From the NCBI RefSeq assembly GCF_028858535.1, contig NZ_JAPMOU010000024.1, positions 1-64,000 on the forward strand: a DNA stretch of 64,000 bases. The letters run 5' to 3'. The first letter of the stretch is position 1, and the number at the start of each line of letters is the position of its first letter. Below the pieces are notes generated by a model that made no database searches, was not told where the DNA came from, and saw only the letters and a program-made list of their open reading frames with translations. Shown one piece after another: positions 1 to 64,000 of the stretch. Both the position numbers and the translations under genes were made by a program. This DNA is from Spartinivicinus poritis. GTDB taxonomy: Bacteria > Pseudomonadota > Gammaproteobacteria > Pseudomonadales > Zooshikellaceae.

Positions 1-73
1 ATAAACTCCTCCTTCCTATGGTACATGGCCTGTAGAGCAATGTTTTATAATTCAAAAACTGTCCACAGTATTG
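1..73. mobile_element. right end of a short IS-derived element (copy 1)
   Basis: The first 73-74 bases are identical to 39277-39350, which is the right end of a 176-bp element described at 39174-39349. Both copies finish with the terminal sequence CCACAGTATTG. The left part lies outside the window, so this copy could be the same short element or a full insertion sequence. It interrupts the hsdR reading frame in the middle of the helicase region. By analogy with copy 2, the 6-base target duplication would be 74-79 (TAATGA), but the partner is not visible. Confidence 0.8.
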
Positions 74-74
74 T

Positions 75-1661
75 AATGATAAGTTTTGCTCTAAGGTCGT
101 TTCTTTAAAAGCGTCGAGTGCTTGATCACCCAATGCCGTACGATCCACTAAAAATAAAATCCGTTTAAACCGCTCGGCTTTTAAAAAGCGATACATTAGG
201 CCAATAATGGTTCGGGTTTTACCGGTACCTGTAGCCATCGCCAGCAAACAGTTTTGTTGATTTTGTTGTAGTGCTGTTTCCACTGCTTGAATAGCTTTTT
301 GCTGGTAATCACGTAATTTGAGATAAGCAAAGCCTTCTAGCTTTAACTGCTGTTCCGCTACCTCTTTATCTCGCCTTAACTGATCCAGTAACCCTTCAGG
401 ACTATGAAATTGCGAAAGGGGCCTGGCTAGATTAGAAGTTTTTCGGGCATCACGAAACCAAGTACCCGACTGCTCTTTGATCTGCTCAAATATAGGGGCG
501 ACCATTACAGGAATACACAAAAAGCACTTGGTAATGCCTATCTTCGGTATCTGCCCAAGCAGCGGGACGGCCTGCTAATTGCCAAGCAGGTACCATGGTT
601 TTAGCTAATTGTATGCTTCGTCCATAACGTTCAGCTTGATGGATTTTACCTGCTACATTAGTGTTTTCCCGCTTAGCTTCAACGATTGCGATAGGGGTAA
701 GGCCTGCAAATAAAATATAATCAGCTTTACCCGTTGCAGTAGGCCATTCAGCAATAGCTTTATTTTTACCCTTTTCTGGACGTGTACCTTTTCGATAAGC
801 AATGGTCTGACTATCTGCTTCTCAACCAGCCTCTACTAATTGTTGGTCAATTAGTATTCGGGTAAACTCTTCATTTAAGGCCAGCTCATTGCTGGCTTGT
901 TGGGTACGCTGAGAAACTTGCTTTAATGCTTGCTGGTGTTGTTTAGATTGTTCTGCCAGCCTTTTTTGTAACTTCTCTTCAAGGTGCCGATTAAACTCCT
1001 GCTGTTGCTTGATTAGCTCCTCTTCATACTGTTTAGCTTGCTGTTCAAAATGGCGAGCATCAATATCCATTTGTTCGGCAAGTGCAGCATATTCTGCTTT
1101 TTCCTTCGCTTCTAATTCAGCTAAATATTTATTGGAATCTAATTGCTCACTTGTTTCTGAAAGCTCACCTTTCAATTGCGCTATTTGGGTTTGTAAGTCA
1201 CGTAGCTGCTGACTTGGATCTGATGGAAGCGTAAAGGGACCTGGCTTAAAGTTGGTGCCTTGCTTACCAAACGACTGGTGAAACCACACGGTAATGGCTC
1301 GTGCCACCTTAAGCCCATCCATTGCTTCTTTATGTTTGGTCTTAAATTGATGTGTGGCTTTATTACCTTCAATACGCAAGGTATGAAATAAGCCACGAAT
1401 GGCAGGGTCTAGGTTAATCTCTCGATTAATTTTAAATAAAAGATCTGCTTGTGTTGTTTGGTTATCAAACTGAATACCACAACGAACTGCAATGTCTTGA
1501 GCTAAGGCCTCACCTAGTTGCCTCAGCTTCATAAGTGCTGTGTTTGGATCACCCGCAAATGCTTGTTCTGCAGTGATAGCCAACTGCATGAACATAGGGT
1601 CATGTTCCTTTAAAAACCAGAAATTACTACCAGAACTATTGTTATTTTTTGTATCCTTCAT
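75..1661 (-). pseudogene. hsdR: type I restriction endonuclease subunit R (hsdR), decayed 5' part
   Basis: HsdR would be the ATP-dependent translocase and nuclease subunit of a type I restriction system. The intact first part (822-1661, 279 codons) has a DUF4145-like N-terminus and a long Gln/Glu-rich coiled coil at about residues 150-260. The frame then meets TGA at 822-824 within EAG-stop-EADSQTIAYRKGTRP, where relatives have Trp, so this looks like TGG to TGA. It reads on through the nuclease-type stretch ADYILF...IVEAKREN, then breaks near 488-492, where one extra T shifts the frame. The helicase begins in the shifted frame with RDYQQKAI and Walker A MATGTGKTRT (about 207-245), and stops at the mobile element at 74. 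No hsdS or hsdM is seen, so the gene is almost certainly dead. Confidence 0.88.
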
Positions 1662-2141
1662 TTGTCTTATCTTTTACTCTCATGATCATACGACAAGTTT
1701 GCCATGAAATAAGGCTTTATGCATCATGCGGTAGTTAGAGGGTAGCAATGCAATATGGAAACTTACTATCAAAATATCAGTATTCAAAACTGATCATAGT
1801 TTAATATTTTTTTATTTAACCTGAATTTTAATACAAATTAGTTATTTTAAAGCTCACCAATAAAATGAAATATTTTATCTTAAATACATTCATTTATTTT
1901 ATAAAAATACAAATCAATAGCTGTATTATTTTTTAAATTTAAATACAGTCACCTTTTAAAACCACTATATTAAAGCATAAACCAATATTAAAAATATTAT
2001 ATTAACAAAAAACATAAACAACATAATTATAATTTAGTTGTTGTGTATATTGTTTTTTACAACATAAATAAATTTAATTACTTAATAAAATAATAATATA
2101 AAAAGATAATTAAATAAAAACCGTATAAAACGGCACAAAAA
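1662..2141. other. AT-rich spacer without genes
   Basis: About 480 bases between the hsdR remnant and the mnmE terminator hold no plausible reading frame. From roughly 1780 to 2120 the sequence is almost entirely A and T, with many short homopolymers. Nothing RNA-like was recognised. It separates the conserved origin block from the decayed restriction gene and marks the point where the usual order mnmE-mnmG-rsmG-parA-parB is broken. Confidence 0.6.
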
Positions 2142-2168
2142 AGCCCGTTAACCAAAGGAAAACGGGCT
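2136..2168 (-). terminator. rho-independent terminator of mnmE
   Basis: AGCCCGTT (2142-2149) pairs with AACGGGCT (2161-2168). Read on the minus strand the stem is followed by a T run (AAAAAA on the plus strand just left of the stem), 24 bases after the mnmE stop codon. Confidence 0.85.
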
Positions 2169-2191
2169 CAAAAACACGGAGACAATACCAA

Positions 2192-3571
2192 TTACTTTCC
2201 AATGCAAAAACTGGAAAAAATTCTCCCCAGAAGGTCATCAGAAGTAAACTCACCTGTAATTTCACTCAGTGAGTGTTGAGCAAGTCGTAAGTCTTCAGCT
2301 AATAGTTCGCCGGCCCCATAACTGGTTAGCTGTTGTTTGCCTGTGTATAAGTACTCTTGTGCTTGATTAATGGCTTCAATATGCCTTCTTCTGGCTGTAA
2401 AGCCACCCTCTGTTGTTCCTTCAAAACCAATACAAGCTTTTAGATGATCTTTTAATTCTGCAATGCCTTGTTCTTGCATTGCAGAAATGGCAATAGTCTT
2501 TACACCTTGTGGATTAGTTTTATCCCCAGCATCTTCGCCAGTGAGATCCACTTTGTTTCGGATGATAGTTACTTTATCTAGAGTAGGGAGCTTATCCACA
2601 AACTCCGGCCAGATTTCATGCGGATCTGTTGATTGGGAAGTGCTGGCATCCACCATTAACAAAACTCGGTCTGCTTCACTGATTTCCTTAAAGGCACGCT
2701 CTACACCTATTTTTTCAACTTTGTCTTCGCTGTCTCGTAAGCCAGCTGTATCTATAATATGTAACGGCAGTCCATCAATGTGGATATGTTCTCTCAACAC
2801 ATCCCGAGTAGTACCTTCTATGTCAGTGACAATAGCCGTTTCTCTACCAGCCAATGCATTAAGCAAACTTGATTTGCCAGCATTCGGTCGGCCAGCAATG
2901 ACCACACTCATTCCTTCACGAAGCATCGCCCCTTGATTAGCTTCTTTCAATACTGAATCTACGTTGTGGATAATTGAATCTAAATCACTGGCCACTTTGC
3001 CGTCAGCCAGAAAATCGATTTCTTCTTCAGGAAAGTCGATTGCAGCTTCGACGTAAATCCGCAGCTGAGTCAAGTTTTCCACAAGTTCGTTGATACGCTT
3101 AGAGAAAGCACCTTGTAATGAGCGAATCGCACTTTTAGCTGCTTGCTCGGATGCACTATCAATTAAATCAGCAATGGCTTCTGCTTGGGTTAGATCTATT
3201 TTGTCATTTAAAAATGCACGCTCACTAAACTCACCTGGCCGAGCATGGCGAATTCCCATAGAAAGTACTTCATTTAGTAATAAATCGAGAATAACGGGAC
3301 CACCATGACCTTGTAGTTCAAGTACATCTTCACCTGTGAATGAATTAGGTCCTTGGAAAAATAAGCTAATGCCTTCATCCAATACCTCTCCTTGTTGACT
3401 ATAAAAAAGACCAAAATGCGCCATTCTAGGTTTAAGTTGAGCTTTTACTAACTGATCAGCTACTTCCCGAGCTTTTGGTCCAGACACCCGGATAATTCCA
3501 ACGCCACCTCTACCGGGAGGAGTAGCAATAGCAGCAATGGTATCAGTATCAAGAGAAGCAATAGAATTCAT
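2192..3571 (-). CDS. mnmE: tRNA modification GTPase MnmE (TrmE)
   Basis: MnmE works with MnmG to install the carboxymethylaminomethyl group on wobble uridine 34 of several tRNAs. The 459-residue protein has the family's usual length. It shows an N-terminal tetrahydrofolate-binding domain ([20 protein letters not shown]), a helical domain interrupted by a Ras-like G domain with [14 protein letters not shown] (G1), DIEGTTRD (G2), DTAGLRD (G3) and NKVD (G4), and the diagnostic C-terminal CIGK ending in the catalytic Cys. It lies downstream of yidC on the same strand, as in many gammaproteobacteria, but a terminator separates the two. The usual downstream partner mnmG is not present here. Confidence 0.97.
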
Positions 3572-3641
3572 AATCTTTATCTGTGTAAAAGCAAAGCTAG
3601 GGAGGTTTATAAAAAAGCGTTAACTTATTGATTATAGGCAA

Positions 3642-3670
3642 GAAAAAGGCCCTAACCAATAGTTAGAGCC
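3642..3670 (-). terminator. terminator between yidC and mnmE
   Basis: On the minus strand GGCTCTAAC pairs with GTTAGGGCC, loop TATTG, followed by TTTTTCTT. It sits 30 bases after the yidC stop, so mnmE probably has its own promoter in the roughly 70 bases before its start. Confidence 0.8.
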
Positions 3671-3699
3671 TTGTGGATAAAGTTGTGGAAAGCTGTTGA

Positions 3700-5400
3700 T
3701 TATTTTGTTGATTTTGCAGCAGCTTGACCTTCTATCTGCCGTGTAATCATCCACTGCTGAGCAATCGACAACAAGTTGTTCACTACCCAGTACAATACCA
3801 GACCAGCAGGGAAGAATAAGAAGAACACAGTGAAGATAATTGGCATCATCTTCATCACTTTCGCTTGCATTGGATCTGGAGGTGTTGGATTCAACAACTG
3901 TTGAACAAACATGGATGCACCCATGATTAATGGCAAGATAAAGTATGGATCTTTTACTGACAGGTCAGTTATCCAGCCTAACCATGGTGCTTGACGTAAT
4001 TCAACACTTTCTAAAAGTACCCAGTAAAGGGCAATAAATACTGGCATTTGAACCAATATAGGTAAGCAACCACCAAGAGGATTAATTTTCTCTTTCTTGT
4101 ACATCTCCATCATCGCTTGAGACATCTTCTGGCGGTCGTCTCCAAAGCGTTCACGCATTTCCTGTAGCTTAGGAGACAAACGACGCATATTCGCCATAGA
4201 ACGGTAGCTGGCAGCAGATAACGGGTAGAAAGCAGCCTTGACTAGAACTGTTAGCAAGATAATGCTCCAGCCCCAGTTAGGAATCAGACTGTGGATAAAC
4301 GTTAATAACCAGAATAAAGGCTGAGCAACAAACCAAAGCACACCATAGTCGATGGTTAGCTCTAAGCCATCGGCCAGTTCAGCCAAACGTTTCTGATCCT
4401 TAGGGCCAATATAAAGAGTGGCACTGATTTCACCTTTCTCACCAGCAGCCAACTTGAGAGGATTATTCTGATTTTTAAAACCAACAATATTATTGTTGCC
4501 TGCTTTTCTGGTATAGAAAGTATTCAACTGCTCCTGATTAGGTATCCAAGAACTTACAAAATAGTGCTGAAGGATTGCAGCATAACCACCAGTTACATCA
4601 GCGCTGAATTTTTCTTCATCAAACTCATCAAAAGGCAGTTTTACATATCTTTCTTCTTTGCCACGTACAGCTGCTCCCAAATAAGTGCTCATTCCCATTG
4701 AAGAGGCAGAGTTACTGGGGTCTTGGGTATTGTCTCGCTTCAATTGGGCATATAAGTTGGCCTGCCAAGTTGTGGATGAAGTGTTATCCACAACATAACT
4801 AACTTTGACTTCATAAGTGCCCTTAGTGAAGGTATACCGTTTAATAACCTTAACCCCTTTCTTATCAATTAAAGAAAGGTCAACATTTAAGGTATCTCCA
4901 CCATTAAGTTGATAGCTAGTTTGAGCAGTCTGATAAGTTGGCTTGCCTTTGCTATCAGTTCCATCAGGCCCAATCAAACCACTCTGAGCGATAAAGGTTC
5001 TGGCTGATGAGCGCTCAAGTAAAGTAAATGGAGCAGGATTTGGCTCTTCATCGTCTGGCAGTTTTACTGGGTACTTTAATAACGACACTTTAACGATGTT
5101 GCCACCTTTAGTATCAATTTCTACTGCTAATGTATCTGTGGTTACTGTGACAACCTGTTCAGATACTGAAGCAGAATCAGTAGGAGCATCGCTTACTGTA
5201 TCCAGTTTTGGAATATCATCAGCAGTACCTTGTTTAGCCTGAGTCAGTTGAGGGGCATCCTCAGATGAAGGAACTGTTTGGTGCTGTTCCTGCTGTTGAG
5301 TAGTAGTTGGGACTTGGTTGTAGTCTTTGTCCCACTGCAAAATCATTAAGTAGCCAACTATTGCTAAGCCACCTATTAAAAGGGTTCTTTGAAAATCCAT
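3700..5400 (-). CDS. yidC: membrane protein insertase YidC
   Basis: YidC inserts and folds inner-membrane proteins, alone or with SecYEG. The 566-residue protein has the gammaproteobacterial layout: one N-terminal membrane segment (LLIGGLAIVGYLMIL), a large periplasmic beta domain at about residues 60-340, and a C-terminal five-helix insertase core. The core begins near GVLWFVAQPLFWLLTFIHS and includes the conserved NWGWSIILLTVLVKAAFYPLS with its functional Arg (SYRSMANMRRL) a few residues on. It follows rnpA on the same strand across a 267-base gap; in most relatives yidD fills that space. The start codon is preceded by only a weak ribosome-binding site. Confidence 0.97.
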   Translation of the reverse strand: MDFQRTLLIGGLAIVGYLMILQWDKDYNQVPTTTQQQEQHQTVPSSEDAPQLTQAKQGTADDIPKLDTVSDAPTDSASVSEQVVTVTTDTLAVEIDTKGGNIVKVSLLKYPVKLPDDEEPNPAPFTLLERSSARTFIAQSGLIGPDGTDSKGKPTYQTAQTSYQLNGGDTLNVDLSLIDKKGVKVIKRYTFTKGTYEVKVSYVVDNTSSTTWQANLYAQLKRDNTQDPSNSASSMGMSTYLGAAVRGKEERYVKLPFDEFDEEKFSADVTGGYAAILQHYFVSSWIPNQEQLNTFYTRKAGNNNIVGFKNQNNPLKLAAGEKGEISATLYIGPKDQKRLAELADGLELTIDYGVLWFVAQPLFWLLTFIHSLIPNWGWSIILLTVLVKAAFYPLSAASYRSMANMRRLSPKLQEMRERFGDDRQKMSQAMMEMYKKEKINPLGGCLPILVQMPVFIALYWVLLESVELRQAPWLGWITDLSVKDPYFILPLIMGASMFVQQLLNPTPPDPMQAKVMKMMPIIFTVFFLFFPAGLVLYWVVNNLLSIAQQWMITRQIEGQAAAKSTK

Positions 5401-5667
5401 GGTTTCTTAAGCCATACCATCTGTTGATAACAGTTATTCACATCTAAATAAGAGGAGGGATTATACGCAAGTTTGCCTAATTACCCTACTGCTAATCTTG
5501 TTTAATTGTTCTTTGCCTGCAACTAAGTGATGAACAAACCGAGTACAAGCTATCAGGTAATGAGTAGTGTAATTATTTCTGTAGGTGTTTTAAGCAAAAT
5601 AGCGTGCATTCAAAGGTTAATAATGTAGTTATGTTAGCTAAATAATAGTTAAGAAACTGGTTAACTG
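5401..5667 (-). promoter_or_regulatory. rnpA-yidC spacer lacking yidD; possible yidC promoter
   Basis: No frame encodes the short Cys-rich YidD protein normally found here. On the minus strand there is a TATAAT (5460-5465) within TTGCGTATAATCC about 60 bases before the yidC start, a candidate -10 box. The -35 region is poor. A near-consensus DnaA box, TTATTCACA, lies at 5434-5442. These are visual calls only. Confidence 0.4.
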
Positions 5668-6048
5668 TTACTTGTGGATAGTTTTTGTAGATAGCTTGCT
5701 GGCTTTTTTTATCAACCGCTTCCATTGTTGTTCCAGTAGCTGAAACATAGCAGGGTTATCTAAATCTGCGAGCCCTTTACGACTTATGCACACTAAGTCT
5801 ATTGCAGGAAGTTGCTGTTTATGACAACGGAAAGATTCTCGAATCAATCGTTTAATTCGGTTTCTTGCCACTGCTTTTTTGGTATTTTTTTTACCCACAA
5901 CTAGGCCGAGTCGGGGTTGCTGATGAGAAGAGGGAGCTGCCAAAATTAGCAGGTTTGGGTGAGAAGCTCGAAAGGGCGCGTTGTCAAAGACCCGTTGAAA
6001 ATCAGCCTTGTTTAATAAACGAGACTCCTTGCTGAATCTTTGATCCAC
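5668..6048 (-). CDS. rnpA: ribonuclease P protein component
   Basis: RnpA is the basic protein cofactor of RNase P, which matures the 5' end of tRNA. The 126-residue protein shows the family pattern: N-terminal SRLLNKADFQRVF, then GLVVGKKNTKKAVARNRIKRLIRESFR, which contains the RNR-type signature that contacts the RNA. It lies 25 bases downstream of rpmH on the same strand, the near-universal rpmH-rnpA arrangement, and the two are most likely co-transcribed. Confidence 0.97.
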   Translation of the reverse strand: MDQRFSKESRLLNKADFQRVFDNAPFRASHPNLLILAAPSSHQQPRLGLVVGKKNTKKAVARNRIKRLIRESFRCHKQQLPAIDLVCISRKGLADLDNPAMFQLLEQQWKRLIKKASKLSTKTIHK

Positions 6049-6073
6049 GCTACAAGTGCCCTATCAAAACCAA

Positions 6074-6208
6074 TTACGCAGCCAGGCGCTTGCGGCCTTT
6101 AGCACGACGGCGTTTGATTACCAAACGGCCGTTTTTGGTTGCCATGCGAGCACGGAAACCATGAGTGCGCTTGCGTTTTAGGTTACTTGGTTGAAAAGTT
6201 CTTTTCAT
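6074..6208 (-). CDS. rpmH: 50S ribosomal protein L34
   Basis: This 44-codon gene encodes a very basic protein that begins [18 protein letters not shown] and ends KGRKRLAA, matching L34 over its entire normal length. L34 is a small protein of the large ribosomal subunit. It is the first gene of the rpmH-rnpA unit and is transcribed away from the origin. The start at 6208 is fixed by the universally conserved MKRT N-terminus. Confidence 0.98.
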
Positions 6209-7607
6209 ACGTCGTACCTATTACTTTCCAGAAAGTATTTACTGCTCTTTTTTTAGATCTAAAAGACGCGCAATTGTAAGGAATCTTATTAGTCAGGTCA
6301 ATTTATTAACAGCTTAGCTGCTACTTTTTGTTTTAAGAAGGGGTTTCTTGGCATTAGCCTGCTGCTTTTCCAAGGCTATTCGTTGATTTGAGCAATGCTT
6401 TGAATCTCCTTTGAAGCTCAGTTTTTTCTACTTATTCTTGCTTCTGATCCTCTTGCTTTGCTGTGGAAAATGTTTCAGAAGGGACTTATACACAGAAAAC
6501 GAGTTTATATGGAAAGCACTTCGAGATGTGGGTAACTTTCAAGTTAACAGGCCAACCCTAAATCAAGTAAAGCACAGAATAGTCTCAATACTGTACACAC
6601 TATCCTTAAGATCCTCTACTTTCAGGACAAATAATCAGCACAGGGCGTTTGAAATATTACTAGTAATGTTGAGTTTATCGAAGAGAAGCCAATAGTTTGG
6701 TCAAATGATTCTAATAAAGTCATTTATAGGTAATAACGATTATCCACAGGGAATGTTGGCCACCAGTTTAAAGTTTCTATTGTGAATATCTATAACTTTG
6801 AAGAAAAAAATCTTATCTAGAAAAAGTAAATTCTGGTGAGCACAGTTCATCTCATGCTTAAAACTTGTATAAAAATCGATCGTTGTAGGACAATATAGTT
6901 TGTTAACTGCATCAAAACTTGGATGGTTATACACAGAGAATGGTTTGAAACCGTTTTTAAAAACAGCAATGCTTTAGTTTAAAAAGCCATAAGTCTTGTT
7001 TGCTGTTGATAAATTTACGACTTGTGACTGCAAGGGCCGCCAATTCTATTCATTAATACTGAGGTTGTCCACATCAACTGACGTTTTAATTCTTTCACTA
7101 CGCATCTTCTTTCATTTCGAGTCTGCAAATCATTATTAATTAAATAATATTCTTCTTATAGAAAGAATGTTGTTTTGTTATTGATGTTATTATTATAAAC
7201 AACACTTTCTGTGGATAAGTTGGTTTTAGTCTTTAATTTAAGCTAATTATAAGAATGATAAGTTTGTGGCTATCTTGAGTATTATTTGTGTAATAACTAT
7301 GAAAAGCTTGTGTAATATTTGTTGATAAAGTTATTCAGTGAGTTAACCACTGGGTTGTGCACAGGGTTATCCTATTATCCACTAACAACTTATTCACAAC
7401 AAAAATTTTCTGTTAATAAACTTGTAAACAACTTGTTATCATCTTGTTTCTAAGTTTGTAATTTACTGATTAGTATAGATTTTTTTTATCCAGAAGAGAC
7501 ATTTTTTAACTCAAAGATTGATGTGGATAACTTTACTAAGAAGATATAGAATGAACCGTTGTGTATTCATTTGTCGCCTGTTGACACATTGATAAGGGGA
7601 GAGATTA
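6209..7607. other. chromosomal replication origin (oriC) region
   Basis: The rpmH-dnaA interval is the classical oriC position. By eye it holds DnaA-box-like 9-mers at 6486-6494 (TTATACACA), 6740-6748 (TTATCCACA), 6927-6935 (TTATACACA), 7065-7073 (TTGTCCACA), 7210-7218 (minus, perfect), 7355-7363 (TTGTGCACA), 7375-7383 (TTATCCACT), 7390-7398 (TTATTCACA) and 7522-7530 (minus, perfect). The A/T-rich stretches at about 7130-7205 and 7235-7330 are candidate unwinding elements. The two short reading frames here are not convincing genes. Confidence 0.85.
7355..7398 (+). promoter_or_regulatory. cluster of three DnaA-box-like sites
   Basis: Three DnaA-box variants occur in 44 bases: TTGTGCACA (7355), TTATCCACT (7375) and TTATTCACA (7390), all in the same orientation. 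They lie next to an A/T-rich tract and about 210 bases before dnaA. The spacing suits an assembly site for the DnaA filament or for dnaA autoregulation. Confidence 0.65.
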
Positions 7608-9149
7608 GTGTCGCTCACAGTCTGGCAACGATGTCTTGAAATATTACAGGATGAGTTGCCTTCTCAGCAGTTCAATACTTGGATAAGACCACTCAAGGTT
7701 GAACTTGAGGGCAATGAACTGACAATGTTTGCTCCCAACCGGTTTGTAAAAGACTGGGTTAAGGAAAAATACTTAGTCAGAATTGAAGAGATTCTAAGCG
7801 AGCTAGCTGAAGGCATGCCTTTTTTAGTTATGCTAGAAGTAGCTGTGCGTAAGCCTAGTTTTTTAGCAGGTGCTCGCCAACAAAATCAAGCTGCTAATCA
7901 ATTGGTCTCTAAAGCTCGATCCAATAATCAGCCAATAACAAAAGATAATGTTAGTAGTTTTGTAAATCCATTGACCAGTAATGGTAATAATGAGAGCCAA
8001 AATGAAAATATACCTGCAGAAACAGAGCCTACTCAACTGGATGTATTAGCTGAACTGACTGATACAACTAGTCGTAGTAAACCAGCGCCTGTGTCGAGAC
8101 AGGTTGATGTTGAAGGTGGACTAAAACACAATAGTTCACTTAATGTAGATTTTACTTTTGATAGCTTTGTAGAGGGCAAGTCAAACCAACTTGCTTTAGC
8201 AGCAGCAAGGCAAGTGGCAGAAAATCCAGGAGCTGCATACAACCCGCTATTTCTATATGGTGGAGTTGGTTTAGGTAAAACTCACTTGATGCACTCAGTT
8301 GGTAACTTTTTAGTTAAACAAAATAGTCATGCTAAAGTCATTTATCTGCATTCTGAACGATTTGTTGCTGATATGGTGAAAGCCTTACAGCTAAACGCAA
8401 TCAATGATTTTAAGCGATACTATCGTTCAGTTGATGCACTATTAATTGATGATATTCAGTTTTTTGCTGGTAAAGAGCGTTCACAAGAAGAGTTTTTTCA
8501 TACTTTCAATGCTCTCTTGGAGGGTGGTCAGCAAATGATCCTTACTTGTGATCGCTATCCAAAAGAAATTAATGGCTTAGAAGAGCGCTTAAAGTCTCGT
8601 TTTGGTTGGGGCTTGACGGTTGCTGTTGAACCTCCAGAGCTAGAAACTCGGGTAGCTATTTTAATGAAAAAAGCAGAGCAAGCGAAAATTGATTTACCCC
8701 ATGAGTCTGCTTTTTTCATTGCACAACGAGTGCGTTCTAATGTACGTGAGCTAGAGGGTGCTCTAAAACGGGTAATTGCTCATGCTAACTTTTTGGGCAG
8801 ACCAATTACTATCGACTTGATTCGTGAGTCCCTCAAAGATTTGTTGGCACTTCAAGATAAGCAGGTCAGTATTGATAATATCCAACGAATGGTTGCTGAG
8901 TACTATAAAATAAAGATTGCTGATATTTTATCCAAGCGGAGAAGCCGTTCTGTTGCTAGACCAAGACAGGTGGCGATGGCTTTATCAAAAGAATTAACCA
9001 ATCACTCATTACCTGAAATAGGTGATGCATTTGGTGGGCGAGATCATACGACTGTTTTGCATGCTTGCCGTAAAGTGAAAGAGCTGACTGAAACCGATTC
9101 AGAAATTAGAGAAGATTACAAAAATTTGCTCCGGTCATTAACGACTTAG
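7608..9149 (+). CDS. dnaA: chromosomal replication initiator protein DnaA
   Basis: DnaA binds the origin boxes and opens the duplex. The 513-residue protein has domain I ([28 protein letters not shown]), a long Asn/Gln-rich linker at about residues 90-175, and the AAA+ domain with Walker [11 protein letters not shown] near residue 218 and Walker [10 protein letters not shown] near 280. The C-terminal DNA-binding domain carries the signature [12 protein letters not shown] near residue 476. The start is GTG at 7608, supported by a GGGGAGAG ribosome-binding site and by the usual MSLTVWQ N-terminus. dnaN follows after about 50 bases. Confidence 0.98.
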
Positions 9150-9200
9150 AAATTATTACAGTGGTTTTCCTGTTGACGACTTTTGTATGAGAAGGAAATG

Positions 9201-10304
9201 ATGAAATTTACTATTACCCGGGAAGCTTTGCTTAGGCCTTTACAAATAGTAGCTGGTGTAGTGGAGCGAAAGCATACGTTTCCGGTTTTGTCTAATGTGT
9301 TGTTAGTAGTTGAAGACAATCAGTTATCTTTAACAGGAACTGACTTGGAAGTAGAGTTCATTGGTCGAGTTCCACTTGAGTCATCAGCTCAACCAGGAGA
9401 GATCACTGTTCCTGCTCGTAAGCTAATGGATATTTGTAAGTCACTGCCTGATGAAGTAGAAATTGAAGTTAAACAGGACGATCAACGCGTTTTAGTTCGT
9501 GCAGGTCGTAGTCGCTTCACTTTATCATCATTGCCTGCTACTGAGTTTCCTAATATAGAAGAAGGAGAGAGTGCTCATTCATTTTCAGTTTCTCAGGCAA
9601 AACTTCGTCGCTTAATTGATCGTACTGCATTCGCTATGGCACAGCAGGATGTTCGTTACTATTTAAATGGCATGTTACTAGAGCTGCGCCCAGGTGAGTT
9701 ACGTGGTGTTGCTACTGATGGTCATCGTCTAGCAATGTGTACGGTTGAGGCAGATATTAATAATGCTGATTTACAGCAAGTAATTGTGCCACGTAAAGGT
9801 ATTTTAGAAATGGCACGGTTACTGACGGGTGGTGATGAGCCAGTCAACATTGTTTTAAGTAATAATCATATTCGTGCTCATACAGGTGACTTTTCATTTA
9901 CTTCAAAATTAGTGGATGGCAAGTTTCCTGATTATAAGCGTGTTCTTCCTAAGGGTGGAGATAAAATTTTAGTTGGAGAGCGTCAAGTACTGCGTCAGTC
10001 TTTAAACCGTGCTGCAATTTTATCTAATGAAAAATACCGTGGTGTGCGGTTGTTGATGGATAACAATGCACTAACTATTATTGCCAATAACCCAGACCAA
10101 GAAGAAGCAGAAGAGCATGTTAATGTTCAATATGACTCAGAGCATTTGGAGATAGGCTTTAATGTTGGTTACTTGCTTGATGTGTTATCAGTTTTATCTG
10201 GTGACCAAGTAAAACTAACACTGTCTGACTCCAACAGCAGTGTGCTATTGGAAGAGCTTGAAGATGGAGACTCTACATTTGTAGTAATGCCTATGCGGAT
10301 GTAA
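9201..10304 (+). CDS. dnaN: DNA polymerase III beta sliding clamp
   Basis: DnaN is the ring-shaped clamp that tethers polymerase III to DNA. I place the start at the ATG at 9201, giving MKFTITREALLRPLQ and 367 residues, the normal size. A frame beginning at 9183 would add six residues, but AGAAGGA at 9190-9196 is well spaced only for the later ATG. Three clamp-fold repeats are seen, with conserved DVRYYLNGMLLEL in the middle and the C-terminal FVVMPMRM typical of the family. It lies between dnaA and recF, probably in one operon. Confidence 0.97.
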   Translation: MKFTITREALLRPLQIVAGVVERKHTFPVLSNVLLVVEDNQLSLTGTDLEVEFIGRVPLESSAQPGEITVPARKLMDICKSLPDEVEIEVKQDDQRVLVRAGRSRFTLSSLPATEFPNIEEGESAHSFSVSQAKLRRLIDRTAFAMAQQDVRYYLNGMLLELRPGELRGVATDGHRLAMCTVEADINNADLQQVIVPRKGILEMARLLTGGDEPVNIVLSNNHIRAHTGDFSFTSKLVDGKFPDYKRVLPKGGDKILVGERQVLRQSLNRAAILSNEKYRGVRLLMDNNALTIIANNPDQEEAEEHVNVQYDSEHLEIGFNVGYLLDVLSVLSGDQVKLTLSDSNSSVLLEELEDGDSTFVVMPMRM

Positions 10305-10327
10305 TTGACTTGTATTGAAAATACTGC

Positions 10328-13875
<3,548 letters not shown>

Positions 13876-13902
13876 ATAAAAAATATTCTTTAATTAAAAA
13901 TA

Positions 13903-13935
13903 AAAAAATGGGGCAAAATTAAAGCCCCATTTTTG
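13903..13935 (+). terminator. rho-independent terminator of gyrB
   Basis: AAAAATGGGGC pairs with GCCCCATTTTT, loop AAAATTAAA, 28 bases after the gyrB stop. The U tract is part of the stem. It closes the dnaA-dnaN-recF-gyrB unit. The rest of 13876-14190 is A/T-rich, with no gene seen. Confidence 0.9.
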
Positions 13936-14190
13936 TCAGCTTAATAATATTAAGAAATTCTTACTTGCCCTCTATGTTTGCATACTTATCTTGTTGTTAG
14001 TTTTTTCACTAATGTAAAACAGTCTTCTAAAGACCCACTCAAATCAACTCATCACCATTTAAAATAAAGAAAATTACGACTACATTTGAAGTAGAGTAGT
14101 TTTGTTTTAAATTAATATACTGTTTAAAATAATAGTATTTTTATATTACACAAAAACAACAACAGCCTCTGGGTGGATAGGGCAAATAAA

Positions 14191-15462
14191 ATGTTAAAAT
14201 TTATTATTGTATTAGTTGTAATAATTGCTATAGGGGTTGGAGGCGCGCAGTTTTACATTACATATAAAGTTGACAAGTTTTTAGAGCAAATGAGTAGTTA
14301 TGCAGCAATGACTGGATTTGACTTTTCTTATAAAGATATCAAAACAACCTATGTTGGAGCGTTAGAGGTAAGTGAAGTAGAGTTTGGTATTCCAATTCCT
14401 GAAGACAATGTTACCTTTAATACTTCCATCGACTTGATGAGAGTGAAGTTCCCTTCTTTATTAGATGTAATCCAGCTTTTTTACAAAGACATGGAAGAGT
14501 TACCTAGTAGTTTAAAGTTTGAAATTAATGGCGTTAGAATTTCTCCTGAAAATATAGTTAAGTTAAATCCATTTATACGAAAGCCTACCTACTATCCATT
14601 TTATTTAGCTGAGTCAGAACTAGGTCTTGATGAAACCATATTAGATGCATCTGTAGGTTATACATATTACGAGTATACTTCGGGTGCTGATATAGATCTT
14701 AACTATGAAGTTAGAGGGATAAAATCTTATAGTATGAATGTTAAAGTAAAAGAAATACCCTCTATAAATATAAAGCAACTATTCATGATGTATCAGACAC
14801 CACAGCTCCAACTGATGAATATAAACTATACGGATCAGTCATATAATGAGTTATGGATAAAGCTTTGCAAAGAAAAACATAAGATTACAGCTGACCAATG
14901 TATAGATAGAGAGATAAAAATTGCAAATAAACATTTAAAAAGAATTTATAGTCTTTCTTTTTCGGAGCAATACATAACAAAAGTTAAAGAGTTTATAAAG
15001 GCAACTGGAGGGAATATTAAAGTAAGTGTAGATCTAAGTGACGGATCTAAATCATTCTTTGACGCTATAATTAAGTGGGATGACCCAATTAATGCGATTA
15101 TTCAAGAAAGTGCAATGTTGTCTATTAATGGAGAATATATACAGCCAATTTTTAGCCGGCTATCAGAAGAAGAAATTGCTAAATCAGTAGATGTAATAGA
15201 AGAGTCAGATGAACCAATAAAGAAAAAAGAAAGGAAAAAGATAGTATTAAAGGTATATGATGATTTTAGACAGTATGTTGGGAAGAAAGTATTAATTATA
15301 ACAGATAAAAGAAAGCAATATATCGGCACTGTACTGGATGCAAAACAGGAAGGGATCAAAATTAAAGTACGACTAGAAAAAGGAGATACATTTACTTATC
15401 GTCTAGCCTATGACCGGATTAAATATGCAGAGGTTTATCAGACAGAGCCACTCTATCGTTAA
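14191..15462 (+). CDS. membrane-anchored protein of unknown function
   Basis: I do not recognise this 423-residue protein. The first 25 residues form one membrane segment (LKFIIVLVVIIAIGVGGAQFYITY), giving a signal anchor with the rest probably periplasmic. The middle is rich in Tyr, Ile and acidic residues and may be a beta-rich fold, loosely reminiscent of YdgA/DUF945-type proteins. After a Lys/Glu-rich linker near residue 335 (KKKERKKIV), the last 65 residues (FRQYVGKKVLIITDKRKQ...) look like a small SH3-like barrel. A GTG at 14173 is in frame, but TAGGGC seven bases before the ATG at 14191 favours the later start. It is the first gene after gyrB and stands alone. Confidence 0.6.
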   Translation: MLKFIIVLVVIIAIGVGGAQFYITYKVDKFLEQMSSYAAMTGFDFSYKDIKTTYVGALEVSEVEFGIPIPEDNVTFNTSIDLMRVKFPSLLDVIQLFYKDMEELPSSLKFEINGVRISPENIVKLNPFIRKPTYYPFYLAESELGLDETILDASVGYTYYEYTSGADIDLNYEVRGIKSYSMNVKVKEIPSINIKQLFMMYQTPQLQLMNINYTDQSYNELWIKLCKEKHKITADQCIDREIKIANKHLKRIYSLSFSEQYITKVKEFIKATGGNIKVSVDLSDGSKSFFDAIIKWDDPINAIIQESAMLSINGEYIQPIFSRLSEEEIAKSVDVIEESDEPIKKKERKKIVLKVYDDFRQYVGKKVLIITDKRKQYIGTVLDAKQEGIKIKVRLEKGDTFTYRLAYDRIKYAEVYQTEPLYR

Positions 15463-15484
15463 CTGTAAAGCTCTCCTCTCTGAA

Positions 15485-15650
15485 AAGAGGCTGTCGCGAA
15501 AGTTATATGTAGCTCCCTCTCCCTCTGGGAGAGGGCTGGGGTGAGGGTATAATTACTTTAAATCAACCGCTATGCGGGCCCCCTCATCCTAACCTTCTCC
15601 CCCGCGGGGGAGAAGGGACTTGATTTGTAGTACTTTTGCGTCAGCCTCTT
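15485..15650. repeat. REP/MITE-like inverted-repeat element
   Basis: The outer arms AAGAGGCTGTCGCGAAAGT (15485-15503) and ACTTTTGCGTCAGCCTCTT (15632-15650) are near-perfect inverted repeats. Inside are two GC-rich palindromic units in opposite orientation, 15513-15547 (CCCTCTGGGAGAGGG core) and about 15578-15619 (CTTCTCCCCCGCGGGGGAGA). The whole 166-base unit resembles a composite REP or MITE. It lies between convergent genes. Related arms occur at 25937-25978. Confidence 0.75.
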
Positions 15651-15686
15651 AAAGGGGGAGACAGGAGGCCCTATTGTAAGGAGATT

Positions 15687-17342
15687 TTAATAGATATACT
15701 CTGGTGGTCTTGGTGGATCAATAATAATAGGGGGCTCAATAATAGGAGGCCATCTTGGTGGGTCAATAACAATAGGAGGGTCTATTGGTGGCCTTATTAT
15801 ACTGATATTCATGCACAGCCAATTAACCTCGTAGTCCTCACACTTTTTATCTGACTGATGTTTATTTAAACACTGTAAGCCTGTTCTGGGAGATAAGTTA
15901 AGTCTTTCTTTGAGAGTATAATGATTTTTTTTGTTTTTGGCTGAACGGGCTTGAATAGCAATAGGGTTTAGGCATTTTTTAGGTCGCTTTTCTACTTCAC
16001 CAATAAAATTAGGTTTTTGGCTATTTTTCCAACCACTCCAATGATAGCTAATCTTCGGTGTTGCTGGGTTAGAAGAGCAGTGTGATGATGAGGACTTCCA
16101 ACGAAGGTTATTATCAACTTTCCCTTTTATACAGTTGATATCTAAAATAGTACGATAGTGCTTAATGTTTTTGTTTGGTATTAGTAAACTCAGATTACCT
16201 TTTTTTTGCTGTAGGATTTGTTGGAAGTTTGCTTTAGGAATAAACTGACTGTTAGTATCGATAGTATTAGCCAATATTTTTCGTTTAACCCTATTTAAAG
16301 TAGTTGTGGTTCTTCTATCAAACTCAAGCTTAGTTTCAGTGAATAATGTTCTGCCTAGTGCATCTTGAAGTAATGTAGAGTCAGGTAATAAACCTGGCTC
16401 TCCTGGTCTTCCCATGTGTTTCAGTTGGATACCACATTGATTTATATCGTTACAGGAAAGTAACTGTTTCATTTTATTTCGAACAGCTTTTTTAGAAAAT
16501 AGTGGGTTGATACCATTTCTTAAATCTTTAAAGGTAAAGTTGTATAGTTTTATCCAGTCTACATCTAGATTATACGTTTTAATGGGCTGAGAGCTGATAG
16601 ACCAGTCAACAACACCTGTTAAAAGATGTTGCCAGCCTTCACCACTGGATAATAAGTTATTAATATCTGGCTTCCAGCCAGGTAAAGTAACTGCATCAAA
16701 TGTAATTCTATTATTAGTGGAGCCAATTGTTGGCAGGTTAGAGTTTAAACTATAAAGTAAATTAATATTAATATCGTAAACTTGATCGGTACCTTTTAAA
16801 TGGCAAATAGGTATTGTTACAAACGGATCTGAACCACCTTCTACAGGTATTTTTTCAATTTTACAATCTAAAGCCAGTTGACCATTTTCAATATCAAATG
16901 CAGTTGCTATAAAGTTAAGTTCTGCATACTGATATAGAGCAGGCATTATTCGTGTGTAGCCTTGTGCCCTTGCTTCTTTTATTAACTTAGCAAGCGAACT
17001 GGTATTTTCTAAGGTAGTAAATTGTCCTCCAAAGCCTACCATCTCTTCACCTAAAAAAGGTTGGTTTTGACCAAATAAAGTAACAGCATAAAAGCTAGGG
17101 ATTTGCCACTGAGGAGCTCTAAGCGCATGGCTATATTCATTACTGTTTAATTTATAAGTTTGCTGAGCTATTGCCCCATATCGGGATATGTATTGTAGAG
17201 TTTTCGGTTGTTTTACATCTCTAATAATATGAAATTGATTTAGAACTTCAGCTGAAAAATTTACAGCACTGATTGTATTAGAGGAATTAATAAGTAATGG
17301 TATACTGCCTAGCAAAGCCAATTGCTTTAGTCGTTTTTTCAT
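15687..17342 (-). CDS. secreted protein with proline-rich tail, paralog of the protein at 19669-20916
   Basis: Unknown function. The 551-residue protein has a signal peptide (MKKRLKQLALLGSIPLLINSSNTISA). It shares with the upstream paralog the N-terminal NFSAEVL.NF, an LPGW.../VDW-type segment, and three matching Cys pairs (DCKIEK...PICHL, LLSCNDINQCGIQL, INCIKG...SSHC), suggesting conserved disulfides. Unlike the paralog it has about 100 extra residues, basic and then strongly proline-rich with repeated DPP/PPI units (for example PPIVIDPPRWPPIIEPPI), ending in EYIY. The tail may be an extended stalk or binding segment. It is the last gene of a four-gene minus-strand operon, 69 bases after the cytochrome gene. 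Confidence 0.65.
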   Translation of the reverse strand: MKKRLKQLALLGSIPLLINSSNTISAVNFSAEVLNQFHIIRDVKQPKTLQYISRYGAIAQQTYKLNSNEYSHALRAPQWQIPSFYAVTLFGQNQPFLGEEMVGFGGQFTTLENTSSLAKLIKEARAQGYTRIMPALYQYAELNFIATAFDIENGQLALDCKIEKIPVEGGSDPFVTIPICHLKGTDQVYDININLLYSLNSNLPTIGSTNNRITFDAVTLPGWKPDINNLLSSGEGWQHLLTGVVDWSISSQPIKTYNLDVDWIKLYNFTFKDLRNGINPLFSKKAVRNKMKQLLSCNDINQCGIQLKHMGRPGEPGLLPDSTLLQDALGRTLFTETKLEFDRRTTTTLNRVKRKILANTIDTNSQFIPKANFQQILQQKKGNLSLLIPNKNIKHYRTILDINCIKGKVDNNLRWKSSSSHCSSNPATPKISYHWSGWKNSQKPNFIGEVEKRPKKCLNPIAIQARSAKNKKNHYTLKERLNLSPRTGLQCLNKHQSDKKCEDYEVNWLCMNISIIRPPIDPPIVIDPPRWPPIIEPPIIIDPPRPPEYIY

Positions 17343-17411
17343 ATATAAAATGTGTCCTTGTTGGCGATAGATATCGTTGAATATAAATTTTTTACATAGA
17401 GTAAAAATAAA

Positions 17412-18596
17412 CTATTTATTTTTACTGCAATGATTTTTGCCAGATAAATCAGGACAGCTTTCATTTATCCAGCTTAAAAATAACTGCCTCATTGGCTTGG
17501 GCAGTGCAGGGGCTGCCATTGGCATGCCTGGGGAATGTGCCTGTATTCCCGTTTCTATTTCTAGTGATCTGACTTCCAGACGGCGCCAAATTTCCCATGG
17601 AGAGTTATTTCTTAACCACTGACTTATTGTTATTTGGCTGGTCGTATCAAAATATTGTTTTGCTCGTCCGTCAATACCGTGGCAATGAACGCACATACCA
17701 TCTCTAAAAAAACGATCCCAGATATAACTGATAGCTTTATCATTTAGCTTTGTCGCTTTTTTTAAAGGCTTGCCTACAACAGTTTTACTTCGTTGATGAA
17801 TACGCTGTTTGGCTACTTGATAGGATTGATTGAATAGTTGTTGTAAGCCTTTAGCTGTAGCTTTATTTACCTTAATAACAGGCATCGTTCGTTTACTACC
17901 AGGTTTTTCTAATAACCCATTAGTAAAATGATAAATCCAATCAGCAGAAAAAAGACTCAATCCTTGTTTATCGTAAGGGGCTATAGTGGACTCATGACAA
18001 CTTTTACATTGTTGATTCCAAATCTTTAGTGCTTGTGTGTTATCTGCAGCTACTGTTGTAAAAATAGTCTTTGGTAAATCCTGGTTATTATTTAACTTGC
18101 TAATTACGTTGTTAAATTGTTGCTTATTTAATGCTGGATAAGCCAGCATAGTTGTGTACGGCACTTTAATTTTATTTAAGCTAACAGGTTGACGTAAAAA
18201 GTTGAAAAGTGCTTCAGGGGAAAACCTTGGTACATCATTAACAGAAAAAACGAGCTGTTGAGGTGCATGCATATAAGATAAAGGGGAGTGACTTAATTGA
18301 GAAAGACGTTTTTTACTTACAGGTAAAGCAAATCGTCTTTTATCAAACACCCCTGTATTAACATTAATAGCAACATCGTTAATCTCCCTATGACAGCCAT
18401 AACACTGGCTATCACGCCAATGACCAAAGCCATTTGGAAATACTCCATCTATCGGTTTTACACGAGCTATTGTATGACAACCATAACACTCATCAACATA
18501 GCCAGCAGTTGCTGCTGGCTGTGAGTAAAAAACAATAAACGGCAGAAAAACAACGAATAAATAAACAGCTCGAAGCTTGTATGCAGTCATAAACAA
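17412..18596 (-). CDS. periplasmic multihaem c-type cytochrome
   Basis: The 394-residue protein has an N-terminal hydrophobic segment (VYLFVVFLPFIVFYSQPAATA) that is probably a signal peptide. Four haem-attachment motifs are present: CYGCH at 37-41, CYGCH at 65-69, CKSCH at 197-201 and CVHCH at 302-306. The first two are close together like a small dihaem domain; the last two sit in separate cytochrome c-like halves. A Met-rich GMPMAAPALP near the C-terminus may give an axial Met ligand. It should carry electrons outside the inner membrane. The stop lies 69 bases before the proline-tailed paralog, and the start is 11 bases after the unknown gene at 18608, so one operon is likely. Confidence 0.85.
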   Translation of the reverse strand: MFMTAYKLRAVYLFVVFLPFIVFYSQPAATAGYVDECYGCHTIARVKPIDGVFPNGFGHWRDSQCYGCHREINDVAINVNTGVFDKRRFALPVSKKRLSQLSHSPLSYMHAPQQLVFSVNDVPRFSPEALFNFLRQPVSLNKIKVPYTTMLAYPALNKQQFNNVISKLNNNQDLPKTIFTTVAADNTQALKIWNQQCKSCHESTIAPYDKQGLSLFSADWIYHFTNGLLEKPGSKRTMPVIKVNKATAKGLQQLFNQSYQVAKQRIHQRSKTVVGKPLKKATKLNDKAISYIWDRFFRDGMCVHCHGIDGRAKQYFDTTSQITISQWLRNNSPWEIWRRLEVRSLEIETGIQAHSPGMPMAAPALPKPMRQLFLSWINESCPDLSGKNHCSKNK

Positions 18597-18607
18597 TACT
18601 ATAAAAA

Positions 18608-19570
18608 TCAGAAGCTAATACTGAACCTGGTAGTAGTTTGGCCTGCTTGTACTTCGATTGGTTTTAAGGCTGTTTCCTGGTCTATTTCAACATTAAACTC
18701 AACAAGCTTTTTTGGAGTCACTGGGTCGGTTACTGTTTCTTCAGTTGTATTTGAATTTACTTCTTCATCAGATAGCGGCTCGTGTTGATTGATAGCCTGA
18801 AGGTTAAAATTGTTAGTAAATAGTTGCCAATGTTCTTTTGTTTGCTGGTCAGTAGCAGTACTGAATAAAGTAGGGTTATTGATCGCTAACTTTAAAGATG
18901 AATATAAGAAATCTGGCAGTTTACCAGAGTAAGTTTGTTTTTCCTCATTAAAAGTAAGAATATTATCCTTAGCTAAAATACTGATAATATCAGGTTGAGA
19001 AATAGTAATAGGATCTATTTTGCTAGCAATATCTGCATGGAACTGAACAGCTTGGTTACTGTTTAAAAATTCAACTAGCTGTTGCTCTGGATGTTCTATG
19101 CCACTGTTAGCGAATTGCTCTTTTGGATAAATAATCTTTAGCTTGCATACACTTGGGTAACCACCAATAAAACTTTCCAGCTTATGGACAGTGTATAGCC
19201 TTTCAAGCTCTTGTACTAATGCTTCTGATGGCTCGCAAAGTGTTGCATCTTCCGGTAATAAATTAATCTTTGCATCAATAACATCATAGTTATTTAAAAA
19301 ATCATAATAAATTTCATTATTATCTTTTCTTATACTGGGATTCAGTGTTACCCAAATAACTTTAGTATTTCTGTTTAATCGAGTTGGTCTAAGTGATTTT
19401 TGATAGTAGTTTTGATACCAGATAGGACCTTTCTTCAACTCTTTAACTGGTACATGAATAATGCCATTATCTTGTATCATTCGATCCCAATCTAAATCAG
19501 CAAAACGAATATTTTCTGCATAACTATAGCAAGCTAAGCTAGCTAAGCCTGCAGCCAGCAATTTCTTCAT
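18608..19570 (-). CDS. secreted protein of unknown function in cytochrome operon
   Basis: I do not recognise this 320-residue protein. It has a clear signal peptide (MKKLLAAGLASLACYSYA) and a strong ribosome-binding site (GGAGGAG). The mature part has two Cys about 50 residues apart (DATLCEPSE and YPSVCKLKI), possibly one disulfide. A Thr/Glu-rich linker (NSNTTEETVTDPVTP) near residue 275 leads to a short C-terminal strand-like segment. It lies between the first paralog (98-base gap) and the cytochrome gene (11-base gap), which implies a role in the same extracytoplasmic complex or process. Confidence 0.6.
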   Translation of the reverse strand: MKKLLAAGLASLACYSYAENIRFADLDWDRMIQDNGIIHVPVKELKKGPIWYQNYYQKSLRPTRLNRNTKVIWVTLNPSIRKDNNEIYYDFLNNYDVIDAKINLLPEDATLCEPSEALVQELERLYTVHKLESFIGGYPSVCKLKIIYPKEQFANSGIEHPEQQLVEFLNSNQAVQFHADIASKIDPITISQPDIISILAKDNILTFNEEKQTYSGKLPDFLYSSLKLAINNPTLFSTATDQQTKEHWQLFTNNFNLQAINQHEPLSDEEVNSNTTEETVTDPVTPKKLVEFNVEIDQETALKPIEVQAGQTTTRFSISF

Positions 19571-19668
19571 AATGAAATCTCCTCCGTGAATAGCAAGGAC
19601 ATCAACATAGTAATGAATATGTTGATGTCCACTAAAACTTTAAATGAATAGTTAATACATAAACCGTA

Positions 19669-20916
19669 TTATTGTTGGTTTGCTATATCACGACATGCTG
19701 GATCGCCCATATCCCAAGACATTTTTCCACCTAAAGTACCGGTTACACAGCCTATATTCATAGTGGTTGCTGAGTTTTGAACAGTTCTGCCTGGGTTCCA
19801 GTATAAGTAGCGAGTTTCATTCTTTTTCACAAGAACTTTTTGGTAATTCGCTTTTAAGGTAAAGACAGAACTACGGCTTTTCTTCAGAGGATCAATTTGC
19901 GACTCTTGGTAAACAGCTACTTCGTTAAATAACTCTGTTTCAAGATCTTTTTGGAAAGCTCTTACTGCATCATTAAATGCTGCATCACTTGGAGGTTGAT
20001 CCTTATATTGACCGTCAGAGTGAAGGAACTCTAATTTAACTCCGCATTGTTCTTCGTTAGGGCAAGTTGCTAGATTTTGGAAAAAGGCTTCAATCTCCAC
20101 ATCTACACAAGCAAAGTTATGAATGGACATATAAGTATGTGCTTGCTCAAAAATTTGTTCCCACTTAATTTTTGCGCGAGCAACTCTTGTTTTCCGCTCA
20201 GTACCAATTTCCCACTCAACATCGGCGGTGATTAAATCGTCCCATTGAGCACCATCATCAAGTTTATCTTGAATTAGTTGATCAAAACCTGGTAATAAGA
20301 CTGCTTGGAAAGGAATATTTTGAGAGACTGTGCTTTTCCCCTGAGGGGCTCTGGAGTTTAGACGATACAGCATGTCTGTTGGGTAGTACTCTCCATCGAA
20401 ACCTTTAACTTCACACTCTACAACTGTACCTAAACCAGTAATATCTTCGCTATCCTGACAGCGAACATCGGCTCTACCTGAACCAATATCAATTGCAGAC
20501 ACCATAAACTTAGCAGCTGCTTTGCTAGCAGGCGCGGCACGTACAGTTAAACCATAGCTTGATGCTTCATTATTTAAACGCTGAAGTGCACCTAGGCTAC
20601 CAGATGTTGAAAATGAACCACCTAAGTTAACAATGGTTTCTCCCTCAAAAATGCCACGAGTGACCTCCCGAGAAGACGCTGCAAAACGTGGACGAGGAGC
20701 TGTTGTATGGGTTGCTTGTAGGGCAATATTACCTAATTTAGGTACATACCAGAGAATTTTATTATTATCTGAATCCGCAAATAAATCGAAGTTAGCCAAA
20801 ACTTCTGCTGAAAAGTTTTGAGTAACTGGCTTATCTCTAGGATCCATCGGTGTGGCATTTATATTAATGCTGCAAGCAGCAATAGCTGTTGCTAAAATGA
20901 GCGCTTTTTTTTGCAT
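19669..20916 (-). CDS. secreted protein, paralog of the protein at 15687-17342
   Basis: Unknown function. About 415 residues with a signal peptide (KKALILATAIAACSININA). The upstream ATG at 20928 would put the GGAG inside the gene, so I prefer 20916, with GGAG six bases before it. The mature N-terminus NFSAEVLANFDLFADSDNNKIL is followed by YVPKLGNIALQ. The Cys pattern (VRCQDSE...VVECEV, ATCPNEEQCGVKLEF, IGCVTG...DPAC) matches the second paralog, as does LPGFDQLIQDKLDDGAQW...VEWEI. It is the first gene of the four-gene operon. The family could be a surface or periplasmic binding protein for the cytochrome's substrate or metal, but this is inference from context. Confidence 0.65.
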   Translation of the reverse strand: MQKKALILATAIAACSININATPMDPRDKPVTQNFSAEVLANFDLFADSDNNKILWYVPKLGNIALQATHTTAPRPRFAASSREVTRGIFEGETIVNLGGSFSTSGSLGALQRLNNEASSYGLTVRAAPASKAAAKFMVSAIDIGSGRADVRCQDSEDITGLGTVVECEVKGFDGEYYPTDMLYRLNSRAPQGKSTVSQNIPFQAVLLPGFDQLIQDKLDDGAQWDDLITADVEWEIGTERKTRVARAKIKWEQIFEQAHTYMSIHNFACVDVEIEAFFQNLATCPNEEQCGVKLEFLHSDGQYKDQPPSDAAFNDAVRAFQKDLETELFNEVAVYQESQIDPLKKSRSSVFTLKANYQKVLVKKNETRYLYWNPGRTVQNSATTMNIGCVTGTLGGKMSWDMGDPACRDIANQQ

Positions 20917-21157
20917 CCATGACTCCATATTTCATTAATTTTTTTGTTTATTTTGAAACGGGAGTAGTGTTAAAAAATTAACAGGTGATTACAATCAGCC
21001 AAAAGTCTAAGCTATACCAAGGTATTAATTTTAATATGAGTGATATGAGAAAATATAAATAATAAAAATTCCATTAAGCTGAGTCGGTAAAAAAGTAAAA
21101 AGTCTTATAAACTCAGCATGAATGGATTAGCGACTATTTAGCTTATTAAGAAATCTG

Positions 21158-21721
21158 TCATATATAAGGTGTATAAAAGGCTTTGATAGACTTTAAATCT
21201 TTTTCAGGATTTTCGGTTAAATGAAATGTATATCCTAACCCAACAACCCTTTTTTTGTGATCAATAAAAGCAAGGTTAATGGGCACATTGGCATTTTTAG
21301 CTATATAGTAAAAACCAGTTTTCCATTGTTTTGTTTTGCTGCGAGTACCTTCAGGCGATATCACTAAAGAGAAGTGGCCACCCGCTTTAAAGTAGCTGGT
21401 AACCTGTTCAACCAAGCCAGATGATTTAGATCGGTCGACAGGAATACCACCGAGCCAACGCATTAATGGGCCTAGCCCCCATTTAAATAACGATTGTTTA
21501 CCTAACCAGCGTACTCTTACGCCCATTTTCAAAGCCATGCCCAGGGTTATAAAAAAGTCCCAATTAGAGGTATGAGGAGCTGCTACTACAACCGATTGTG
21601 TCTGATCTGGCTTGTTTCCTTCAATTGACCATTTAGCCAATCTAAACAAAATAGCAGCAATTTTGCCTAAATAGTGACAAAGTTTAGTATGATCGAAAAT
21701 AGTTTTCTGGTTGATTAACAT
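21158..21721 (-). CDS. 1-acyl-sn-glycerol-3-phosphate acyltransferase-like protein
   Basis: Member of the PlsC/LPLAT acyltransferase superfamily, which transfers fatty acyl groups to lysophospholipids or related alcohols at the membrane. The 187-residue protein shows the variant catalytic motif PHTSNWDF (H-X4-D), GGIPVDRSKS (motif II) and SPEGTRSKTKQWKTGFYYIA (motif III). It is shorter than typical PlsC and has a single hydrophobic stretch, like the small LPLAT proteins found in many marine bacteria. It is monocistronic, with 96 bases separating it from the gene to the left. Substrate unknown. Confidence 0.8.
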   Translation of the reverse strand: MLINQKTIFDHTKLCHYLGKIAAILFRLAKWSIEGNKPDQTQSVVVAAPHTSNWDFFITLGMALKMGVRVRWLGKQSLFKWGLGPLMRWLGGIPVDRSKSSGLVEQVTSYFKAGGHFSLVISPEGTRSKTKQWKTGFYYIAKNANVPINLAFIDHKKRVVGLGYTFHLTENPEKDLKSIKAFYTPYI

Positions 21722-21817
21722 TCAATTTACTTAAAGTAACTACTGATATACTGCCAGTTTATCACGAACTCACCCATTAGGCTTTGGTTAGCACTGAAAG
21801 CTGGATTTGTGTGCTAG

Positions 21818-22675
21818 TTATTGATTAAGAAATAGCTTATGTGAAAACTGTTTATGCCTTAAGGCTGCAGCATCATCTAGCCAGTACTCATAGAAAGAAA
21901 GATACTCAGGGGTATGCCGATGTTTTGTTAGAATTTGATTAATCTTATCTATGACCTCATAGCCCCATTTATTTTTTGAACAAGCCATGTAAGTCTTAGA
22001 ATATAAAGGCATTTCTTTAACTGGCAAAAAACGAATAGCATTCTCATAACCATGCTTACGGGCAAAAAACTTAGCTTCCACTGGAAAACCAATGATATAA
22101 TCTAAGTGATCTGCCATAAGCATTTGAAATAGGCCACTAAAAACATCAAGACCAACTCTTTCTATGATTGTTTTTTTGCCTTTATACTTTTCTAGAGCTT
22201 GTTGAATGCCACCAGCATAGTTTCTTCCTTTTGCAACACCCACGTTAAAGTGACTCTTTCCTATTAATTTATCAATAGATATATATTCGTTTTCATCAAT
22301 ATAAGGAGTGAAATCAACGAGTCTGTCTTTTTTAAAAACAACACCATTTGGTAAAACTAATAACCGTGGAATAGAGTATAAGATAAACTTTTCTCGTTTT
22401 TTGCTCTTAAACAGCCCAACAGTACAGCCGTTTCTTACTTTTAAGTCATGAACAATTCTAGAGTAATTTGCTGTAACAAATTGATGCTGAAATTCAGGCA
22501 GGTGTTTTACCATGAACTTCTCAGTTTGGTCATTGTATCCTTTGCCTTTGTCTGGGCCTTTAGATATTGAGCCAGGGGGGAAGTCTGCGTGATACCAAGT
22601 AATTGTCTCGCCCTTGAGTACAACAGGCAGGCAACTCAGTAAAAGCATAAAAATGACAGTAAATAGTTGCCTCAT
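21818..22675 (-). CDS. periplasmic solute-binding protein, TIGR02285-like
   Basis: The 285-residue protein has a signal peptide (LFTVIFMLLLSCLPVVLKG) followed by ITWYHADFPPGSI, a start typical of the TIGR02285 group of family 3 solute-binding-like proteins. Two lobes with the usual alternation are visible (GVAKGRNYAGGIQQAL, then DYIIGFPVEAKFFARKHG). No permease or ATPase gene is adjacent, so it is probably an orphan sensor or scavenger rather than part of a complete ABC transporter. Ligand unknown. Confidence 0.75.
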   Translation of the reverse strand: MRQLFTVIFMLLLSCLPVVLKGETITWYHADFPPGSISKGPDKGKGYNDQTEKFMVKHLPEFQHQFVTANYSRIVHDLKVRNGCTVGLFKSKKREKFILYSIPRLLVLPNGVVFKKDRLVDFTPYIDENEYISIDKLIGKSHFNVGVAKGRNYAGGIQQALEKYKGKKTIIERVGLDVFSGLFQMLMADHLDYIIGFPVEAKFFARKHGYENAIRFLPVKEMPLYSKTYMACSKNKWGYEVIDKINQILTKHRHTPEYLSFYEYWLDDAAALRHKQFSHKLFLNQ

Positions 22676-23069
22676 GGTTTATATAACAGCGTTAAGTTAT
22701 AACTCTTCTAAATACCATGAAATATAGACCATAATAATAACAATCACCTCTTGATTGGCTTACAGGCTTAACTTGGCTTGTTTAATGATTCCGTAATAAA
22801 GCTACATTGCAGCTCTACTGTTTCCGTTGTCTCATAAGTCGGGAAATTCACTACATCACTGCTTTCTTCTTGATGCATAATCTTGTTGTACTTCAAGTGA
22901 TTATTATAAGGCTTTGGAAGTACTTTATTACAATCAAGCTGTTGTTTTTTTAATCAAACTTGAGTAGTATTTTGTTATGGTTGATGGGGTCTCCGGCGAG
23001 AGTCTTATCTTTGGCCGTAGGCCCTTTTAACCACCCATACTCCAACCCAGCACTCCTTATTTTTAGCCT
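22676..23069. other. intergenic region, no gene seen
   Basis: About 390 bases between the solute-binding protein start and the oxidoreductase stop. A small GC-rich patch at about 22985-23025 contains the imperfect palindrome GGCCGTAGGCCC, which could be a weak terminator or a repeat remnant. No convincing promoter or RNA gene was recognised. Confidence 0.4.
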
Positions 23070-24347
23070 TTACAGTTTTCTTTGGGTCAATAGAGGTTTT
23101 GCCAGCCACTCTCTTCCTTTTAACATACCGTGCCAATAAACAGCAGGAAGCACTCTATGCTTCAGGTGCCAGGCTAGGCGACTGGGTTGAGTACCTTCAT
23201 TGAGCCAGCTGGGAAGGGTAGGCGATACTTTACCTCCATATAAAAATTCGGCCAGGACGATTTTGCCTTTTTCTACTGTTAATGGGCATGAGCCATAGCC
23301 ATTGTAAGCAACTGTTGGGTTATTTCCATTTAGGCAATGAATAACATTTTCAGCTACAACGGGGGCTTGTTTACGAGCTGCGGCAGCAGTTTTTGCATTA
23401 GGGGTAGAGCAGACATCACCCACCCCAAAGATGTTGTGATATTGAGTGTGCTGCAGTGTATCTGAATGAACACTCAGCCAGCCGTTTTCATCAGCTAAGG
23501 GGCTATTGCGAATAAAATCCGGTGCTAGTTGAGGAGGACATACATGTAAAAGGTCGAAAGGTTTTTCGATGTTTTTTTGTGAGCCCTCAGAATCGGTTAG
23601 AGTAAAGATGGCAGTTTTACTATTAGCATCTACTGCTGTTAAATTATGTTTATAGAAAAGGTTCACAGAATATTTACGGATATATTGCATTAAGGCTGGT
23701 ACATACTCCTTTACACCAAACAAAGTATCACCTGCGTTATAAAAACCTAGCTGAATATTATTTAATCTATGGTGTTTAAGCCAGTGATCAGCTGATAGAT
23801 AAAGTGCTTTCTGAGGAGCACCTGCACATTTAATGGGTAAAGTTGGCTGAGTAAAAATGGCTTGTCCGGATTGTAGTTGGGTAACCAGTTTCCATGTATA
23901 GGGTGCTAGCTCAAATGAGTAATTAGAAGTAATTCCTTGCCTGCCAAGTGCTTGTGGTAGCCCCTCAATAGCAGCCCAGTCTAGCTTGATACCTGCAGCG
24001 ACAACCAAAGCTTCGTAATTGATGGTTTGATTGTTGGAAAGAATAACTCGGTTTTGTGCTGGCTTAAAATATTTAATTGCGTGCTTTACCCAAGTAGCTT
24101 TTTTGGGGATAACATCTGCCATTGGTTTTACTGTTTGTTTGGCTTTAAATACTCCAGCACCAACAAGTGTCCAGCCTGGCTGATAATAGTGGCAGTTGGC
24201 CGGATCAATAATAACGATATTTAAGTCAGGCTGGCGATTTAATAAACTGGCACTGGTTGCTATGCCGGCAGCGCCGCCACCCACAACAACGACATCATAA
24301 TGAGAGGCTTTATTTTCTGTAGTTGAATTGGAAGTAAGGTGACTCAT
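23070..24347 (-). CDS. sqr: sulfide:quinone oxidoreductase (FAD-dependent)
   Basis: SQR oxidises sulfide to sulfane sulfur and passes electrons to quinone at the membrane surface. The 425-residue protein has the FAD site DVVVVGGGAAGIATSASLL, the HYYQPGWTLVGAG motif, PIKCAGAPQKALYL with a conserved redox Cys, GVGDVCSTPNAKTAAA for the FAD ribityl end, and the C-terminal YGSCPLTVEKGKIVLAEF and LPAVYWHGMLKGREWL. This is the pattern of the group that includes mitochondrial SQR. A good ribosome-binding site (AAGGAATG) precedes the start. Its genomic partner may be the decayed sulfur-oxidation gene at 60953-61322. Confidence 0.9.
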   Translation of the reverse strand: MSHLTSNSTTENKASHYDVVVVGGGAAGIATSASLLNRQPDLNIVIIDPANCHYYQPGWTLVGAGVFKAKQTVKPMADVIPKKATWVKHAIKYFKPAQNRVILSNNQTINYEALVVAAGIKLDWAAIEGLPQALGRQGITSNYSFELAPYTWKLVTQLQSGQAIFTQPTLPIKCAGAPQKALYLSADHWLKHHRLNNIQLGFYNAGDTLFGVKEYVPALMQYIRKYSVNLFYKHNLTAVDANSKTAIFTLTDSEGSQKNIEKPFDLLHVCPPQLAPDFIRNSPLADENGWLSVHSDTLQHTQYHNIFGVGDVCSTPNAKTAAAARKQAPVVAENVIHCLNGNNPTVAYNGYGSCPLTVEKGKIVLAEFLYGGKVSPTLPSWLNEGTQPSRLAWHLKHRVLPAVYWHGMLKGREWLAKPLLTQRKL

Positions 24348-24390
24348 AAAGCATTCCTTTGCTAAGCCTATAAAAAACTACGTGAGAAAG

Positions 24391-25107
24391 TTAATTATCA
24401 ATATTTGCTAATTGTTGCTCTGTCCATGCATGTAATTCATTACTTAGCTGTTTATGATTTTTATCAGAGGTATCAATTGGTTTTCCGATAACAACAGTAA
24501 TCGTTCCAGGGTTCTTCAGCCACTGATGGCTTGGCCATATTTTGCCTGCATTATGGGCTACAGGCACAACTTGTTTAGCTGCGTTGATGGCTAACGCTGC
24601 ACCACCAGAAGAGTATTTTCCTAATTTACCATAAGGTTTACGCGTACCTTCAGGAAAAATTAATACCCAGTTGCCTTTTTGTAATAGGGTTGTGCCTTTA
24701 CTAATAATAGTTTTTAAAGAGCCGCGAACATCCTTCCGATTAATGGCAATAGGGTTTAGCAATCGAAAGGTCCAGCCAAAAAAGGGAATGGATAATAACT
24801 CTCGTTTAATCACTTGAGTTTGTGGACTGAAAATTGTTTGTAGGAAAAATGTTTCCCAAGTACTTTGGTGGTTACTAATAATAACACCAGCTGAGTCAGG
24901 AATATTTTCTGCACCAATCACTTGATACTGAACACCACACAGGTGCTTAGATAAGAATAAGGCAGTGTGACACCAAGGTTTGACGATAACCCGATGACGA
25001 CGATTAGCGGGTAATATCGGCAAGCTGACACAACAAAAAATAAACCAGAACATAGTCCAGGTGCTTAATAGTGAATAAAATAACCCAGTCTTAATCATCC
25101 TCAGCAT
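24391..25107 (-). CDS. plsC: 1-acyl-sn-glycerol-3-phosphate acyltransferase
   Basis: PlsC makes phosphatidic acid from lysophosphatidic acid. The 238-residue protein has an N-terminal membrane segment, motif I SNHQSTWETFFLQ (H-X4-D variant with Glu), motif II FGWTFRLLNPIAINRKD, motif III FPEGTRKPYGKLGKYSSGGA and motif IV VPVAHNAGKIWP. It lies next to gmhB and glyS-glyQ exactly as lptA/plsC does beside gyrB in pseudomonads, which supports orthology. A short inverted-repeat element separates it from gmhB. Confidence 0.9.
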   Translation of the reverse strand: MLRMIKTGLFYSLLSTWTMFWFIFCCVSLPILPANRRHRVIVKPWCHTALFLSKHLCGVQYQVIGAENIPDSAGVIISNHQSTWETFFLQTIFSPQTQVIKRELLSIPFFGWTFRLLNPIAINRKDVRGSLKTIISKGTTLLQKGNWVLIFPEGTRKPYGKLGKYSSGGAALAINAAKQVVPVAHNAGKIWPSHQWLKNPGTITVVIGKPIDTSDKNHKQLSNELHAWTEQQLANIDN

Positions 25108-25127
25108 TCAAACAGCCTTATTTACTT

Positions 25128-25305
25128 AGGGCAACTCTAATAAATTGTTTATGGCCTCTGCGCAACCTGATGGGTGCTTGCACAAAGCGGCTTGTGAAGT
25201 GTAAGGCTGGTTGCCTTTCCAAGCAAGCCAACGCCGAGCAAGTACTCGGCAGGCTGCGAATTTTCCAGAAGGCCAGAGACAGTAAACAATTATTAGAGGT
25301 GCCCT
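25128..25305. repeat. 178-bp MITE-like element with terminal inverted repeats
   Basis: The left end AGGGCAACTCTAATAAATTG and the right end, read on the minus strand, AGGGCACCTCTAATAATTG match over about 30 bases with few differences, continuing into GTTTAnTG...CTCTG on both arms. The element contains no gene. Internal short palindromes such as GCCGAGCAAGTACTCGGC are present. It lies between plsC and gmhB and abuts the gmhB stop codon. No clear target duplication was found. Confidence 0.7.
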
Positions 25306-25848
25306 TTAATCCTGTTTTAGCAAAGCTCTGGTGAACTCAGCTAGGTCTTTAAACACCGGCACATCATAAGACAGTTCGGGTAATTTTTTTAGCGTACTTT
25401 GACCTTTTCCTGTTGTAACCAGTGTTGGTTTGCAGCCTGCTGCTTCAGCTGCTTGCAGATCCCTTAGTGAATCGCCAACCACCCAGGTTTCTTGTGGATT
25501 AAATTGCAGTTGTTGGGCTAATTGGTAGATCAAACCGGGTTTAGGCTTTCTGCAATTGCAATTGTCATCTGGACCATGGGGGCAATAAGCAATCGCTGCA
25601 ATATTACCACCTGCCTGGTTTACTAACTGCTCCATTTTGTTATGCATGGCAGTTAGGGTTTCAACAGTGAAATACCCCCTGGCAATGCCTGACTGGTTAG
25701 TTGCTATAGCCACTTGATACCCAGACTTACACAGCTTAGCTATAGCTTCGATGCTACCGGGAATAGGTAGCCACTCTTCTGGGGATTTTACAAAAGCATC
25801 GGAGTCTTGATTAATTACACCATCGCGATCAAGAATGACTAAAGACAT
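25306..25848 (-). CDS. gmhB: D-glycero-beta-D-manno-heptose-1,7-bisphosphate 7-phosphatase
   Basis: GmhB removes the 7-phosphate in ADP-heptose synthesis for lipopolysaccharide core. The 180-residue HAD-family protein has motif I ILDRDGVINQDS, motif II ATNQSG, the GmhB zinc loop CPHGPDDNCNCRKPKPG, and motif IV VVGDSLRDLQAA. Length and motifs are normal. It lies upstream of plsC on the same strand and downstream of glyS, as in pseudomonads. Confidence 0.95.
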   Translation of the reverse strand: MSLVILDRDGVINQDSDAFVKSPEEWLPIPGSIEAIAKLCKSGYQVAIATNQSGIARGYFTVETLTAMHNKMEQLVNQAGGNIAAIAYCPHGPDDNCNCRKPKPGLIYQLAQQLQFNPQETWVVGDSLRDLQAAEAAGCKPTLVTTGKGQSTLKKLPELSYDVPVFKDLAEFTRALLKQD

Positions 25849-25936
25849 TTATTTAATCCTGGCGCAGTTTTATACCTTTCATTGAGAGTATATTTTTCTA
25901 CGCATTTACTACTAACACTAAGTGCCTACTTCTTAT

Positions 25937-26004
25937 GAGGTTGTCGCAAAAACTGTTCCCCCCTTTTGCGACACCCTCTTTGATAAAGGGGGGCAAGGGG
26001 GGAT
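25937..26004. repeat. hairpin repeat related to the 15485-15650 element
   Basis: GAGGTTGTCGCAAAA (25937-25951) pairs with TTTTGCGACACCCTC (25964-25978), followed by a G-rich tail to about 26004. The arms resemble GAGGCTGTCGCGAAAGT of the element at 15485. It may also act as a terminator for glyS. Confidence 0.7.
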
Positions 26005-26017
26005 TAGAAACGTGGCA

Positions 26018-28108
26018 TCAAGAAGTTTGCAACAATGAAATATCCGCTACCTTCAGGAATAAATCCCGCAACTGTTGTAGCAACGCATAACGGTTTTGCC
26101 TGACTGCTGCATCATCCACATTAACTAGCACTTGGTCAAAGAAGGTATCCACATTTTCTTTTAATTGAGCCAGTAACTCTAGTGCCAGCGTGTATTGGCG
26201 GTGTTCAAACAGTGGAGTCACTTCCTGCGCCATCAGTGCTACTTGCTTAGCCAGGGTTTTCTCTGCATCTTCTACCAACAGGCTATCATCAACAGAGGCT
26301 GGGATATTAGTATCACCTTGCTTGGCTAAGATATTGGATACCCGCTTATTAGCAGCTGCCAAGGCTTCTGCTTCAGGTAGTTGGCGGAAATGCTCAACAG
26401 CTTTAACCCGTTGGTCGAAGTCTAGAGGTTGTACTGGCCGTAAAGCTTTAACAGCCATGAATACTTCAACAGGTAGACCTTCATCCTGATACCAGGCCCG
26501 GAATCTTTCTAAAATGAAGTCCAGTACGGTATTAGCAAGTGACTCAACTGAATCAAGCATTACACCTGCTGACTGATAGGCACTAATAGAATCTTCTATA
26601 CAGGCTTTTATATCTAATGACAGCTCATTGGTTACCACTATTCTTAAAACACCTAGTGCTGCACGGCGTAATGCAAATGGGTCTTTAGTCCCTGAGGGTG
26701 GCTGACCAATACCGAAGATACCAACCAGCGTATCCACTTTATCTGCAATAGAAACAGCAGAGCCTGTCAGAGTCGTTGGGACCTGGTCACCAGAAAACCT
26801 TGGCATATATTGCTCATCAAGCGCTGCTGCCACTTCGGGGTTTTCATCATCATGCTCAGCGTAGTAGCGACCCATGATGCCTTGCAGCTCAGGAAACTCA
26901 AGCACCATGTCCGTTACCAGGTCTGACTTAGCTAACTCTCCTGCACGCTTAGCCTGACTGGTATCACCACCAATTTGCTCGGCAATATGACCGGCTAGTT
27001 GGCTGATGCGTGTAGTTTTATCGTAAATACTACCTAACCTGGCTTGGAAAATGATCGCTTTTAGCTGCTCTCGCCGGTTGGATAGACTCGTTTTCTTATC
27101 TGTTTCGTAGAAAAATGCGGCGTCTGCCAGGCGTGGCCTAATAACCCGCTCATTACCCGTAATCACTGTCTGAGGATGGGTGCTCTCAATATTGCTAACA
27201 GTAATAAAGTAGTTAACCAGCTTGCTGGCATTATCAACTACATGAAAATATTTTTGGTGCTCTTTCATGGAGGAGATCAGTGCCTCAGCAGGTACTTCTA
27301 AAAAGGCTTTATCAAACTTACCTGTTAAAGCAACAGGCCACTCAACCAAAGCAGTGACTTCATCAAGTAAGTCTTCATCTATGACAGCCCTACAGTTTAT
27401 TGCTGAAGCCTGTTGTTCTACTTGCTGCTTAATTTGCTGTTGACGCTCTTTAAAGCAGGCAATCACTTTTCCTTGCTTATTCAGTTGTCTGGTATAGCTT
27501 TTAGGGCTTTCGATACTGATTGGCTCATTATGATGGAAGCGGTGGCCATAACTGACTCTATCTGCTTCAACACCCAAAAGGCTACAAGGAACAACGTGAC
27601 TACCAAATAAAACAGTTAGCCATTGAACTGGTCGCACAAAGTCTTCGCGGCTGTTGCCCCAACGCATTCGCTTAGGTATTGGCAGGTTGTTCACAGACTT
27701 ATCCACAGCCCCTGGGAGTAACTGAATAGTTTCTTTTCCCGGCTCTACCGAACGATAAACCAACCAGGCATTTTTACCTTGCTCAAGCGTCTCTAGCTCA
27801 GACACTGTAACGCCGCAAGAGCGAGCGAAGCCCTCAGCTGCTTTAGTAGGATTGCCTGCTTTATCGAAGGCTGCTTTAAGCCCTGGACCTTTCCGTTCGA
27901 TGGTACGATCAGGTTGTTTATCCACAAGCCCTGTGATTAACACAGCAAGCCGGCGAGGAGTAGCAAACCACTGACTTGCATCAAATGTTAACTGAGCATC
28001 ATTCAACTCTTTAGTGATGCCTTCAGCAAATGCAGTGGCCAGTTGTTTAAGTGCTTTAGGAGGTAACTCTTCAGTGCCAATTTCAACCAGAAAGTCTTGG
28101 CTTGCCAT
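26018..28108 (-). CDS. glyS: glycyl-tRNA synthetase beta subunit
   Basis: GlyS is the large subunit of the alpha2beta2 glycyl-tRNA synthetase and binds tRNA. The 696-residue protein has the family N-terminus (QDFLVEIGTEELPPKAL), the conserved MRWGNSREDFVRPVQW, and a C-terminal DALR-type anticodon-binding region (RFRAWYQDEGLPVEVF...LEHRQYTLALELL). Start and upstream stop overlap as TAATG with glyQ, showing translational coupling. Two perfect DnaA-box 9-mers occur inside (near 27703 and 27920), probably by chance. Confidence 0.97.
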   Translation of the reverse strand: MASQDFLVEIGTEELPPKALKQLATAFAEGITKELNDAQLTFDASQWFATPRRLAVLITGLVDKQPDRTIERKGPGLKAAFDKAGNPTKAAEGFARSCGVTVSELETLEQGKNAWLVYRSVEPGKETIQLLPGAVDKSVNNLPIPKRMRWGNSREDFVRPVQWLTVLFGSHVVPCSLLGVEADRVSYGHRFHHNEPISIESPKSYTRQLNKQGKVIACFKERQQQIKQQVEQQASAINCRAVIDEDLLDEVTALVEWPVALTGKFDKAFLEVPAEALISSMKEHQKYFHVVDNASKLVNYFITVSNIESTHPQTVITGNERVIRPRLADAAFFYETDKKTSLSNRREQLKAIIFQARLGSIYDKTTRISQLAGHIAEQIGGDTSQAKRAGELAKSDLVTDMVLEFPELQGIMGRYYAEHDDENPEVAAALDEQYMPRFSGDQVPTTLTGSAVSIADKVDTLVGIFGIGQPPSGTKDPFALRRAALGVLRIVVTNELSLDIKACIEDSISAYQSAGVMLDSVESLANTVLDFILERFRAWYQDEGLPVEVFMAVKALRPVQPLDFDQRVKAVEHFRQLPEAEALAAANKRVSNILAKQGDTNIPASVDDSLLVEDAEKTLAKQVALMAQEVTPLFEHRQYTLALELLAQLKENVDTFFDQVLVNVDDAAVRQNRYALLQQLRDLFLKVADISLLQTS

Positions 28109-29061
28109 TATTTCTGCTCCTCTGCCAGTTTCGCCATAACCTCTGCTTTAATCTCGGGGTCAGCCAAAGGAAAGCCAAGGCGCTTTCTTGCGTCAAAATA
28201 GGCTTTAGCTACCTCGCGTGCCAGGGTACGCACTCGCAAAATATAGCGCTGACGCTCAGTCACTGAGATTGCATGGCGAGCATCCAGCAAATTAAAGGTG
28301 TGGGAAGCTTTTAATACAAACTCATAAGCAGGCAAGGGCAGGCTGTCTTTAATCATCCGCTTGCTTTCTTTTTCATAAAAGTCGAAGTGCTGAAATAGGG
28401 TGGCGGTATCAGCTTTTTCAAAGTTATAGGTCGACATCTCTACTTCGTTTTGCAGGAACACATCGCCATAAGTGACCTTACCCAGAGGGCCGTCGGTCCA
28501 AACCAGGTCATAGACTCTATCTACGTCCTGAATATACATAGCAAGGCGCTCTAGCCCATACGTGATTTCGCCTGTAACAGGGTAGCACTCGATACCACCT
28601 GCTTGTTGGAAGTAGGTAAACTGAGAAATTTCCATGCCATTTAACCAAACCTCCCAGCCTAATCCCCAAGCGCCAAGAGTCGGAGATTCCCAGTTATCTT
28701 CAACAAAGCGAATATCATGGACATTGCTATCAACGCCAATTGCTTTTAATGAGCCAAGGTAAAGCTCTTGGAAGTTTTTAGGTGAAGGCTTAATAACCAC
28801 CTGAAACTGGTAGTAATGCTGTAGCCGGTTAGGGTTTTCACCATAGCGACCATCAGTAGGGCGGCGGCTAGGCTGCACATAGGCAGAGCTCCAGCGTTCC
28901 GGGCCAATAGAGCGCAAGAAGGTGGCAGGATGGAAGGTACCGGCCCCCACTTCCATATCCAGTGGCTGAAGTACAACACAACCTTGTTTGGCCCAATAGT
29001 CCTGCAGTGCAAGAATAAGTCCCTGGAAGGTACTTATGTCTGGCGTATTTTCTGTAGTCAC
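28108..29061 (-). CDS. glyQ: glycyl-tRNA synthetase alpha subunit
   Basis: GlyQ is the catalytic class II subunit that activates glycine. The 317-residue protein matches the family throughout: [31 protein letters not shown] at the N-terminus, [24 protein letters not shown] as the class II motif 2 region, and [10 protein letters not shown] near the catalytic site. It heads the glyQ-glyS pair and overlaps glyS by one base. About 188 bases upstream separate it from ytoQ. Confidence 0.98.
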
Positions 29062-29192
29062 AATGCCACCTCAAATAAGCACTCAAAAGTAAAAAAATGA
29101 GCAGGATTATAACCCGAATATTTCATCAAAACACGAAATAACAAGGGAGATTAGCTAAAAAACAGGTGTAGTAGAATGTTTTGCGGTGGGGA

Positions 29193-29220
29193 TAAGCTTC
29201 TCCCACTAAAGAGAAGCTTA
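29193..29220. terminator. hairpin downstream of the YtoQ gene
   Basis: TAAGCTTCTC pairs with GAGAAGCTTA around an eight-base loop. There is no clear T tract on the minus strand, so it may be a weak terminator for the gene at 29250 or only a stable hairpin. Confidence 0.4.
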
Positions 29221-29249
29221 AAAAACAACCAATAAATAAAGTCTAATAG

Positions 29250-29690
29250 CTACTGGCAAATATACTGGAGTATTTCAACAACCTGTTCAGGGGTTTCAGT
29301 AACTGCAAGTGCCTGAGCATCTACTTCTTTCAATGGGTGAGTGAGTTCTGGTGAGTGCATAACAATAAGTGATTTACCTAGTGCCACTGCTTGCCCTGCG
29401 TCAAATGCAGCATTCCATTGTTTATACTTTTCACCAAACCTAACAACAACAATATCAGCAGCGCTAAGCTGCTTATTAGTGCGAATAGCATTTATTTTAC
29501 TGGCTTTATGGTCTTTCCAAAAAGGCTTTTCTTCGTTACCTAAAATCCGGCTTCCGACTTCATCGCTGGCTTCATGATCAGTAACTGGGCTAACTAAAGT
29601 AACAGGGAGGTTGTGTTCTTTAATGGCGGTTTTAATTTTATCACGCCAGTCAGTGTGTATTTCACCAGACAAATAAACTATGTAGTTCAT
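29250..29690 (-). CDS. YtoQ family protein
   Basis: The 146-residue protein begins MNYIVYLSGEIHTDWRDKI and contains SPVTDHEASDEVG and GNEEKPFWKDHKASKINAIRT, the conserved features of the YtoQ family. It has a nucleoside 2-deoxyribosyltransferase-like flavodoxin fold by family knowledge (DIVVVRFGEKYKQWNAAFDAGQAVALGKSLIVMH). Biochemical function is not established. It is monocistronic, between glyQ and uspE. Confidence 0.85.
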   Translation of the reverse strand: MNYIVYLSGEIHTDWRDKIKTAIKEHNLPVTLVSPVTDHEASDEVGSRILGNEEKPFWKDHKASKINAIRTNKQLSAADIVVVRFGEKYKQWNAAFDAGQAVALGKSLIVMHSPELTHPLKEVDAQALAVTETPEQVVEILQYICQ

Positions 29691-29954
29691 AACATCTCCT
29701 GTTACTTATAGGATGATTTTAAAACAGAGAAAGCATCACAATTACATTTAGGACAGCTTAGTTTAACTTAAGTGATTTTAATAGGGTAAACTATTTTATA
29801 ATCATTGAGTTATAAATTTGTAATAAATATGACGTATATTATTAGCGAATGATTTCTAGGTTCATGTGGCTTCATCATTTGATAGTTGAACCTAAAAACA
29901 TTCGTATTGCTGTATCAAGATAATTAGTTAATATTTACTTTTAGCTTTTGACTA

Positions 29955-30896
29955 TTATTCAAATTTGTCTATTTTAAACCCATCTGGTTTAACGGCTAAT
30001 ACTGAGCAACTGGTTTCACTTAAAACGTTTTCTGCCGTATTACCAATTACAAAACCTGCTAAACCGGTACGTCCTACAGTACCCATAACAACCATATCAA
30101 TATCTAGCTCTTCGGCAACTCGGTGGATTTCTTCTGAGGCTTTACCTTTTACTAAATGAGGGAATACGCCGTGACGCTCTAATTGTTGAGTAATAATTAA
30201 TTCATGTAGCGCCTTTTCATTTTCAGTGCGTGTTTTGGTGAGTAGCTGGTCAATTTCATCCTCTGGCATATTAATAAATGGCCCTCTAAGGCGGTCTTCA
30301 CCATAAAGGCTCCATACTTGTAAAATATGCAGCTCAGCATCTTCTAACTGACTAATATTGTCTGCATAGCTAAGTAGTTTCTGGTTGAGTTTTGCCCTAT
30401 CTGGGTCATCAAACTCAGAGTCAACAGCTACTAATACTTTATGAATTTTTCCAGGGTGTTTTTCATTGTCTACAATCAGCCAAACTGGAACAGGACACTT
30501 TCTTAATAAATGTAGGTCGTCACCAGTTAGCCGCCTTCGACTAAAATTAACAAAAGGGTCGGCTAATTTAATCACTAAATCAAAGCCTTTCTCTTGCACC
30601 ATTTTTAAGATTTCAACATAGGATTTTCCCCAGCGAATTTCTGTAGTGACAGAACGGATCTTAGCTCTTTCGGCTTGATCTTTGAAATCATTCAGAACTT
30701 CTTGCAGCTGTTGAGTGAAAAGACCTTTTAACTTACCGAGCATTGTTTGTTCTGAAAAGCGAGTAATAGGATCATCCACCGCAATAATAGATAGCTTTGC
30801 GTCATTAGCTAATGCCAACTCAATAGCTTTAATAAACTCATCACTGTTGTAATGGGTGTGAGTGATGGCAACAAGGATGTTAGTGAATTCCTTCAT
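29955..30896 (-). CDS. uspE: universal stress protein UspE-like (two Usp domains)
   Basis: Tandem Usp proteins bind nucleotide and support survival and motility under stress. I start at the ATG at 30896 (MKEFTNILVAITHTHYNSDE) because AAGGAAC precedes it at good spacing; an in-frame upstream ATG would add 30 hydrophobic residues with no counterpart in the family. The two domains cover about residues 1-150 and 155-313. The second ends in the ATP-binding pattern VVMGTVGRTGLAGFVIGNTAENVL. The length of about 313 residues agrees with UspE. Confidence 0.88.
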   Translation of the reverse strand: MKEFTNILVAITHTHYNSDEFIKAIELALANDAKLSIIAVDDPITRFSEQTMLGKLKGLFTQQLQEVLNDFKDQAERAKIRSVTTEIRWGKSYVEILKMVQEKGFDLVIKLADPFVNFSRRRLTGDDLHLLRKCPVPVWLIVDNEKHPGKIHKVLVAVDSEFDDPDRAKLNQKLLSYADNISQLEDAELHILQVWSLYGEDRLRGPFINMPEDEIDQLLTKTRTENEKALHELIITQQLERHGVFPHLVKGKASEEIHRVAEELDIDMVVMGTVGRTGLAGFVIGNTAENVLSETSCSVLAVKPDGFKIDKFE

Positions 30897-31137
30897 TGGT
30901 GGTTCCTTGTAAGTAGCGTGATGAATTAATATTTTTTTAGTATATCTGACAATGAATAGGGATATAGCAAAAATTAACAAATTCAATAAGGAAGAACTAC
31001 TGATAGTTTAAGAGATAAATATATTACAATTAAATTACAAAAATATGTTTCTTTAAAATAAATAAATTTTATTCATAAACACTATATAAGTATTTGCCTA
31101 ACTGATATAAAGTAACAATTTTTATTTGGATGAAGTC

Positions 31138-32691
31138 ATGAACAAGGATGTCAGTATTAAAGACGTTTGTGTTATTGGAGCTGGTATCTCTGGGTTATGC
31201 ACTATTAAAGAGCTATTGGAGCAAAACCACCGGGTTACCTGTTATGAAAGTTCTAACACTATCGGTGGAGCTTTTAATGCAGCCTGCGAAGGAGGGAAAG
31301 CTTATCGCACGATGCGGCTGACTATATCCAATTATTTTATGGCTTATTCATCGTTTCCACCACGCATTATTGAAGATCGCTATTATTGGTCTGCTCTAGA
31401 ATACATCAAGTACCTCAGCGAATACGCAGACCATTTTAAGCTTTATGACCACATCATATTTAACCATCAAGTTATCCACATTAATACTAAAGCGATACGC
31501 CCGACAGTAACTGTAAAAACTGATAAAGGATTAGTTGAAAATAAAGTATTTGATTATGTAGTCATTTGTAGTGGTGCGAATGCAAGTGAGCATGTGCCTC
31601 AATTTAATGGTCAGGATACCTATACAGGTAAGATCATTCACTCCTCAATGTTTGATCAATATAGTTATCGAGGTAAACGAGTGCTTTGTATTGGCCTTGG
31701 TGAAACAGGTAGTGATGTTTGTCATTTAATTGCACAACAAGCAGATAGTTGTACCGTTGCAGTCAGAAACCTACCTTCCGTAGTAAGGCGCTACGCTCAT
31801 AACCATACTAACGATGCATTAACAACAAGAATTCTAAGCGCTGCAGGAAAAACAGGTATAGACAGGTTTATGAAATACCAGGCAGCTATTAAATTAAAAC
31901 TCGGTAAGAAATACAATAAAAAAGAGCGTTATTATTTTGAGCTGATTAAAGAACAAAATGGTGGGTTTAGCGATAGATTTTTAACTAAGAATGATGCATT
32001 TATTGAAGATATAGTTAACGAAAAACTAGCCTTAAAAAAAGCAGAAATTAAGCATATTGAAGGTAATAAAGTTATTTTTAGTGATGGAATCCATGAGATG
32101 TTCGATTTTATAGTGTGTAACACAGGCTATAAAAATAACTTTTCATTTGTTGATTCTAACCAGTTGCTAGGCAATGTACGAGACTTGTTTAAACACATGC
32201 TGCACCCACAATTGCAAACCAAATTAGCCTTAATTGGCTGGGCCAGGCCGACTCAGGGTGGTGTACCAGTGATGTCGGAAATGCAGGCACGTTATCTAGC
32301 ACTGTTGTTAGCAGGAAAAAAAGCTTGGCTAAGTCAGAATCAGTTAAATGATAAGATTGAGCAAGACAGGTGCTATGAAGAAAGTTTTTTCAAAAACAGT
32401 GTTTGGCTAAAATCATTGGTTGATTACCACCAGTATATGCGTGAAATGGCAAACTTAATTGGCTGCCAACCGAATATTCAATTACTGAAAAATCCTGGTT
32501 TATTGTTCAAGTATTGGTATGGCTCTCATCTATCTTACTTTTATCGCTTACAAGGCTCTGGGGCTCAGCCAGCTAAAATGAAAGCAGTAATAAACTCCTT
32601 GCCAGTGGCGCAAACAAAAAGAAGAAGCGTAGTATTAACTTTGCTGTCGCTTATCAACTATGTTCGTGTTGTATCTATAGTAAAAAAGTAA
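31138..32691 (+). CDS. flavin-containing monooxygenase
   Basis: About 517 residues. The N-terminal FAD motif VCVIGAGISGLCTIKELL, an FMO-like FNGQDTYTGKIIHSSMF segment and a second nucleotide-binding motif VLCIGLGETGSDV for NADPH place it in the FMO/Baeyer-Villiger family, soluble or peripheral. The C-terminal half carries VCNTGYKNNF, typical of FMO-like proteins. ATG at 31138 follows GGATGAA; an upstream in-frame TTG at 31126 is less likely. Substrate unknown. It stands alone, convergent with the LysR gene. Confidence 0.82.
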   Translation: MNKDVSIKDVCVIGAGISGLCTIKELLEQNHRVTCYESSNTIGGAFNAACEGGKAYRTMRLTISNYFMAYSSFPPRIIEDRYYWSALEYIKYLSEYADHFKLYDHIIFNHQVIHINTKAIRPTVTVKTDKGLVENKVFDYVVICSGANASEHVPQFNGQDTYTGKIIHSSMFDQYSYRGKRVLCIGLGETGSDVCHLIAQQADSCTVAVRNLPSVVRRYAHNHTNDALTTRILSAAGKTGIDRFMKYQAAIKLKLGKKYNKKERYYFELIKEQNGGFSDRFLTKNDAFIEDIVNEKLALKKAEIKHIEGNKVIFSDGIHEMFDFIVCNTGYKNNFSFVDSNQLLGNVRDLFKHMLHPQLQTKLALIGWARPTQGGVPVMSEMQARYLALLLAGKKAWLSQNQLNDKIEQDRCYEESFFKNSVWLKSLVDYHQYMREMANLIGCQPNIQLLKNPGLLFKYWYGSHLSYFYRLQGSGAQPAKMKAVINSLPVAQTKRRSVVLTLLSLINYVRVVSIVKK

Positions 32692-32707
32692 AGGCGACAC
32701 TACCTAA

Positions 32708-33595
32708 CTAAACACTAGACATAGCTTTCCTTAGTGCTTTTATAAACAACTTCGCTGGTTGTGATAGTGCTTGGTAGCGGCGATATATTACGCCCAACGA
32801 GACATGAATTTCTGGAACAACTGGCAAGACTTTGCAGTTACTCGGCAGTAAAGAGGGTATTGAGTAGCGATCTACCAGAGCAATGCCCAACCCTTGGATG
32901 GCCATGCGGCAGGCAACAGCAAAGTAGTTGACCTGATTTTGACACTTCTCTCGCTTTAATCCAGGTAGCTCACGGGCCATTAATTGTGCCCACCAGGTAT
33001 TTCCAGAACACCAAATAACAGGGGCATTGATTAGTTGCTCATGCGTTAAAACATCAGATGATGCCAAAGAATGCTCTTGTTGTATTAGTGCAACAATACA
33101 ACTGTTTCCTAAAGACTCCATCATCAGCTCAGGAGCGTCTGTTGGAAAGTGAACAATGCCAAGCTCTGCTTCACCTTGGGCGATACGGTTAGCAATATCA
33201 GCATTTTGTTGCACATTTAATTGTATTTGTAGTTGGGGATAATGCTGTTGAAATTGGCTGATTTGTAAGGGCAGAAGTTCTTGTGCTAGAGCTGGAGGAG
33301 CCATGATTTCAAGCATCCCATGTTCCAGTGCCGCCATTCGCTGCCCTAGCTGGTTCAACCGCTGCAATGAGTGCTCCACGTCTTGAGCAGCTTCAAACAA
33401 AGCTTTGGCTTCAGGGGTGGGTTGCAGTCTTCCACCAAGTCGCTGGAATAGAGGATATCCAATACGCTGTTCAGCATGTTGCAATGACTTGGTAACTGCA
33501 GGCTGTGAGATATGCAGTTGACGAGCGGCTTCAGTCAGTGAGCCGGCTCGCATGATTGCTATAAAAATTTCTATATGACGGGCAGAAAAAGCCAT
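32708..33595 (-). CDS. LysR-family transcriptional regulator
   Basis: The 295-residue protein has the N-terminal winged helix-turn-helix (HIEIFIAIMRAGSLTEAARQLHISQPAVTKSLQHAEQRIGYPLFQRLGGRLQPT) and a C-terminal effector-binding domain. It is divergent from the FAD oxidoreductase at 33702 across about 106 bases, so it probably controls that gene, sensing an amino acid or related amine. This regulatory link is inferred from arrangement. Confidence 0.9.
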   Translation of the reverse strand: MAFSARHIEIFIAIMRAGSLTEAARQLHISQPAVTKSLQHAEQRIGYPLFQRLGGRLQPTPEAKALFEAAQDVEHSLQRLNQLGQRMAALEHGMLEIMAPPALAQELLPLQISQFQQHYPQLQIQLNVQQNADIANRIAQGEAELGIVHFPTDAPELMMESLGNSCIVALIQQEHSLASSDVLTHEQLINAPVIWCSGNTWWAQLMARELPGLKREKCQNQVNYFAVACRMAIQGLGIALVDRYSIPSLLPSNCKVLPVVPEIHVSLGVIYRRYQALSQPAKLFIKALRKAMSSV

Positions 33596-33611
33596 AACCT
33601 TTAGTTATACA

Positions 33612-33625
33612 AAATACATGTATTT
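33612..33625. promoter_or_regulatory. candidate LysR operator
   Basis: AAATACATGTATTT is a perfect 14-base palindrome of the T-N11-A kind, located in the divergent promoter region between the LysR gene and the oxidoreductase. Confidence 0.5.
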
Positions 33626-33701
33626 CTATTATTTCTTATGCTCGGGTTCTTCGACAATAACTATTTAACTATTGTTGGGTTAACTGGTAAGGAGCTAAAG
33701 A

Positions 33702-34925
33702 ATGAAAGTTGCTGTCGTTGGAGCAGGTGTTATAGGGCTTAGCTCAGCCTGGATGCTGCTTCAGCAAGGCTTTGAAGTGGAATTAGTAGATCAAGCAGTC
33801 GAGCCTGCTGCCGGTTGCAGCCATGCTAATGGTGGTCAGCTTTCTTATCACTACAATAGTCCGATCAATCAGCCTGGTCTGCTCAGGCAGCTCCCTCTTG
33901 CTATTTTGGGTAAAGATCCAACTTTAGCTATAACCTACGAAGCGGGCTTTGATTTTTTTCGCTGGGGGCTAAAGCTATTAGCCTGTTCTATACGCGCCCA
34001 AACTCAAAAATCTTCTTTAGCCATGCAGCAGTTAGGTATTCGTTCAGGTGAGTTAATGACCTCTCTGCAGCACCAGTTGGGGCTGTCATTCGATTATCGT
34101 CCTGCATCAGGAAAGCTTTATCTTTATTTCGATCAAAAGAGTTGGCATCAGGCTTGTCATAACGCTGTTGGACAACAGCTCTCTAAGAAGCAACTACAGA
34201 ATGTTCCTGGCATTCATGGTCAAGCGGCTGATGCTGTTGGTGCGTTAATACAACCAGGGGATGAGAGTGGTGATGCAGCGCTTTTTTGCCAACAACTGTT
34301 TACCAGGCTACAACAGCATCAAGGGTTTCAGTCACGGTTGGCTAGTCCTGTTACTGCTATTCGTATCGCGTCAGGGCGAGTTTTGGAGTTGAGTACACCT
34401 ACAGGTTCAGTACATGCTGATCACTATTTGATTGCTTGTGGGTGTAGCAGTGTGCAGTTGGCACGAAAAGTAGGTATCAAATTACCGATCTATCCAATGA
34501 AAGGTTATAGCCTTACTGTTCCGGCAACAGGTAAATGCCCGGATATTTCAATTACCGACACGAAAAGAAAAATAGTTTATTGTCGCCTTGGCAATCGCTT
34601 GCGCATTGCGGGGTTTGCTGAATTTTCAGGGTGGGGGAGTAGTGTTCATCCTGCAGCCATTAATAATATGCTATCCGCTGCACGTCAGCTGTTGCCAGAA
34701 GCAGGCAATTACAAGCAGATACTGCAACAGTGGTGTGGATTACGCCCAGTGACTCCCGACAGTTTACCATTAATTGGACAGACTAAAATTGCCAATCTTT
34801 GGCTCAATACTGGTCATGGAATGTTGGGGTGGACCCATGCGTTAAGTTCTGCCGAATTGATTTGCCAACTTATTACTTCTTCTATTGGTACAGAAGATAC
34901 GCCTTTCAATGTGCAGCGGTTTTGA
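33702..34925 (+). CDS. FAD-dependent D-amino-acid dehydrogenase-like oxidoreductase
   Basis: The 407-residue protein starts with the dinucleotide motif MKVAVVGAGVIGLSSAWMLLQQGFEVELVD and contains ACSHANGGQLSYHYNSPINQPG, very like the DadA family, which deaminates D-amino acids and passes electrons to quinone. WCGLRPVTPDSLPLIG and NTGHGMLGWTHALSSAEL at the C-terminus are characteristic. AGGAGC precedes the ATG. Its divergent LysR neighbour probably regulates it. Substrate could be a D-amino acid or a related secondary amine. Confidence 0.87.
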   Translation: MKVAVVGAGVIGLSSAWMLLQQGFEVELVDQAVEPAAGCSHANGGQLSYHYNSPINQPGLLRQLPLAILGKDPTLAITYEAGFDFFRWGLKLLACSIRAQTQKSSLAMQQLGIRSGELMTSLQHQLGLSFDYRPASGKLYLYFDQKSWHQACHNAVGQQLSKKQLQNVPGIHGQAADAVGALIQPGDESGDAALFCQQLFTRLQQHQGFQSRLASPVTAIRIASGRVLELSTPTGSVHADHYLIACGCSSVQLARKVGIKLPIYPMKGYSLTVPATGKCPDISITDTKRKIVYCRLGNRLRIAGFAEFSGWGSSVHPAAINNMLSAARQLLPEAGNYKQILQQWCGLRPVTPDSLPLIGQTKIANLWLNTGHGMLGWTHALSSAELICQLITSSIGTEDTPFNVQRF

Positions 34926-35065
34926 TATTTTCTAGCCGAAGCGATAGACATACAATATGTGTTAACAGGCCTAACTAAAATAAAGATATAAATATATTCC
35001 TAAAAAGAGCTCAATAAATATATGCATTAATATGGGACAGGTATTTTTGTATCAACATAATTATT

Positions 35066-35488
35066 TTATATTAATATTAAGTCTATTTTTTGAACAAACT
35101 GTTTAATGTCCTCACATACTTTTTGGTAGCAGCTCAGTGCTTCTTCTTTATTTGATGCTTTGGCTGCCAGTTTGGGTGGGTCTTCAAAGCTGTGGTGGAT
35201 AAATTTGGTTTTAGCTGGGAATGCTGGACATACATCATTAGCATGATCACAAACAGTAATAACATACTCAAAGTGCGATTCTGGCAATTGATCAACTGTT
35301 TGAGACCGTTGTTGGTGAATGTCGATACCTGCTTCTGCCATTACTTGTATGGCATAGGGGTTTAGCCCATGAGCTTCAATACCTGCTGAGTAAACTTCAA
35401 AGTCATCAGGTCTTAAATGCCTTAACCAGCCTTCAGCCATCTGACTACGACAGGAGTTGCCAGTACATAAGAATAAAACGCGTATCAT
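35066..35488 (-). CDS. arsC: arsenate reductase, low-molecular-weight phosphatase type
   Basis: The 140-residue protein has the P-loop VLFLCTGNSCRSQMAEGWLRHL with catalytic Cys and the second Cys pair in VITVCDHANDVCPAFP, the signature of thioredoxin-coupled ArsC, which reduces arsenate to arsenite. SFEDPP also matches, a family feature. No arsB, acr3 or arsR is adjacent, so it may serve general arsenate detoxification with an efflux pump elsewhere. Confidence 0.93.
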   Translation of the reverse strand: MIRVLFLCTGNSCRSQMAEGWLRHLRPDDFEVYSAGIEAHGLNPYAIQVMAEAGIDIHQQRSQTVDQLPESHFEYVITVCDHANDVCPAFPAKTKFIHHSFEDPPKLAAKASNKEEALSCYQKVCEDIKQFVQKIDLILI

Positions 35489-35714
35489 GTTAGCCTGAAT
35501 ATCTCATCAGAGTATACTCGCTTTAGTGAGCCCTTTGAGTATTGGGGAGCCACCAAGGCTTGTCGGAAAATAAAGTAATGTGTTTAGCCAGAATGCCCAG
35601 AATTTTTGATATCTGACGAAACATTCGGGCTAGTCCTGCTAGGCTATAAATAACAGTTTCGTAAAGCCTAATTATAACACTTTGGTTAAAAAAGGTTAGC
35701 AAGGATGCGCCATA

Positions 35715-36668
35715 ATGATTTGTCCATCATGTGAACGTTTTTTAAAAGGGTATAACACACAATGTTCATGTGGCTATAAGTTTATATTTCGCGCAAAAAC
35801 AGAGCCATTTAATGACAATAAAATGAAAAAACTGGAGCTAAAGGCCAGTGCTTTCGATACTCGTTATTTTACTAGAAATATGCTTTATAGTGTCTTTTTA
35901 AAGACATCTGCTAAGTCACTTATAGCACCTATGATCTTTATTATAATTTTTTGCGGTATTTTTTCTGCAATCCTTATTGGAACTTTATCTTATATTGGGT
36001 TAATTATCGCTACTCTTTTATTTGGGGTAGCTATTAAGCTAGTGATTAAAGCCAATAAACCAATGAGTATAGAAGATTTTGCTGATTACTATAAACGCTG
36101 GGTCAACGCTAAAAGAAATAATAGCTATTTAGTTGATAAGCCAAAGCTCAAAAAACCACCAGTTAACAATCAAGAAGCTGATATTTTTGATTACGGTGCT
36201 GATCGTATAGTAGTTGTTGATGATCCTTTGTTTGTAGACTGTTTGATACTAAATGAAGAACATATGCGTTCGAAAGCTTTAATAGTATCTCAAGATGGTT
36301 ATCCTTCATATTTAAAAGAGCAATTTAAAAATCTACTAGAACAAGCTGACAATATACCAGTTATTTTACTACATGGTACAAATCAAAATAAAACCAAAAT
36401 GATTCATTCAATTGAAAGTAGTTTTAATATCAAGTTGGCTGATAATCAAGTATATGACTTAGGTTATTATGAGGAGCAAATTAAACAAGCAAAATCACTA
36501 TATAAACGAATGAGAATAACAAAATGTACTGTTGATATGTTGCCTTATCCGTTATCTACTCAGCTAATCAGTAAAGATAGGTCACAACTGCAAGATATGC
36601 TGGTTTTAGGTGCTGTGGCTGCAACTGCCAGTTATGTATCTTTTTCTTTTGCAGATGACTTTGGTTAA
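35715..36668 (+). CDS. zinc-ribbon membrane protein of unknown function
   Basis: The 317-residue protein begins with a zinc-ribbon (CPSCERFLKGYNTQCSCGYKF), then two adjacent membrane segments near residues 75-115 (IAPMIFIIIFCGIFSAILIGTLSYIGLIIATLLFGVAIKLVI). The C-terminal 190 residues are soluble, and include VVDDPLFVDCLILNEEHMRSKALIV and NIPVILLHGTNQ, possibly a nucleotide- or phospho-binding fold. I do not recognise the family. A strong AAGGA precedes the ATG. It ends 7 bases before the asparagine-synthetase-like gene, so the two are co-transcribed and may work together. Confidence 0.65.
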   Translation: MICPSCERFLKGYNTQCSCGYKFIFRAKTEPFNDNKMKKLELKASAFDTRYFTRNMLYSVFLKTSAKSLIAPMIFIIIFCGIFSAILIGTLSYIGLIIATLLFGVAIKLVIKANKPMSIEDFADYYKRWVNAKRNNSYLVDKPKLKKPPVNNQEADIFDYGADRIVVVDDPLFVDCLILNEEHMRSKALIVSQDGYPSYLKEQFKNLLEQADNIPVILLHGTNQNKTKMIHSIESSFNIKLADNQVYDLGYYEEQIKQAKSLYKRMRITKCTVDMLPYPLSTQLISKDRSQLQDMLVLGAVAATASYVSFSFADDFG

Positions 36669-36675
36669 AAAGCAT

Positions 36676-38433
36676 ATGACTGGACTTGTCGGCTATTTTG
36701 GTAATCAACCTAAAGCAGTAATTCAAAAAATGGCTAGTCAGCTAGAGCATCGTTTTGCTAATGGTTTACAACAAGTTATAACTGAAGCACTGGTTGCAGC
36801 TGTTGGCACTGTGCCTGAAAATGCCAGTCAGAACTTTCATGTGGGTGTCTGGAGAAAAGACAACTTAACATTAATAATTAATGGTTTTTTTACTGGTGAT
36901 TCATATAACACAAAGCCGCAAGATATAGTAACAAGCTATTTACGTCATGGTATAGATGAATTATGTAGGCTTGAAGGTGCTTTTATTATTGCGTTATATG
37001 ATAAACAGTCAGGTATAGGTTATTTAATTAGAGACGGTGCAGGACAAAAAACATTATATTTTAGCCAAGTAAACCAAAGCTTATTTTTTGCAGTAGAACC
37101 AAAAGCTATACACCAATTATCACTTTTTACTCCACAGCTTAATAATGCTGCACTTGCACAATATCTTAGTTTTAGCTTTGTACCTGGTTGTAATACTATG
37201 CTTCAAGGGTTATATGAACTTCCTGCTGGCCATTATCTTATATGGAAGAATAATGAATACTCGTTAAAACGCTACTTTCTTTTTGAACAGGAAGTAATGA
37301 AAGAAAACAATCAATATCAAGATGCTGATAACTCTGCCAGACAATTTAAAAAGCTACTAACTTCTGCTGTTTTAGATAGGTTACCAGCCAACAGAGAGTT
37401 GGGTATATTTTTATCTGGTGGGCTAGACTCAAGTGTAGTGACTGCCGAACTAGCAAGTTTATACCAGAACAAATTGAATACTTTTTCAATTCATTTTGGT
37501 AAAAAATACCCTAATGAATTGGAGTATGCAAGGCAAGTGGCAGAAAGGTACAAAACCAACCATCATGAGGTGCATATTAAGCCAAAACATTTTTTACACC
37601 GTTTAAAAAGTATTATTTGGCTATTAGATGATCCAATTGGTGACCCTATAACAGTACCAAATTTTGAGTTAGCCCAGTATGCCAGTAACTACAGTCAGTG
37701 GATTTTTAATGGTGAAGGTGGTGATCCGTGCTTTGGTGGGCCAAAAAATTATGGAATGTTGTTAAGTCAGTGGTATGGTACAGATTTTATGGGGTTAACT
37801 AGGCAAACACGTGAAGTAACTTATCTAAAATCATTTCAGCGAGCATATGATGAATTAGAAAAATTATTAACTCCTGAAGTAAAAGAAATGTTCTCTCATG
37901 AAGCGGACTTGGTAGGAGTCTTGTCACCTTTTTTTAATACTAAAATGCCTGATACTCTGTTAAATAAGCTGATGGTTATGAACATACGATTAAAGGGAGC
38001 ACACTTAATTTTACCTAAAGTCGAAAGAATGTTACAGGCCCATAGGCTACATTCGCTTTCACCATTATTCGACGAACGAATCGTGCGTTTTAGTTTCAGA
38101 TTACCAGGTAAACAAAAAATAAGTTATGGCGATGAGAAGTTGGTAATGAAACGGGCTTATCAGTTACAGCTACCTAAATCAATCATTAACAGACCTAAAA
38201 GTGGGATGAGAGTACCTGTACAGTTTTGGTGTCAAGGTGAGATGAAACACTATATAAAACATGTGTTTTCTAAAAAAGCAGTAACCCAAGCAGGTATATT
38301 TAATTATGAAAGACTTAAGCAGCTAATAAACTACAACACTGGTGAGCATAATATGCGGTTTGGTATTAAATTATGGATGTTATTAAGCTTTGAAATTTGG
38401 CGCAGACTAGTCATAGAAAAACAAACCGTTTGA
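36676..38433 (+). CDS. asparagine synthetase-like ATP-dependent amide ligase, glutaminase Cys absent
   Basis: The 585-residue protein has the two-domain AsnB layout. The N-terminal class II glutaminase fold reads MTGLVGYFGN where active enzymes have MCGI, so the catalytic N-terminal Cys is Thr and glutamine hydrolysis is not expected. The synthetase half keeps the ATP-pyrophosphatase loop FLSGGLDSSVVTAEL near residue 248 and GEGGDPCFGGPKNYG near 346. Such proteins include beta-lactam/carbapenam synthetases and lasso-peptide cyclases, which use an internal or different amine. Start chosen at 36676 because it gives the canonical N-terminus; a longer frame overlaps the upstream gene. Neighbours are a zinc-ribbon protein and a cupin. 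The product is unknown. Confidence 0.8.
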   Translation: MTGLVGYFGNQPKAVIQKMASQLEHRFANGLQQVITEALVAAVGTVPENASQNFHVGVWRKDNLTLIINGFFTGDSYNTKPQDIVTSYLRHGIDELCRLEGAFIIALYDKQSGIGYLIRDGAGQKTLYFSQVNQSLFFAVEPKAIHQLSLFTPQLNNAALAQYLSFSFVPGCNTMLQGLYELPAGHYLIWKNNEYSLKRYFLFEQEVMKENNQYQDADNSARQFKKLLTSAVLDRLPANRELGIFLSGGLDSSVVTAELASLYQNKLNTFSIHFGKKYPNELEYARQVAERYKTNHHEVHIKPKHFLHRLKSIIWLLDDPIGDPITVPNFELAQYASNYSQWIFNGEGGDPCFGGPKNYGMLLSQWYGTDFMGLTRQTREVTYLKSFQRAYDELEKLLTPEVKEMFSHEADLVGVLSPFFNTKMPDTLLNKLMVMNIRLKGAHLILPKVERMLQAHRLHSLSPLFDERIVRFSFRLPGKQKISYGDEKLVMKRAYQLQLPKSIINRPKSGMRVPVQFWCQGEMKHYIKHVFSKKAVTQAGIFNYERLKQLINYNTGEHNMRFGIKLWMLLSFEIWRRLVIEKQTV

Positions 38434-38472
38434 AGGAGAACTATCAATTGTTCTTTATATAAAGGTAATAGT

Positions 38473-39171
38473 ATGGAAGATGTAATAATATGGAATAATT
38501 ATTTCGGCTTATTATTTGACGACAGTAAAAGTAGCTTCCCTTCACGGCTATTTGCTTATCAAACTTTTGATAAAAACCAGCCTATTACTGTAAAAATAGA
38601 TAATGCAGGGGCTTGCTTTGGATATGTCTATGCAGGCCAGTTAACAGTGTTGGATAACTTAGTTAGTTGGCAGTTACAGCGTGAACAATGGTTTCATATA
38701 CCTGCAGGCTGCCAATTGATATTACAGCCTTTTTCTAAAATTGTTGTTTGTCAGCGGCTTGGTTATCGAGGTATGCATATAATGGGGGGGCCTATTGAGC
38801 AATCAGGACGTCTTCGTTATATAGATGGTTGTACAGATACGCTACTTTGCAGTCCTCCACTGGAGGGTGATCCATGCTTAAATTTATTACACTTTCCAAC
38901 CAATATCACTCAAACCCAGCATACTCATCCCAGCGTTCGAGCAGGAATAATTGCGAGAGGGCACGGTCTGTGTTGTACAGCAAAAGATACAATTGAGCTA
39001 CGTGAGGGAATGGTATTTATGATTCCTACTGGTGCTGTACATCATTTTGAAACAATGCAGCAGAGCATGGATGTGATCGCTTACCATCCAGATAGTGACT
39101 GGGGCCCAACCCATGAAGAACACCCGATGATCAATCGTACTTGGGTCGATGGTAAAAAAATAGTTAATTAA
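38473..39171 (+). CDS. cupin-domain protein
   Basis: About 232 residues. The C-terminal half has a cupin barrel with metal-binding pattern HTHPSVRAGIIARGHG and IPTGAVHHFET (His, His, then His), plus DVIAYHPDSDWGPTHEEHPM. The N-terminal half looks like a second, degenerate barrel without ligands, giving a bicupin. It follows the synthetase-like gene by 39 bases with an AAAGG before the ATG, so it probably belongs to the same cassette, perhaps as a dioxygenase, isomerase or metabolite sensor. The MITE-like element begins two bases after its stop. Confidence 0.75.
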   Translation: MEDVIIWNNYFGLLFDDSKSSFPSRLFAYQTFDKNQPITVKIDNAGACFGYVYAGQLTVLDNLVSWQLQREQWFHIPAGCQLILQPFSKIVVCQRLGYRGMHIMGGPIEQSGRLRYIDGCTDTLLCSPPLEGDPCLNLLHFPTNITQTQHTHPSVRAGIIARGHGLCCTAKDTIELREGMVFMIPTGAVHHFETMQQSMDVIAYHPDSDWGPTHEEHPMINRTWVDGKKIVN

Positions 39172-39355
39172 GTCAATACTGCGGACAGTTTTATAGGTGT
39201 TGTATGTTAGTGTTTACGGGGGGAGTGCTCTACTCTCATATACTTTATTGCAAGATAGCCTGAGGCTTAACATGCAATAAACTCCTCCTTCCTATGGTAC
39301 ATGGCCTGTAGAGCAATGTTTTATAATTCAAAAACTGTCCACAGTATTGTTAAGT
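39168..39355. mobile_element. 176-bp MITE with TTAAGT target duplication (copy 2)
   Basis: The element runs 39174-39349. Its ends are inverted repeats: CAATACTGCGGACAGTTTT (left) and, on the minus strand, CAATACTGTGGACAGTTTT (right). Perfect 6-base direct repeats TTAAGT flank it at 39168-39173 and 39350-39355. Its right 73 bases are identical to the window's first 73. On the minus strand it has AGGAGGAG followed by a short ATG frame of about 20 codons, as if it were an internally deleted insertion sequence. It separates the cupin gene from the PilZ gene. Confidence 0.88.
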
Positions 39356-39362
39356 AAAAGAG

Positions 39363-39716
39363 GTGAGTAAGGTGGAAAAACTAAAGCTTAATGATCACCG
39401 GCGTTACCCTCGAACCAAAGTTCAATGGCCAGGTGTTATTAAATATCGAGACCATATTATAGAGGTGACAACCGTTGATATTTCTGTACAGGGAGTCATG
39501 GTTGTATCATCATTTAAGGTAAAGACTAATCAACATGCTACGTTAATGTTGAATTGTAGCTTCAATGATAAGAAAGCAGTGTTTTATGCTAAAACTAGAG
39601 TAAAACAAGTACGGTTCAGTCAATATAAATTTAATTTAATATTAATATTTGAAGAACTTTCACCAAAGTTTAAGGCATTTATAAAAAACTTTGTTTCTGC
39701 TAGCCAGAATTTTTGA
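39363..39716 (+). CDS. PilZ-domain protein
   Basis: The 117-residue protein has the PilZ c-di-GMP-binding signatures HRRYPRTKV (RxxxR) and DISVQGVMV (the usual D/NxSxxG, intact), followed by a small beta barrel. It may bind c-di-GMP and affect motility, adhesion or secretion. Start: GTG at 39363, or GTG at 39372, which begins VEKLKL. The MITE target duplication lies within 8 bases of the first start, so the original upstream region was altered by the insertion and the element's right end now supplies any promoter. Confidence 0.82.
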   Translation: MSKVEKLKLNDHRRYPRTKVQWPGVIKYRDHIIEVTTVDISVQGVMVVSSFKVKTNQHATLMLNCSFNDKKAVFYAKTRVKQVRFSQYKFNLILIFEELSPKFKAFIKNFVSASQNF

Positions 39717-40049
39717 GCGCTTCCGTTTATTTATATTAGACAGAAATTTAGTATAGTTATTGACCATGAGTATAAATGATATACTGATTTTATAGTCAAC
39801 CTGGAGGCTTTTATTATAATCAGATTGTCCTAGTTGGTAAGTGTTTTCAGAGAAATTCGGTTAGCGTTGTTTTATATTATTTATATCTTAATTAGCTATC
39901 GGAATTATAATCATATAGTGAGTGCTACAGCAAAAGTTGTATATATTACCCTGAATGATTTCTATTTCATTTAAGATAGAATTACTTTAGGGTTAAGTAA
40001 ATGTCCTTTGCAAGTAGAAAGCTGGTAACTAATAGGTGGTTAGCTCACT
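39717..40049. other. intergenic region, no gene seen
   Basis: About 330 A/T-rich bases between the PilZ and aldo/keto reductase genes. Nothing recognisable apart from TAGGTGG about 10 bases before the reductase start. Confidence 0.4.
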
Positions 40050-41003
40050 ATGAAAACAGAAATGCTTGATGCTGGTAGTAGCATCCCTTTAATAGGACTA
40101 GGAACCTGGCTTGCTGCGCCAGGTGAAGTATATACTGCTACAAAAACTGCAATTGAAATGGGTTATCGCCATATTGACTGTGCACCAGTTTATAGTAATG
40201 AATCTGAGATAGGTGATGCGTTAACTGATAGTATAAAGAAGGGGCTAGTTACCCGTGAAGAAATATGGATTACATCAAAACTCTGGAATAATTCCCATGC
40301 ACCAGAACATGTTATACCTGCTATAAAGCAAACACTAAAGGATCTTAAATTAGATTATATTGATTTATTTTTGATTCACTGGCCTATAGTTCAACGCAAA
40401 GAAGTAATTATTCCTAAAACTGCAGAAGACTTTATTCCACTGGATCATTTGCCAATTAGTGAAACATGGCAACAGTTGGAAAGAGTAGTTGAGTTAGGTT
40501 TATGTCGAAATATTGGTGTATCTAATTTTAGTATAAAGAAACTCAAAGAATTAATTAATAGCGCTCAAGTTAAACCATTTGCTAACCAGGTTGAGCTACA
40601 CCCATATTTACAACAAAATAATTTGCTTACGTTTTGTAAACGAAATGATGTTCACCTTACTGCTTATTCTCCTTTAGGTTCTTTTGGCCGCCCTGGTATC
40701 ATAAAGCAGCCGAATGAGCCCATATTGTTAAAAGACCCCGTGATTGTCTCTATTGCTAATCGGATGAATATATCCGTTGCTCAAGTAGTGTTAGCCTGGG
40801 CTCTTCAGCGAGGAACATCTGTTATTCCAAAATCAATTAATCCACTAAGAATGCAAGAAAACCTCAGTGTTAATGAAGTTTTATTAGATAAAGAAGCCAT
40901 ATTGCAAATTTCTAGTTTGGATAAACACTATAGGTATTCATCAGGCAGCTTTTGGGCGATTGAAGGAAGTCCTTATACGATGAAAAATATTTGGGATGAA
41001 TGA
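40050..41003 (+). CDS. aldo/keto reductase
   Basis: The 317-residue protein has the AKR barrel: N-terminal IPLIGLGTWLAAPGEV, GYRHIDCAPVYSNESEIGDAL with catalytic Asp and Tyr, ITSKLWNN with Lys, and LFLIHWPI with His, completing the tetrad. NADPH contact is in the C-terminal SVIPKSINPLRMQENL. It is likely cytosolic and reduces aldehydes or sugars; exact substrate cannot be told. The stop is followed at once by a long hairpin. Confidence 0.93.
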   Translation: MKTEMLDAGSSIPLIGLGTWLAAPGEVYTATKTAIEMGYRHIDCAPVYSNESEIGDALTDSIKKGLVTREEIWITSKLWNNSHAPEHVIPAIKQTLKDLKLDYIDLFLIHWPIVQRKEVIIPKTAEDFIPLDHLPISETWQQLERVVELGLCRNIGVSNFSIKKLKELINSAQVKPFANQVELHPYLQQNNLLTFCKRNDVHLTAYSPLGSFGRPGIIKQPNEPILLKDPVIVSIANRMNISVAQVVLAWALQRGTSVIPKSINPLRMQENLSVNEVLLDKEAILQISSLDKHYRYSSGSFWAIEGSPYTMKNIWDE

Positions 41004-41057
41004 GCTGGTATGTAGTTTTACTAGATGGATATGATCTAGCAAAACTACATACCAGCT
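41003..41057. terminator. 23-bp stem hairpin between convergent genes
   Basis: AGCTGGTATGTAGTTTT (41003 on) pairs with AAAACTACATACCAGCT (ending 41057), and the stem extends to 23 pairs with a single mismatch and a nine-base loop. It overlaps the reductase stop and lies before the end of the APP1 gene. It probably terminates both genes, though a classical T tract is lacking. Confidence 0.75.
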
Positions 41058-41093
41058 ACTTAAAGTTAATTTCGAAGAATATATCTGATGCAA

Positions 41094-42230
41094 TCATTTA
41101 TTGATTATGGATAGTATTATTTTTTTGGGGTTAATAAATAACTGCCATTTATCATTGTTAACTCCAGAAAAAGCTTTTTTATAACGGCTCTCTGTTGCTG
41201 AAGAATTATTCACATTACGGATGAAAGTTTTTATTATTTGTTTAGGGTATTTGCGCATTAACTCACCATAAACTTCAGGGTCTTGTTCACCACTATCACC
41301 TACTAAAATAAATTTACGCTTAGGATAAACTTGTAAAATAGCCTCAATTTGCTTTGGTTTGGTTTCAGTGCCTTTTTTAAATAAATTTAATAAGGTCTCA
41401 TCCTTAAAGCGAATATATTTCAAACTATAGCTTGCCCAAGGGTAGCCTGCCGTGTCTGCAAACTCGACCAGAGGTTGATATAAATGCCATGGGCTAGAAG
41501 AAACAAAATGAAAGGTTGCCCCTTGTTGCGCCCAGCTTTGGTATAAAGCTGGCATACCTGCTGTGGGAATAAAGTCTTGAAAAAAAGTATAATTCATTAA
41601 CTTAGCATGGTCTGTAACTTGAGTAACTTTGATTGTGTCATCGATATCGCTTACAACAGATATACCTTCAGGGGGAATCAGGCTTACAGTCCCATAAAAG
41701 TTTCTTTTGTCTTTCGAATTTATTACAGCGCTAAATACAATTTGATTATTTTGCTGTAATTGATTAGCCTGTTGTTTCGTCAAGGTAATGGTGTCTTGAA
41801 AGTGACCATTGGGTGAAGATTTTGGTAACGTATAAAGTTGCTTTCCTATCCTGATTATAATACTTTTATTCCTTTCATTATCGGTAATTAGCAGGTTAAC
41901 TCGCCTATTGAAGTTGTTTTCCGTTTGTTTAGATGTGGCTGATAGGCCATACTTTGATTTTAATGCTCTAGCAATTAGCCGTTTTCGAATAATACTTTTT
42001 TCAGGTTCATACACCCAACCATGAATCGGTAAGTGCCATAATTGTGATGTTTCATCTAACCATGCACTACTACGAAAAAATTGTATATATTCATCAGACT
42101 TTATATTGGAAACTGTTTGATTATCAAACTTGTTGTGAGCTTTAATTGAAGAGGCATGCCCGTGTGTGGTTAAAAATACATAAATACTACAAAGAACCAG
42201 TGTTGTAGAAAGCCTGATTGTATAAAACAT
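41094..42230 (-). CDS. secreted APP1-domain (DUF2183) phosphatase-like protein
   Basis: The 378-residue protein has an N-terminal signal segment (STTLVLCSIYVFLTTHGHA) and, from about residue 190, the APP1/DUF2183 catalytic pattern SVVSDIDDTIKVTQV (DxDDT, HAD-like), then FVSSSPWHLY and FILVGDSGEQDPEVY. In yeast APP1 is a phosphatidate phosphatase. Here an exported enzyme acting on phospholipid-type substrates is possible. It is convergent with the reductase and stands alone. Confidence 0.85.
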   Translation of the reverse strand: MFYTIRLSTTLVLCSIYVFLTTHGHASSIKAHNKFDNQTVSNIKSDEYIQFFRSSAWLDETSQLWHLPIHGWVYEPEKSIIRKRLIARALKSKYGLSATSKQTENNFNRRVNLLITDNERNKSIIIRIGKQLYTLPKSSPNGHFQDTITLTKQQANQLQQNNQIVFSAVINSKDKRNFYGTVSLIPPEGISVVSDIDDTIKVTQVTDHAKLMNYTFFQDFIPTAGMPALYQSWAQQGATFHFVSSSPWHLYQPLVEFADTAGYPWASYSLKYIRFKDETLLNLFKKGTETKPKQIEAILQVYPKRKFILVGDSGEQDPEVYGELMRKYPKQIIKTFIRNVNNSSATESRYKKAFSGVNNDKWQLFINPKKIILSIINK

Positions 42231-42430
42231 GCTGATTTACCAAAAAAGTATTTTTAATGCCATGAATAATATCTTGTATTAAGTTTATATGTAAGCATAC
42301 CTTATATATACACTATGTAGTGTACTATAGAGAGTGTCTAAAAATGCACTTTTAATAGGATAGCTGTTAGTATCACAGCATTGTGTTTTAACGAAAGTGT
42401 CTTAACCAAACCTATGTCAGGAGGCTCCTT

Positions 42431-43576
42431 GTGAACCAATGGTACTTTTCAATTGAAGGGAAGCAGTCAGGCCCGATTGATGATGCAATGGCCAAGGTGA
42501 TGGTGAGAGAAAACCCAGGTTCTTATTGTTGGAAACAAGGCTTTAGCGACTGGTTGCCAGTTTATGAAGTACCCGAGTTACGTCGTATGAAGAAGGATGG
42601 TGTAACACCTTTTCCACCTCCACCCGCAAATATGATGTCACCTAAACCCTCTGCATTACCTCAGGTTGCGGGACAGACTGCAACGAATGTAGCGAAGACA
42701 CCGGCGAGTCAGCCAGCAGTACAGCCACAGACTACTACTCAAGCAACACAAGCATCGGCAGGTTTTGGTAGTGCTCAATACACAGAAGGTATCGACTATA
42801 AAATATATGGCACAGAAACCCAGTTTCTTGAGTTGGAGTTAGACCCAAAAGAAAGTGCGGTTGCTGAGGCTGGTGCCATGATGTACAAGACATCAGGTGT
42901 AGAAATGGAAACAATCTTTGGTGATGGCAGCCAACAACAAAGCTCAGGCTTTATGAGCCAGCTGATGGGGGCAGGGAGAAGGTTAATCACAGGAGAGAGT
43001 TTATTTACTACCGTTTTTACTCAAACTGGCTCTGGCAAAGGTAAAGTAGCATTTGGTGCTCCATTTCCTGGTACTATATTACCTATTTCTTTGTCAGATT
43101 ATCATGGCAAGTTGATTTGCCAAAAAGATAGTTTTTTAGCAGGGGCTAAAGGTGTTGAAATTGGCTTACATTTTCAAAAGAAAATTTTAACCGGGTTATT
43201 TGGTGGCGAAGGTTTTATTCTGCAAAAGCTAGAAGGTGATGGGCTGGTATTTGTCCACATGGGGGGCACTGTCCATAAAATGGAATTAGGCATAGGCGAA
43301 ACATTGCATGTAGATACTGGTTGTTTGGCTGCAATGACGGAAAGTGTAGATTACGACATTAAGCGCGCAGGTGGTATTAAAACGATGCTTTTTGGTGGTG
43401 AAGGTTTCTTTTTTGCTACATTGACAGGTCCTGGAACGGTATGGTTACAAAGCCTGCCATTCTCCAGATTAGCAGGCAGAATGTTAGCTGCTGCACCAGG
43501 TGGTGGTGGACGATCTCAGGGTGAGGGATCACTACTAGGTGGTTTAGGTGATATATTTGGCGACAGCAGTCGTTAA
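42431..43576 (+). CDS. GYF_2 plus AIM24/TIGR00266-family protein
   Basis: The 381-residue protein starts with a GYF_2-like domain (WYFSIEGKQSGPIDDA...YCWKQGFSDWLPV), followed by a Pro/Thr/Gln-rich linker at about residues 55-115. The remaining 230 residues match the TIGR00266/AIM24 beta-barrel family (YGTETQFLELELDPKESAVAEAGAMMY, GLFGGEGFILQKLEGDGLVFVHMGG). Function of the bacterial family is not known. The GTG start follows the near-perfect CAGGAGG. It precedes the protease/FHA pair. Confidence 0.87.
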   Translation: MNQWYFSIEGKQSGPIDDAMAKVMVRENPGSYCWKQGFSDWLPVYEVPELRRMKKDGVTPFPPPPANMMSPKPSALPQVAGQTATNVAKTPASQPAVQPQTTTQATQASAGFGSAQYTEGIDYKIYGTETQFLELELDPKESAVAEAGAMMYKTSGVEMETIFGDGSQQQSSGFMSQLMGAGRRLITGESLFTTVFTQTGSGKGKVAFGAPFPGTILPISLSDYHGKLICQKDSFLAGAKGVEIGLHFQKKILTGLFGGEGFILQKLEGDGLVFVHMGGTVHKMELGIGETLHVDTGCLAAMTESVDYDIKRAGGIKTMLFGGEGFFFATLTGPGTVWLQSLPFSRLAGRMLAAAPGGGGRSQGEGSLLGGLGDIFGDSSR

Positions 43577-43736
43577 CACTTTTAAAAGGATAGGGTTGGG
43601 TCAGCTCTGAAAACTGTTACCCAACTTTATGTATGTACAACTATAAAATAATGAATGGAGCTGATTTGGCTTTGAGTTATCTAACTATCATAGTGAAAAC
43701 TATGCTGAAAGTTATATATACGATACTATCCGCCAA

Positions 43737-45038
43737 ATGAAAACAAATATTATCCGACAATTATTATTACTTTTGTTACTATGTTTTGGCAAGCCAGTGT
43801 TGGCTGAACAGGTAAGCCCTGATGGTAAGGCAACTCAGTTATTTAATGAGTTTAATAAACAAGTCTATCAAATTCGCGTAATTGATATCGCTTCAGGAGA
43901 CAAGTCGAGTATAGGCTCTGGCTTTCAAGTGAGTGCAAATGGTTACGTGGCCACTAACTTTCATGTGGTTTCTTCTTACATTCATGAACCTGAAAAATAC
44001 CGGCTAGAATATGTCAGTCATAATGGAATAACGGGAGCTTTAGAGGTTAAGGGGATCGATGTTATTCATGACTTGGCTGTACTTAAAGCAGAAAAGCTGG
44101 CAGCTAATCATTTTAATTTCAGGCGTGAGTCTATCGCTAAAGGAGACCGTATCTTTTCCATGGGTAATCCTCAAGACTTAGGGATGACTATTATAGAAGG
44201 TAATTATAATGGCTTACTCAAAAACTCTCGGTTCAAAAAAATATTATTTTCTGGCTCGTTAAACCCAGGTATGAGTGGTGGACCTGCTTTGGATATTAAT
44301 GGGCTTATTGTTGGTGTTAATGTATCAAAGGCGACTCGGGGTGAACAACTTAGTTTTCTTGTACCTGTGCAGTACTTGAGCACACTGGTGCAACAAGTAC
44401 AAACAACAGCAGCTAGTAATAGTTCGAACCAAATAGAAAGTTTTCAAAAAGTCATTGAAAGTACATTACATGAAGACCAAGATGAGTTTTTTCAAACAAT
44501 TCTAAGTCAACCATTTTTAACTGATAGCTTTGGTGATTTAAAGCTACCGACTAGGCTAAGCCCTACATTGAACTGTTGGGGGCACTCTGTTGATGATGAA
44601 GAGATAAAATACAATAGCTTTCATCAGCATTGTAAGCTAGATGACCAAATATATATAAGCAATGACTTTTATACAGGTGATTTTGCTTATGACTATGAGT
44701 GGTTGACCACCAGTAAGTTAAACCCACTACAGTTTTACGATGCTTTAGAGCAGCGTTATAGCCATACCAAACTATACAACTTATCAGGTAAAAAGCATGC
44801 TACTGGCTATCAATGTAAGTCAGATTTCGTCAGGGTTGCAGACAGTTCATGGAAAGTGTCTAGCTGTTTTCGGGCCTATAAAGACTATAAAGGGTTGTAT
44901 GATGCGCTCTTGCTTATGGCCTTAGTTGAGCGTAATGATAAGGCAGCCATTTTAAAGATAGGAGCGGCGGGTATTAGTAAACAAAATGCAACGTTACTCT
45001 TTAAAAAATTTATGGAGTCAATAGAGTGGCAGCATTGA
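43737..45038 (+). CDS. secreted trypsin-like serine protease
   Basis: The 433-residue protein has a signal peptide (IIRQLLLLLLLCFGKPVLA) and the HtrA-like chymotrypsin fold: GSGFQVSANGYVATNFHVV (His), DVIHDLAVLKAEKL (Asp), NPGMSGGPALDINGLIVGV (Ser). No PDZ domain follows; the C-terminal 200 residues, with several Cys, are unknown. It should be a periplasmic or exported protease. It overlaps the FHA membrane protein gene by 13 bases, so the two are coupled and may act together. Confidence 0.87.
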   Translation: MKTNIIRQLLLLLLLCFGKPVLAEQVSPDGKATQLFNEFNKQVYQIRVIDIASGDKSSIGSGFQVSANGYVATNFHVVSSYIHEPEKYRLEYVSHNGITGALEVKGIDVIHDLAVLKAEKLAANHFNFRRESIAKGDRIFSMGNPQDLGMTIIEGNYNGLLKNSRFKKILFSGSLNPGMSGGPALDINGLIVGVNVSKATRGEQLSFLVPVQYLSTLVQQVQTTAASNSSNQIESFQKVIESTLHEDQDEFFQTILSQPFLTDSFGDLKLPTRLSPTLNCWGHSVDDEEIKYNSFHQHCKLDDQIYISNDFYTGDFAYDYEWLTTSKLNPLQFYDALEQRYSHTKLYNLSGKKHATGYQCKSDFVRVADSSWKVSSCFRAYKDYKGLYDALLLMALVERNDKAAILKIGAAGISKQNATLLFKKFMESIEWQH

Positions 45039-45967
45039 TTATTCAAACAGGTATACGACATGGTCGTGTTGCAGAAGTAGTAAAAAGCAGTAGTGATTCG
45101 CTAACTATCGGCCGAGGATTTGATAATGACCTGGTGTTAGTGGATCCTTATATTGCTGCTAATCAACTTTGTTTTAAACAGAGAGAAGGGGAATGGTTTG
45201 TTGATATTATAGATGAAACTAACCCTGTATTAATCAATGGACAAAATATAGTTGATAATACCCAAGTTCAGTCGGGTGATAGATTAAGAGTTGGACGAAC
45301 CAGTTTAACGATATATCTTGATAACCATCAAATTGAGCCGACACGTAAATTATTACTGTCTGGTTGGTTGCATCATGATAACTTGGGAATAATACTACCT
45401 ACACTGGTTTTGCTTGGGGTCTGTCTTTTAGATGCAGGCATTGGTTTTTTACAAGTATCGGACCGCTATGAGTGGAAAGAATATACATTTTATTCACTGA
45501 TTGGTGCCCTAATTATTGTTATTTGGGCAGCTATTTGGTCAATTGCAGGCCGGTTACTCAGGCATGAGCACCATTTTTCTAGCCAATTATTAATTACTAG
45601 TGTGGCTGCAGGTGTGTATACACTATTAGAACCAATAAGCAGCTATATAGAATACGCAACTAATAGTATCTTTACTGGAGAGGCTACAGCTATATTTTTT
45701 GTGTTAGTGGTACTCACTGGTTTATTAAAATTTAACTTGATGTTTGCTACTAATATAGTAAGAAGTAGCACCGCTGCATTGGTAGCGAGTATAAGCACCA
45801 CAATTTTTCTACACACAATTAACTATCTAGAGCAAACTGATCAAAGTAACAGACCTGAGTATTCAAATGTACTAAAAGCACCATTTGCACACATAAGTGG
45901 TGATAGCTCGATAGATGAATATTTTCAAGAGTTAGAAGGGGAGTTTGAACGGCTAGAGATAGAATAG
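45026..45967 (+). CDS. degenerate FHA domain membrane protein
   Basis: The 313-residue protein has an N-terminal FHA fold (LTIGRGFDNDLVLVDPYIAANQLCF...NPVLINGQNI...GDRLRVGRTSLTIYL). The Ser-Arg-x-His positions used for phosphothreonine binding read Ala-Ala-Asn-Gln, so canonical binding is doubtful. From about residue 115 there are about four to five membrane segments (LGIILPTLVLLGVCLLDAGI and others). GTG start at 45026 lies inside the protease gene. The pair may be a membrane-bound protease complex. Confidence 0.75.
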   Translation: MAALIIQTGIRHGRVAEVVKSSSDSLTIGRGFDNDLVLVDPYIAANQLCFKQREGEWFVDIIDETNPVLINGQNIVDNTQVQSGDRLRVGRTSLTIYLDNHQIEPTRKLLLSGWLHHDNLGIILPTLVLLGVCLLDAGIGFLQVSDRYEWKEYTFYSLIGALIIVIWAAIWSIAGRLLRHEHHFSSQLLITSVAAGVYTLLEPISSYIEYATNSIFTGEATAIFFVLVVLTGLLKFNLMFATNIVRSSTAALVASISTTIFLHTINYLEQTDQSNRPEYSNVLKAPFAHISGDSSIDEYFQELEGEFERLEIE

Positions 45968-46111
45968 AGTTATTTTATAGAACTACAAAAACTTTTGCTG
46001 CAGGTCAATCAAGTTACTGCCTTCCCCTAAGCTTATTTAGCTAATACCTTAGAAGCTCATGGTGTCTAATACTGGGCTTTTGTTGAAACTTCATTATCCC
46101 TGGAGGGTGGT

Positions 46112-46321
46112 ATGCAAGTTAAAGACTCTTCTCGCCTTCGCTATGTACAGGTCCTCGTTTCTATAGGAGATATTAAAAAAATAAGCTCATTTGCTGTCCC
46201 TGAAAATATTGCTTCCATCAAAATCATGAAAAAATTGGGGATGAAGTACATAAAAACGTTTATCAACAAGGATCCTTTAGGTGACGTAGAGGCACTACTT
46301 TATGAACGAGAAGTAAGATAA
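46112..46321 (+). pseudogene. GNAT acetyltransferase C-terminal fragment
   Basis: The 69-codon frame ends in SFAVPENIASIKIMKKLGMKYIKTF, the C-terminal part of a RimJ/RimL-type GNAT, but the acetyl-CoA-binding N-terminal part is not found upstream. GGAGGG precedes the ATG, so it may still be translated. Probably a remnant of a deleted gene. Confidence 0.6.
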
Positions 46322-46329
46322 TTTGTGGC

Positions 46330-46776
46330 TTATGTATCTTGGTTAGTTGAATAATAAGCCATTAGAATCTCAGTCTTTCCTGTATGCTCATCGGGCTGTT
46401 CCTTAATAGCAGTAAAGCCATTTTGTTGATAGAACTTAATGCTTTTTTTATTATCTCGATATACGGTCAAATCTAATTTATTGCGTAATGATTTTGCTTT
46501 GGCTAATAATTGCTGTCCAATTCCACTGCCTTGATCAGAAGGGTCCACAAATATAGCAGCTAATGTGTTATTATAAAGTGAAAAAAAGCCTTTAATACCT
46601 TCAGCATCTTCATACACATATGTTTCTGATGATGGTATATAGACCTCTTGCATTAAGTTTAATTTAGAATGCCAAAAGTCAGGACTTACAAAGTCATGAG
46701 CTTTAATAGAAGCTTCCAGCCAAATATTTAATACAGTATCCATATCTGTTGGAATAAAGGGACGTATCATTGTCAT
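46330..46776 (-). CDS. GNAT-family N-acetyltransferase
   Basis: The 148-residue protein shows GNAT motifs: IRPFIPTDMDTVLNIWLEAS at the N-terminus, AIFVDPSDQGSGIGQQLLAKAK as motif A (acetyl-CoA P-loop), and VYRDNKKSIKFYQQNGF as motif B. It is YiaC/YjaB-like. Substrate unknown. It ends 8 bases from the convergent GNAT remnant. Confidence 0.9.
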   Translation of the reverse strand: MTMIRPFIPTDMDTVLNIWLEASIKAHDFVSPDFWHSKLNLMQEVYIPSSETYVYEDAEGIKGFFSLYNNTLAAIFVDPSDQGSGIGQQLLAKAKSLRNKLDLTVYRDNKKSIKFYQQNGFTAIKEQPDEHTGKTEILMAYYSTNQDT

Positions 46777-46813
46777 ATTTATTTTCCTTATTCTATACTG
46801 GGGTTTGTTAACA

Positions 46814-47617
46814 CTATTGGGTGTAGATATAGTGATTTATGATGTTTTCGATTGTCCCGCTATTTCTCATTTGTACTATAATAGAATCTAATTTTTCTAT
46901 AAAATCTTTTTTGAAAGGGTAACGATCAAGACCTCTATTTGTATAACCAATATAACCCCATTCGCTATTTAAAACAGCTCCTTGAACTACTTTTCCGTGA
47001 ATGGCAGGTTTATATTCGCCAGATTTTTTTAGTTTTTCGAGCCCCCAAAAAATTGATGTCTTATCATTCACATAACATGGTATTCGTTTTTTTAATAATT
47101 TCAGTAAATTTAATTGATTACCTCTAGCTTCTTCTATTTTTATTTTATTCTGTTGAGCAAAACTCCAGAAGTGATCAGTGAAGCTCTCAAAACCACTGTT
47201 TCTACCAATAGTTAAACCTTTATAATCCTCAGGCCAATTAGCCCTGTTATCATCAATGAGAAACTCCTCACGACATACCACAACAAGCTTTTCAGCTAAG
47301 ATAGGTGTTGAATAAGGATCAATATAAGGACGGGTCTCTTTTCTCAGGTAAGGAGGATACAAGGCAAAACCTTCGCCTAGTTCCAATTGTTTTAAGCCAC
47401 GCTTCCAGGGGATAGGATGAATTTCTATATCATAACCAGTCATTTGCTGAAAGGCTTGTAATAAGATATCAGTATATATGCCTGCAGCCTCTCCATTTTC
47501 TTCATAAGAGTAAGGTGGGTATGAGTCGTCTGCCAGCACAATGACTGGAATGCGGGCTTGCGCATTAAATGTAGCTGCAGTAACTAATAGAGCTAGTACT
47601 AGTGCTTTTATCTTCAT
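46814..47617 (-). CDS. periplasmic family 3 solute-binding protein
   Basis: About 267 residues with a signal peptide (MKIKALVLALLVTAATFNAQA). The mature start VIVLADDSYPPYSYEENGEAAGIYTDIL is typical of amino-acid-type binding proteins, and two lobes follow. An upstream in-frame ATG at 47632 adds five residues; MKIKAL gives the normal signal peptide. No transport genes are near. Ligand unknown. Confidence 0.82.
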   Translation of the reverse strand: MKIKALVLALLVTAATFNAQARIPVIVLADDSYPPYSYEENGEAAGIYTDILLQAFQQMTGYDIEIHPIPWKRGLKQLELGEGFALYPPYLRKETRPYIDPYSTPILAEKLVVVCREEFLIDDNRANWPEDYKGLTIGRNSGFESFTDHFWSFAQQNKIKIEEARGNQLNLLKLLKKRIPCYVNDKTSIFWGLEKLKKSGEYKPAIHGKVVQGAVLNSEWGYIGYTNRGLDRYPFKKDFIEKLDSIIVQMRNSGTIENIINHYIYTQ

Positions 47618-47745
47618 TACAGCGATAAACATGATTTTGGCTCAAGTATAACTAATATAGCAACTAATATACCTTTATAGATACTAAGTAGAATTATTTA
47701 TTTTAAGTCTGTAATAGATTGTCTCGTAAACGATTAATGCTAATT

Positions 47746-48105
47746 CTAATCAATAAATCGCCAAGAGTCGGCACCATCAAATTTTCTAATTGGAATCGAT
47801 TGAATGGTGTCAAGATTGAGCATTCTTCCATTAACTGCAATCCTTTGCTCCTCACATTTTTCAGTTGAGGTATAATGTGTTGTACAGCCACAGATGCCAC
47901 AATGATGTAGCTCAATGAACTTATCTCCCCATAAGTAAGTTTTTGTTGGCTCGCTATTTATACAGATATTGACTTCTTCAGGCTTATAATAAGCCCACAA
48001 AGAACCAAGCCGATTGCAAATTGAACAATTACAGCTGGTTACAGCAGAGGGGAGATTGCTAACTGTTATATTCACGTTGCCGCAGTGGCAAGAAGCTTTA
48101 TACAT
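47746..48105 (-). CDS. GFA/CENP-V-type zinc protein
   Basis: The 119-residue protein has the GFA zinc pattern: SCHCGNV, SCNCSICNRLG, and HHCGICGCTTHY. The family is named for glutathione-dependent formaldehyde-activating enzyme, but most members have no proven reaction. It is monocistronic, followed by the acetyltransferase gene on the same strand with about 40 bases between. Confidence 0.9.
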   Translation of the reverse strand: MYKASCHCGNVNITVSNLPSAVTSCNCSICNRLGSLWAYYKPEEVNICINSEPTKTYLWGDKFIELHHCGICGCTTHYTSTEKCEEQRIAVNGRMLNLDTIQSIPIRKFDGADSWRFID

Positions 48106-48146
48106 AATGTATCGCCCTAAATATTATTTTTTGTTTTTTCATTTTA

Positions 48147-48866
48147 TTACCTTGAGCTATCTACAGCTAATAAACGAGGTAAATTACAATCTACAATAGC
48201 TTCTAAATTTGCTGTAATTTTTTCTGCATCCCAATCCCACCAAGCAATTTTTAATAGTTCATTTATAGTACTATCATCAAATCTGAACTTTATGACTTTA
48301 GCAGGATTACCTCCCACGATGCTGTATGCTGGAACATCGTTGGTCACGACGGATTTACTAGCAATAATTGAACCGTTACCCGCTTTAACTCCAGGCATAA
48401 TGGTTGAGTTATAACCAACCCAAACATCATTTTCTATAATGGTATCTCCTTTGTAGGGTAATTCTCCTTCCTTTGGCATAGCTTTTTCCCAACCATTACC
48501 AAATATTTGAAATGGATAGGTAGAAAAGCCAGAAGTTTTATGATTGGCACCATTCATTATAAAGGTTACGTCTTTGGCAATAGCACAAAATTTTCCAATA
48601 ATTAACTTATCCCCAATAAATGGAAAATGATAAAGTACGTTTTGTTCGAACCTTTCTGGTCCTTCTGGGTCATCGTAATAAGTGTAATCACCAACAATAA
48701 TATTATCTGAAGTGATAAAATTTTTTAAATAGCCAACTTGAGGAAAACCTTTCATTGGCTCCTTATTATTAGGGTTTGGCCCTTTCAATCCTATCTCCTG
48801 AAGTGAGTGAGTTTGTAATAAATCAGTTTTTAGCACGCTACCGCCCTTTGGAAGGTTAAGTTCCAA
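48147..48866 (-). CDS. Vat-like streptogramin A/xenobiotic O-acetyltransferase
   Basis: The 239-residue left-handed beta-helix protein resembles Vat enzymes, which acetylate streptogramin A. Shared features: GPNPNN.EP near the start, VGDYTYYDDPEG, VLYHFPFIGDKLIIGKFC, FIMNGANHKTSGFSTYPF with the catalytic His, IENDVWVGYNSTIMPGVK, YSIVGGNPAKVIKFRF and a WWDWD near the C-terminus. The family's usual length is about 210-220; the first 25 residues here are an extension, so an internal start is possible. It could give intrinsic drug resistance, but a housekeeping acetyltransferase role is equally possible. Confidence 0.85.
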   Translation of the reverse strand: MELNLPKGGSVLKTDLLQTHSLQEIGLKGPNPNNKEPMKGFPQVGYLKNFITSDNIIVGDYTYYDDPEGPERFEQNVLYHFPFIGDKLIIGKFCAIAKDVTFIMNGANHKTSGFSTYPFQIFGNGWEKAMPKEGELPYKGDTIIENDVWVGYNSTIMPGVKAGNGSIIASKSVVTNDVPAYSIVGGNPAKVIKFRFDDSTINELLKIAWWDWDAEKITANLEAIVDCNLPRLLAVDSSR

Positions 48867-49103
48867 TTTAGGTGTAGGTTTATTAAATTAAATTGTCCTA
48901 CAGTTGTTTTGTGCACTACAGCAAAAGCATACTTAACCCACAGTATTTTGAGTACCTTACTTTAGTCTTTAGTTAAATATGAAGTGATTAATAAGTATTC
49001 ACCTAAGACCACATATACGACCTAATCATAGTTGCGAATAGTTATCATTTGCTTTAGTCTGATCAATATTTCAGTTTGTAATTATTCCTTTTGGGAGTAC
49101 TCA
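48867..49103 (+). promoter_or_regulatory. promoter region with Fur-like box upstream of the peptide synthetase
   Basis: GCGAATAGTTATCATTTGC at 49034-49052 agrees with 12 of 19 positions of the Fur consensus and lies about 52 bases before the synthetase start. This suggests iron repression. The rest of the interval is A/T-rich divergent promoter space with the acetyltransferase. Confidence 0.65.
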
Positions 49104-52100
49104 ATGTCAGCATCACTTCAGCTGTCTTCTGCTCAATATGGTATCTGGTTAGGGCAACAACTAAATCTTGAAAGTTCAGTTTATAATACTGCTGAGTTTG
49201 TTGAAATTGTAGGGGCTTTACAAGAGGAGGCTTTCAAGCAGGCTGTTTATCTGGCTTTAGAAGAAGCTCAGGCCCTTCGGGTGAAAATTGTTAAGCAGGC
49301 TGATAACTCACCTGGCCAACAGGTACAGTCTTTGACTGATTGGTCTTTAGCTATTATTGATTTTACTGCACAAAGTGATCCGCAGCAGGTAGCTGAACAA
49401 TGGATGTCTAACAATATAAAAGAGGCAGTTGACGTATCTGTAGGTCCTCTCTACTACTCAGTGTTGCTAAAGTTAGGCTCTAATCAATATTATTGGTATC
49501 AGCGCATACATCATGCAGTGATAGATGGCTATGGATTTTCACTTATTATAAAGCGCGTAGCAGATTTATATACGGCTATAGTTAATCAAGTTAGCCCTGT
49601 ATCAAAGCCATTGGGTTGTCTAGCTGATGTGATAGAAGAAGATCTTGCGTATCGGAATTCTTCAAGGTACGAGAAGGATAAACTATTTTGGCAGCAGGAA
49701 ATGGCCAGTTTATCGAGCGTTGCTACTTTTTCATCAAATACAGCATCCATATCTCAAGATTTTATCCGATGTGAGGCAAGTATTGAGCCGTCATTAGTTA
49801 ATAAAGCTGAAATATTAGCAAAACAACTAAAAGTCTCTTGGCTGGATATTCTGGTTGCTACATTTGCAGTGTTAATTAACCAGTATAGAAATCAATTTGA
49901 CGATATCGTCATAGGCTTGCCTGTCATGAATCGATTGGGTTCATCTGCTATTCGTGTACCTTGCATGCAGATGAATATTATACCTTTACGAATTCAATTT
50001 AATGTAAATGATAGTTTTTCTGATGTGGTAATCAAAGTCAGTGAAAAGATATGTCTTAGCAAAAAACATCCAAAATATCGTTATGAAGATATGAAGCGAG
50101 ACTTGGGCTTATTAGGTGGAGATAAACGTTTATTTGGCCCAGTGATCAATATAATGCCATTTGATACAAACCTGAATTTTGGTGGCTGTAAAGGAGAAAC
50201 AAATAATCTAACAGCTGGACCGGTTGAAGATATTTCGTTTGGGGTTTTGGCACCTGGTCAAGGTCGAAGTATGCACTTTAATATAGATGCGAATCCAGCT
50301 TGCTATAACGAAGAAGCAATACAAGGCTTGTCACAAGACTATTTAGCGTTAATAACACGCTTAATTGAAAGCCCTGAACTCACAGTTTGTAATGAATTAC
50401 ACTCAATCAGGTTGCTTAATGGTGGAGAAAGTCTGGCAGCCAATACAACAGTTATACAGCTGATTACCTACGTAGTAAAACAGTTTGGTGATAAGACAGC
50501 AGTAGTACATGAAAATGTGAGACTGACATACAATGAGTTAAATGATTATGCGTATTTTATAGCAAGTCTAGTTGTCAGCAACACTACCAACGATAATAAA
50601 AATCCATTAATTGCTATTTTGTTGCCAAGAAGTATTGATGCTATCGGTAGTATATTGGGAGTACTGATGGTTGGAGCAGGGTACTTGCCATTGGACCCTG
50701 AATGGCCAGCATTAAGAATTAATGAGGTACTTGAAGATGCTCAGCCTGATCTAGTTATTACTTATTCATGCTATCAGGAAAAACTTACAGGTAATGTGGG
50801 AAAGACTTTATTTCTTAACCAATATATACAAGCACAATCACCAACCAATAATTCCACAGAAGTTGTACAACGATTAGTGTCTAAAATAGAGCAAGGGTCA
50901 ATGGCTTACGTTATCTACACGTCTGGGTCTACTGGTAAACCTAATGGTGTAGCAGTCAGTCATAGGGCATTGGCAAACTTTGTAGCCGCAGCAGTACAAA
51001 GTTATGGTGTTGATAATAAAGATAGCATTTTACAGTTTGCACCACTGCAATTCGATGCCAGTGTTGAAGAAATATTTTTAGCTTTCTGTACTGGTGGTAC
51101 TTTAGTGTTGAGAACAGATGACATGCTTAACTCTATTCCACAACTGTTGTCTGAATGTACTAAGCATAAAATTACAGTGCTTGATTTACCAACGGCCTAT
51201 TGGCATGAGCTAACTCTAGCAATTGCTAAGGATAACTTACCTCCAACTCTGAAAACGGTCATCATTGGTGGAGAAGCCGCATTACCAGAAAGGCTTGCAC
51301 GCTGGCAAAGTCATGTAGGTAACAAAATAAAGCTACTTAATACCTATGGCCCAACTGAGGCGACAGTAGTTGCCACGTTTGCAGATATTTCAAAAATAAA
51401 TCCAGATAATCAAGCGCTTAGTATTGGTAAACCACTACCTGGTGTGCAAGCAGTAATATTAGATAGCCAATTACAACCAACAGTTAATGAAGGCGAGCTT
51501 TATTTGTTAGGTAGTAACTTAGCTAATGGTTATTTAAATAGACCTGAGCTTAATCAACGCAGGTTTATTAATCTTAACAGCTTGCCTGGTTACCCTAAAG
51601 CTTATCGTACGGGTGATAGGGTAAAGTTGAATGAAAATGATGAGTTAGTTTATTTAGGCAGAATTGACGATGAGTTTAAGATCAGTGGTTATCGTGTTAA
51701 CCCTGCTGAAATTGAGAATATTCTTATTAAGCAGTCAAGCATTCAAGATGCAGCTGTTGTTGGTCAAGTACTAACAAATGGAAGTAAACGGCTGATTGCT
51801 TTTGTTGTTCAGCATCCGCCACTCAGTTTAACGTCAGAAGAAATTCGCCAAATATTACTACAGGAAATGCCACCTGCAGTGGTGCCGTCTGCTATTGAGT
51901 TAGTCAGTCAATTACCTAAAACGACTTCAGGAAAAATTGATAGAAAAATGCTACAAAGCTTTTATCATACAGATGAAAGTGTTCAAAATATCACAATAAC
52001 AGCTACACCTTTAGAAAAAACAATACTCAACATCTGGTCAGGTGTATTAGGACAAACGGCACTGAGCCCTCAAGATGACTTCTTTAAAATCGGTGGACAG

Positions 52101-53435
52101 TCATTACAAACAATTCAAGTAGCAAACCGACTAGGGTTGGAACTACAACAAACAGTCGCTGTAGAAGATATTTTTAAGTATCCAGTTGCTGCTGACTTAG
52201 CAGCGATATTATCTAACAATAACTCGAATAATAATACTACAAATAAAGAAGCGATGTTGGAGTTGGGTGATCATATACTTGAAGAAGAATATGTTGCCAA
52301 ACACTTAAATGAATTAGCTATAAATAGTTATCCTAAAAAAATATTGTTAACTGGTGTTACAGGATTTGTAGGGGCACAGCTATTACATAAATTATTAAAG
52401 AATACTTCAGCAGAAATATATTGCCTGGTTCGAGCAAATAACAAGCAACAAGCATGGGCACGTATAAAAACAGCTCTAACCCAGCAGCAATTAGCAGTTA
52501 ATGAAAGTGAGACAAGGGTGATTCCTATTGTTAGTGATCTTAGTAAACCTTTGTTAGGGCTGGAGGAACAAGAGTTTAACTGGTTAGCGAGCCAGTGTGA
52601 TGCAATCTATCATAATGCCGCTGTGGTGAGCATAGTTCGGGACTATTCAAGTTTAAGAGAGGTGAACGTACTGGCCACAAAAGAGTTGTTAAAGCTGGCT
52701 GCTAGTAATCGAGTTGTACCATTTCATCATATTTCCACCCAAGCGGTAGCAGCACCTCAATCAATAATGGATGAACTACCAGAAACGTTTATCAATCATC
52801 ACGCGGGTTTAATCGATGGTTACCAGCAAAGTAAATGGGCTGCGGAGAACTTAGTGCAGCAAGCAGGAGAAAGAGGCTTGCCCGTAAGTGTGTACCGGCT
52901 AGGCCGAGTAACAGGGGCCATGGAAACAGGCTATGTTAATAAACAGGATTTTTTCTGGCGTATTATTCATGCAAGTATACCAATTAAGGCAATACCACAA
53001 ATAAATGTTGAAGAAGTATGGACACCGGTTGATTTTGTTGCAGAAGCTGTTAGCCGTATTTCATTGATGCAAACGAGCGGTTCAAAAGTATTTAATGTTG
53101 CTTTAGATAAAAAAGTACTCTTACCAAAACTGTTTCAGTGGCTGGAACAGTTTGGCTATCAATTAACTTCGTTACCCCTACCGGACTGGAAAACACAAGT
53201 TAAAAAATACTCCAATGATGAAGACTTAGCTATAGTGGCTTTTTTTGATATGAGGTCATCTTCTAGTAGTAATCAATCTACAGAAAAGAGGGTGGCTAAT
53301 AAAGTAGCAAACAAGCAATTTAAAATAGAGATTGAAAAAACAAAGCTTAAACAACCAGCTATTAGTAAAAAGCAGTTTTTCAACTATTTAGAATTTGCGA
53401 TAAAAAATGAGCTGATTTTGAGCCCTAAATTGTAA
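49104..53435 (+). CDS. single-module NRPS (C-A-T-reductase), EntF/MxcG-like
   Basis: About 1443 residues. The start at 49104 follows GGGAG; an earlier frame start at 49032 overlaps the Fur-like box. Domains: condensation (about 1-430; HHAVIDGYG near 135, with YYWYQRIHH as in EntF, hence probably accepting an aryl group); adenylation (about 450-950; AYVIYTSGSTGKP near 606, NTYGPTEATVV); carrier (FFKIGGQSLQTI near 995, Ser); terminal NAD(P)H reductase (ILLTGVTGFVGAQLLHKLL near 1080, then YQQSKWAAE). The pocket read by alignment to GrsA is D-A-E-D-I-G-T-V-V, with acidic 239 and 278, which favours a basic amino acid such as lysine. Such C-A-T-R enzymes (MxcG) release aldehyde or alcohol products. 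The arylating partners are not in the window. Confidence 0.88.
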   Translation: MSASLQLSSAQYGIWLGQQLNLESSVYNTAEFVEIVGALQEEAFKQAVYLALEEAQALRVKIVKQADNSPGQQVQSLTDWSLAIIDFTAQSDPQQVAEQWMSNNIKEAVDVSVGPLYYSVLLKLGSNQYYWYQRIHHAVIDGYGFSLIIKRVADLYTAIVNQVSPVSKPLGCLADVIEEDLAYRNSSRYEKDKLFWQQEMASLSSVATFSSNTASISQDFIRCEASIEPSLVNKAEILAKQLKVSWLDILVATFAVLINQYRNQFDDIVIGLPVMNRLGSSAIRVPCMQMNIIPLRIQFNVNDSFSDVVIKVSEKICLSKKHPKYRYEDMKRDLGLLGGDKRLFGPVINIMPFDTNLNFGGCKGETNNLTAGPVEDISFGVLAPGQGRSMHFNIDANPACYNEEAIQGLSQDYLALITRLIESPELTVCNELHSIRLLNGGESLAANTTVIQLITYVVKQFGDKTAVVHENVRLTYNELNDYAYFIASLVVSNTTNDNKNPLIAILLPRSIDAIGSILGVLMVGAGYLPLDPEWPALRINEVLEDAQPDLVITYSCYQEKLTGNVGKTLFLNQYIQAQSPTNNSTEVVQRLVSKIEQGSMAYVIYTSGSTGKPNGVAVSHRALANFVAAAVQSYGVDNKDSILQFAPLQFDASVEEIFLAFCTGGTLVLRTDDMLNSIPQLLSECTKHKITVLDLPTAYWHELTLAIAKDNLPPTLKTVIIGGEAALPERLARWQSHVGNKIKLLNTYGPTEATVVATFADISKINPDNQALSIGKPLPGVQAVILDSQLQPTVNEGELYLLGSNLANGYLNRPELNQRRFINLNSLPGYPKAYRTGDRVKLNENDELVYLGRIDDEFKISGYRVNPAEIENILIKQSSIQDAAVVGQVLTNGSKRLIAFVVQHPPLSLTSEEIRQILLQEMPPAVVPSAIELVSQLPKTTSGKIDRKMLQSFYHTDESVQNITITATPLEKTILNIWSGVLGQTALSPQDDFFKIGGQSLQTIQVANRLGLELQQTVAVEDIFKYPVAADLAAILSNNNSNNNTTNKEAMLELGDHILEEEYVAKHLNELAINSYPKKILLTGVTGFVGAQLLHKLLKNTSAEIYCLVRANNKQQAWARIKTALTQQQLAVNESETRVIPIVSDLSKPLLGLEEQEFNWLASQCDAIYHNAAVVSIVRDYSSLREVNVLATKELLKLAASNRVVPFHHISTQAVAAPQSIMDELPETFINHHAGLIDGYQQSKWAAENLVQQAGERGLPVSVYRLGRVTGAMETGYVNKQDFFWRIIHASIPIKAIPQINVEEVWTPVDFVAEAVSRISLMQTSGSKVFNVALDKKVLLPKLFQWLEQFGYQLTSLPLPDWKTQVKKYSNDEDLAIVAFFDMRSSSSSNQSTEKRVANKVANKQFKIEIEKTKLKQPAISKKQFFNYLEFAIKNELILSPKL

Positions 53436-53495
53436 AAAATACTAATAAATTTTTGTTGTCAAAGATTTGTGAATAACCTTAAAAGAGGATAAAAG

Positions 53496-54362
53496 TTGAG
53501 TAGTCATACTACAGCTGCTGTTATAAAGAAAACGGCTAAACCAGTGCCGAAACGCACACCACCCAGGCTTTTACAGGTGGTGAAGTCTGAACGTGTATCA
53601 GCACATATGCAGCGAATTACGCTGGCAGGAGAAGCGATTAAGGGGTTTCCGGAAGATAGAAATGGTGCTCATATAAAGGTTTTTTTACCACTTGCTCATC
53701 AAGATAGACCTGTATTACCAACACTAGGCCCTGCTGGAGTCGTTTGGCCCCCGAAGGAAGAAAAGCCGATTACTCGTACCTATAGTGTACGTAAGTATCA
53801 TCCAGATCGAGAGGAACTGGAAATAGACTTTGTTTTACATGGGGCCGACAGCCCTGCTTCAGGTTGGGCTTTAAAAGCTAAGCCAGGTGACTTTTTAGGG
53901 GTAGCAGGGCCTGGTGGGCCTGATCCATTACTTGCACCTGCTGACTGGCATATTATTGCAGGAGATATGACTGCTCTACCTGCAATTGCTGCATTGCTTG
54001 AAGAGCTGCCAGAGAATACAACAGGACATGTATTTATTGAAGTGGAAGATGAAGCAGAGCAACAATCTTTAGTGACTCGCTCTCAGGTTGAGATACATTG
54101 GTTATATCGAGGTAACATGGCTGCTGGTGACAGTACTTTACAACTAGATGCAATTAGGCAAATAGAAAAGCCAGTTAACATTATTACCATGTCAGCTTGG
54201 GTCGCTGGTGAAAACAGCGCGGTAGTCAATATTCGTAATTATTTAAAAAGTAAATATGGTCTGACTAAAAAGCAGCTATATGCGGTACCTTATTGGCGTT
54301 ATGGCCTTGATGAAGAAGGCTATCATGAAGAACGCCATAGAGTAATGGATGAGAAGTATTAA
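53496..54362 (+). CDS. siderophore-interacting protein (ferric-siderophore reductase)
   Basis: The 288-residue SIP/ViuB-like flavoprotein reduces Fe(III)-siderophore to free iron in the cytoplasm. Features: RLLQVVKSERVSAHMQRITL, PITRTYSVRKYHP (FAD RxYSxR), VLHGADSPASGWALKAKPGD, GPGGP, and the C-terminal NAD-like domain ending PYWRYGLDEEGYHEERH. Start is TTG at 53496 behind AGAGGA. Only 60 bases separate it from the peptide synthetase, so they form one iron-regulated unit. Confidence 0.92.
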   Translation: MSSHTTAAVIKKTAKPVPKRTPPRLLQVVKSERVSAHMQRITLAGEAIKGFPEDRNGAHIKVFLPLAHQDRPVLPTLGPAGVVWPPKEEKPITRTYSVRKYHPDREELEIDFVLHGADSPASGWALKAKPGDFLGVAGPGGPDPLLAPADWHIIAGDMTALPAIAALLEELPENTTGHVFIEVEDEAEQQSLVTRSQVEIHWLYRGNMAAGDSTLQLDAIRQIEKPVNIITMSAWVAGENSAVVNIRNYLKSKYGLTKKQLYAVPYWRYGLDEEGYHEERHRVMDEKY

Positions 54363-54948
54363 ATAACTATCTAGCATCAAGGCTCAGAAAAGCTGAGCCT
54401 AATGAAAATTCCAAGTCAACTAGCCATAAACTAACTATTCATAACTATATTTTTTACTATACCCATTACTTTACCCCTCTCATAAATTATCTTAGTGAGT
54501 TCGTTTATGAGAGGGGGTTTCACACTTCCCCATTATAGGTTGCTTAATGATCATGATAAGTGAAGCAATCTATAATTGTTCGACAATTAATTGAAAGACA
54601 ATTGTTGTTCTGTATGGCTCATTTCTAATCATGAGGATATATGGAATGGATACTAAATAAGCAGTGGTAGTTTGTTATTCATCCAGCTAGTAATATAATA
54701 CTGAATCAAGTAATCATTGATACTACATAATACTTGAAAAACGAGAGATTTACTTTTCTACTTCCCCAGGCTGGCAATTTAGTGATAAATAAGTAAAGAT
54801 GCTGGATATATCAAAAGATAAAAGCTTCATAAGAAACTAAATATAAATTAATTTGAAATAAATAGCGGCGTAAATTAACTTGTTTTCATTAGTTTTTATT
54901 TTACATCTTTGTTGAAGGAGCACACATTTTAATTAGAGATGACTGCTG
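54363..54948. other. intergenic region with hairpins, no gene
   Basis: About 585 bases. A small stem GGCTCAG/CTGAGCC (54381-54399) lies 19 bases after the SIP stop. A strong stem of CCCCTCTCATAAA with TTTATGAGAGGGG (about 54474-54516) follows and is the better terminator candidate. The rest is A/T-rich. No convincing gene or RNA was seen. Confidence 0.55.
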
Positions 54949-55311
54949 CTACTCAGCAGATCGCAGTAGCTCCTTATGGCGCTCGCCCCAAGCACATAAC
55001 ATATCCATAATTGGTCGCAGCTCGTCAGCAATTGGGGTGCTTGTATATTCAACCCTTGGCGGAACTTCAGCGTAGACCTTACGTACAATCAGATGGTTCG
55101 CCTCCAATTCACGCAACTGCTGCGTCAGCATTTTCTGAGTGATTTTAGGAATACGCTTTCTGAGCTCTCCAAACCTCAGCGTATTGTTCCGCAGGTGATA
55201 CAGAATGATTACCTTCCATTTTCCACCGATGACATCAATAGCGGCTGTTACTGGACAGTCCAGATTTTCAGTGCAGCCACTGGGCTGATCTATCTGCTTG
55301 TTTTTACTCAT
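54949..55311 (-). CDS. HxlR-family transcriptional regulator
   Basis: The 120-residue protein shows the HxlR pattern: CPVTAAIDVIGGKWKVIILYHL (with a Cys that often senses oxidants or electrophiles), LRFGELRKRIPKITQKMLTQQLRELE as recognition helix, and VEYTSTPIADELRPIM. It is divergent from the metallo-beta-lactamase-fold gene across about 200 bases, so it probably represses that gene and itself. Confidence 0.92.
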   Translation of the reverse strand: MSKNKQIDQPSGCTENLDCPVTAAIDVIGGKWKVIILYHLRNNTLRFGELRKRIPKITQKMLTQQLRELEANHLIVRKVYAEVPPRVEYTSTPIADELRPIMDMLCAWGERHKELLRSAE

Positions 55312-55361
55312 GAGTTACTTTTTGGATACCTTATTCCTAAACAGTGCGTACTTGATCTTCG

Positions 55362-55432
55362 TATACCGAATCACTACGGTATATAAAACATACCAACAGC
55401 AACAAAGATACTGTGTAATGGTTTTATACCAT
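55362..55432. promoter_or_regulatory. candidate HxlR operators
   Basis: Two dyads share TATACC: TATACCG-N8-CGGTATA at 55362-55383 and ATGGTTTTATACCAT at 55418-55432. They lie in the divergent promoter region between the HxlR and metallo-hydrolase genes. Confidence 0.5.
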
Positions 55433-55515
55433 AAAGCTGGCGTGATGTCCTTGGAGCGAGGCATTGTCATGAGCATCCCAGCAAGTCCATTGAATGAACA
55501 TAACCGGAGATCGCA

Positions 55516-56529
55516 ATGAAAAAGTTTTCAAGCAGCAAAGTACTACTGGCGGCGGCTATTCTGTCCTTGTCAGCAAATGCATCTGCTGTTGAATTTATCT
55601 ATAAACCCGCTTCCCTGACGGAGGTCGCCACTAACTTGCAAAAGGTTGAAGGGGGGCATCTTGAGCGCTTTAAAAAACCATTTGAAGTGCAACGCTTAAG
55701 CGAAAATATTTACTGGATTTCTGTTGCTAACTACAACGTGACCTTACTTGTGGGTAAAACGGGCGCTTTACTTATTGATGCCCCGATACATACAGGTAAA
55801 AGGATTTTAAAGGCGATTGAGGCGATTACAGATAAGCCACTCCGTGGGATTGTTTACTCCCATGCGCATGCTGATCATGTGGGTGACTCAGGTGTGCTTT
55901 TAAAAGAGCTTAGTGATAACAAAATCGATATATACGCAACAGAGGAAGTCCGAGATGCGTTGATCTCTCATAAGGTGACTTTGCCAGCGCCAGTTACAAA
56001 AATTATTTCGGATAAGCTGGTTTTTGAAGAGCACACTTTTGAGGTGTATCAAAACTTTGATGGTCATACTCCGGATAACACCGGCTTTTTGATTAAAGAT
56101 GGTGGCCGTAAGATATTACACGCGATTGACTTGATTCACCCAGATCAGCTGGAGTTCAGAAGCTTCTCCAACGTTGAAAATGCCATCGCATATAAAAACG
56201 ATATAGATTATCTGCTGTCGCTAGATTGGGATGTGATGGTTACTGGCCACAGCAATCTAGGCTATAAAGAGGACGTTAAATTTGTCCAGGAATACATTCG
56301 GGATGTACAAAGTTATATTCATCAGGGCCATTCAAAAGCAGACTTCTCGGCTCACCTGAAAAGCAACACCCCGTTCGCCTGGTATGCAGGCTATAGTGAT
56401 GAGGTTATCGACTTTGCAACTAGTTTGCTGGCTAAGAAGTATCGCGAAGGGCGAGAGGAAGAGTTTGATATCGTCGCTCGATCTCATGTCGAAGTCCTTT
56501 TCTGGGCAATGCTGGCTCGTGCACTCTAA
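55516..56529 (+). CDS. secreted metallo-beta-lactamase-fold hydrolase
   Basis: The 337-residue protein has a signal peptide (KVLLAAAILSLSANASA) and the MBL metal motif SHAHADHVGDSG (HxHxDH), then FDGHTPDNTGFLI with a further His and VTGHSNLG near the end. Codon and base usage look richer in GC than neighbours, so transfer with its HxlR regulator is possible. CGGAG precedes the ATG. Substrate unknown. Confidence 0.88.
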   Translation: MKKFSSSKVLLAAAILSLSANASAVEFIYKPASLTEVATNLQKVEGGHLERFKKPFEVQRLSENIYWISVANYNVTLLVGKTGALLIDAPIHTGKRILKAIEAITDKPLRGIVYSHAHADHVGDSGVLLKELSDNKIDIYATEEVRDALISHKVTLPAPVTKIISDKLVFEEHTFEVYQNFDGHTPDNTGFLIKDGGRKILHAIDLIHPDQLEFRSFSNVENAIAYKNDIDYLLSLDWDVMVTGHSNLGYKEDVKFVQEYIRDVQSYIHQGHSKADFSAHLKSNTPFAWYAGYSDEVIDFATSLLAKKYREGREEEFDIVARSHVEVLFWAMLARAL

Positions 56530-56653
56530 CTTGTAGCTGAAATTATTAATGAAAGCCATCTCTATCTCCTAAATTGAATCCGTGATTTATAGGAATAAAT
56601 TGCCTGGTGATGGCGGAAAAATAGCATTAGACAAATAGCATTGGAGTAAATGT

Positions 56654-57196
56654 ATGACACATTCGGCAGTCTTAGCGGGCTCCCCTTTTCCTAAAATCAT
56701 AGTAAATCAACAGGATGAAATACCAATTCATCTTGATGCTATTAGTGAGGGTATGGATTGGAAAATGGTGGTAGTTTATCGTGGTAAACATTGCCCATTA
56801 TGTACTAAGTACCTTAATAAACTGGAAAATTACAAGCAACGGCTACAAAGGCTTGGAGTTGAACTCGTTGCTGTTTCAGCTGATGACAAAGCGAAATTAA
56901 CTCAGCACTTAACTGAGTTGAGTGTTAGTTTTCCTATTTTCTACGGGTTGAGTGTCGAGCAAATGCAAGAGTTAGGTTTATACATTTCTAACCCAAGATC
57001 AAAGCAAGAAACCGATCATCCCTTTGCTGAACCAGGTATTTTTGTCATCAATGAAAATGGTCAGGTACATTTGGTTGATATATCTAATGGCCCATTTGCA
57101 CGCCCTGAGTTGGATTTATTGGTCTCTGGAATAGAGTTTATAAAAGATCCTAGTAATAATTACCCAATTCGTGGCACCTATAGGGGACATGTTTAA
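56654..57196 (+). CDS. peroxiredoxin-like (AhpC/TSA) protein
   Basis: The 180-residue protein has a thioredoxin fold with YRGKHCPLCTKYLNKLENY as the active site, a CxxC-like arrangement rather than the common PxxxTxxC, as in a subgroup of redoxins. VSADDKAKLTQHL, GIFVINENGQVHL follow. It probably reduces peroxides or acts as a thiol oxidoreductase. GGAG precedes the start, and a perfect 15-base-pair terminator follows. Confidence 0.85.
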   Translation: MTHSAVLAGSPFPKIIVNQQDEIPIHLDAISEGMDWKMVVVYRGKHCPLCTKYLNKLENYKQRLQRLGVELVAVSADDKAKLTQHLTELSVSFPIFYGLSVEQMQELGLYISNPRSKQETDHPFAEPGIFVINENGQVHLVDISNGPFARPELDLLVSGIEFIKDPSNNYPIRGTYRGHV

Positions 57197-57214
57197 TCGT
57201 TTCGATGGGACACA

Positions 57215-57249
57215 AAAATACTGATCTTGATGGGCAAGATCAGTATTTT
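57215..57249 (+). terminator. terminator of the peroxiredoxin gene
   Basis: AAAATACTGATCTTG pairs perfectly with CAAGATCAGTATTTT, loop ATGGG, about 18 bases after the stop codon. Confidence 0.85.
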
Positions 57250-57452
57250 AAATGTAGTCAAGTAATCACTTCAGCCACCAAACCACTTGACAGTTGAATT
57301 ATATTTTCGAGAAGCTATCAACTCTGCAGCTAAAGATAGCAAGGAGTTTCATAGCCAAGCTGTATATAGTGAATAGTTTGCTAGCTCGGGGTGGGATAGG
57401 GATTATACAACCAAGTAGGGGCTTTCCCATTTATCTGCTGGGAAATGAATTA

Positions 57453-57899
57453 TCACTTTGCTTTTTGCAACCACTTATCGAGGTGATTTGCAAACATTTG
57501 TTTATCGCTCTGACTTAATGGAGCTGGCCCTCCAGTATGAATGCCACTACTTCTCATGGTTTCCATAAAGTCTCGAATATTCAAACGGGATTTTACATTT
57601 GCTTCAGTAAAAAGCTCACCCCTTGGACTTAAAGCAAGAGCACCATTATCAATAACCTCTGATGCAAGCGGTATGTCAGAAGTTATTACTAGATCACCCG
57701 GCTCAACTCTTTTTACAATTTCATTATCAGCTACATCAAAACCACTTGAAACCTGCAAAAATGAAATAAACTTTGAAGGCGGTGTTTGCATATACTGGTT
57801 AGCCACTATGGTGACTAACACCTTCTTCCTCTCTGCTGCTCTATAGAGGATATCTTTTATTGCGACAGGACAAGCATCGCCATCTACCCATATTTTCAT
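57453..57899 (-). CDS. YaiI/YqxD (UPF0178) family protein
   Basis: About 148 residues. [18 protein letters not shown] is the family's N-terminal PIN-like motif, so I start at 57899 rather than the longer frame at 57983. [26 protein letters not shown] and [14 protein letters not shown] are further conserved features. A metal-dependent nuclease-like fold is known from relatives, but the role is unproven. Confidence 0.92.
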
Positions 57900-57983
57900 A
57901 TACAACCCATTCCCTCTATTATTTACATTTAAAATTAATGGTTGATAAATACCATCTGACATATCTGCTACTATTGTAGACAT

Positions 57984-58284
57984 AAAGTATTGCTGGTTGT
58001 ACTAGTAAATTCTGGAAGCCCCCTATCATATAGCCTGAGTTTCATTGATAAAGTCGTTCCGAAACTAGGGCTAGTAAAAAGTTATTGTGTCGGAGTTTAT
58101 TTATTATTTTAGGCTAAGCAGTAAAGACGATGTGCCCGTTTTTACTAATAGAAGCCTGCTATGGCTTTAAGAAGAAGTCTTAAAAGATGGTAAACCACAA
58201 TAAAATCTACTATTTGTAATTAAAAAGTGTGAGTGGTACATACAGAAAACATGGATTTATGTTACGTATATACCACTCATACAT
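57984..58284 (-). terminator. intergenic region with terminator-like hairpin of the symporter gene
   Basis: The stem GTGAGTGGTACATAC with GTATATACCACTCATAC spans about 58229-58281, directly after the symporter stop on the minus strand. The rest of the interval has no recognised gene. Confidence 0.55.
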
Positions 58285-59691
58285 TTAGATAATGTTTAAA
58301 GCATTAAGAAAGACGATCACAATACAAATTGGAGTGATAAAACGCATTGTAAATAGCCAGATGTTGTACATTACACCTTTGCCTAACCCTAGCTCTTCTT
58401 GAGAGACTTTCTTATTGATGATCCAGGCACTGAAAATAGCGATTGCCAATCCGCCAAGAGGCATCATTAGGTTTGCTGTTAGGTGATCAACCATATCAAA
58501 GAAGGTTTTGCCAAATAACTTTTCTTCTTTCCATAAATTGAAAGAGAGAGCAGAGCCTACACTTAGTAACCACAAACTAAAGCCAAGCAAAGTACAGGCT
58601 TTAAAGCGGGAGATTTTAAATCTTTCAACCAAACGAGCGACGCTGGGCTCTATCATTGAAATAGCAGAAGTTAATGCGGCAATTGATAACATGATAAAAA
58701 ATAAAATACCTACTATTGTTCCAAACGGCATTTGGCCGAAAGCAATAGGCAGTGTAACAAAAATAAGGCCTGGTCCAGCTGAAGGTTCTAGGTTGTTAGC
58801 AAAAACGATAGGGAAGATAGCCAAACCAGCCAGTAAAGCAACTGCGGTATCCACTATACCGATATAAATAGTAGTTTTCGCAATAGACACGCTTTTAGGC
58901 AGGTAGGAACCATAGGTCATAATTGCACCACTAGCTAAGCTTAAAGTAAAAAAAGCGTGGCCTAATGCAATCAGCATGCTTTCACCAGATAGCTTACTGA
59001 AGTCTGGATTAAATAGAAAACTGACACCTTGCATAAAATGGCCTGTTGTCATGGCATAGCCCACCATAACGATAATAAGCACCAACAAGCATGGCATTAA
59101 AATATTGACGGCTTTTTCCAGGCCAGACTTAACACCTTTACCTACTATAAAGAGAGTGACAAGTATTACCAGGGTGCTCCAAGTTAGTAATCTGGTTGGG
59201 TCATTCAGCATACTCTCAAACATACTGCCTATTTCAGCTGGGCTTTTCCCTACGAAAGTAGTGTCAGCTGCTACCGAAATATAAGACACAGACCAGCCAG
59301 CAATAACTGTGTAAAAACTAAGAATAAGAAAACCGGCAATAACACCCGCCCAACCCACTATTTTCCAAAGAGAGTTGCTACCAGCTTCTTTAGCAAGTGA
59401 TGCCATTGCATTTGGCGGACTTTGTTGGCCTCGGCGGCCAATCATTATCTCAGCCATCATTAGTGGTATACCGATTACTAGAATACAAGCAAGGTAAACG
59501 AGTACAAACGCTCCACCGCCATTTTCTCCTGTAATATAAGGGAACTTCCAAATGTTCCCTAGCCCTATAGCTGAACCGGTGGCAGCTAGGATAAAAGATA
59601 ACCGGGTTGACCACTGTAAACGACCCGATGACGGAGTGGCAGTGGCATCTAAAGAGGCACCAGCTGTTAGGGTTGAATTACTTCCAGACAT
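58285..59691 (-). CDS. sodium:neurotransmitter-symporter-family transporter
   Basis: About 468 residues, starting at 59691 (MSGSNSTL) behind GGAAC; a longer frame to 59814 has no support. The first helix has the SNF/SLC6-type sodium site FILAATGSAIGLGNIWKFPYITGENGGGAF, and there are about 11-12 membrane segments. It resembles LeuT-type amino-acid or amine transporters (inner membrane, sodium-driven). Substrate unknown. Confidence 0.92.
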   Translation of the reverse strand: MSGSNSTLTAGASLDATATPSSGRLQWSTRLSFILAATGSAIGLGNIWKFPYITGENGGGAFVLVYLACILVIGIPLMMAEIMIGRRGQQSPPNAMASLAKEAGSNSLWKIVGWAGVIAGFLILSFYTVIAGWSVSYISVAADTTFVGKSPAEIGSMFESMLNDPTRLLTWSTLVILVTLFIVGKGVKSGLEKAVNILMPCLLVLIIVMVGYAMTTGHFMQGVSFLFNPDFSKLSGESMLIALGHAFFTLSLASGAIMTYGSYLPKSVSIAKTTIYIGIVDTAVALLAGLAIFPIVFANNLEPSAGPGLIFVTLPIAFGQMPFGTIVGILFFIMLSIAALTSAISMIEPSVARLVERFKISRFKACTLLGFSLWLLSVGSALSFNLWKEEKLFGKTFFDMVDHLTANLMMPLGGLAIAIFSAWIINKKVSQEELGLGKGVMYNIWLFTMRFITPICIVIVFLNALNII

Positions 59692-60033
59692 ATAATTGTT
59701 CCAATGATAAGACACACCTAGGTTGACATTGTAAGAGATGCTAAGTGGCTGGAGGTGAGATTTCAATACAAGGTTAGCCTGGTTATTTAGCCAGATTTTG
59801 GCCGTTACAGTCATAATTGATTATAAAACAACCTATGAATGAGCTTATGTGGCAATTGACGAAGCAATATTATGCTTAGCGCTGCCTTGCGAAATTCACG
59901 GCTTTAGTGTTTTTGATACAATTGGACATATATCTTATTGCTGCACTATGATTTGTGGTTTCTGAATTTTGGCTTTCCAATACTAGCCTGTTGGTTGTAC
60001 CAAGTAGTAGAGTAGTTAGGCAAGGGGGTAACT
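59692..60033. other. intergenic region, no gene seen
   Basis: About 340 bases of divergent promoter space between the symporter and the solute-binding-like gene. GGGGG (60025-60029) before the ATG at 60034 may be its ribosome-binding site. Nothing else is recognised. Confidence 0.4.
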
Positions 60034-60891
60034 ATGTTCAAATACATTTCAATGCTAACGTCGTGTTTTATCAGCATTGTTTACGCCGGAGCACTAAAAG
60101 CGAATATAGAAGTAATGTATCCAAATATAGATGGTATTGGGGGGGAATCTATTGGCTTTCATGTGCTAGAGCTGGCACTAGAAAAATCTGGTCAGGACTA
60201 TTTATTGAAACTTCATGGTCCTTCAGTTAACCAGCGTAGTGCTAAAAAATTTGTGGAAAGAGGGATCTTGTCTGTATTTGATGCAGGATATCAAGCAGAA
60301 TTGGAGCAGCGTTTTGAACCTATTTATTTACCCATCGACAGAGGTATACTTGGCTGGCGGCTATTAATTATTCATCAGCAGAATATTGATAAATTTGCAG
60401 CAGTTAAAAATTTGGCAGACTTAACCCAGTATATTGCTGGTCAAGGTGTTGGCTGGGGGGATATAGCGATTCTTGAAAACGCTGGGATTAAGGTAATCAA
60501 GGCTAATCGAGTATCACAGTTAATCAATAAAGTTGAGAAACAGCGGTTTGATATGTTTCCTTTAGGTGCCAATGAAGTATATGGTTTTTTAGATAAATAT
60601 AGCAGCAACGATAATAGCTTGGTTGTAGATAAAAACTTAGTACTAGTATACCCCTTTGGTCGTTTTTTCTATGTGCGTAAAGGCAATACCACCCTAGCCA
60701 ATACGATTAAGCTAGGTATGGAAACAGCATTAGTTGATGGTAGTTTACAAGCCCTACTTGAAAATCATCAACACTTTAAAGATGCCTTTAGTAAAGCTAA
60801 TTTAAAACAAAGAAAGCACATTGATATCAAGACACCCAATTTGACTGAAAAGTTTAAAAATATCGATCCAAAGTGGTGGTATAGTTTATAA
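60034..60891 (+). CDS. secreted solute-binding-like protein
   Basis: The 285-residue protein has a signal peptide (ISMLTSCFISIVYAGALKA) and the two-lobe character of type 2 periplasmic binding proteins (GWGDIAILENAGIKVIKANRVSQLINKVEKQRFDMFPLGANEVYG). It lacks a typical family 3 N-terminal motif, and no permease is adjacent. Function unknown; an orphan sensor or scavenger is possible. Confidence 0.65.
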   Translation: MFKYISMLTSCFISIVYAGALKANIEVMYPNIDGIGGESIGFHVLELALEKSGQDYLLKLHGPSVNQRSAKKFVERGILSVFDAGYQAELEQRFEPIYLPIDRGILGWRLLIIHQQNIDKFAAVKNLADLTQYIAGQGVGWGDIAILENAGIKVIKANRVSQLINKVEKQRFDMFPLGANEVYGFLDKYSSNDNSLVVDKNLVLVYPFGRFFYVRKGNTTLANTIKLGMETALVDGSLQALLENHQHFKDAFSKANLKQRKHIDIKTPNLTEKFKNIDPKWWYSL

Positions 60892-60952
60892 ATCTTTAAA
60901 TTGCCAATATCTGCTACCCAGTCCTTCATGCCCTCTAGTACGCTACTTTCCA

Positions 60953-61322
60953 TTAAACTAACGGCATATCGCTTACTTCAAATCGGCGTAGCCATTTAAT
61001 GTGAGTGTTACCTTCAAACCCTGGCAGCAGTAAACGTAATGAATAACCTTGTTCTGGTCTTATTGCTTCACCATTTTGTGCATAGGCTAAAATTGCATTT
61101 ATCGATGGGTGCACTACGAGTCATTACTGCTGCATCACTACCTTCAACTAAAACCCATTTTGCTCCACCCTTAACACCCACTTCGCGTAAAAGAGTAGAC
61201 AATAAAGCACCTGTCCACTCTGAGGTGCTGGTTAAGCCATGGTAAATTTCTTAGCCTGGTTGACCATTCCATGAACAATCAGGGTGTGTTTAGCAGGAAA
61301 CAAACCTTCCTTGCACTCACAG
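60953..61322 (-). pseudogene. SoxC-like sulfane/sulfite dehydrogenase remnant
   Basis: On the minus strand three pieces align in order with SoxC-type molybdopterin enzymes: KEGLFPAKHTLIVHGMVNQA (about 61322-61250), then HGLTSTSEWTGALLSTLLREVG followed by KWVLVEGSDAAVMTRSAPI (about 61245-61100), then AYAQNGEAIRPEQGY followed by GNTHIKWLRRFEVSDMPLV (about 61085-60955). Between the first two an internal deletion removed the Mo-cofactor region with its Cys, and a frameshift separates the last two. The gene is non-functional. Confidence 0.8.
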
Positions 61323-61415
61323 TCTTCACTATTACGACAATTAAGAGCGCGATTTTCAGCTCCAACCATGCCTGTTATAAACTGATTTATTATCCTAATA
61401 AAATTAGACACTATA

Positions 61416-61733
61416 TTATTTATTCAATTGTTTATTACAGCGTTTTAAAAAAACTTGCATTTCTTTTTCAGCCTGTTTATCTCCTTTTTCATTAGCGATG
61501 TTGATTCCTTGTTGGTAAATTTCTGCTGCTTTGCCCCAGTTTTTGAGTTCTACATAACATTTCCCAAGTAGCTTCCAGGCAGCTGAGTAATTTTTGTCAT
61601 GTTGCAAACAAACTTGAAAATGCTCTATTGCTTCGTCGGGTTGTTTATTGTCTAGATAGGCTTTACCTAGACCAAATCGTAGCATGGAATTGTCTTGTCC
61701 TTGTTTTAACATTTGTTCAAGTTTTTCGATCAT
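61416..61733 (-). CDS. TPR-repeat protein
   Basis: The 105-residue protein consists of about three tetratricopeptide repeats (RFGLGKAYLDNKQPDEAIEHF, AWKLLGKCYVELKNWGKAAEIYQ). It is likely cytosolic and mediates protein contacts; no other domain. It stands alone. Confidence 0.8.
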   Translation of the reverse strand: MIEKLEQMLKQGQDNSMLRFGLGKAYLDNKQPDEAIEHFQVCLQHDKNYSAAWKLLGKCYVELKNWGKAAEIYQQGINIANEKGDKQAEKEMQVFLKRCNKQLNK

Positions 61734-61982
61734 ATTAAGAAACCATAAGTAGACAACAAGAGTGACTTATTATACACCTCTCTATGTTTACACCAATTGT
61801 AGTGGTATTGATACGTATTTGGATTAGTGAGTAGGAGGTCATGCAGCTGATGATTCTGACTTAGTATCTTAAGTGAATACTTACACGTTTATATAAAAAA
61901 AATGGATTAATATTAGTAAAGTTAAACGATCGTTTGAGGTTATTATTTACAAACTTCCAAGACTATTAGAATAGGAAACCTC

Positions 61983-63461
61983 ATGGGCGGTTTATCAAGC
62001 ATAGGCAATTCAACACCAGCAGCAAATCTGGCAACAAATCAACCAGCTCCAACAACCATTGACCAACAAGCCAGTTTGCAGGGCCGTTCGCTGAAGCTGC
62101 TTGAGTCGGGTAGTAATACTTTTAGCAACTCTGTATACAGACGTGGATTACATACCCAAAGTTCAGAGCTCAAGGCACTACAAAAAGAGATTAAGTTACT
62201 GCAAAAGCATCAAGGCCCAGAGCAGCTTAAAAAGGTTGAAGATGCATTGTCTTTATGGAAAGAAAGCCATCCAAAAGAGTATTCTAAGAGAAGCAAGCAT
62301 GTACCTGAATTGCAAAAAGAGTTGAGCAGCTTAAAACAGCAACACACTGCTGAAGCAAGCCAAAGGCAAGCGGCAGCAAAAGAACAGCAGCAGTTGAATG
62401 ATCCTCGTTATCAAGATTTTGAACTGCGTAAAAAAGTTGAACTAAGAGAAGCTCTTGCACAGTTACCAAGAGATAGGAGAAGCTATCAACAGCAGCACAG
62501 CCCTGAATATAGAAGGCATGCTAGACAACTTATTACAGATAGAAAAAAAGAGCTGAAACATATTACCAAGCAGCAAAAGCAGACTAAAGTAACTGCAGAA
62601 GTTATTAAGGATGTTTTAGAAAATCATTTAGGCCTGAAATTTAAGTCATTACCTAGATTTAATGCTGATATTCGAGCTGCAATTCATCATACTTTCTCAG
62701 AGCAAACAGTTAACTATGTACTGAATAAATGCCCAGAGCTTAAAGAAGATGGACCTGTTCAGTTTGAAAAAATCACATCTTCAGTTAGTGCCTTAGATAG
62801 CCTTGTCAACCCGGGTGTTGCTATTGCACAAAAACACAATGCAGCTCAAATTACTCCATTTCAGCAGTCACGCTTTATTGGTGAAAGAGCATTTGGGCAA
62901 GAAGGAATATGTGCAGCACTTTCAGCGAAATGGATGGCTTCTCAGCAGGTTAAGGAAAATTTCTATCAGGACATTGGTTTTATAGACGGGTTTTCAGCCT
63001 CTAAGTTAACGGATGGCCAAGAAGAAGTAATGAATTTGGCTATTCAGTACTATAGTGACAGTAACCGAACCAATACGACAGGTGAACGCTGGAATACCAC
63101 AGGCAAAAATAGAGAAGATAAATTAATTGAGTACTTTAAAGAAAACTATGGCTTGGAGTTAGATGTAAGCCAGTCTGGTATTGATAATGACAAGCTGAAT
63201 ATTAGTCAGGTTAATCAGCCAGGATTATATTATTTTGCGATTCATGGTAATGGACAGGACTCTGGCCATGCCTTAGCTGCAAAGGTTGAGCTTGTCGACA
63301 GTGGCAGAGATTGGGGTCAAAAAGTATTTACGTTGTTTGATCCTAACTACGGAGAAGCACAGTTTAAAGATATTAATCAATTCCAGAATTATGTGCATAA
63401 CTTAGTAAATGAAAGATATCCTGAATTAACGGATTCTTCATATGTATTATGTTTTAATTAA
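61983..63461 (+). CDS. YopT/AvrPphB-like (C58) cysteine protease, possible effector
   Basis: The 492-residue protein has no signal peptide. Residues about 50-200 are Gln/Lys/Glu-rich and predicted coiled coil. The C-terminal 200 residues contain the C58 triad: GICAALSAKWM (Cys near 310), DSGHALAAKVE (His near 428) and TLFDPNYGEAQF (Asp near 452), the last being a hallmark of YopT. YopT-family enzymes are delivered into host cells and cleave prenylated Rho GTPases or kinases. No secretion genes or chaperone are adjacent, so delivery is unknown. GC and codon use are similar to neighbours. Confidence 0.8.
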   Translation: MGGLSSIGNSTPAANLATNQPAPTTIDQQASLQGRSLKLLESGSNTFSNSVYRRGLHTQSSELKALQKEIKLLQKHQGPEQLKKVEDALSLWKESHPKEYSKRSKHVPELQKELSSLKQQHTAEASQRQAAAKEQQQLNDPRYQDFELRKKVELREALAQLPRDRRSYQQQHSPEYRRHARQLITDRKKELKHITKQQKQTKVTAEVIKDVLENHLGLKFKSLPRFNADIRAAIHHTFSEQTVNYVLNKCPELKEDGPVQFEKITSSVSALDSLVNPGVAIAQKHNAAQITPFQQSRFIGERAFGQEGICAALSAKWMASQQVKENFYQDIGFIDGFSASKLTDGQEEVMNLAIQYYSDSNRTNTTGERWNTTGKNREDKLIEYFKENYGLELDVSQSGIDNDKLNISQVNQPGLYYFAIHGNGQDSGHALAAKVELVDSGRDWGQKVFTLFDPNYGEAQFKDINQFQNYVHNLVNERYPELTDSSYVLCFN

Positions 63462-63478
63462 GCTTTAAACTATAGAAT

Positions 63479-63525
63479 AACCAGTCAGGGTATAGTTACT
63501 CATGAAGAGCATATCCTGACTGGTA
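63479..63525. terminator. bidirectional hairpin after the C58 protease
   Basis: ACCAGTCAGG pairs with CCTGACTGGT around a loop of about 25 bases. It lies between convergent genes and may terminate both. Confidence 0.7.
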
Positions 63526-64000
63526 TTACATGACGTTTTCTAAAACCTCTTTAAGGTGCTCAATCAACACTGATACCCGTTGAGGGACAAATTTTCGATT
63601 GGGAAATACAGCATAGACCGCACCACTTTCTGCTGCAAACTCATCGAGAATAGTCACTAATTGCCCATCTTTAATTTCCTGTGTTACATCCCAAATCGAT
63701 TTTAGTGCGATTCCTTTGCCTGCTAATGCTAAAAGCTTTATTACTTCACCATTACTGCTTGTATGAGTAGCATTTATGTTGATAGATACTGGATTACCTT
63801 TATTACTAAAACGCCATTCTGTTTGCCTCTCTCCACTCTGGCTATAGGTAAGACAGTTATGCAGACTTAATTCATTGAGGGTATTAGGACAGTTATATTT
63901 AGCCAGGTATTTAGGCGATGCAACTAATACTCGACGATTGTCGGCAAGTTTTCTGGCAACCATGCTGGAATCTTTCAGCGGACCTAACCGAATGGCAAGG
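63526..64000 (-). CDS. LysR-family regulator, 3' part
   Basis: The frame stays open to the window edge (LAIRLGPLKDSSMVARKLADNRR...). It covers the C-terminal effector-binding domain of a LysR regulator (VLVASPKYLAKYNCPNTLNEL and the typical ALAGKGIALKSIWDV). The N-terminal helix-turn-helix lies outside the window. Confidence 0.9.
   Translation of the reverse strand, partial: LAIRLGPLKDSSMVARKLADNRRVLVASPKYLAKYNCPNTLNELSLHNCLTYSQSGERQTEWRFSNKGNPVSININATHTSSNGEVIKLLALAGKGIALKSIWDVTQEIKDGQLVTILDEFAAESGAVYAVFPNRKFVPQRVSVLIEHLKEVLENVM

Follow-up and report, generated by a model that had tools for sequence, protein, structure and literature searches.

Through sequence analysis of the Spartinivicinus poritis window (the whole stretch of 64,000 nucleotides, from a genome of 6.83 Mb), four co-directional genes have been identified on the minus strand, in the order A–C–cytochrome–B (Table 1). 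The genes are separated by gaps of 98 (A–C), 11 (C–cytochrome) and 69 bases (cytochrome–B), and on inspection each product begins with a signal-peptide-like N-terminal stretch. Four open reading frames with two paralogs among them had been proposed in an earlier note made from the sequence alone, and the ORF list confirms this layout. The end given there, position 20916, is the second ATG of gene A (MQKK...), while the ORF itself runs to 20928; A has a length of 419 aa, and the ATG at 20916 is its likely start. The cytochrome gene starts with TTG, the ATG at 18590 being an alternative. All four genes are under purifying selection (dN/dS 0.047–0.165, window genome against two congeners), and in three Spartinivicinus genomes the cluster sits downstream of gyrB and reads towards it. 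The operon-like unit is a real, conserved and lineage-restricted exported cluster.

Table 1. Coordinates of the cluster genes and associated features in the window.
Feature	Positions	Strand	Basis
Gene A, exported protein, first in cluster	19669..20928	-	ORF list, family alignment
Gene C, exported protein	18608..19570	-	320 aa, ORF list
Cytochrome gene	17412..18596	-	394 aa, ORF list, Pfam, CXXCH count
Gene B, exported paralog of A	15687..17342	-	551 aa, ORF list, Pfam, blastp
Mucin2_WxxW (PF13330) domain of B	15813..16040	-	Pfam match
HNFACVDVE, A residues 270-278 (HNxxCxDxE motif)	20095..20121	-	motif scan
13-bp RNA hairpin, A–C gap	19597..19630	-	RNA folding
Upstream element ahead of A	20988..21029	-	conservation across three Spartinivicinus genomes

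The order A–C–cytochrome–B is kept in all five genomes with an intact close homologue of the cytochrome, namely three Spartinivicinus species, Agarilytica rhodophyticola and the genome G819, representing three genera and two families; the conservation of gene order on which the earlier note had staked its proposal is thereby borne out. The cytochrome is rare, with 3 of 390 genomes in the order sample and 3 of 120 in a sampled family, Cellvibrionaceae by inference, one of these last three having merely a fragment (G756 in this sample is evidently Agarilytica rhodophyticola). Among 72,556 plasmid records a single one, pSU1 of Agarilytica rhodophyticola (Cellvibrionaceae), carries the cytochrome, which is flanked there by A, C and B in the same order. 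In G819, another Cellvibrionaceae genus, an extra A-type gene is followed by A, C, the cytochrome and B on a contig of 2.3 Mb. The class samples returned the window genome only (A/B in 1 of 369, cytochrome in 1 of 274), a wider search of genome contigs with A/B and with the cytochrome returned nothing, and neither did a cytochrome search of IMG/VR and of phages.

Traces of the cluster have also been detected. G760 possesses a cytochrome fragment (profile positions 329–377, E 5.5e-12) directly upstream of a lone B, as expected if the whole cluster had decayed. A B lipoprotein with no recognised A, C or cytochrome beside it is present in G483, G827 and G766; the last of these genomes is 68% complete, and the contig concerned is 7 kb long.

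The cytochrome contains exactly four CXXCH motifs, at residues 37, 65, 197 and 302, arranged as an N-terminal CXXCH pair and two C-terminal class I-type haem domains. Its identity to the window protein is 38.7% in Agarilytica and 33.5% in G819. Alignment of six cytochromes, one of them from the locus III described below, revealed the following features: (i) all four CXXCH motifs, Met238 and Met358 are invariant (6/6); (ii) Tyr108 and Tyr153 are equally invariant (6/6); (iii) Met150 is invariant in 5/5 sequences with locus III left out; (iv) no invariant His occurs outside the CXXCH motifs. The Met and Tyr residues are putative haem ligands. The haem domains fit the generic families PF00034, PF13442 (class I / cbb3-type subunit III) and PF09699 (doubled CXXCH), the last scoring above cut-off in the Agarilytica and G819 proteins and below it in the window protein; none of the named cytochrome models of NCBIfam scores above cut-off. 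A MauG/CCP-type domain is absent from a Pfam scan at E <= 1, and NapC/NirT (PF03264) remains below its gathering score (10.3 bits against 24.1, E 0.59).

Proteins A and B are homologous (blastp E 2.5e-32, 28% identity over 407 aa). The B proteins of Cellvibrionaceae are lipoprotein-like, and hhalign joins these lipoproteins to the other A/B proteins with a probability of 97.5 (E 8.8e-12, 353 columns). Judged by sequence comparison, A and B, including the B lipoproteins, are one protein family with four invariant Cys, at positions 157, 172, 394 and 412 (20/20 alignment rows), which makes two disulfides likely, the putative pairs being C157–C172 and C394–C412. Trp239 is near-invariant (19/20 rows), while His and Met stay below 40% of the 20 rows in every column. 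The paralogs, introduced as Cys-rich with conserved Cys, are only mildly so (A 1.9%, B 1.8%; mean of 22 other window ORFs 0.91%, range 0.18–2.46), while the conservation of the Cys was upheld. In the A/B tree, whose deep forks are weakly supported, A of Spartinivicinus, A2 (the A-type protein of a second locus, see below) and A of Agarilytica and G819 group at 87/96. The A proteins of Agarilytica and G819 are 67.6% identical, against 35.8–47.4% for the other cluster genes. The identity of A between Agarilytica and the window is 35.7%, slightly lower than that of the cytochrome, and for B the corresponding value is 23.7%.

Residues 435–510 of B match PF13330, Mucin2_WxxW, with 45 bits (cut-off 22.4) and cover the whole profile, positions 1–88 of 88; we take this family to be the CysD-type domain known from secreted mucins. 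Neither A nor the remainder of B scored above a Pfam or NCBIfam cut-off, and the A/B family had no PHROGs or PADLOC match at E <= 0.01. The claim that neither paralog could be recognised thus stands for A and most of B and fails for this segment, and apart from the WxxW domain the HMM search matched no family of unrelated function. Within the order sample, 3 of 194 genomes encode the domain, in each case confined to B and its paralog B2, and it was not found in the B proteins of Agarilytica, G819, G827, G766 and G760. It is therefore an add-on of Spartinivicinus B and B2 and does not define the system. In Spartinivicinus the C-terminus of B consists of the WxxW domain and a Pro-rich tail.

Protein C has two invariant Cys, C112 and C142, and no invariant His or Met (8 rows). 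No Pfam or NCBIfam model scores above cut-off, and PHROGs and PADLOC gave nothing at E <= 0.01. A place for C within the A/B fold was rejected, hhalign giving no support. C homologues have been identified in 3 of 37 relatives. A profile of C detected them in 5 of 10 selected genomes, precisely those with the cluster; they have been seen only adjoining A-type genes. A phage or defence origin was dropped, as the proteins scanned have no match in PHROGs or PADLOC. The impression of an undescribed operon was strengthened, with A, C and the rest of B lying outside Pfam, NCBIfam, PHROGs and PADLOC and no published account of the cluster returned by a full-text search that takes in few subscription journals. 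The word "cytochrome" does not occur in the available passages of PMC7484904, where the chromosome of Spartinivicinus ruber S2-4-1H is given as 6,361,125 bases.

Searches of solved structures by sequence gave no convincing match for A, the A/B family, C or the cytochrome. The AlphaFold2 models of A, built from 14 and 20 rows, are strand-rich and of moderate confidence (pLDDT 75; pTM 0.59 and 0.66), and Foldseek found no PDB match at E <= 0.001 with either of these moderate-confidence models. Structure matches retrieved at a second look are weak and mostly of the beta-sandwich type.

Each of the three Spartinivicinus genomes studied contains at least four A/B family copies. A second locus (locus II) in each genome comprises A2–C2 and a divergent B2, and no cytochrome was found there in the 19–20 kb read. 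S. ruber possesses in addition a locus III, which encodes an A-type protein of 444 aa, three unknowns and a four-haem cytochrome of 406 aa. One of the unknowns, with 365 aa, has a homologue encoded close to locus II (28% over 361 aa). Comparisons gave no support for the 365-aa protein of locus II as A-type, nor for the 321-aa protein of locus III as a C homologue, and both candidates were rejected. Other relatives are the short D proteins of G003 (a sister genus) and S. ruber, with 285 and 296 aa, and an Agarilytica protein of 725 aa containing two F5/8-type galactose-binding-like stretches.

A motif scan of 25 family proteins showed that six cytochrome-bearing clusters each encode a single A-type protein with HNxxCxDxE. 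H270, C274, D276 and E278 are common to the five A proteins of the A–C–cytochrome–B clusters; the sixth bearer, encoded at locus III of S. ruber, is an A-type protein whose overall identity to A is only about 20%. The motif is present in none of the 19 other family members (three A2, two extra A-type proteins encoded upstream of A, two D, six Spartinivicinus B/B2 and six B lipoproteins). The six motif-bearing rows represent three independent lineages, and a single loss of the motif may have occurred in A2. At the level of the motif codons, one chance-level match is expected per 100 shuffled windows. Apart from the four invariant Cys, the A proteins of Agarilytica and G819 contain only the motif Cys, which is therefore probably unpaired. 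The second model of A places the motif between helices 256–269 and 276–288. From its residues, HNxxCxDxE is a plausible candidate for a metal or thiolate redox site.

Several features bear on the expression of the cluster. Nine gaps that follow A, A2 or the A-type gene of locus III were folded, and every one has a strong hairpin, although these gaps are not independent, seven coming from three Spartinivicinus genomes. The z-scores are -2.8, -2.5 and -3.5 for the A–C gaps of the three Spartinivicinus genomes, -4.3 for Agarilytica and -3.6 for G819; -5.0, -3.6 and -3.6 for the A2–C2 gaps; and -2.9 for the locus III gap (137 bases), where the next gene is not established as C. For the gaps behind the extra A-type genes, z is -2.2 between A' and A, and -5.4 and -2.5 in two stretches between the 725-aa gene and A. 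The four cytochrome–B gaps folded lack a strong hairpin (z -1.5, -0.5, -0.2 and 0.2, the last for part of the G819 gap), and other control stretches are mixed, three being flat (0.6, 0.5 and -0.5) and one reaching -3.7. A known structured RNA was dropped as an explanation, as Rfam gave no match above gathering score. Candidate roles for the A–C hairpin are those of an attenuator, a terminator-like or an RNA-stabilising element. Ahead of A, an upstream element, TAATACCTTGGT ... CTTAGACTTTTGGCT.ATTGTAAT, is largely conserved in the three Spartinivicinus genomes and is perhaps a promoter or regulator site. A sigma-70 promoter scan did not discriminate, with 10 sites against 19.6 in shuffles.

When the window genome is compared with its congeners, both dN and dS are lower for A than for the other three genes, with dS of 0.23 against 0.39–0.80 (G001) and 1.05 against 1.40–1.48 (S. 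ruber). Codon adaptation is 0.690 for C (first of 41 window ORFs), 0.677 for A (fourth), 0.605 for the cytochrome and 0.604 for B, and 0.737 for the paralog A2; the window mean is 0.617 (sd 0.038). The hairpins, the low dN and dS of A and the codon adaptation suggest that A may be made in excess.

Several known systems offer partial parallels. In MbnH/MbnP and CorA/MopE-type pairs, as in the present cluster, an exported protein whose fold is not known is encoded next to a c-type haem protein; MbnH, a MauG-type enzyme, probably acts on its partner MbnP. The present cluster differs in the lack of a MauG/CCP domain, in its four haems and in the presence of two A/B-type proteins and C. With OmcA/MtrC it shares an exported multihaem cytochrome encoded with partner proteins. 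However, there are only four haems here and no porin among the four genes. Membership of OmcA/MtrC was taken as about ten CXXCH motifs together with a match to TIGR03507, which the cluster cytochrome reaches only at E 0.12 and 10.8 bits against a cut-off of 209.3. Nor do the four genes resemble chaperone-usher or other known pilus or surface-fibre systems, as neither Pfam nor NCBIfam identified a chaperone, an usher or a sortase among them.

The cluster is likely redox-related, because a four-haem cytochrome lies inside the unit and the His/Cys/Asp/Glu motif of A tracks it. We consider the best explanation to be an exported redox assembly in which A bears a metal or thiolate site, the cytochrome serves this site and B is the anchoring or binding part, with a probability of roughly 0.45. 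A would be the main, disulfide-stabilised subunit, with its leftover Cys in the candidate HNxxCxDxE site. The tetrahaem cytochrome would swap electrons with this site, or with a partner bound there, and relay them to or from the respiratory chain. B, the longer and motif-less relative, would tie the assembly to the outer membrane, in Cellvibrionaceae as a lipoprotein-like protein, and in Spartinivicinus to the outside surface through the WxxW domain and the Pro-rich tail; C may be an accessory or assembly factor. The extracytoplasmic redox complex envisaged in the earlier note is thus retained as an exported four-gene unit with a tetrahaem cytochrome, whereas its assembly into one complex is, like the metal or thiolate site, the excess of A and the direction of electron flow, something that we infer.

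Other readings assign the cytochrome a different part. It could act in maturation, in the way that MbnH may act on MbnP, oxidising Trp, Tyr or the motif Cys of A/B proteins after their export, and these would form a surface adhesin or coat. An open haem is conceivable given the invariant Tyr108 and Tyr153 and the lack of an invariant His beyond the CXXCH motifs, and the near-invariant Trp239 and the co-occurrence of HNxxCxDxE with the cytochrome are in keeping with such a role. However, the cytochrome has no MauG/CCP match in Pfam and Met150 could fill one haem site, and we regard maturation as unlikely. If, instead, A, B and C formed an adhesive or protective surface layer for contact with a host or with glycans, the cytochrome would be a periplasmic carrier merely sharing the operon. 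The mucin-type domain of B and B2, the F5/8-type stretches of the 725-aa relative and the family members without a linked cytochrome agree with this, but the cytochrome lies inside the cluster in all five genomes and persists as a remnant in a sixth, the diverged A-type gene of S. ruber is again linked to a four-haem cytochrome, and HNxxCxDxE tracks the cytochrome; such a layer appears rather improbable.

Oxidation, reduction or acquisition of a metal at the cell surface, with A binding the metal, would make ligands of the His, Cys, Asp and Glu of HNxxCxDxE in the cytochrome-linked A proteins. Against this, neither the A/B family nor C has a conserved His or Met, a result that argues against metal binding as a general role of the family, and metal transporter and metal oxidase families are absent from the four genes and from the annotated pSU1 neighbours. 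This proposal is quite doubtful, and metal acquisition, offered earlier as an example of the function, lacks support as far as uptake as such is concerned. It is conceivable, though again rather unlikely, that the cluster makes a new kind of surface redox assembly. An abundant, disulfide-stabilised A would then form a polymer or a coat on the cell and contain a novel His-Cys-Asp-Glu metal or thiolate centre; B would anchor it, the tetrahaem cytochrome would wire it electrically or mature it by oxidation, and glycan- or mucus-binding modules would be swapped onto B or onto extra A copies.

Exported cytochromes often accompany partners that reveal new electron-transfer or protein-maturation chemistry. 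In the exported redox assembly preferred here, the cytochrome has three partners that lie outside the libraries used, but the gene order is kept across two families, on plasmid and chromosomal contigs. The cluster is a small, portable system, and its study would give a first function to the A/B family.

A third, diverged locus of S. ruber contains a gene for an A-type protein (of the A/B family of paralogous exported proteins), a four-haem cytochrome gene and three more unknown genes; the A-type protein retains the HNxxCxDxE motif, a candidate redox site. Another c-type haem protein adjoining the A/B family is encoded in genome G766, facing a lone B lipoprotein; it combines a lactonase-type propeller match and two CXXCH motifs with a below-threshold match to RoxA-like cytochromes. 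This pairing may be due to chance.

Features noted in the window and in stretches of the compared genomes
Feature	Location	Strand	Basis
Third A-type/cytochrome locus, S. ruber	L050:3759-9223	+	
885-aa protein, G766	L063:1461-4118	+	PF10282, two CXXCH
YHYH genes	L019:6868-7860, L020:6344-7483	-	PF14240 domain match
207-aa ORF after B2, G000	L015:13029-13652	+	N-terminal likeness to YHYH protein
Four unknown genes downstream of C2 (658, 200, 363, 365 aa)	L015:3093-8059	-	
Unknown 429-aa protein, downstream of gyrB	window 14173-15462	+	
FAD/NAD-type oxidoreductase, upstream of the cluster	window 23070-24347	-	Pyr_redox_2 match

In the second Spartinivicinus locus, the A/B-family gene B2 is adjoined by a YHYH gene in S. 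ruber; in G003, a genome of the sister genus, such a gene lies about 2 kb from D, which encodes a short protein of the same family. The first ~26 residues of the G000 ORF after B2 are similar to the YHYH protein (E 1e-3), and this ORF is possibly the scar of a lost YHYH gene. The four genes downstream of C2 are found in G000 and G001 and are absent at the corresponding place in S. ruber.

The 429-aa protein evolves rapidly (dN/dS 0.20–0.22; 53–62% identity among congeners), its sole Pfam match being a below-threshold RimP C-terminal-like one. The oxidoreductase, which we take to resemble sulfide:quinone oxidoreductase, is also present in the two congeners, judged by its first residues.

Immediately past the likely signal cleavage site, each of the nine A-type proteins compared has the short sequence pattern P-(M/I/L/V)-x(1-3)-P; the N-termini of B and B2 are without it. 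This motif could be a subunit-contact peptide.
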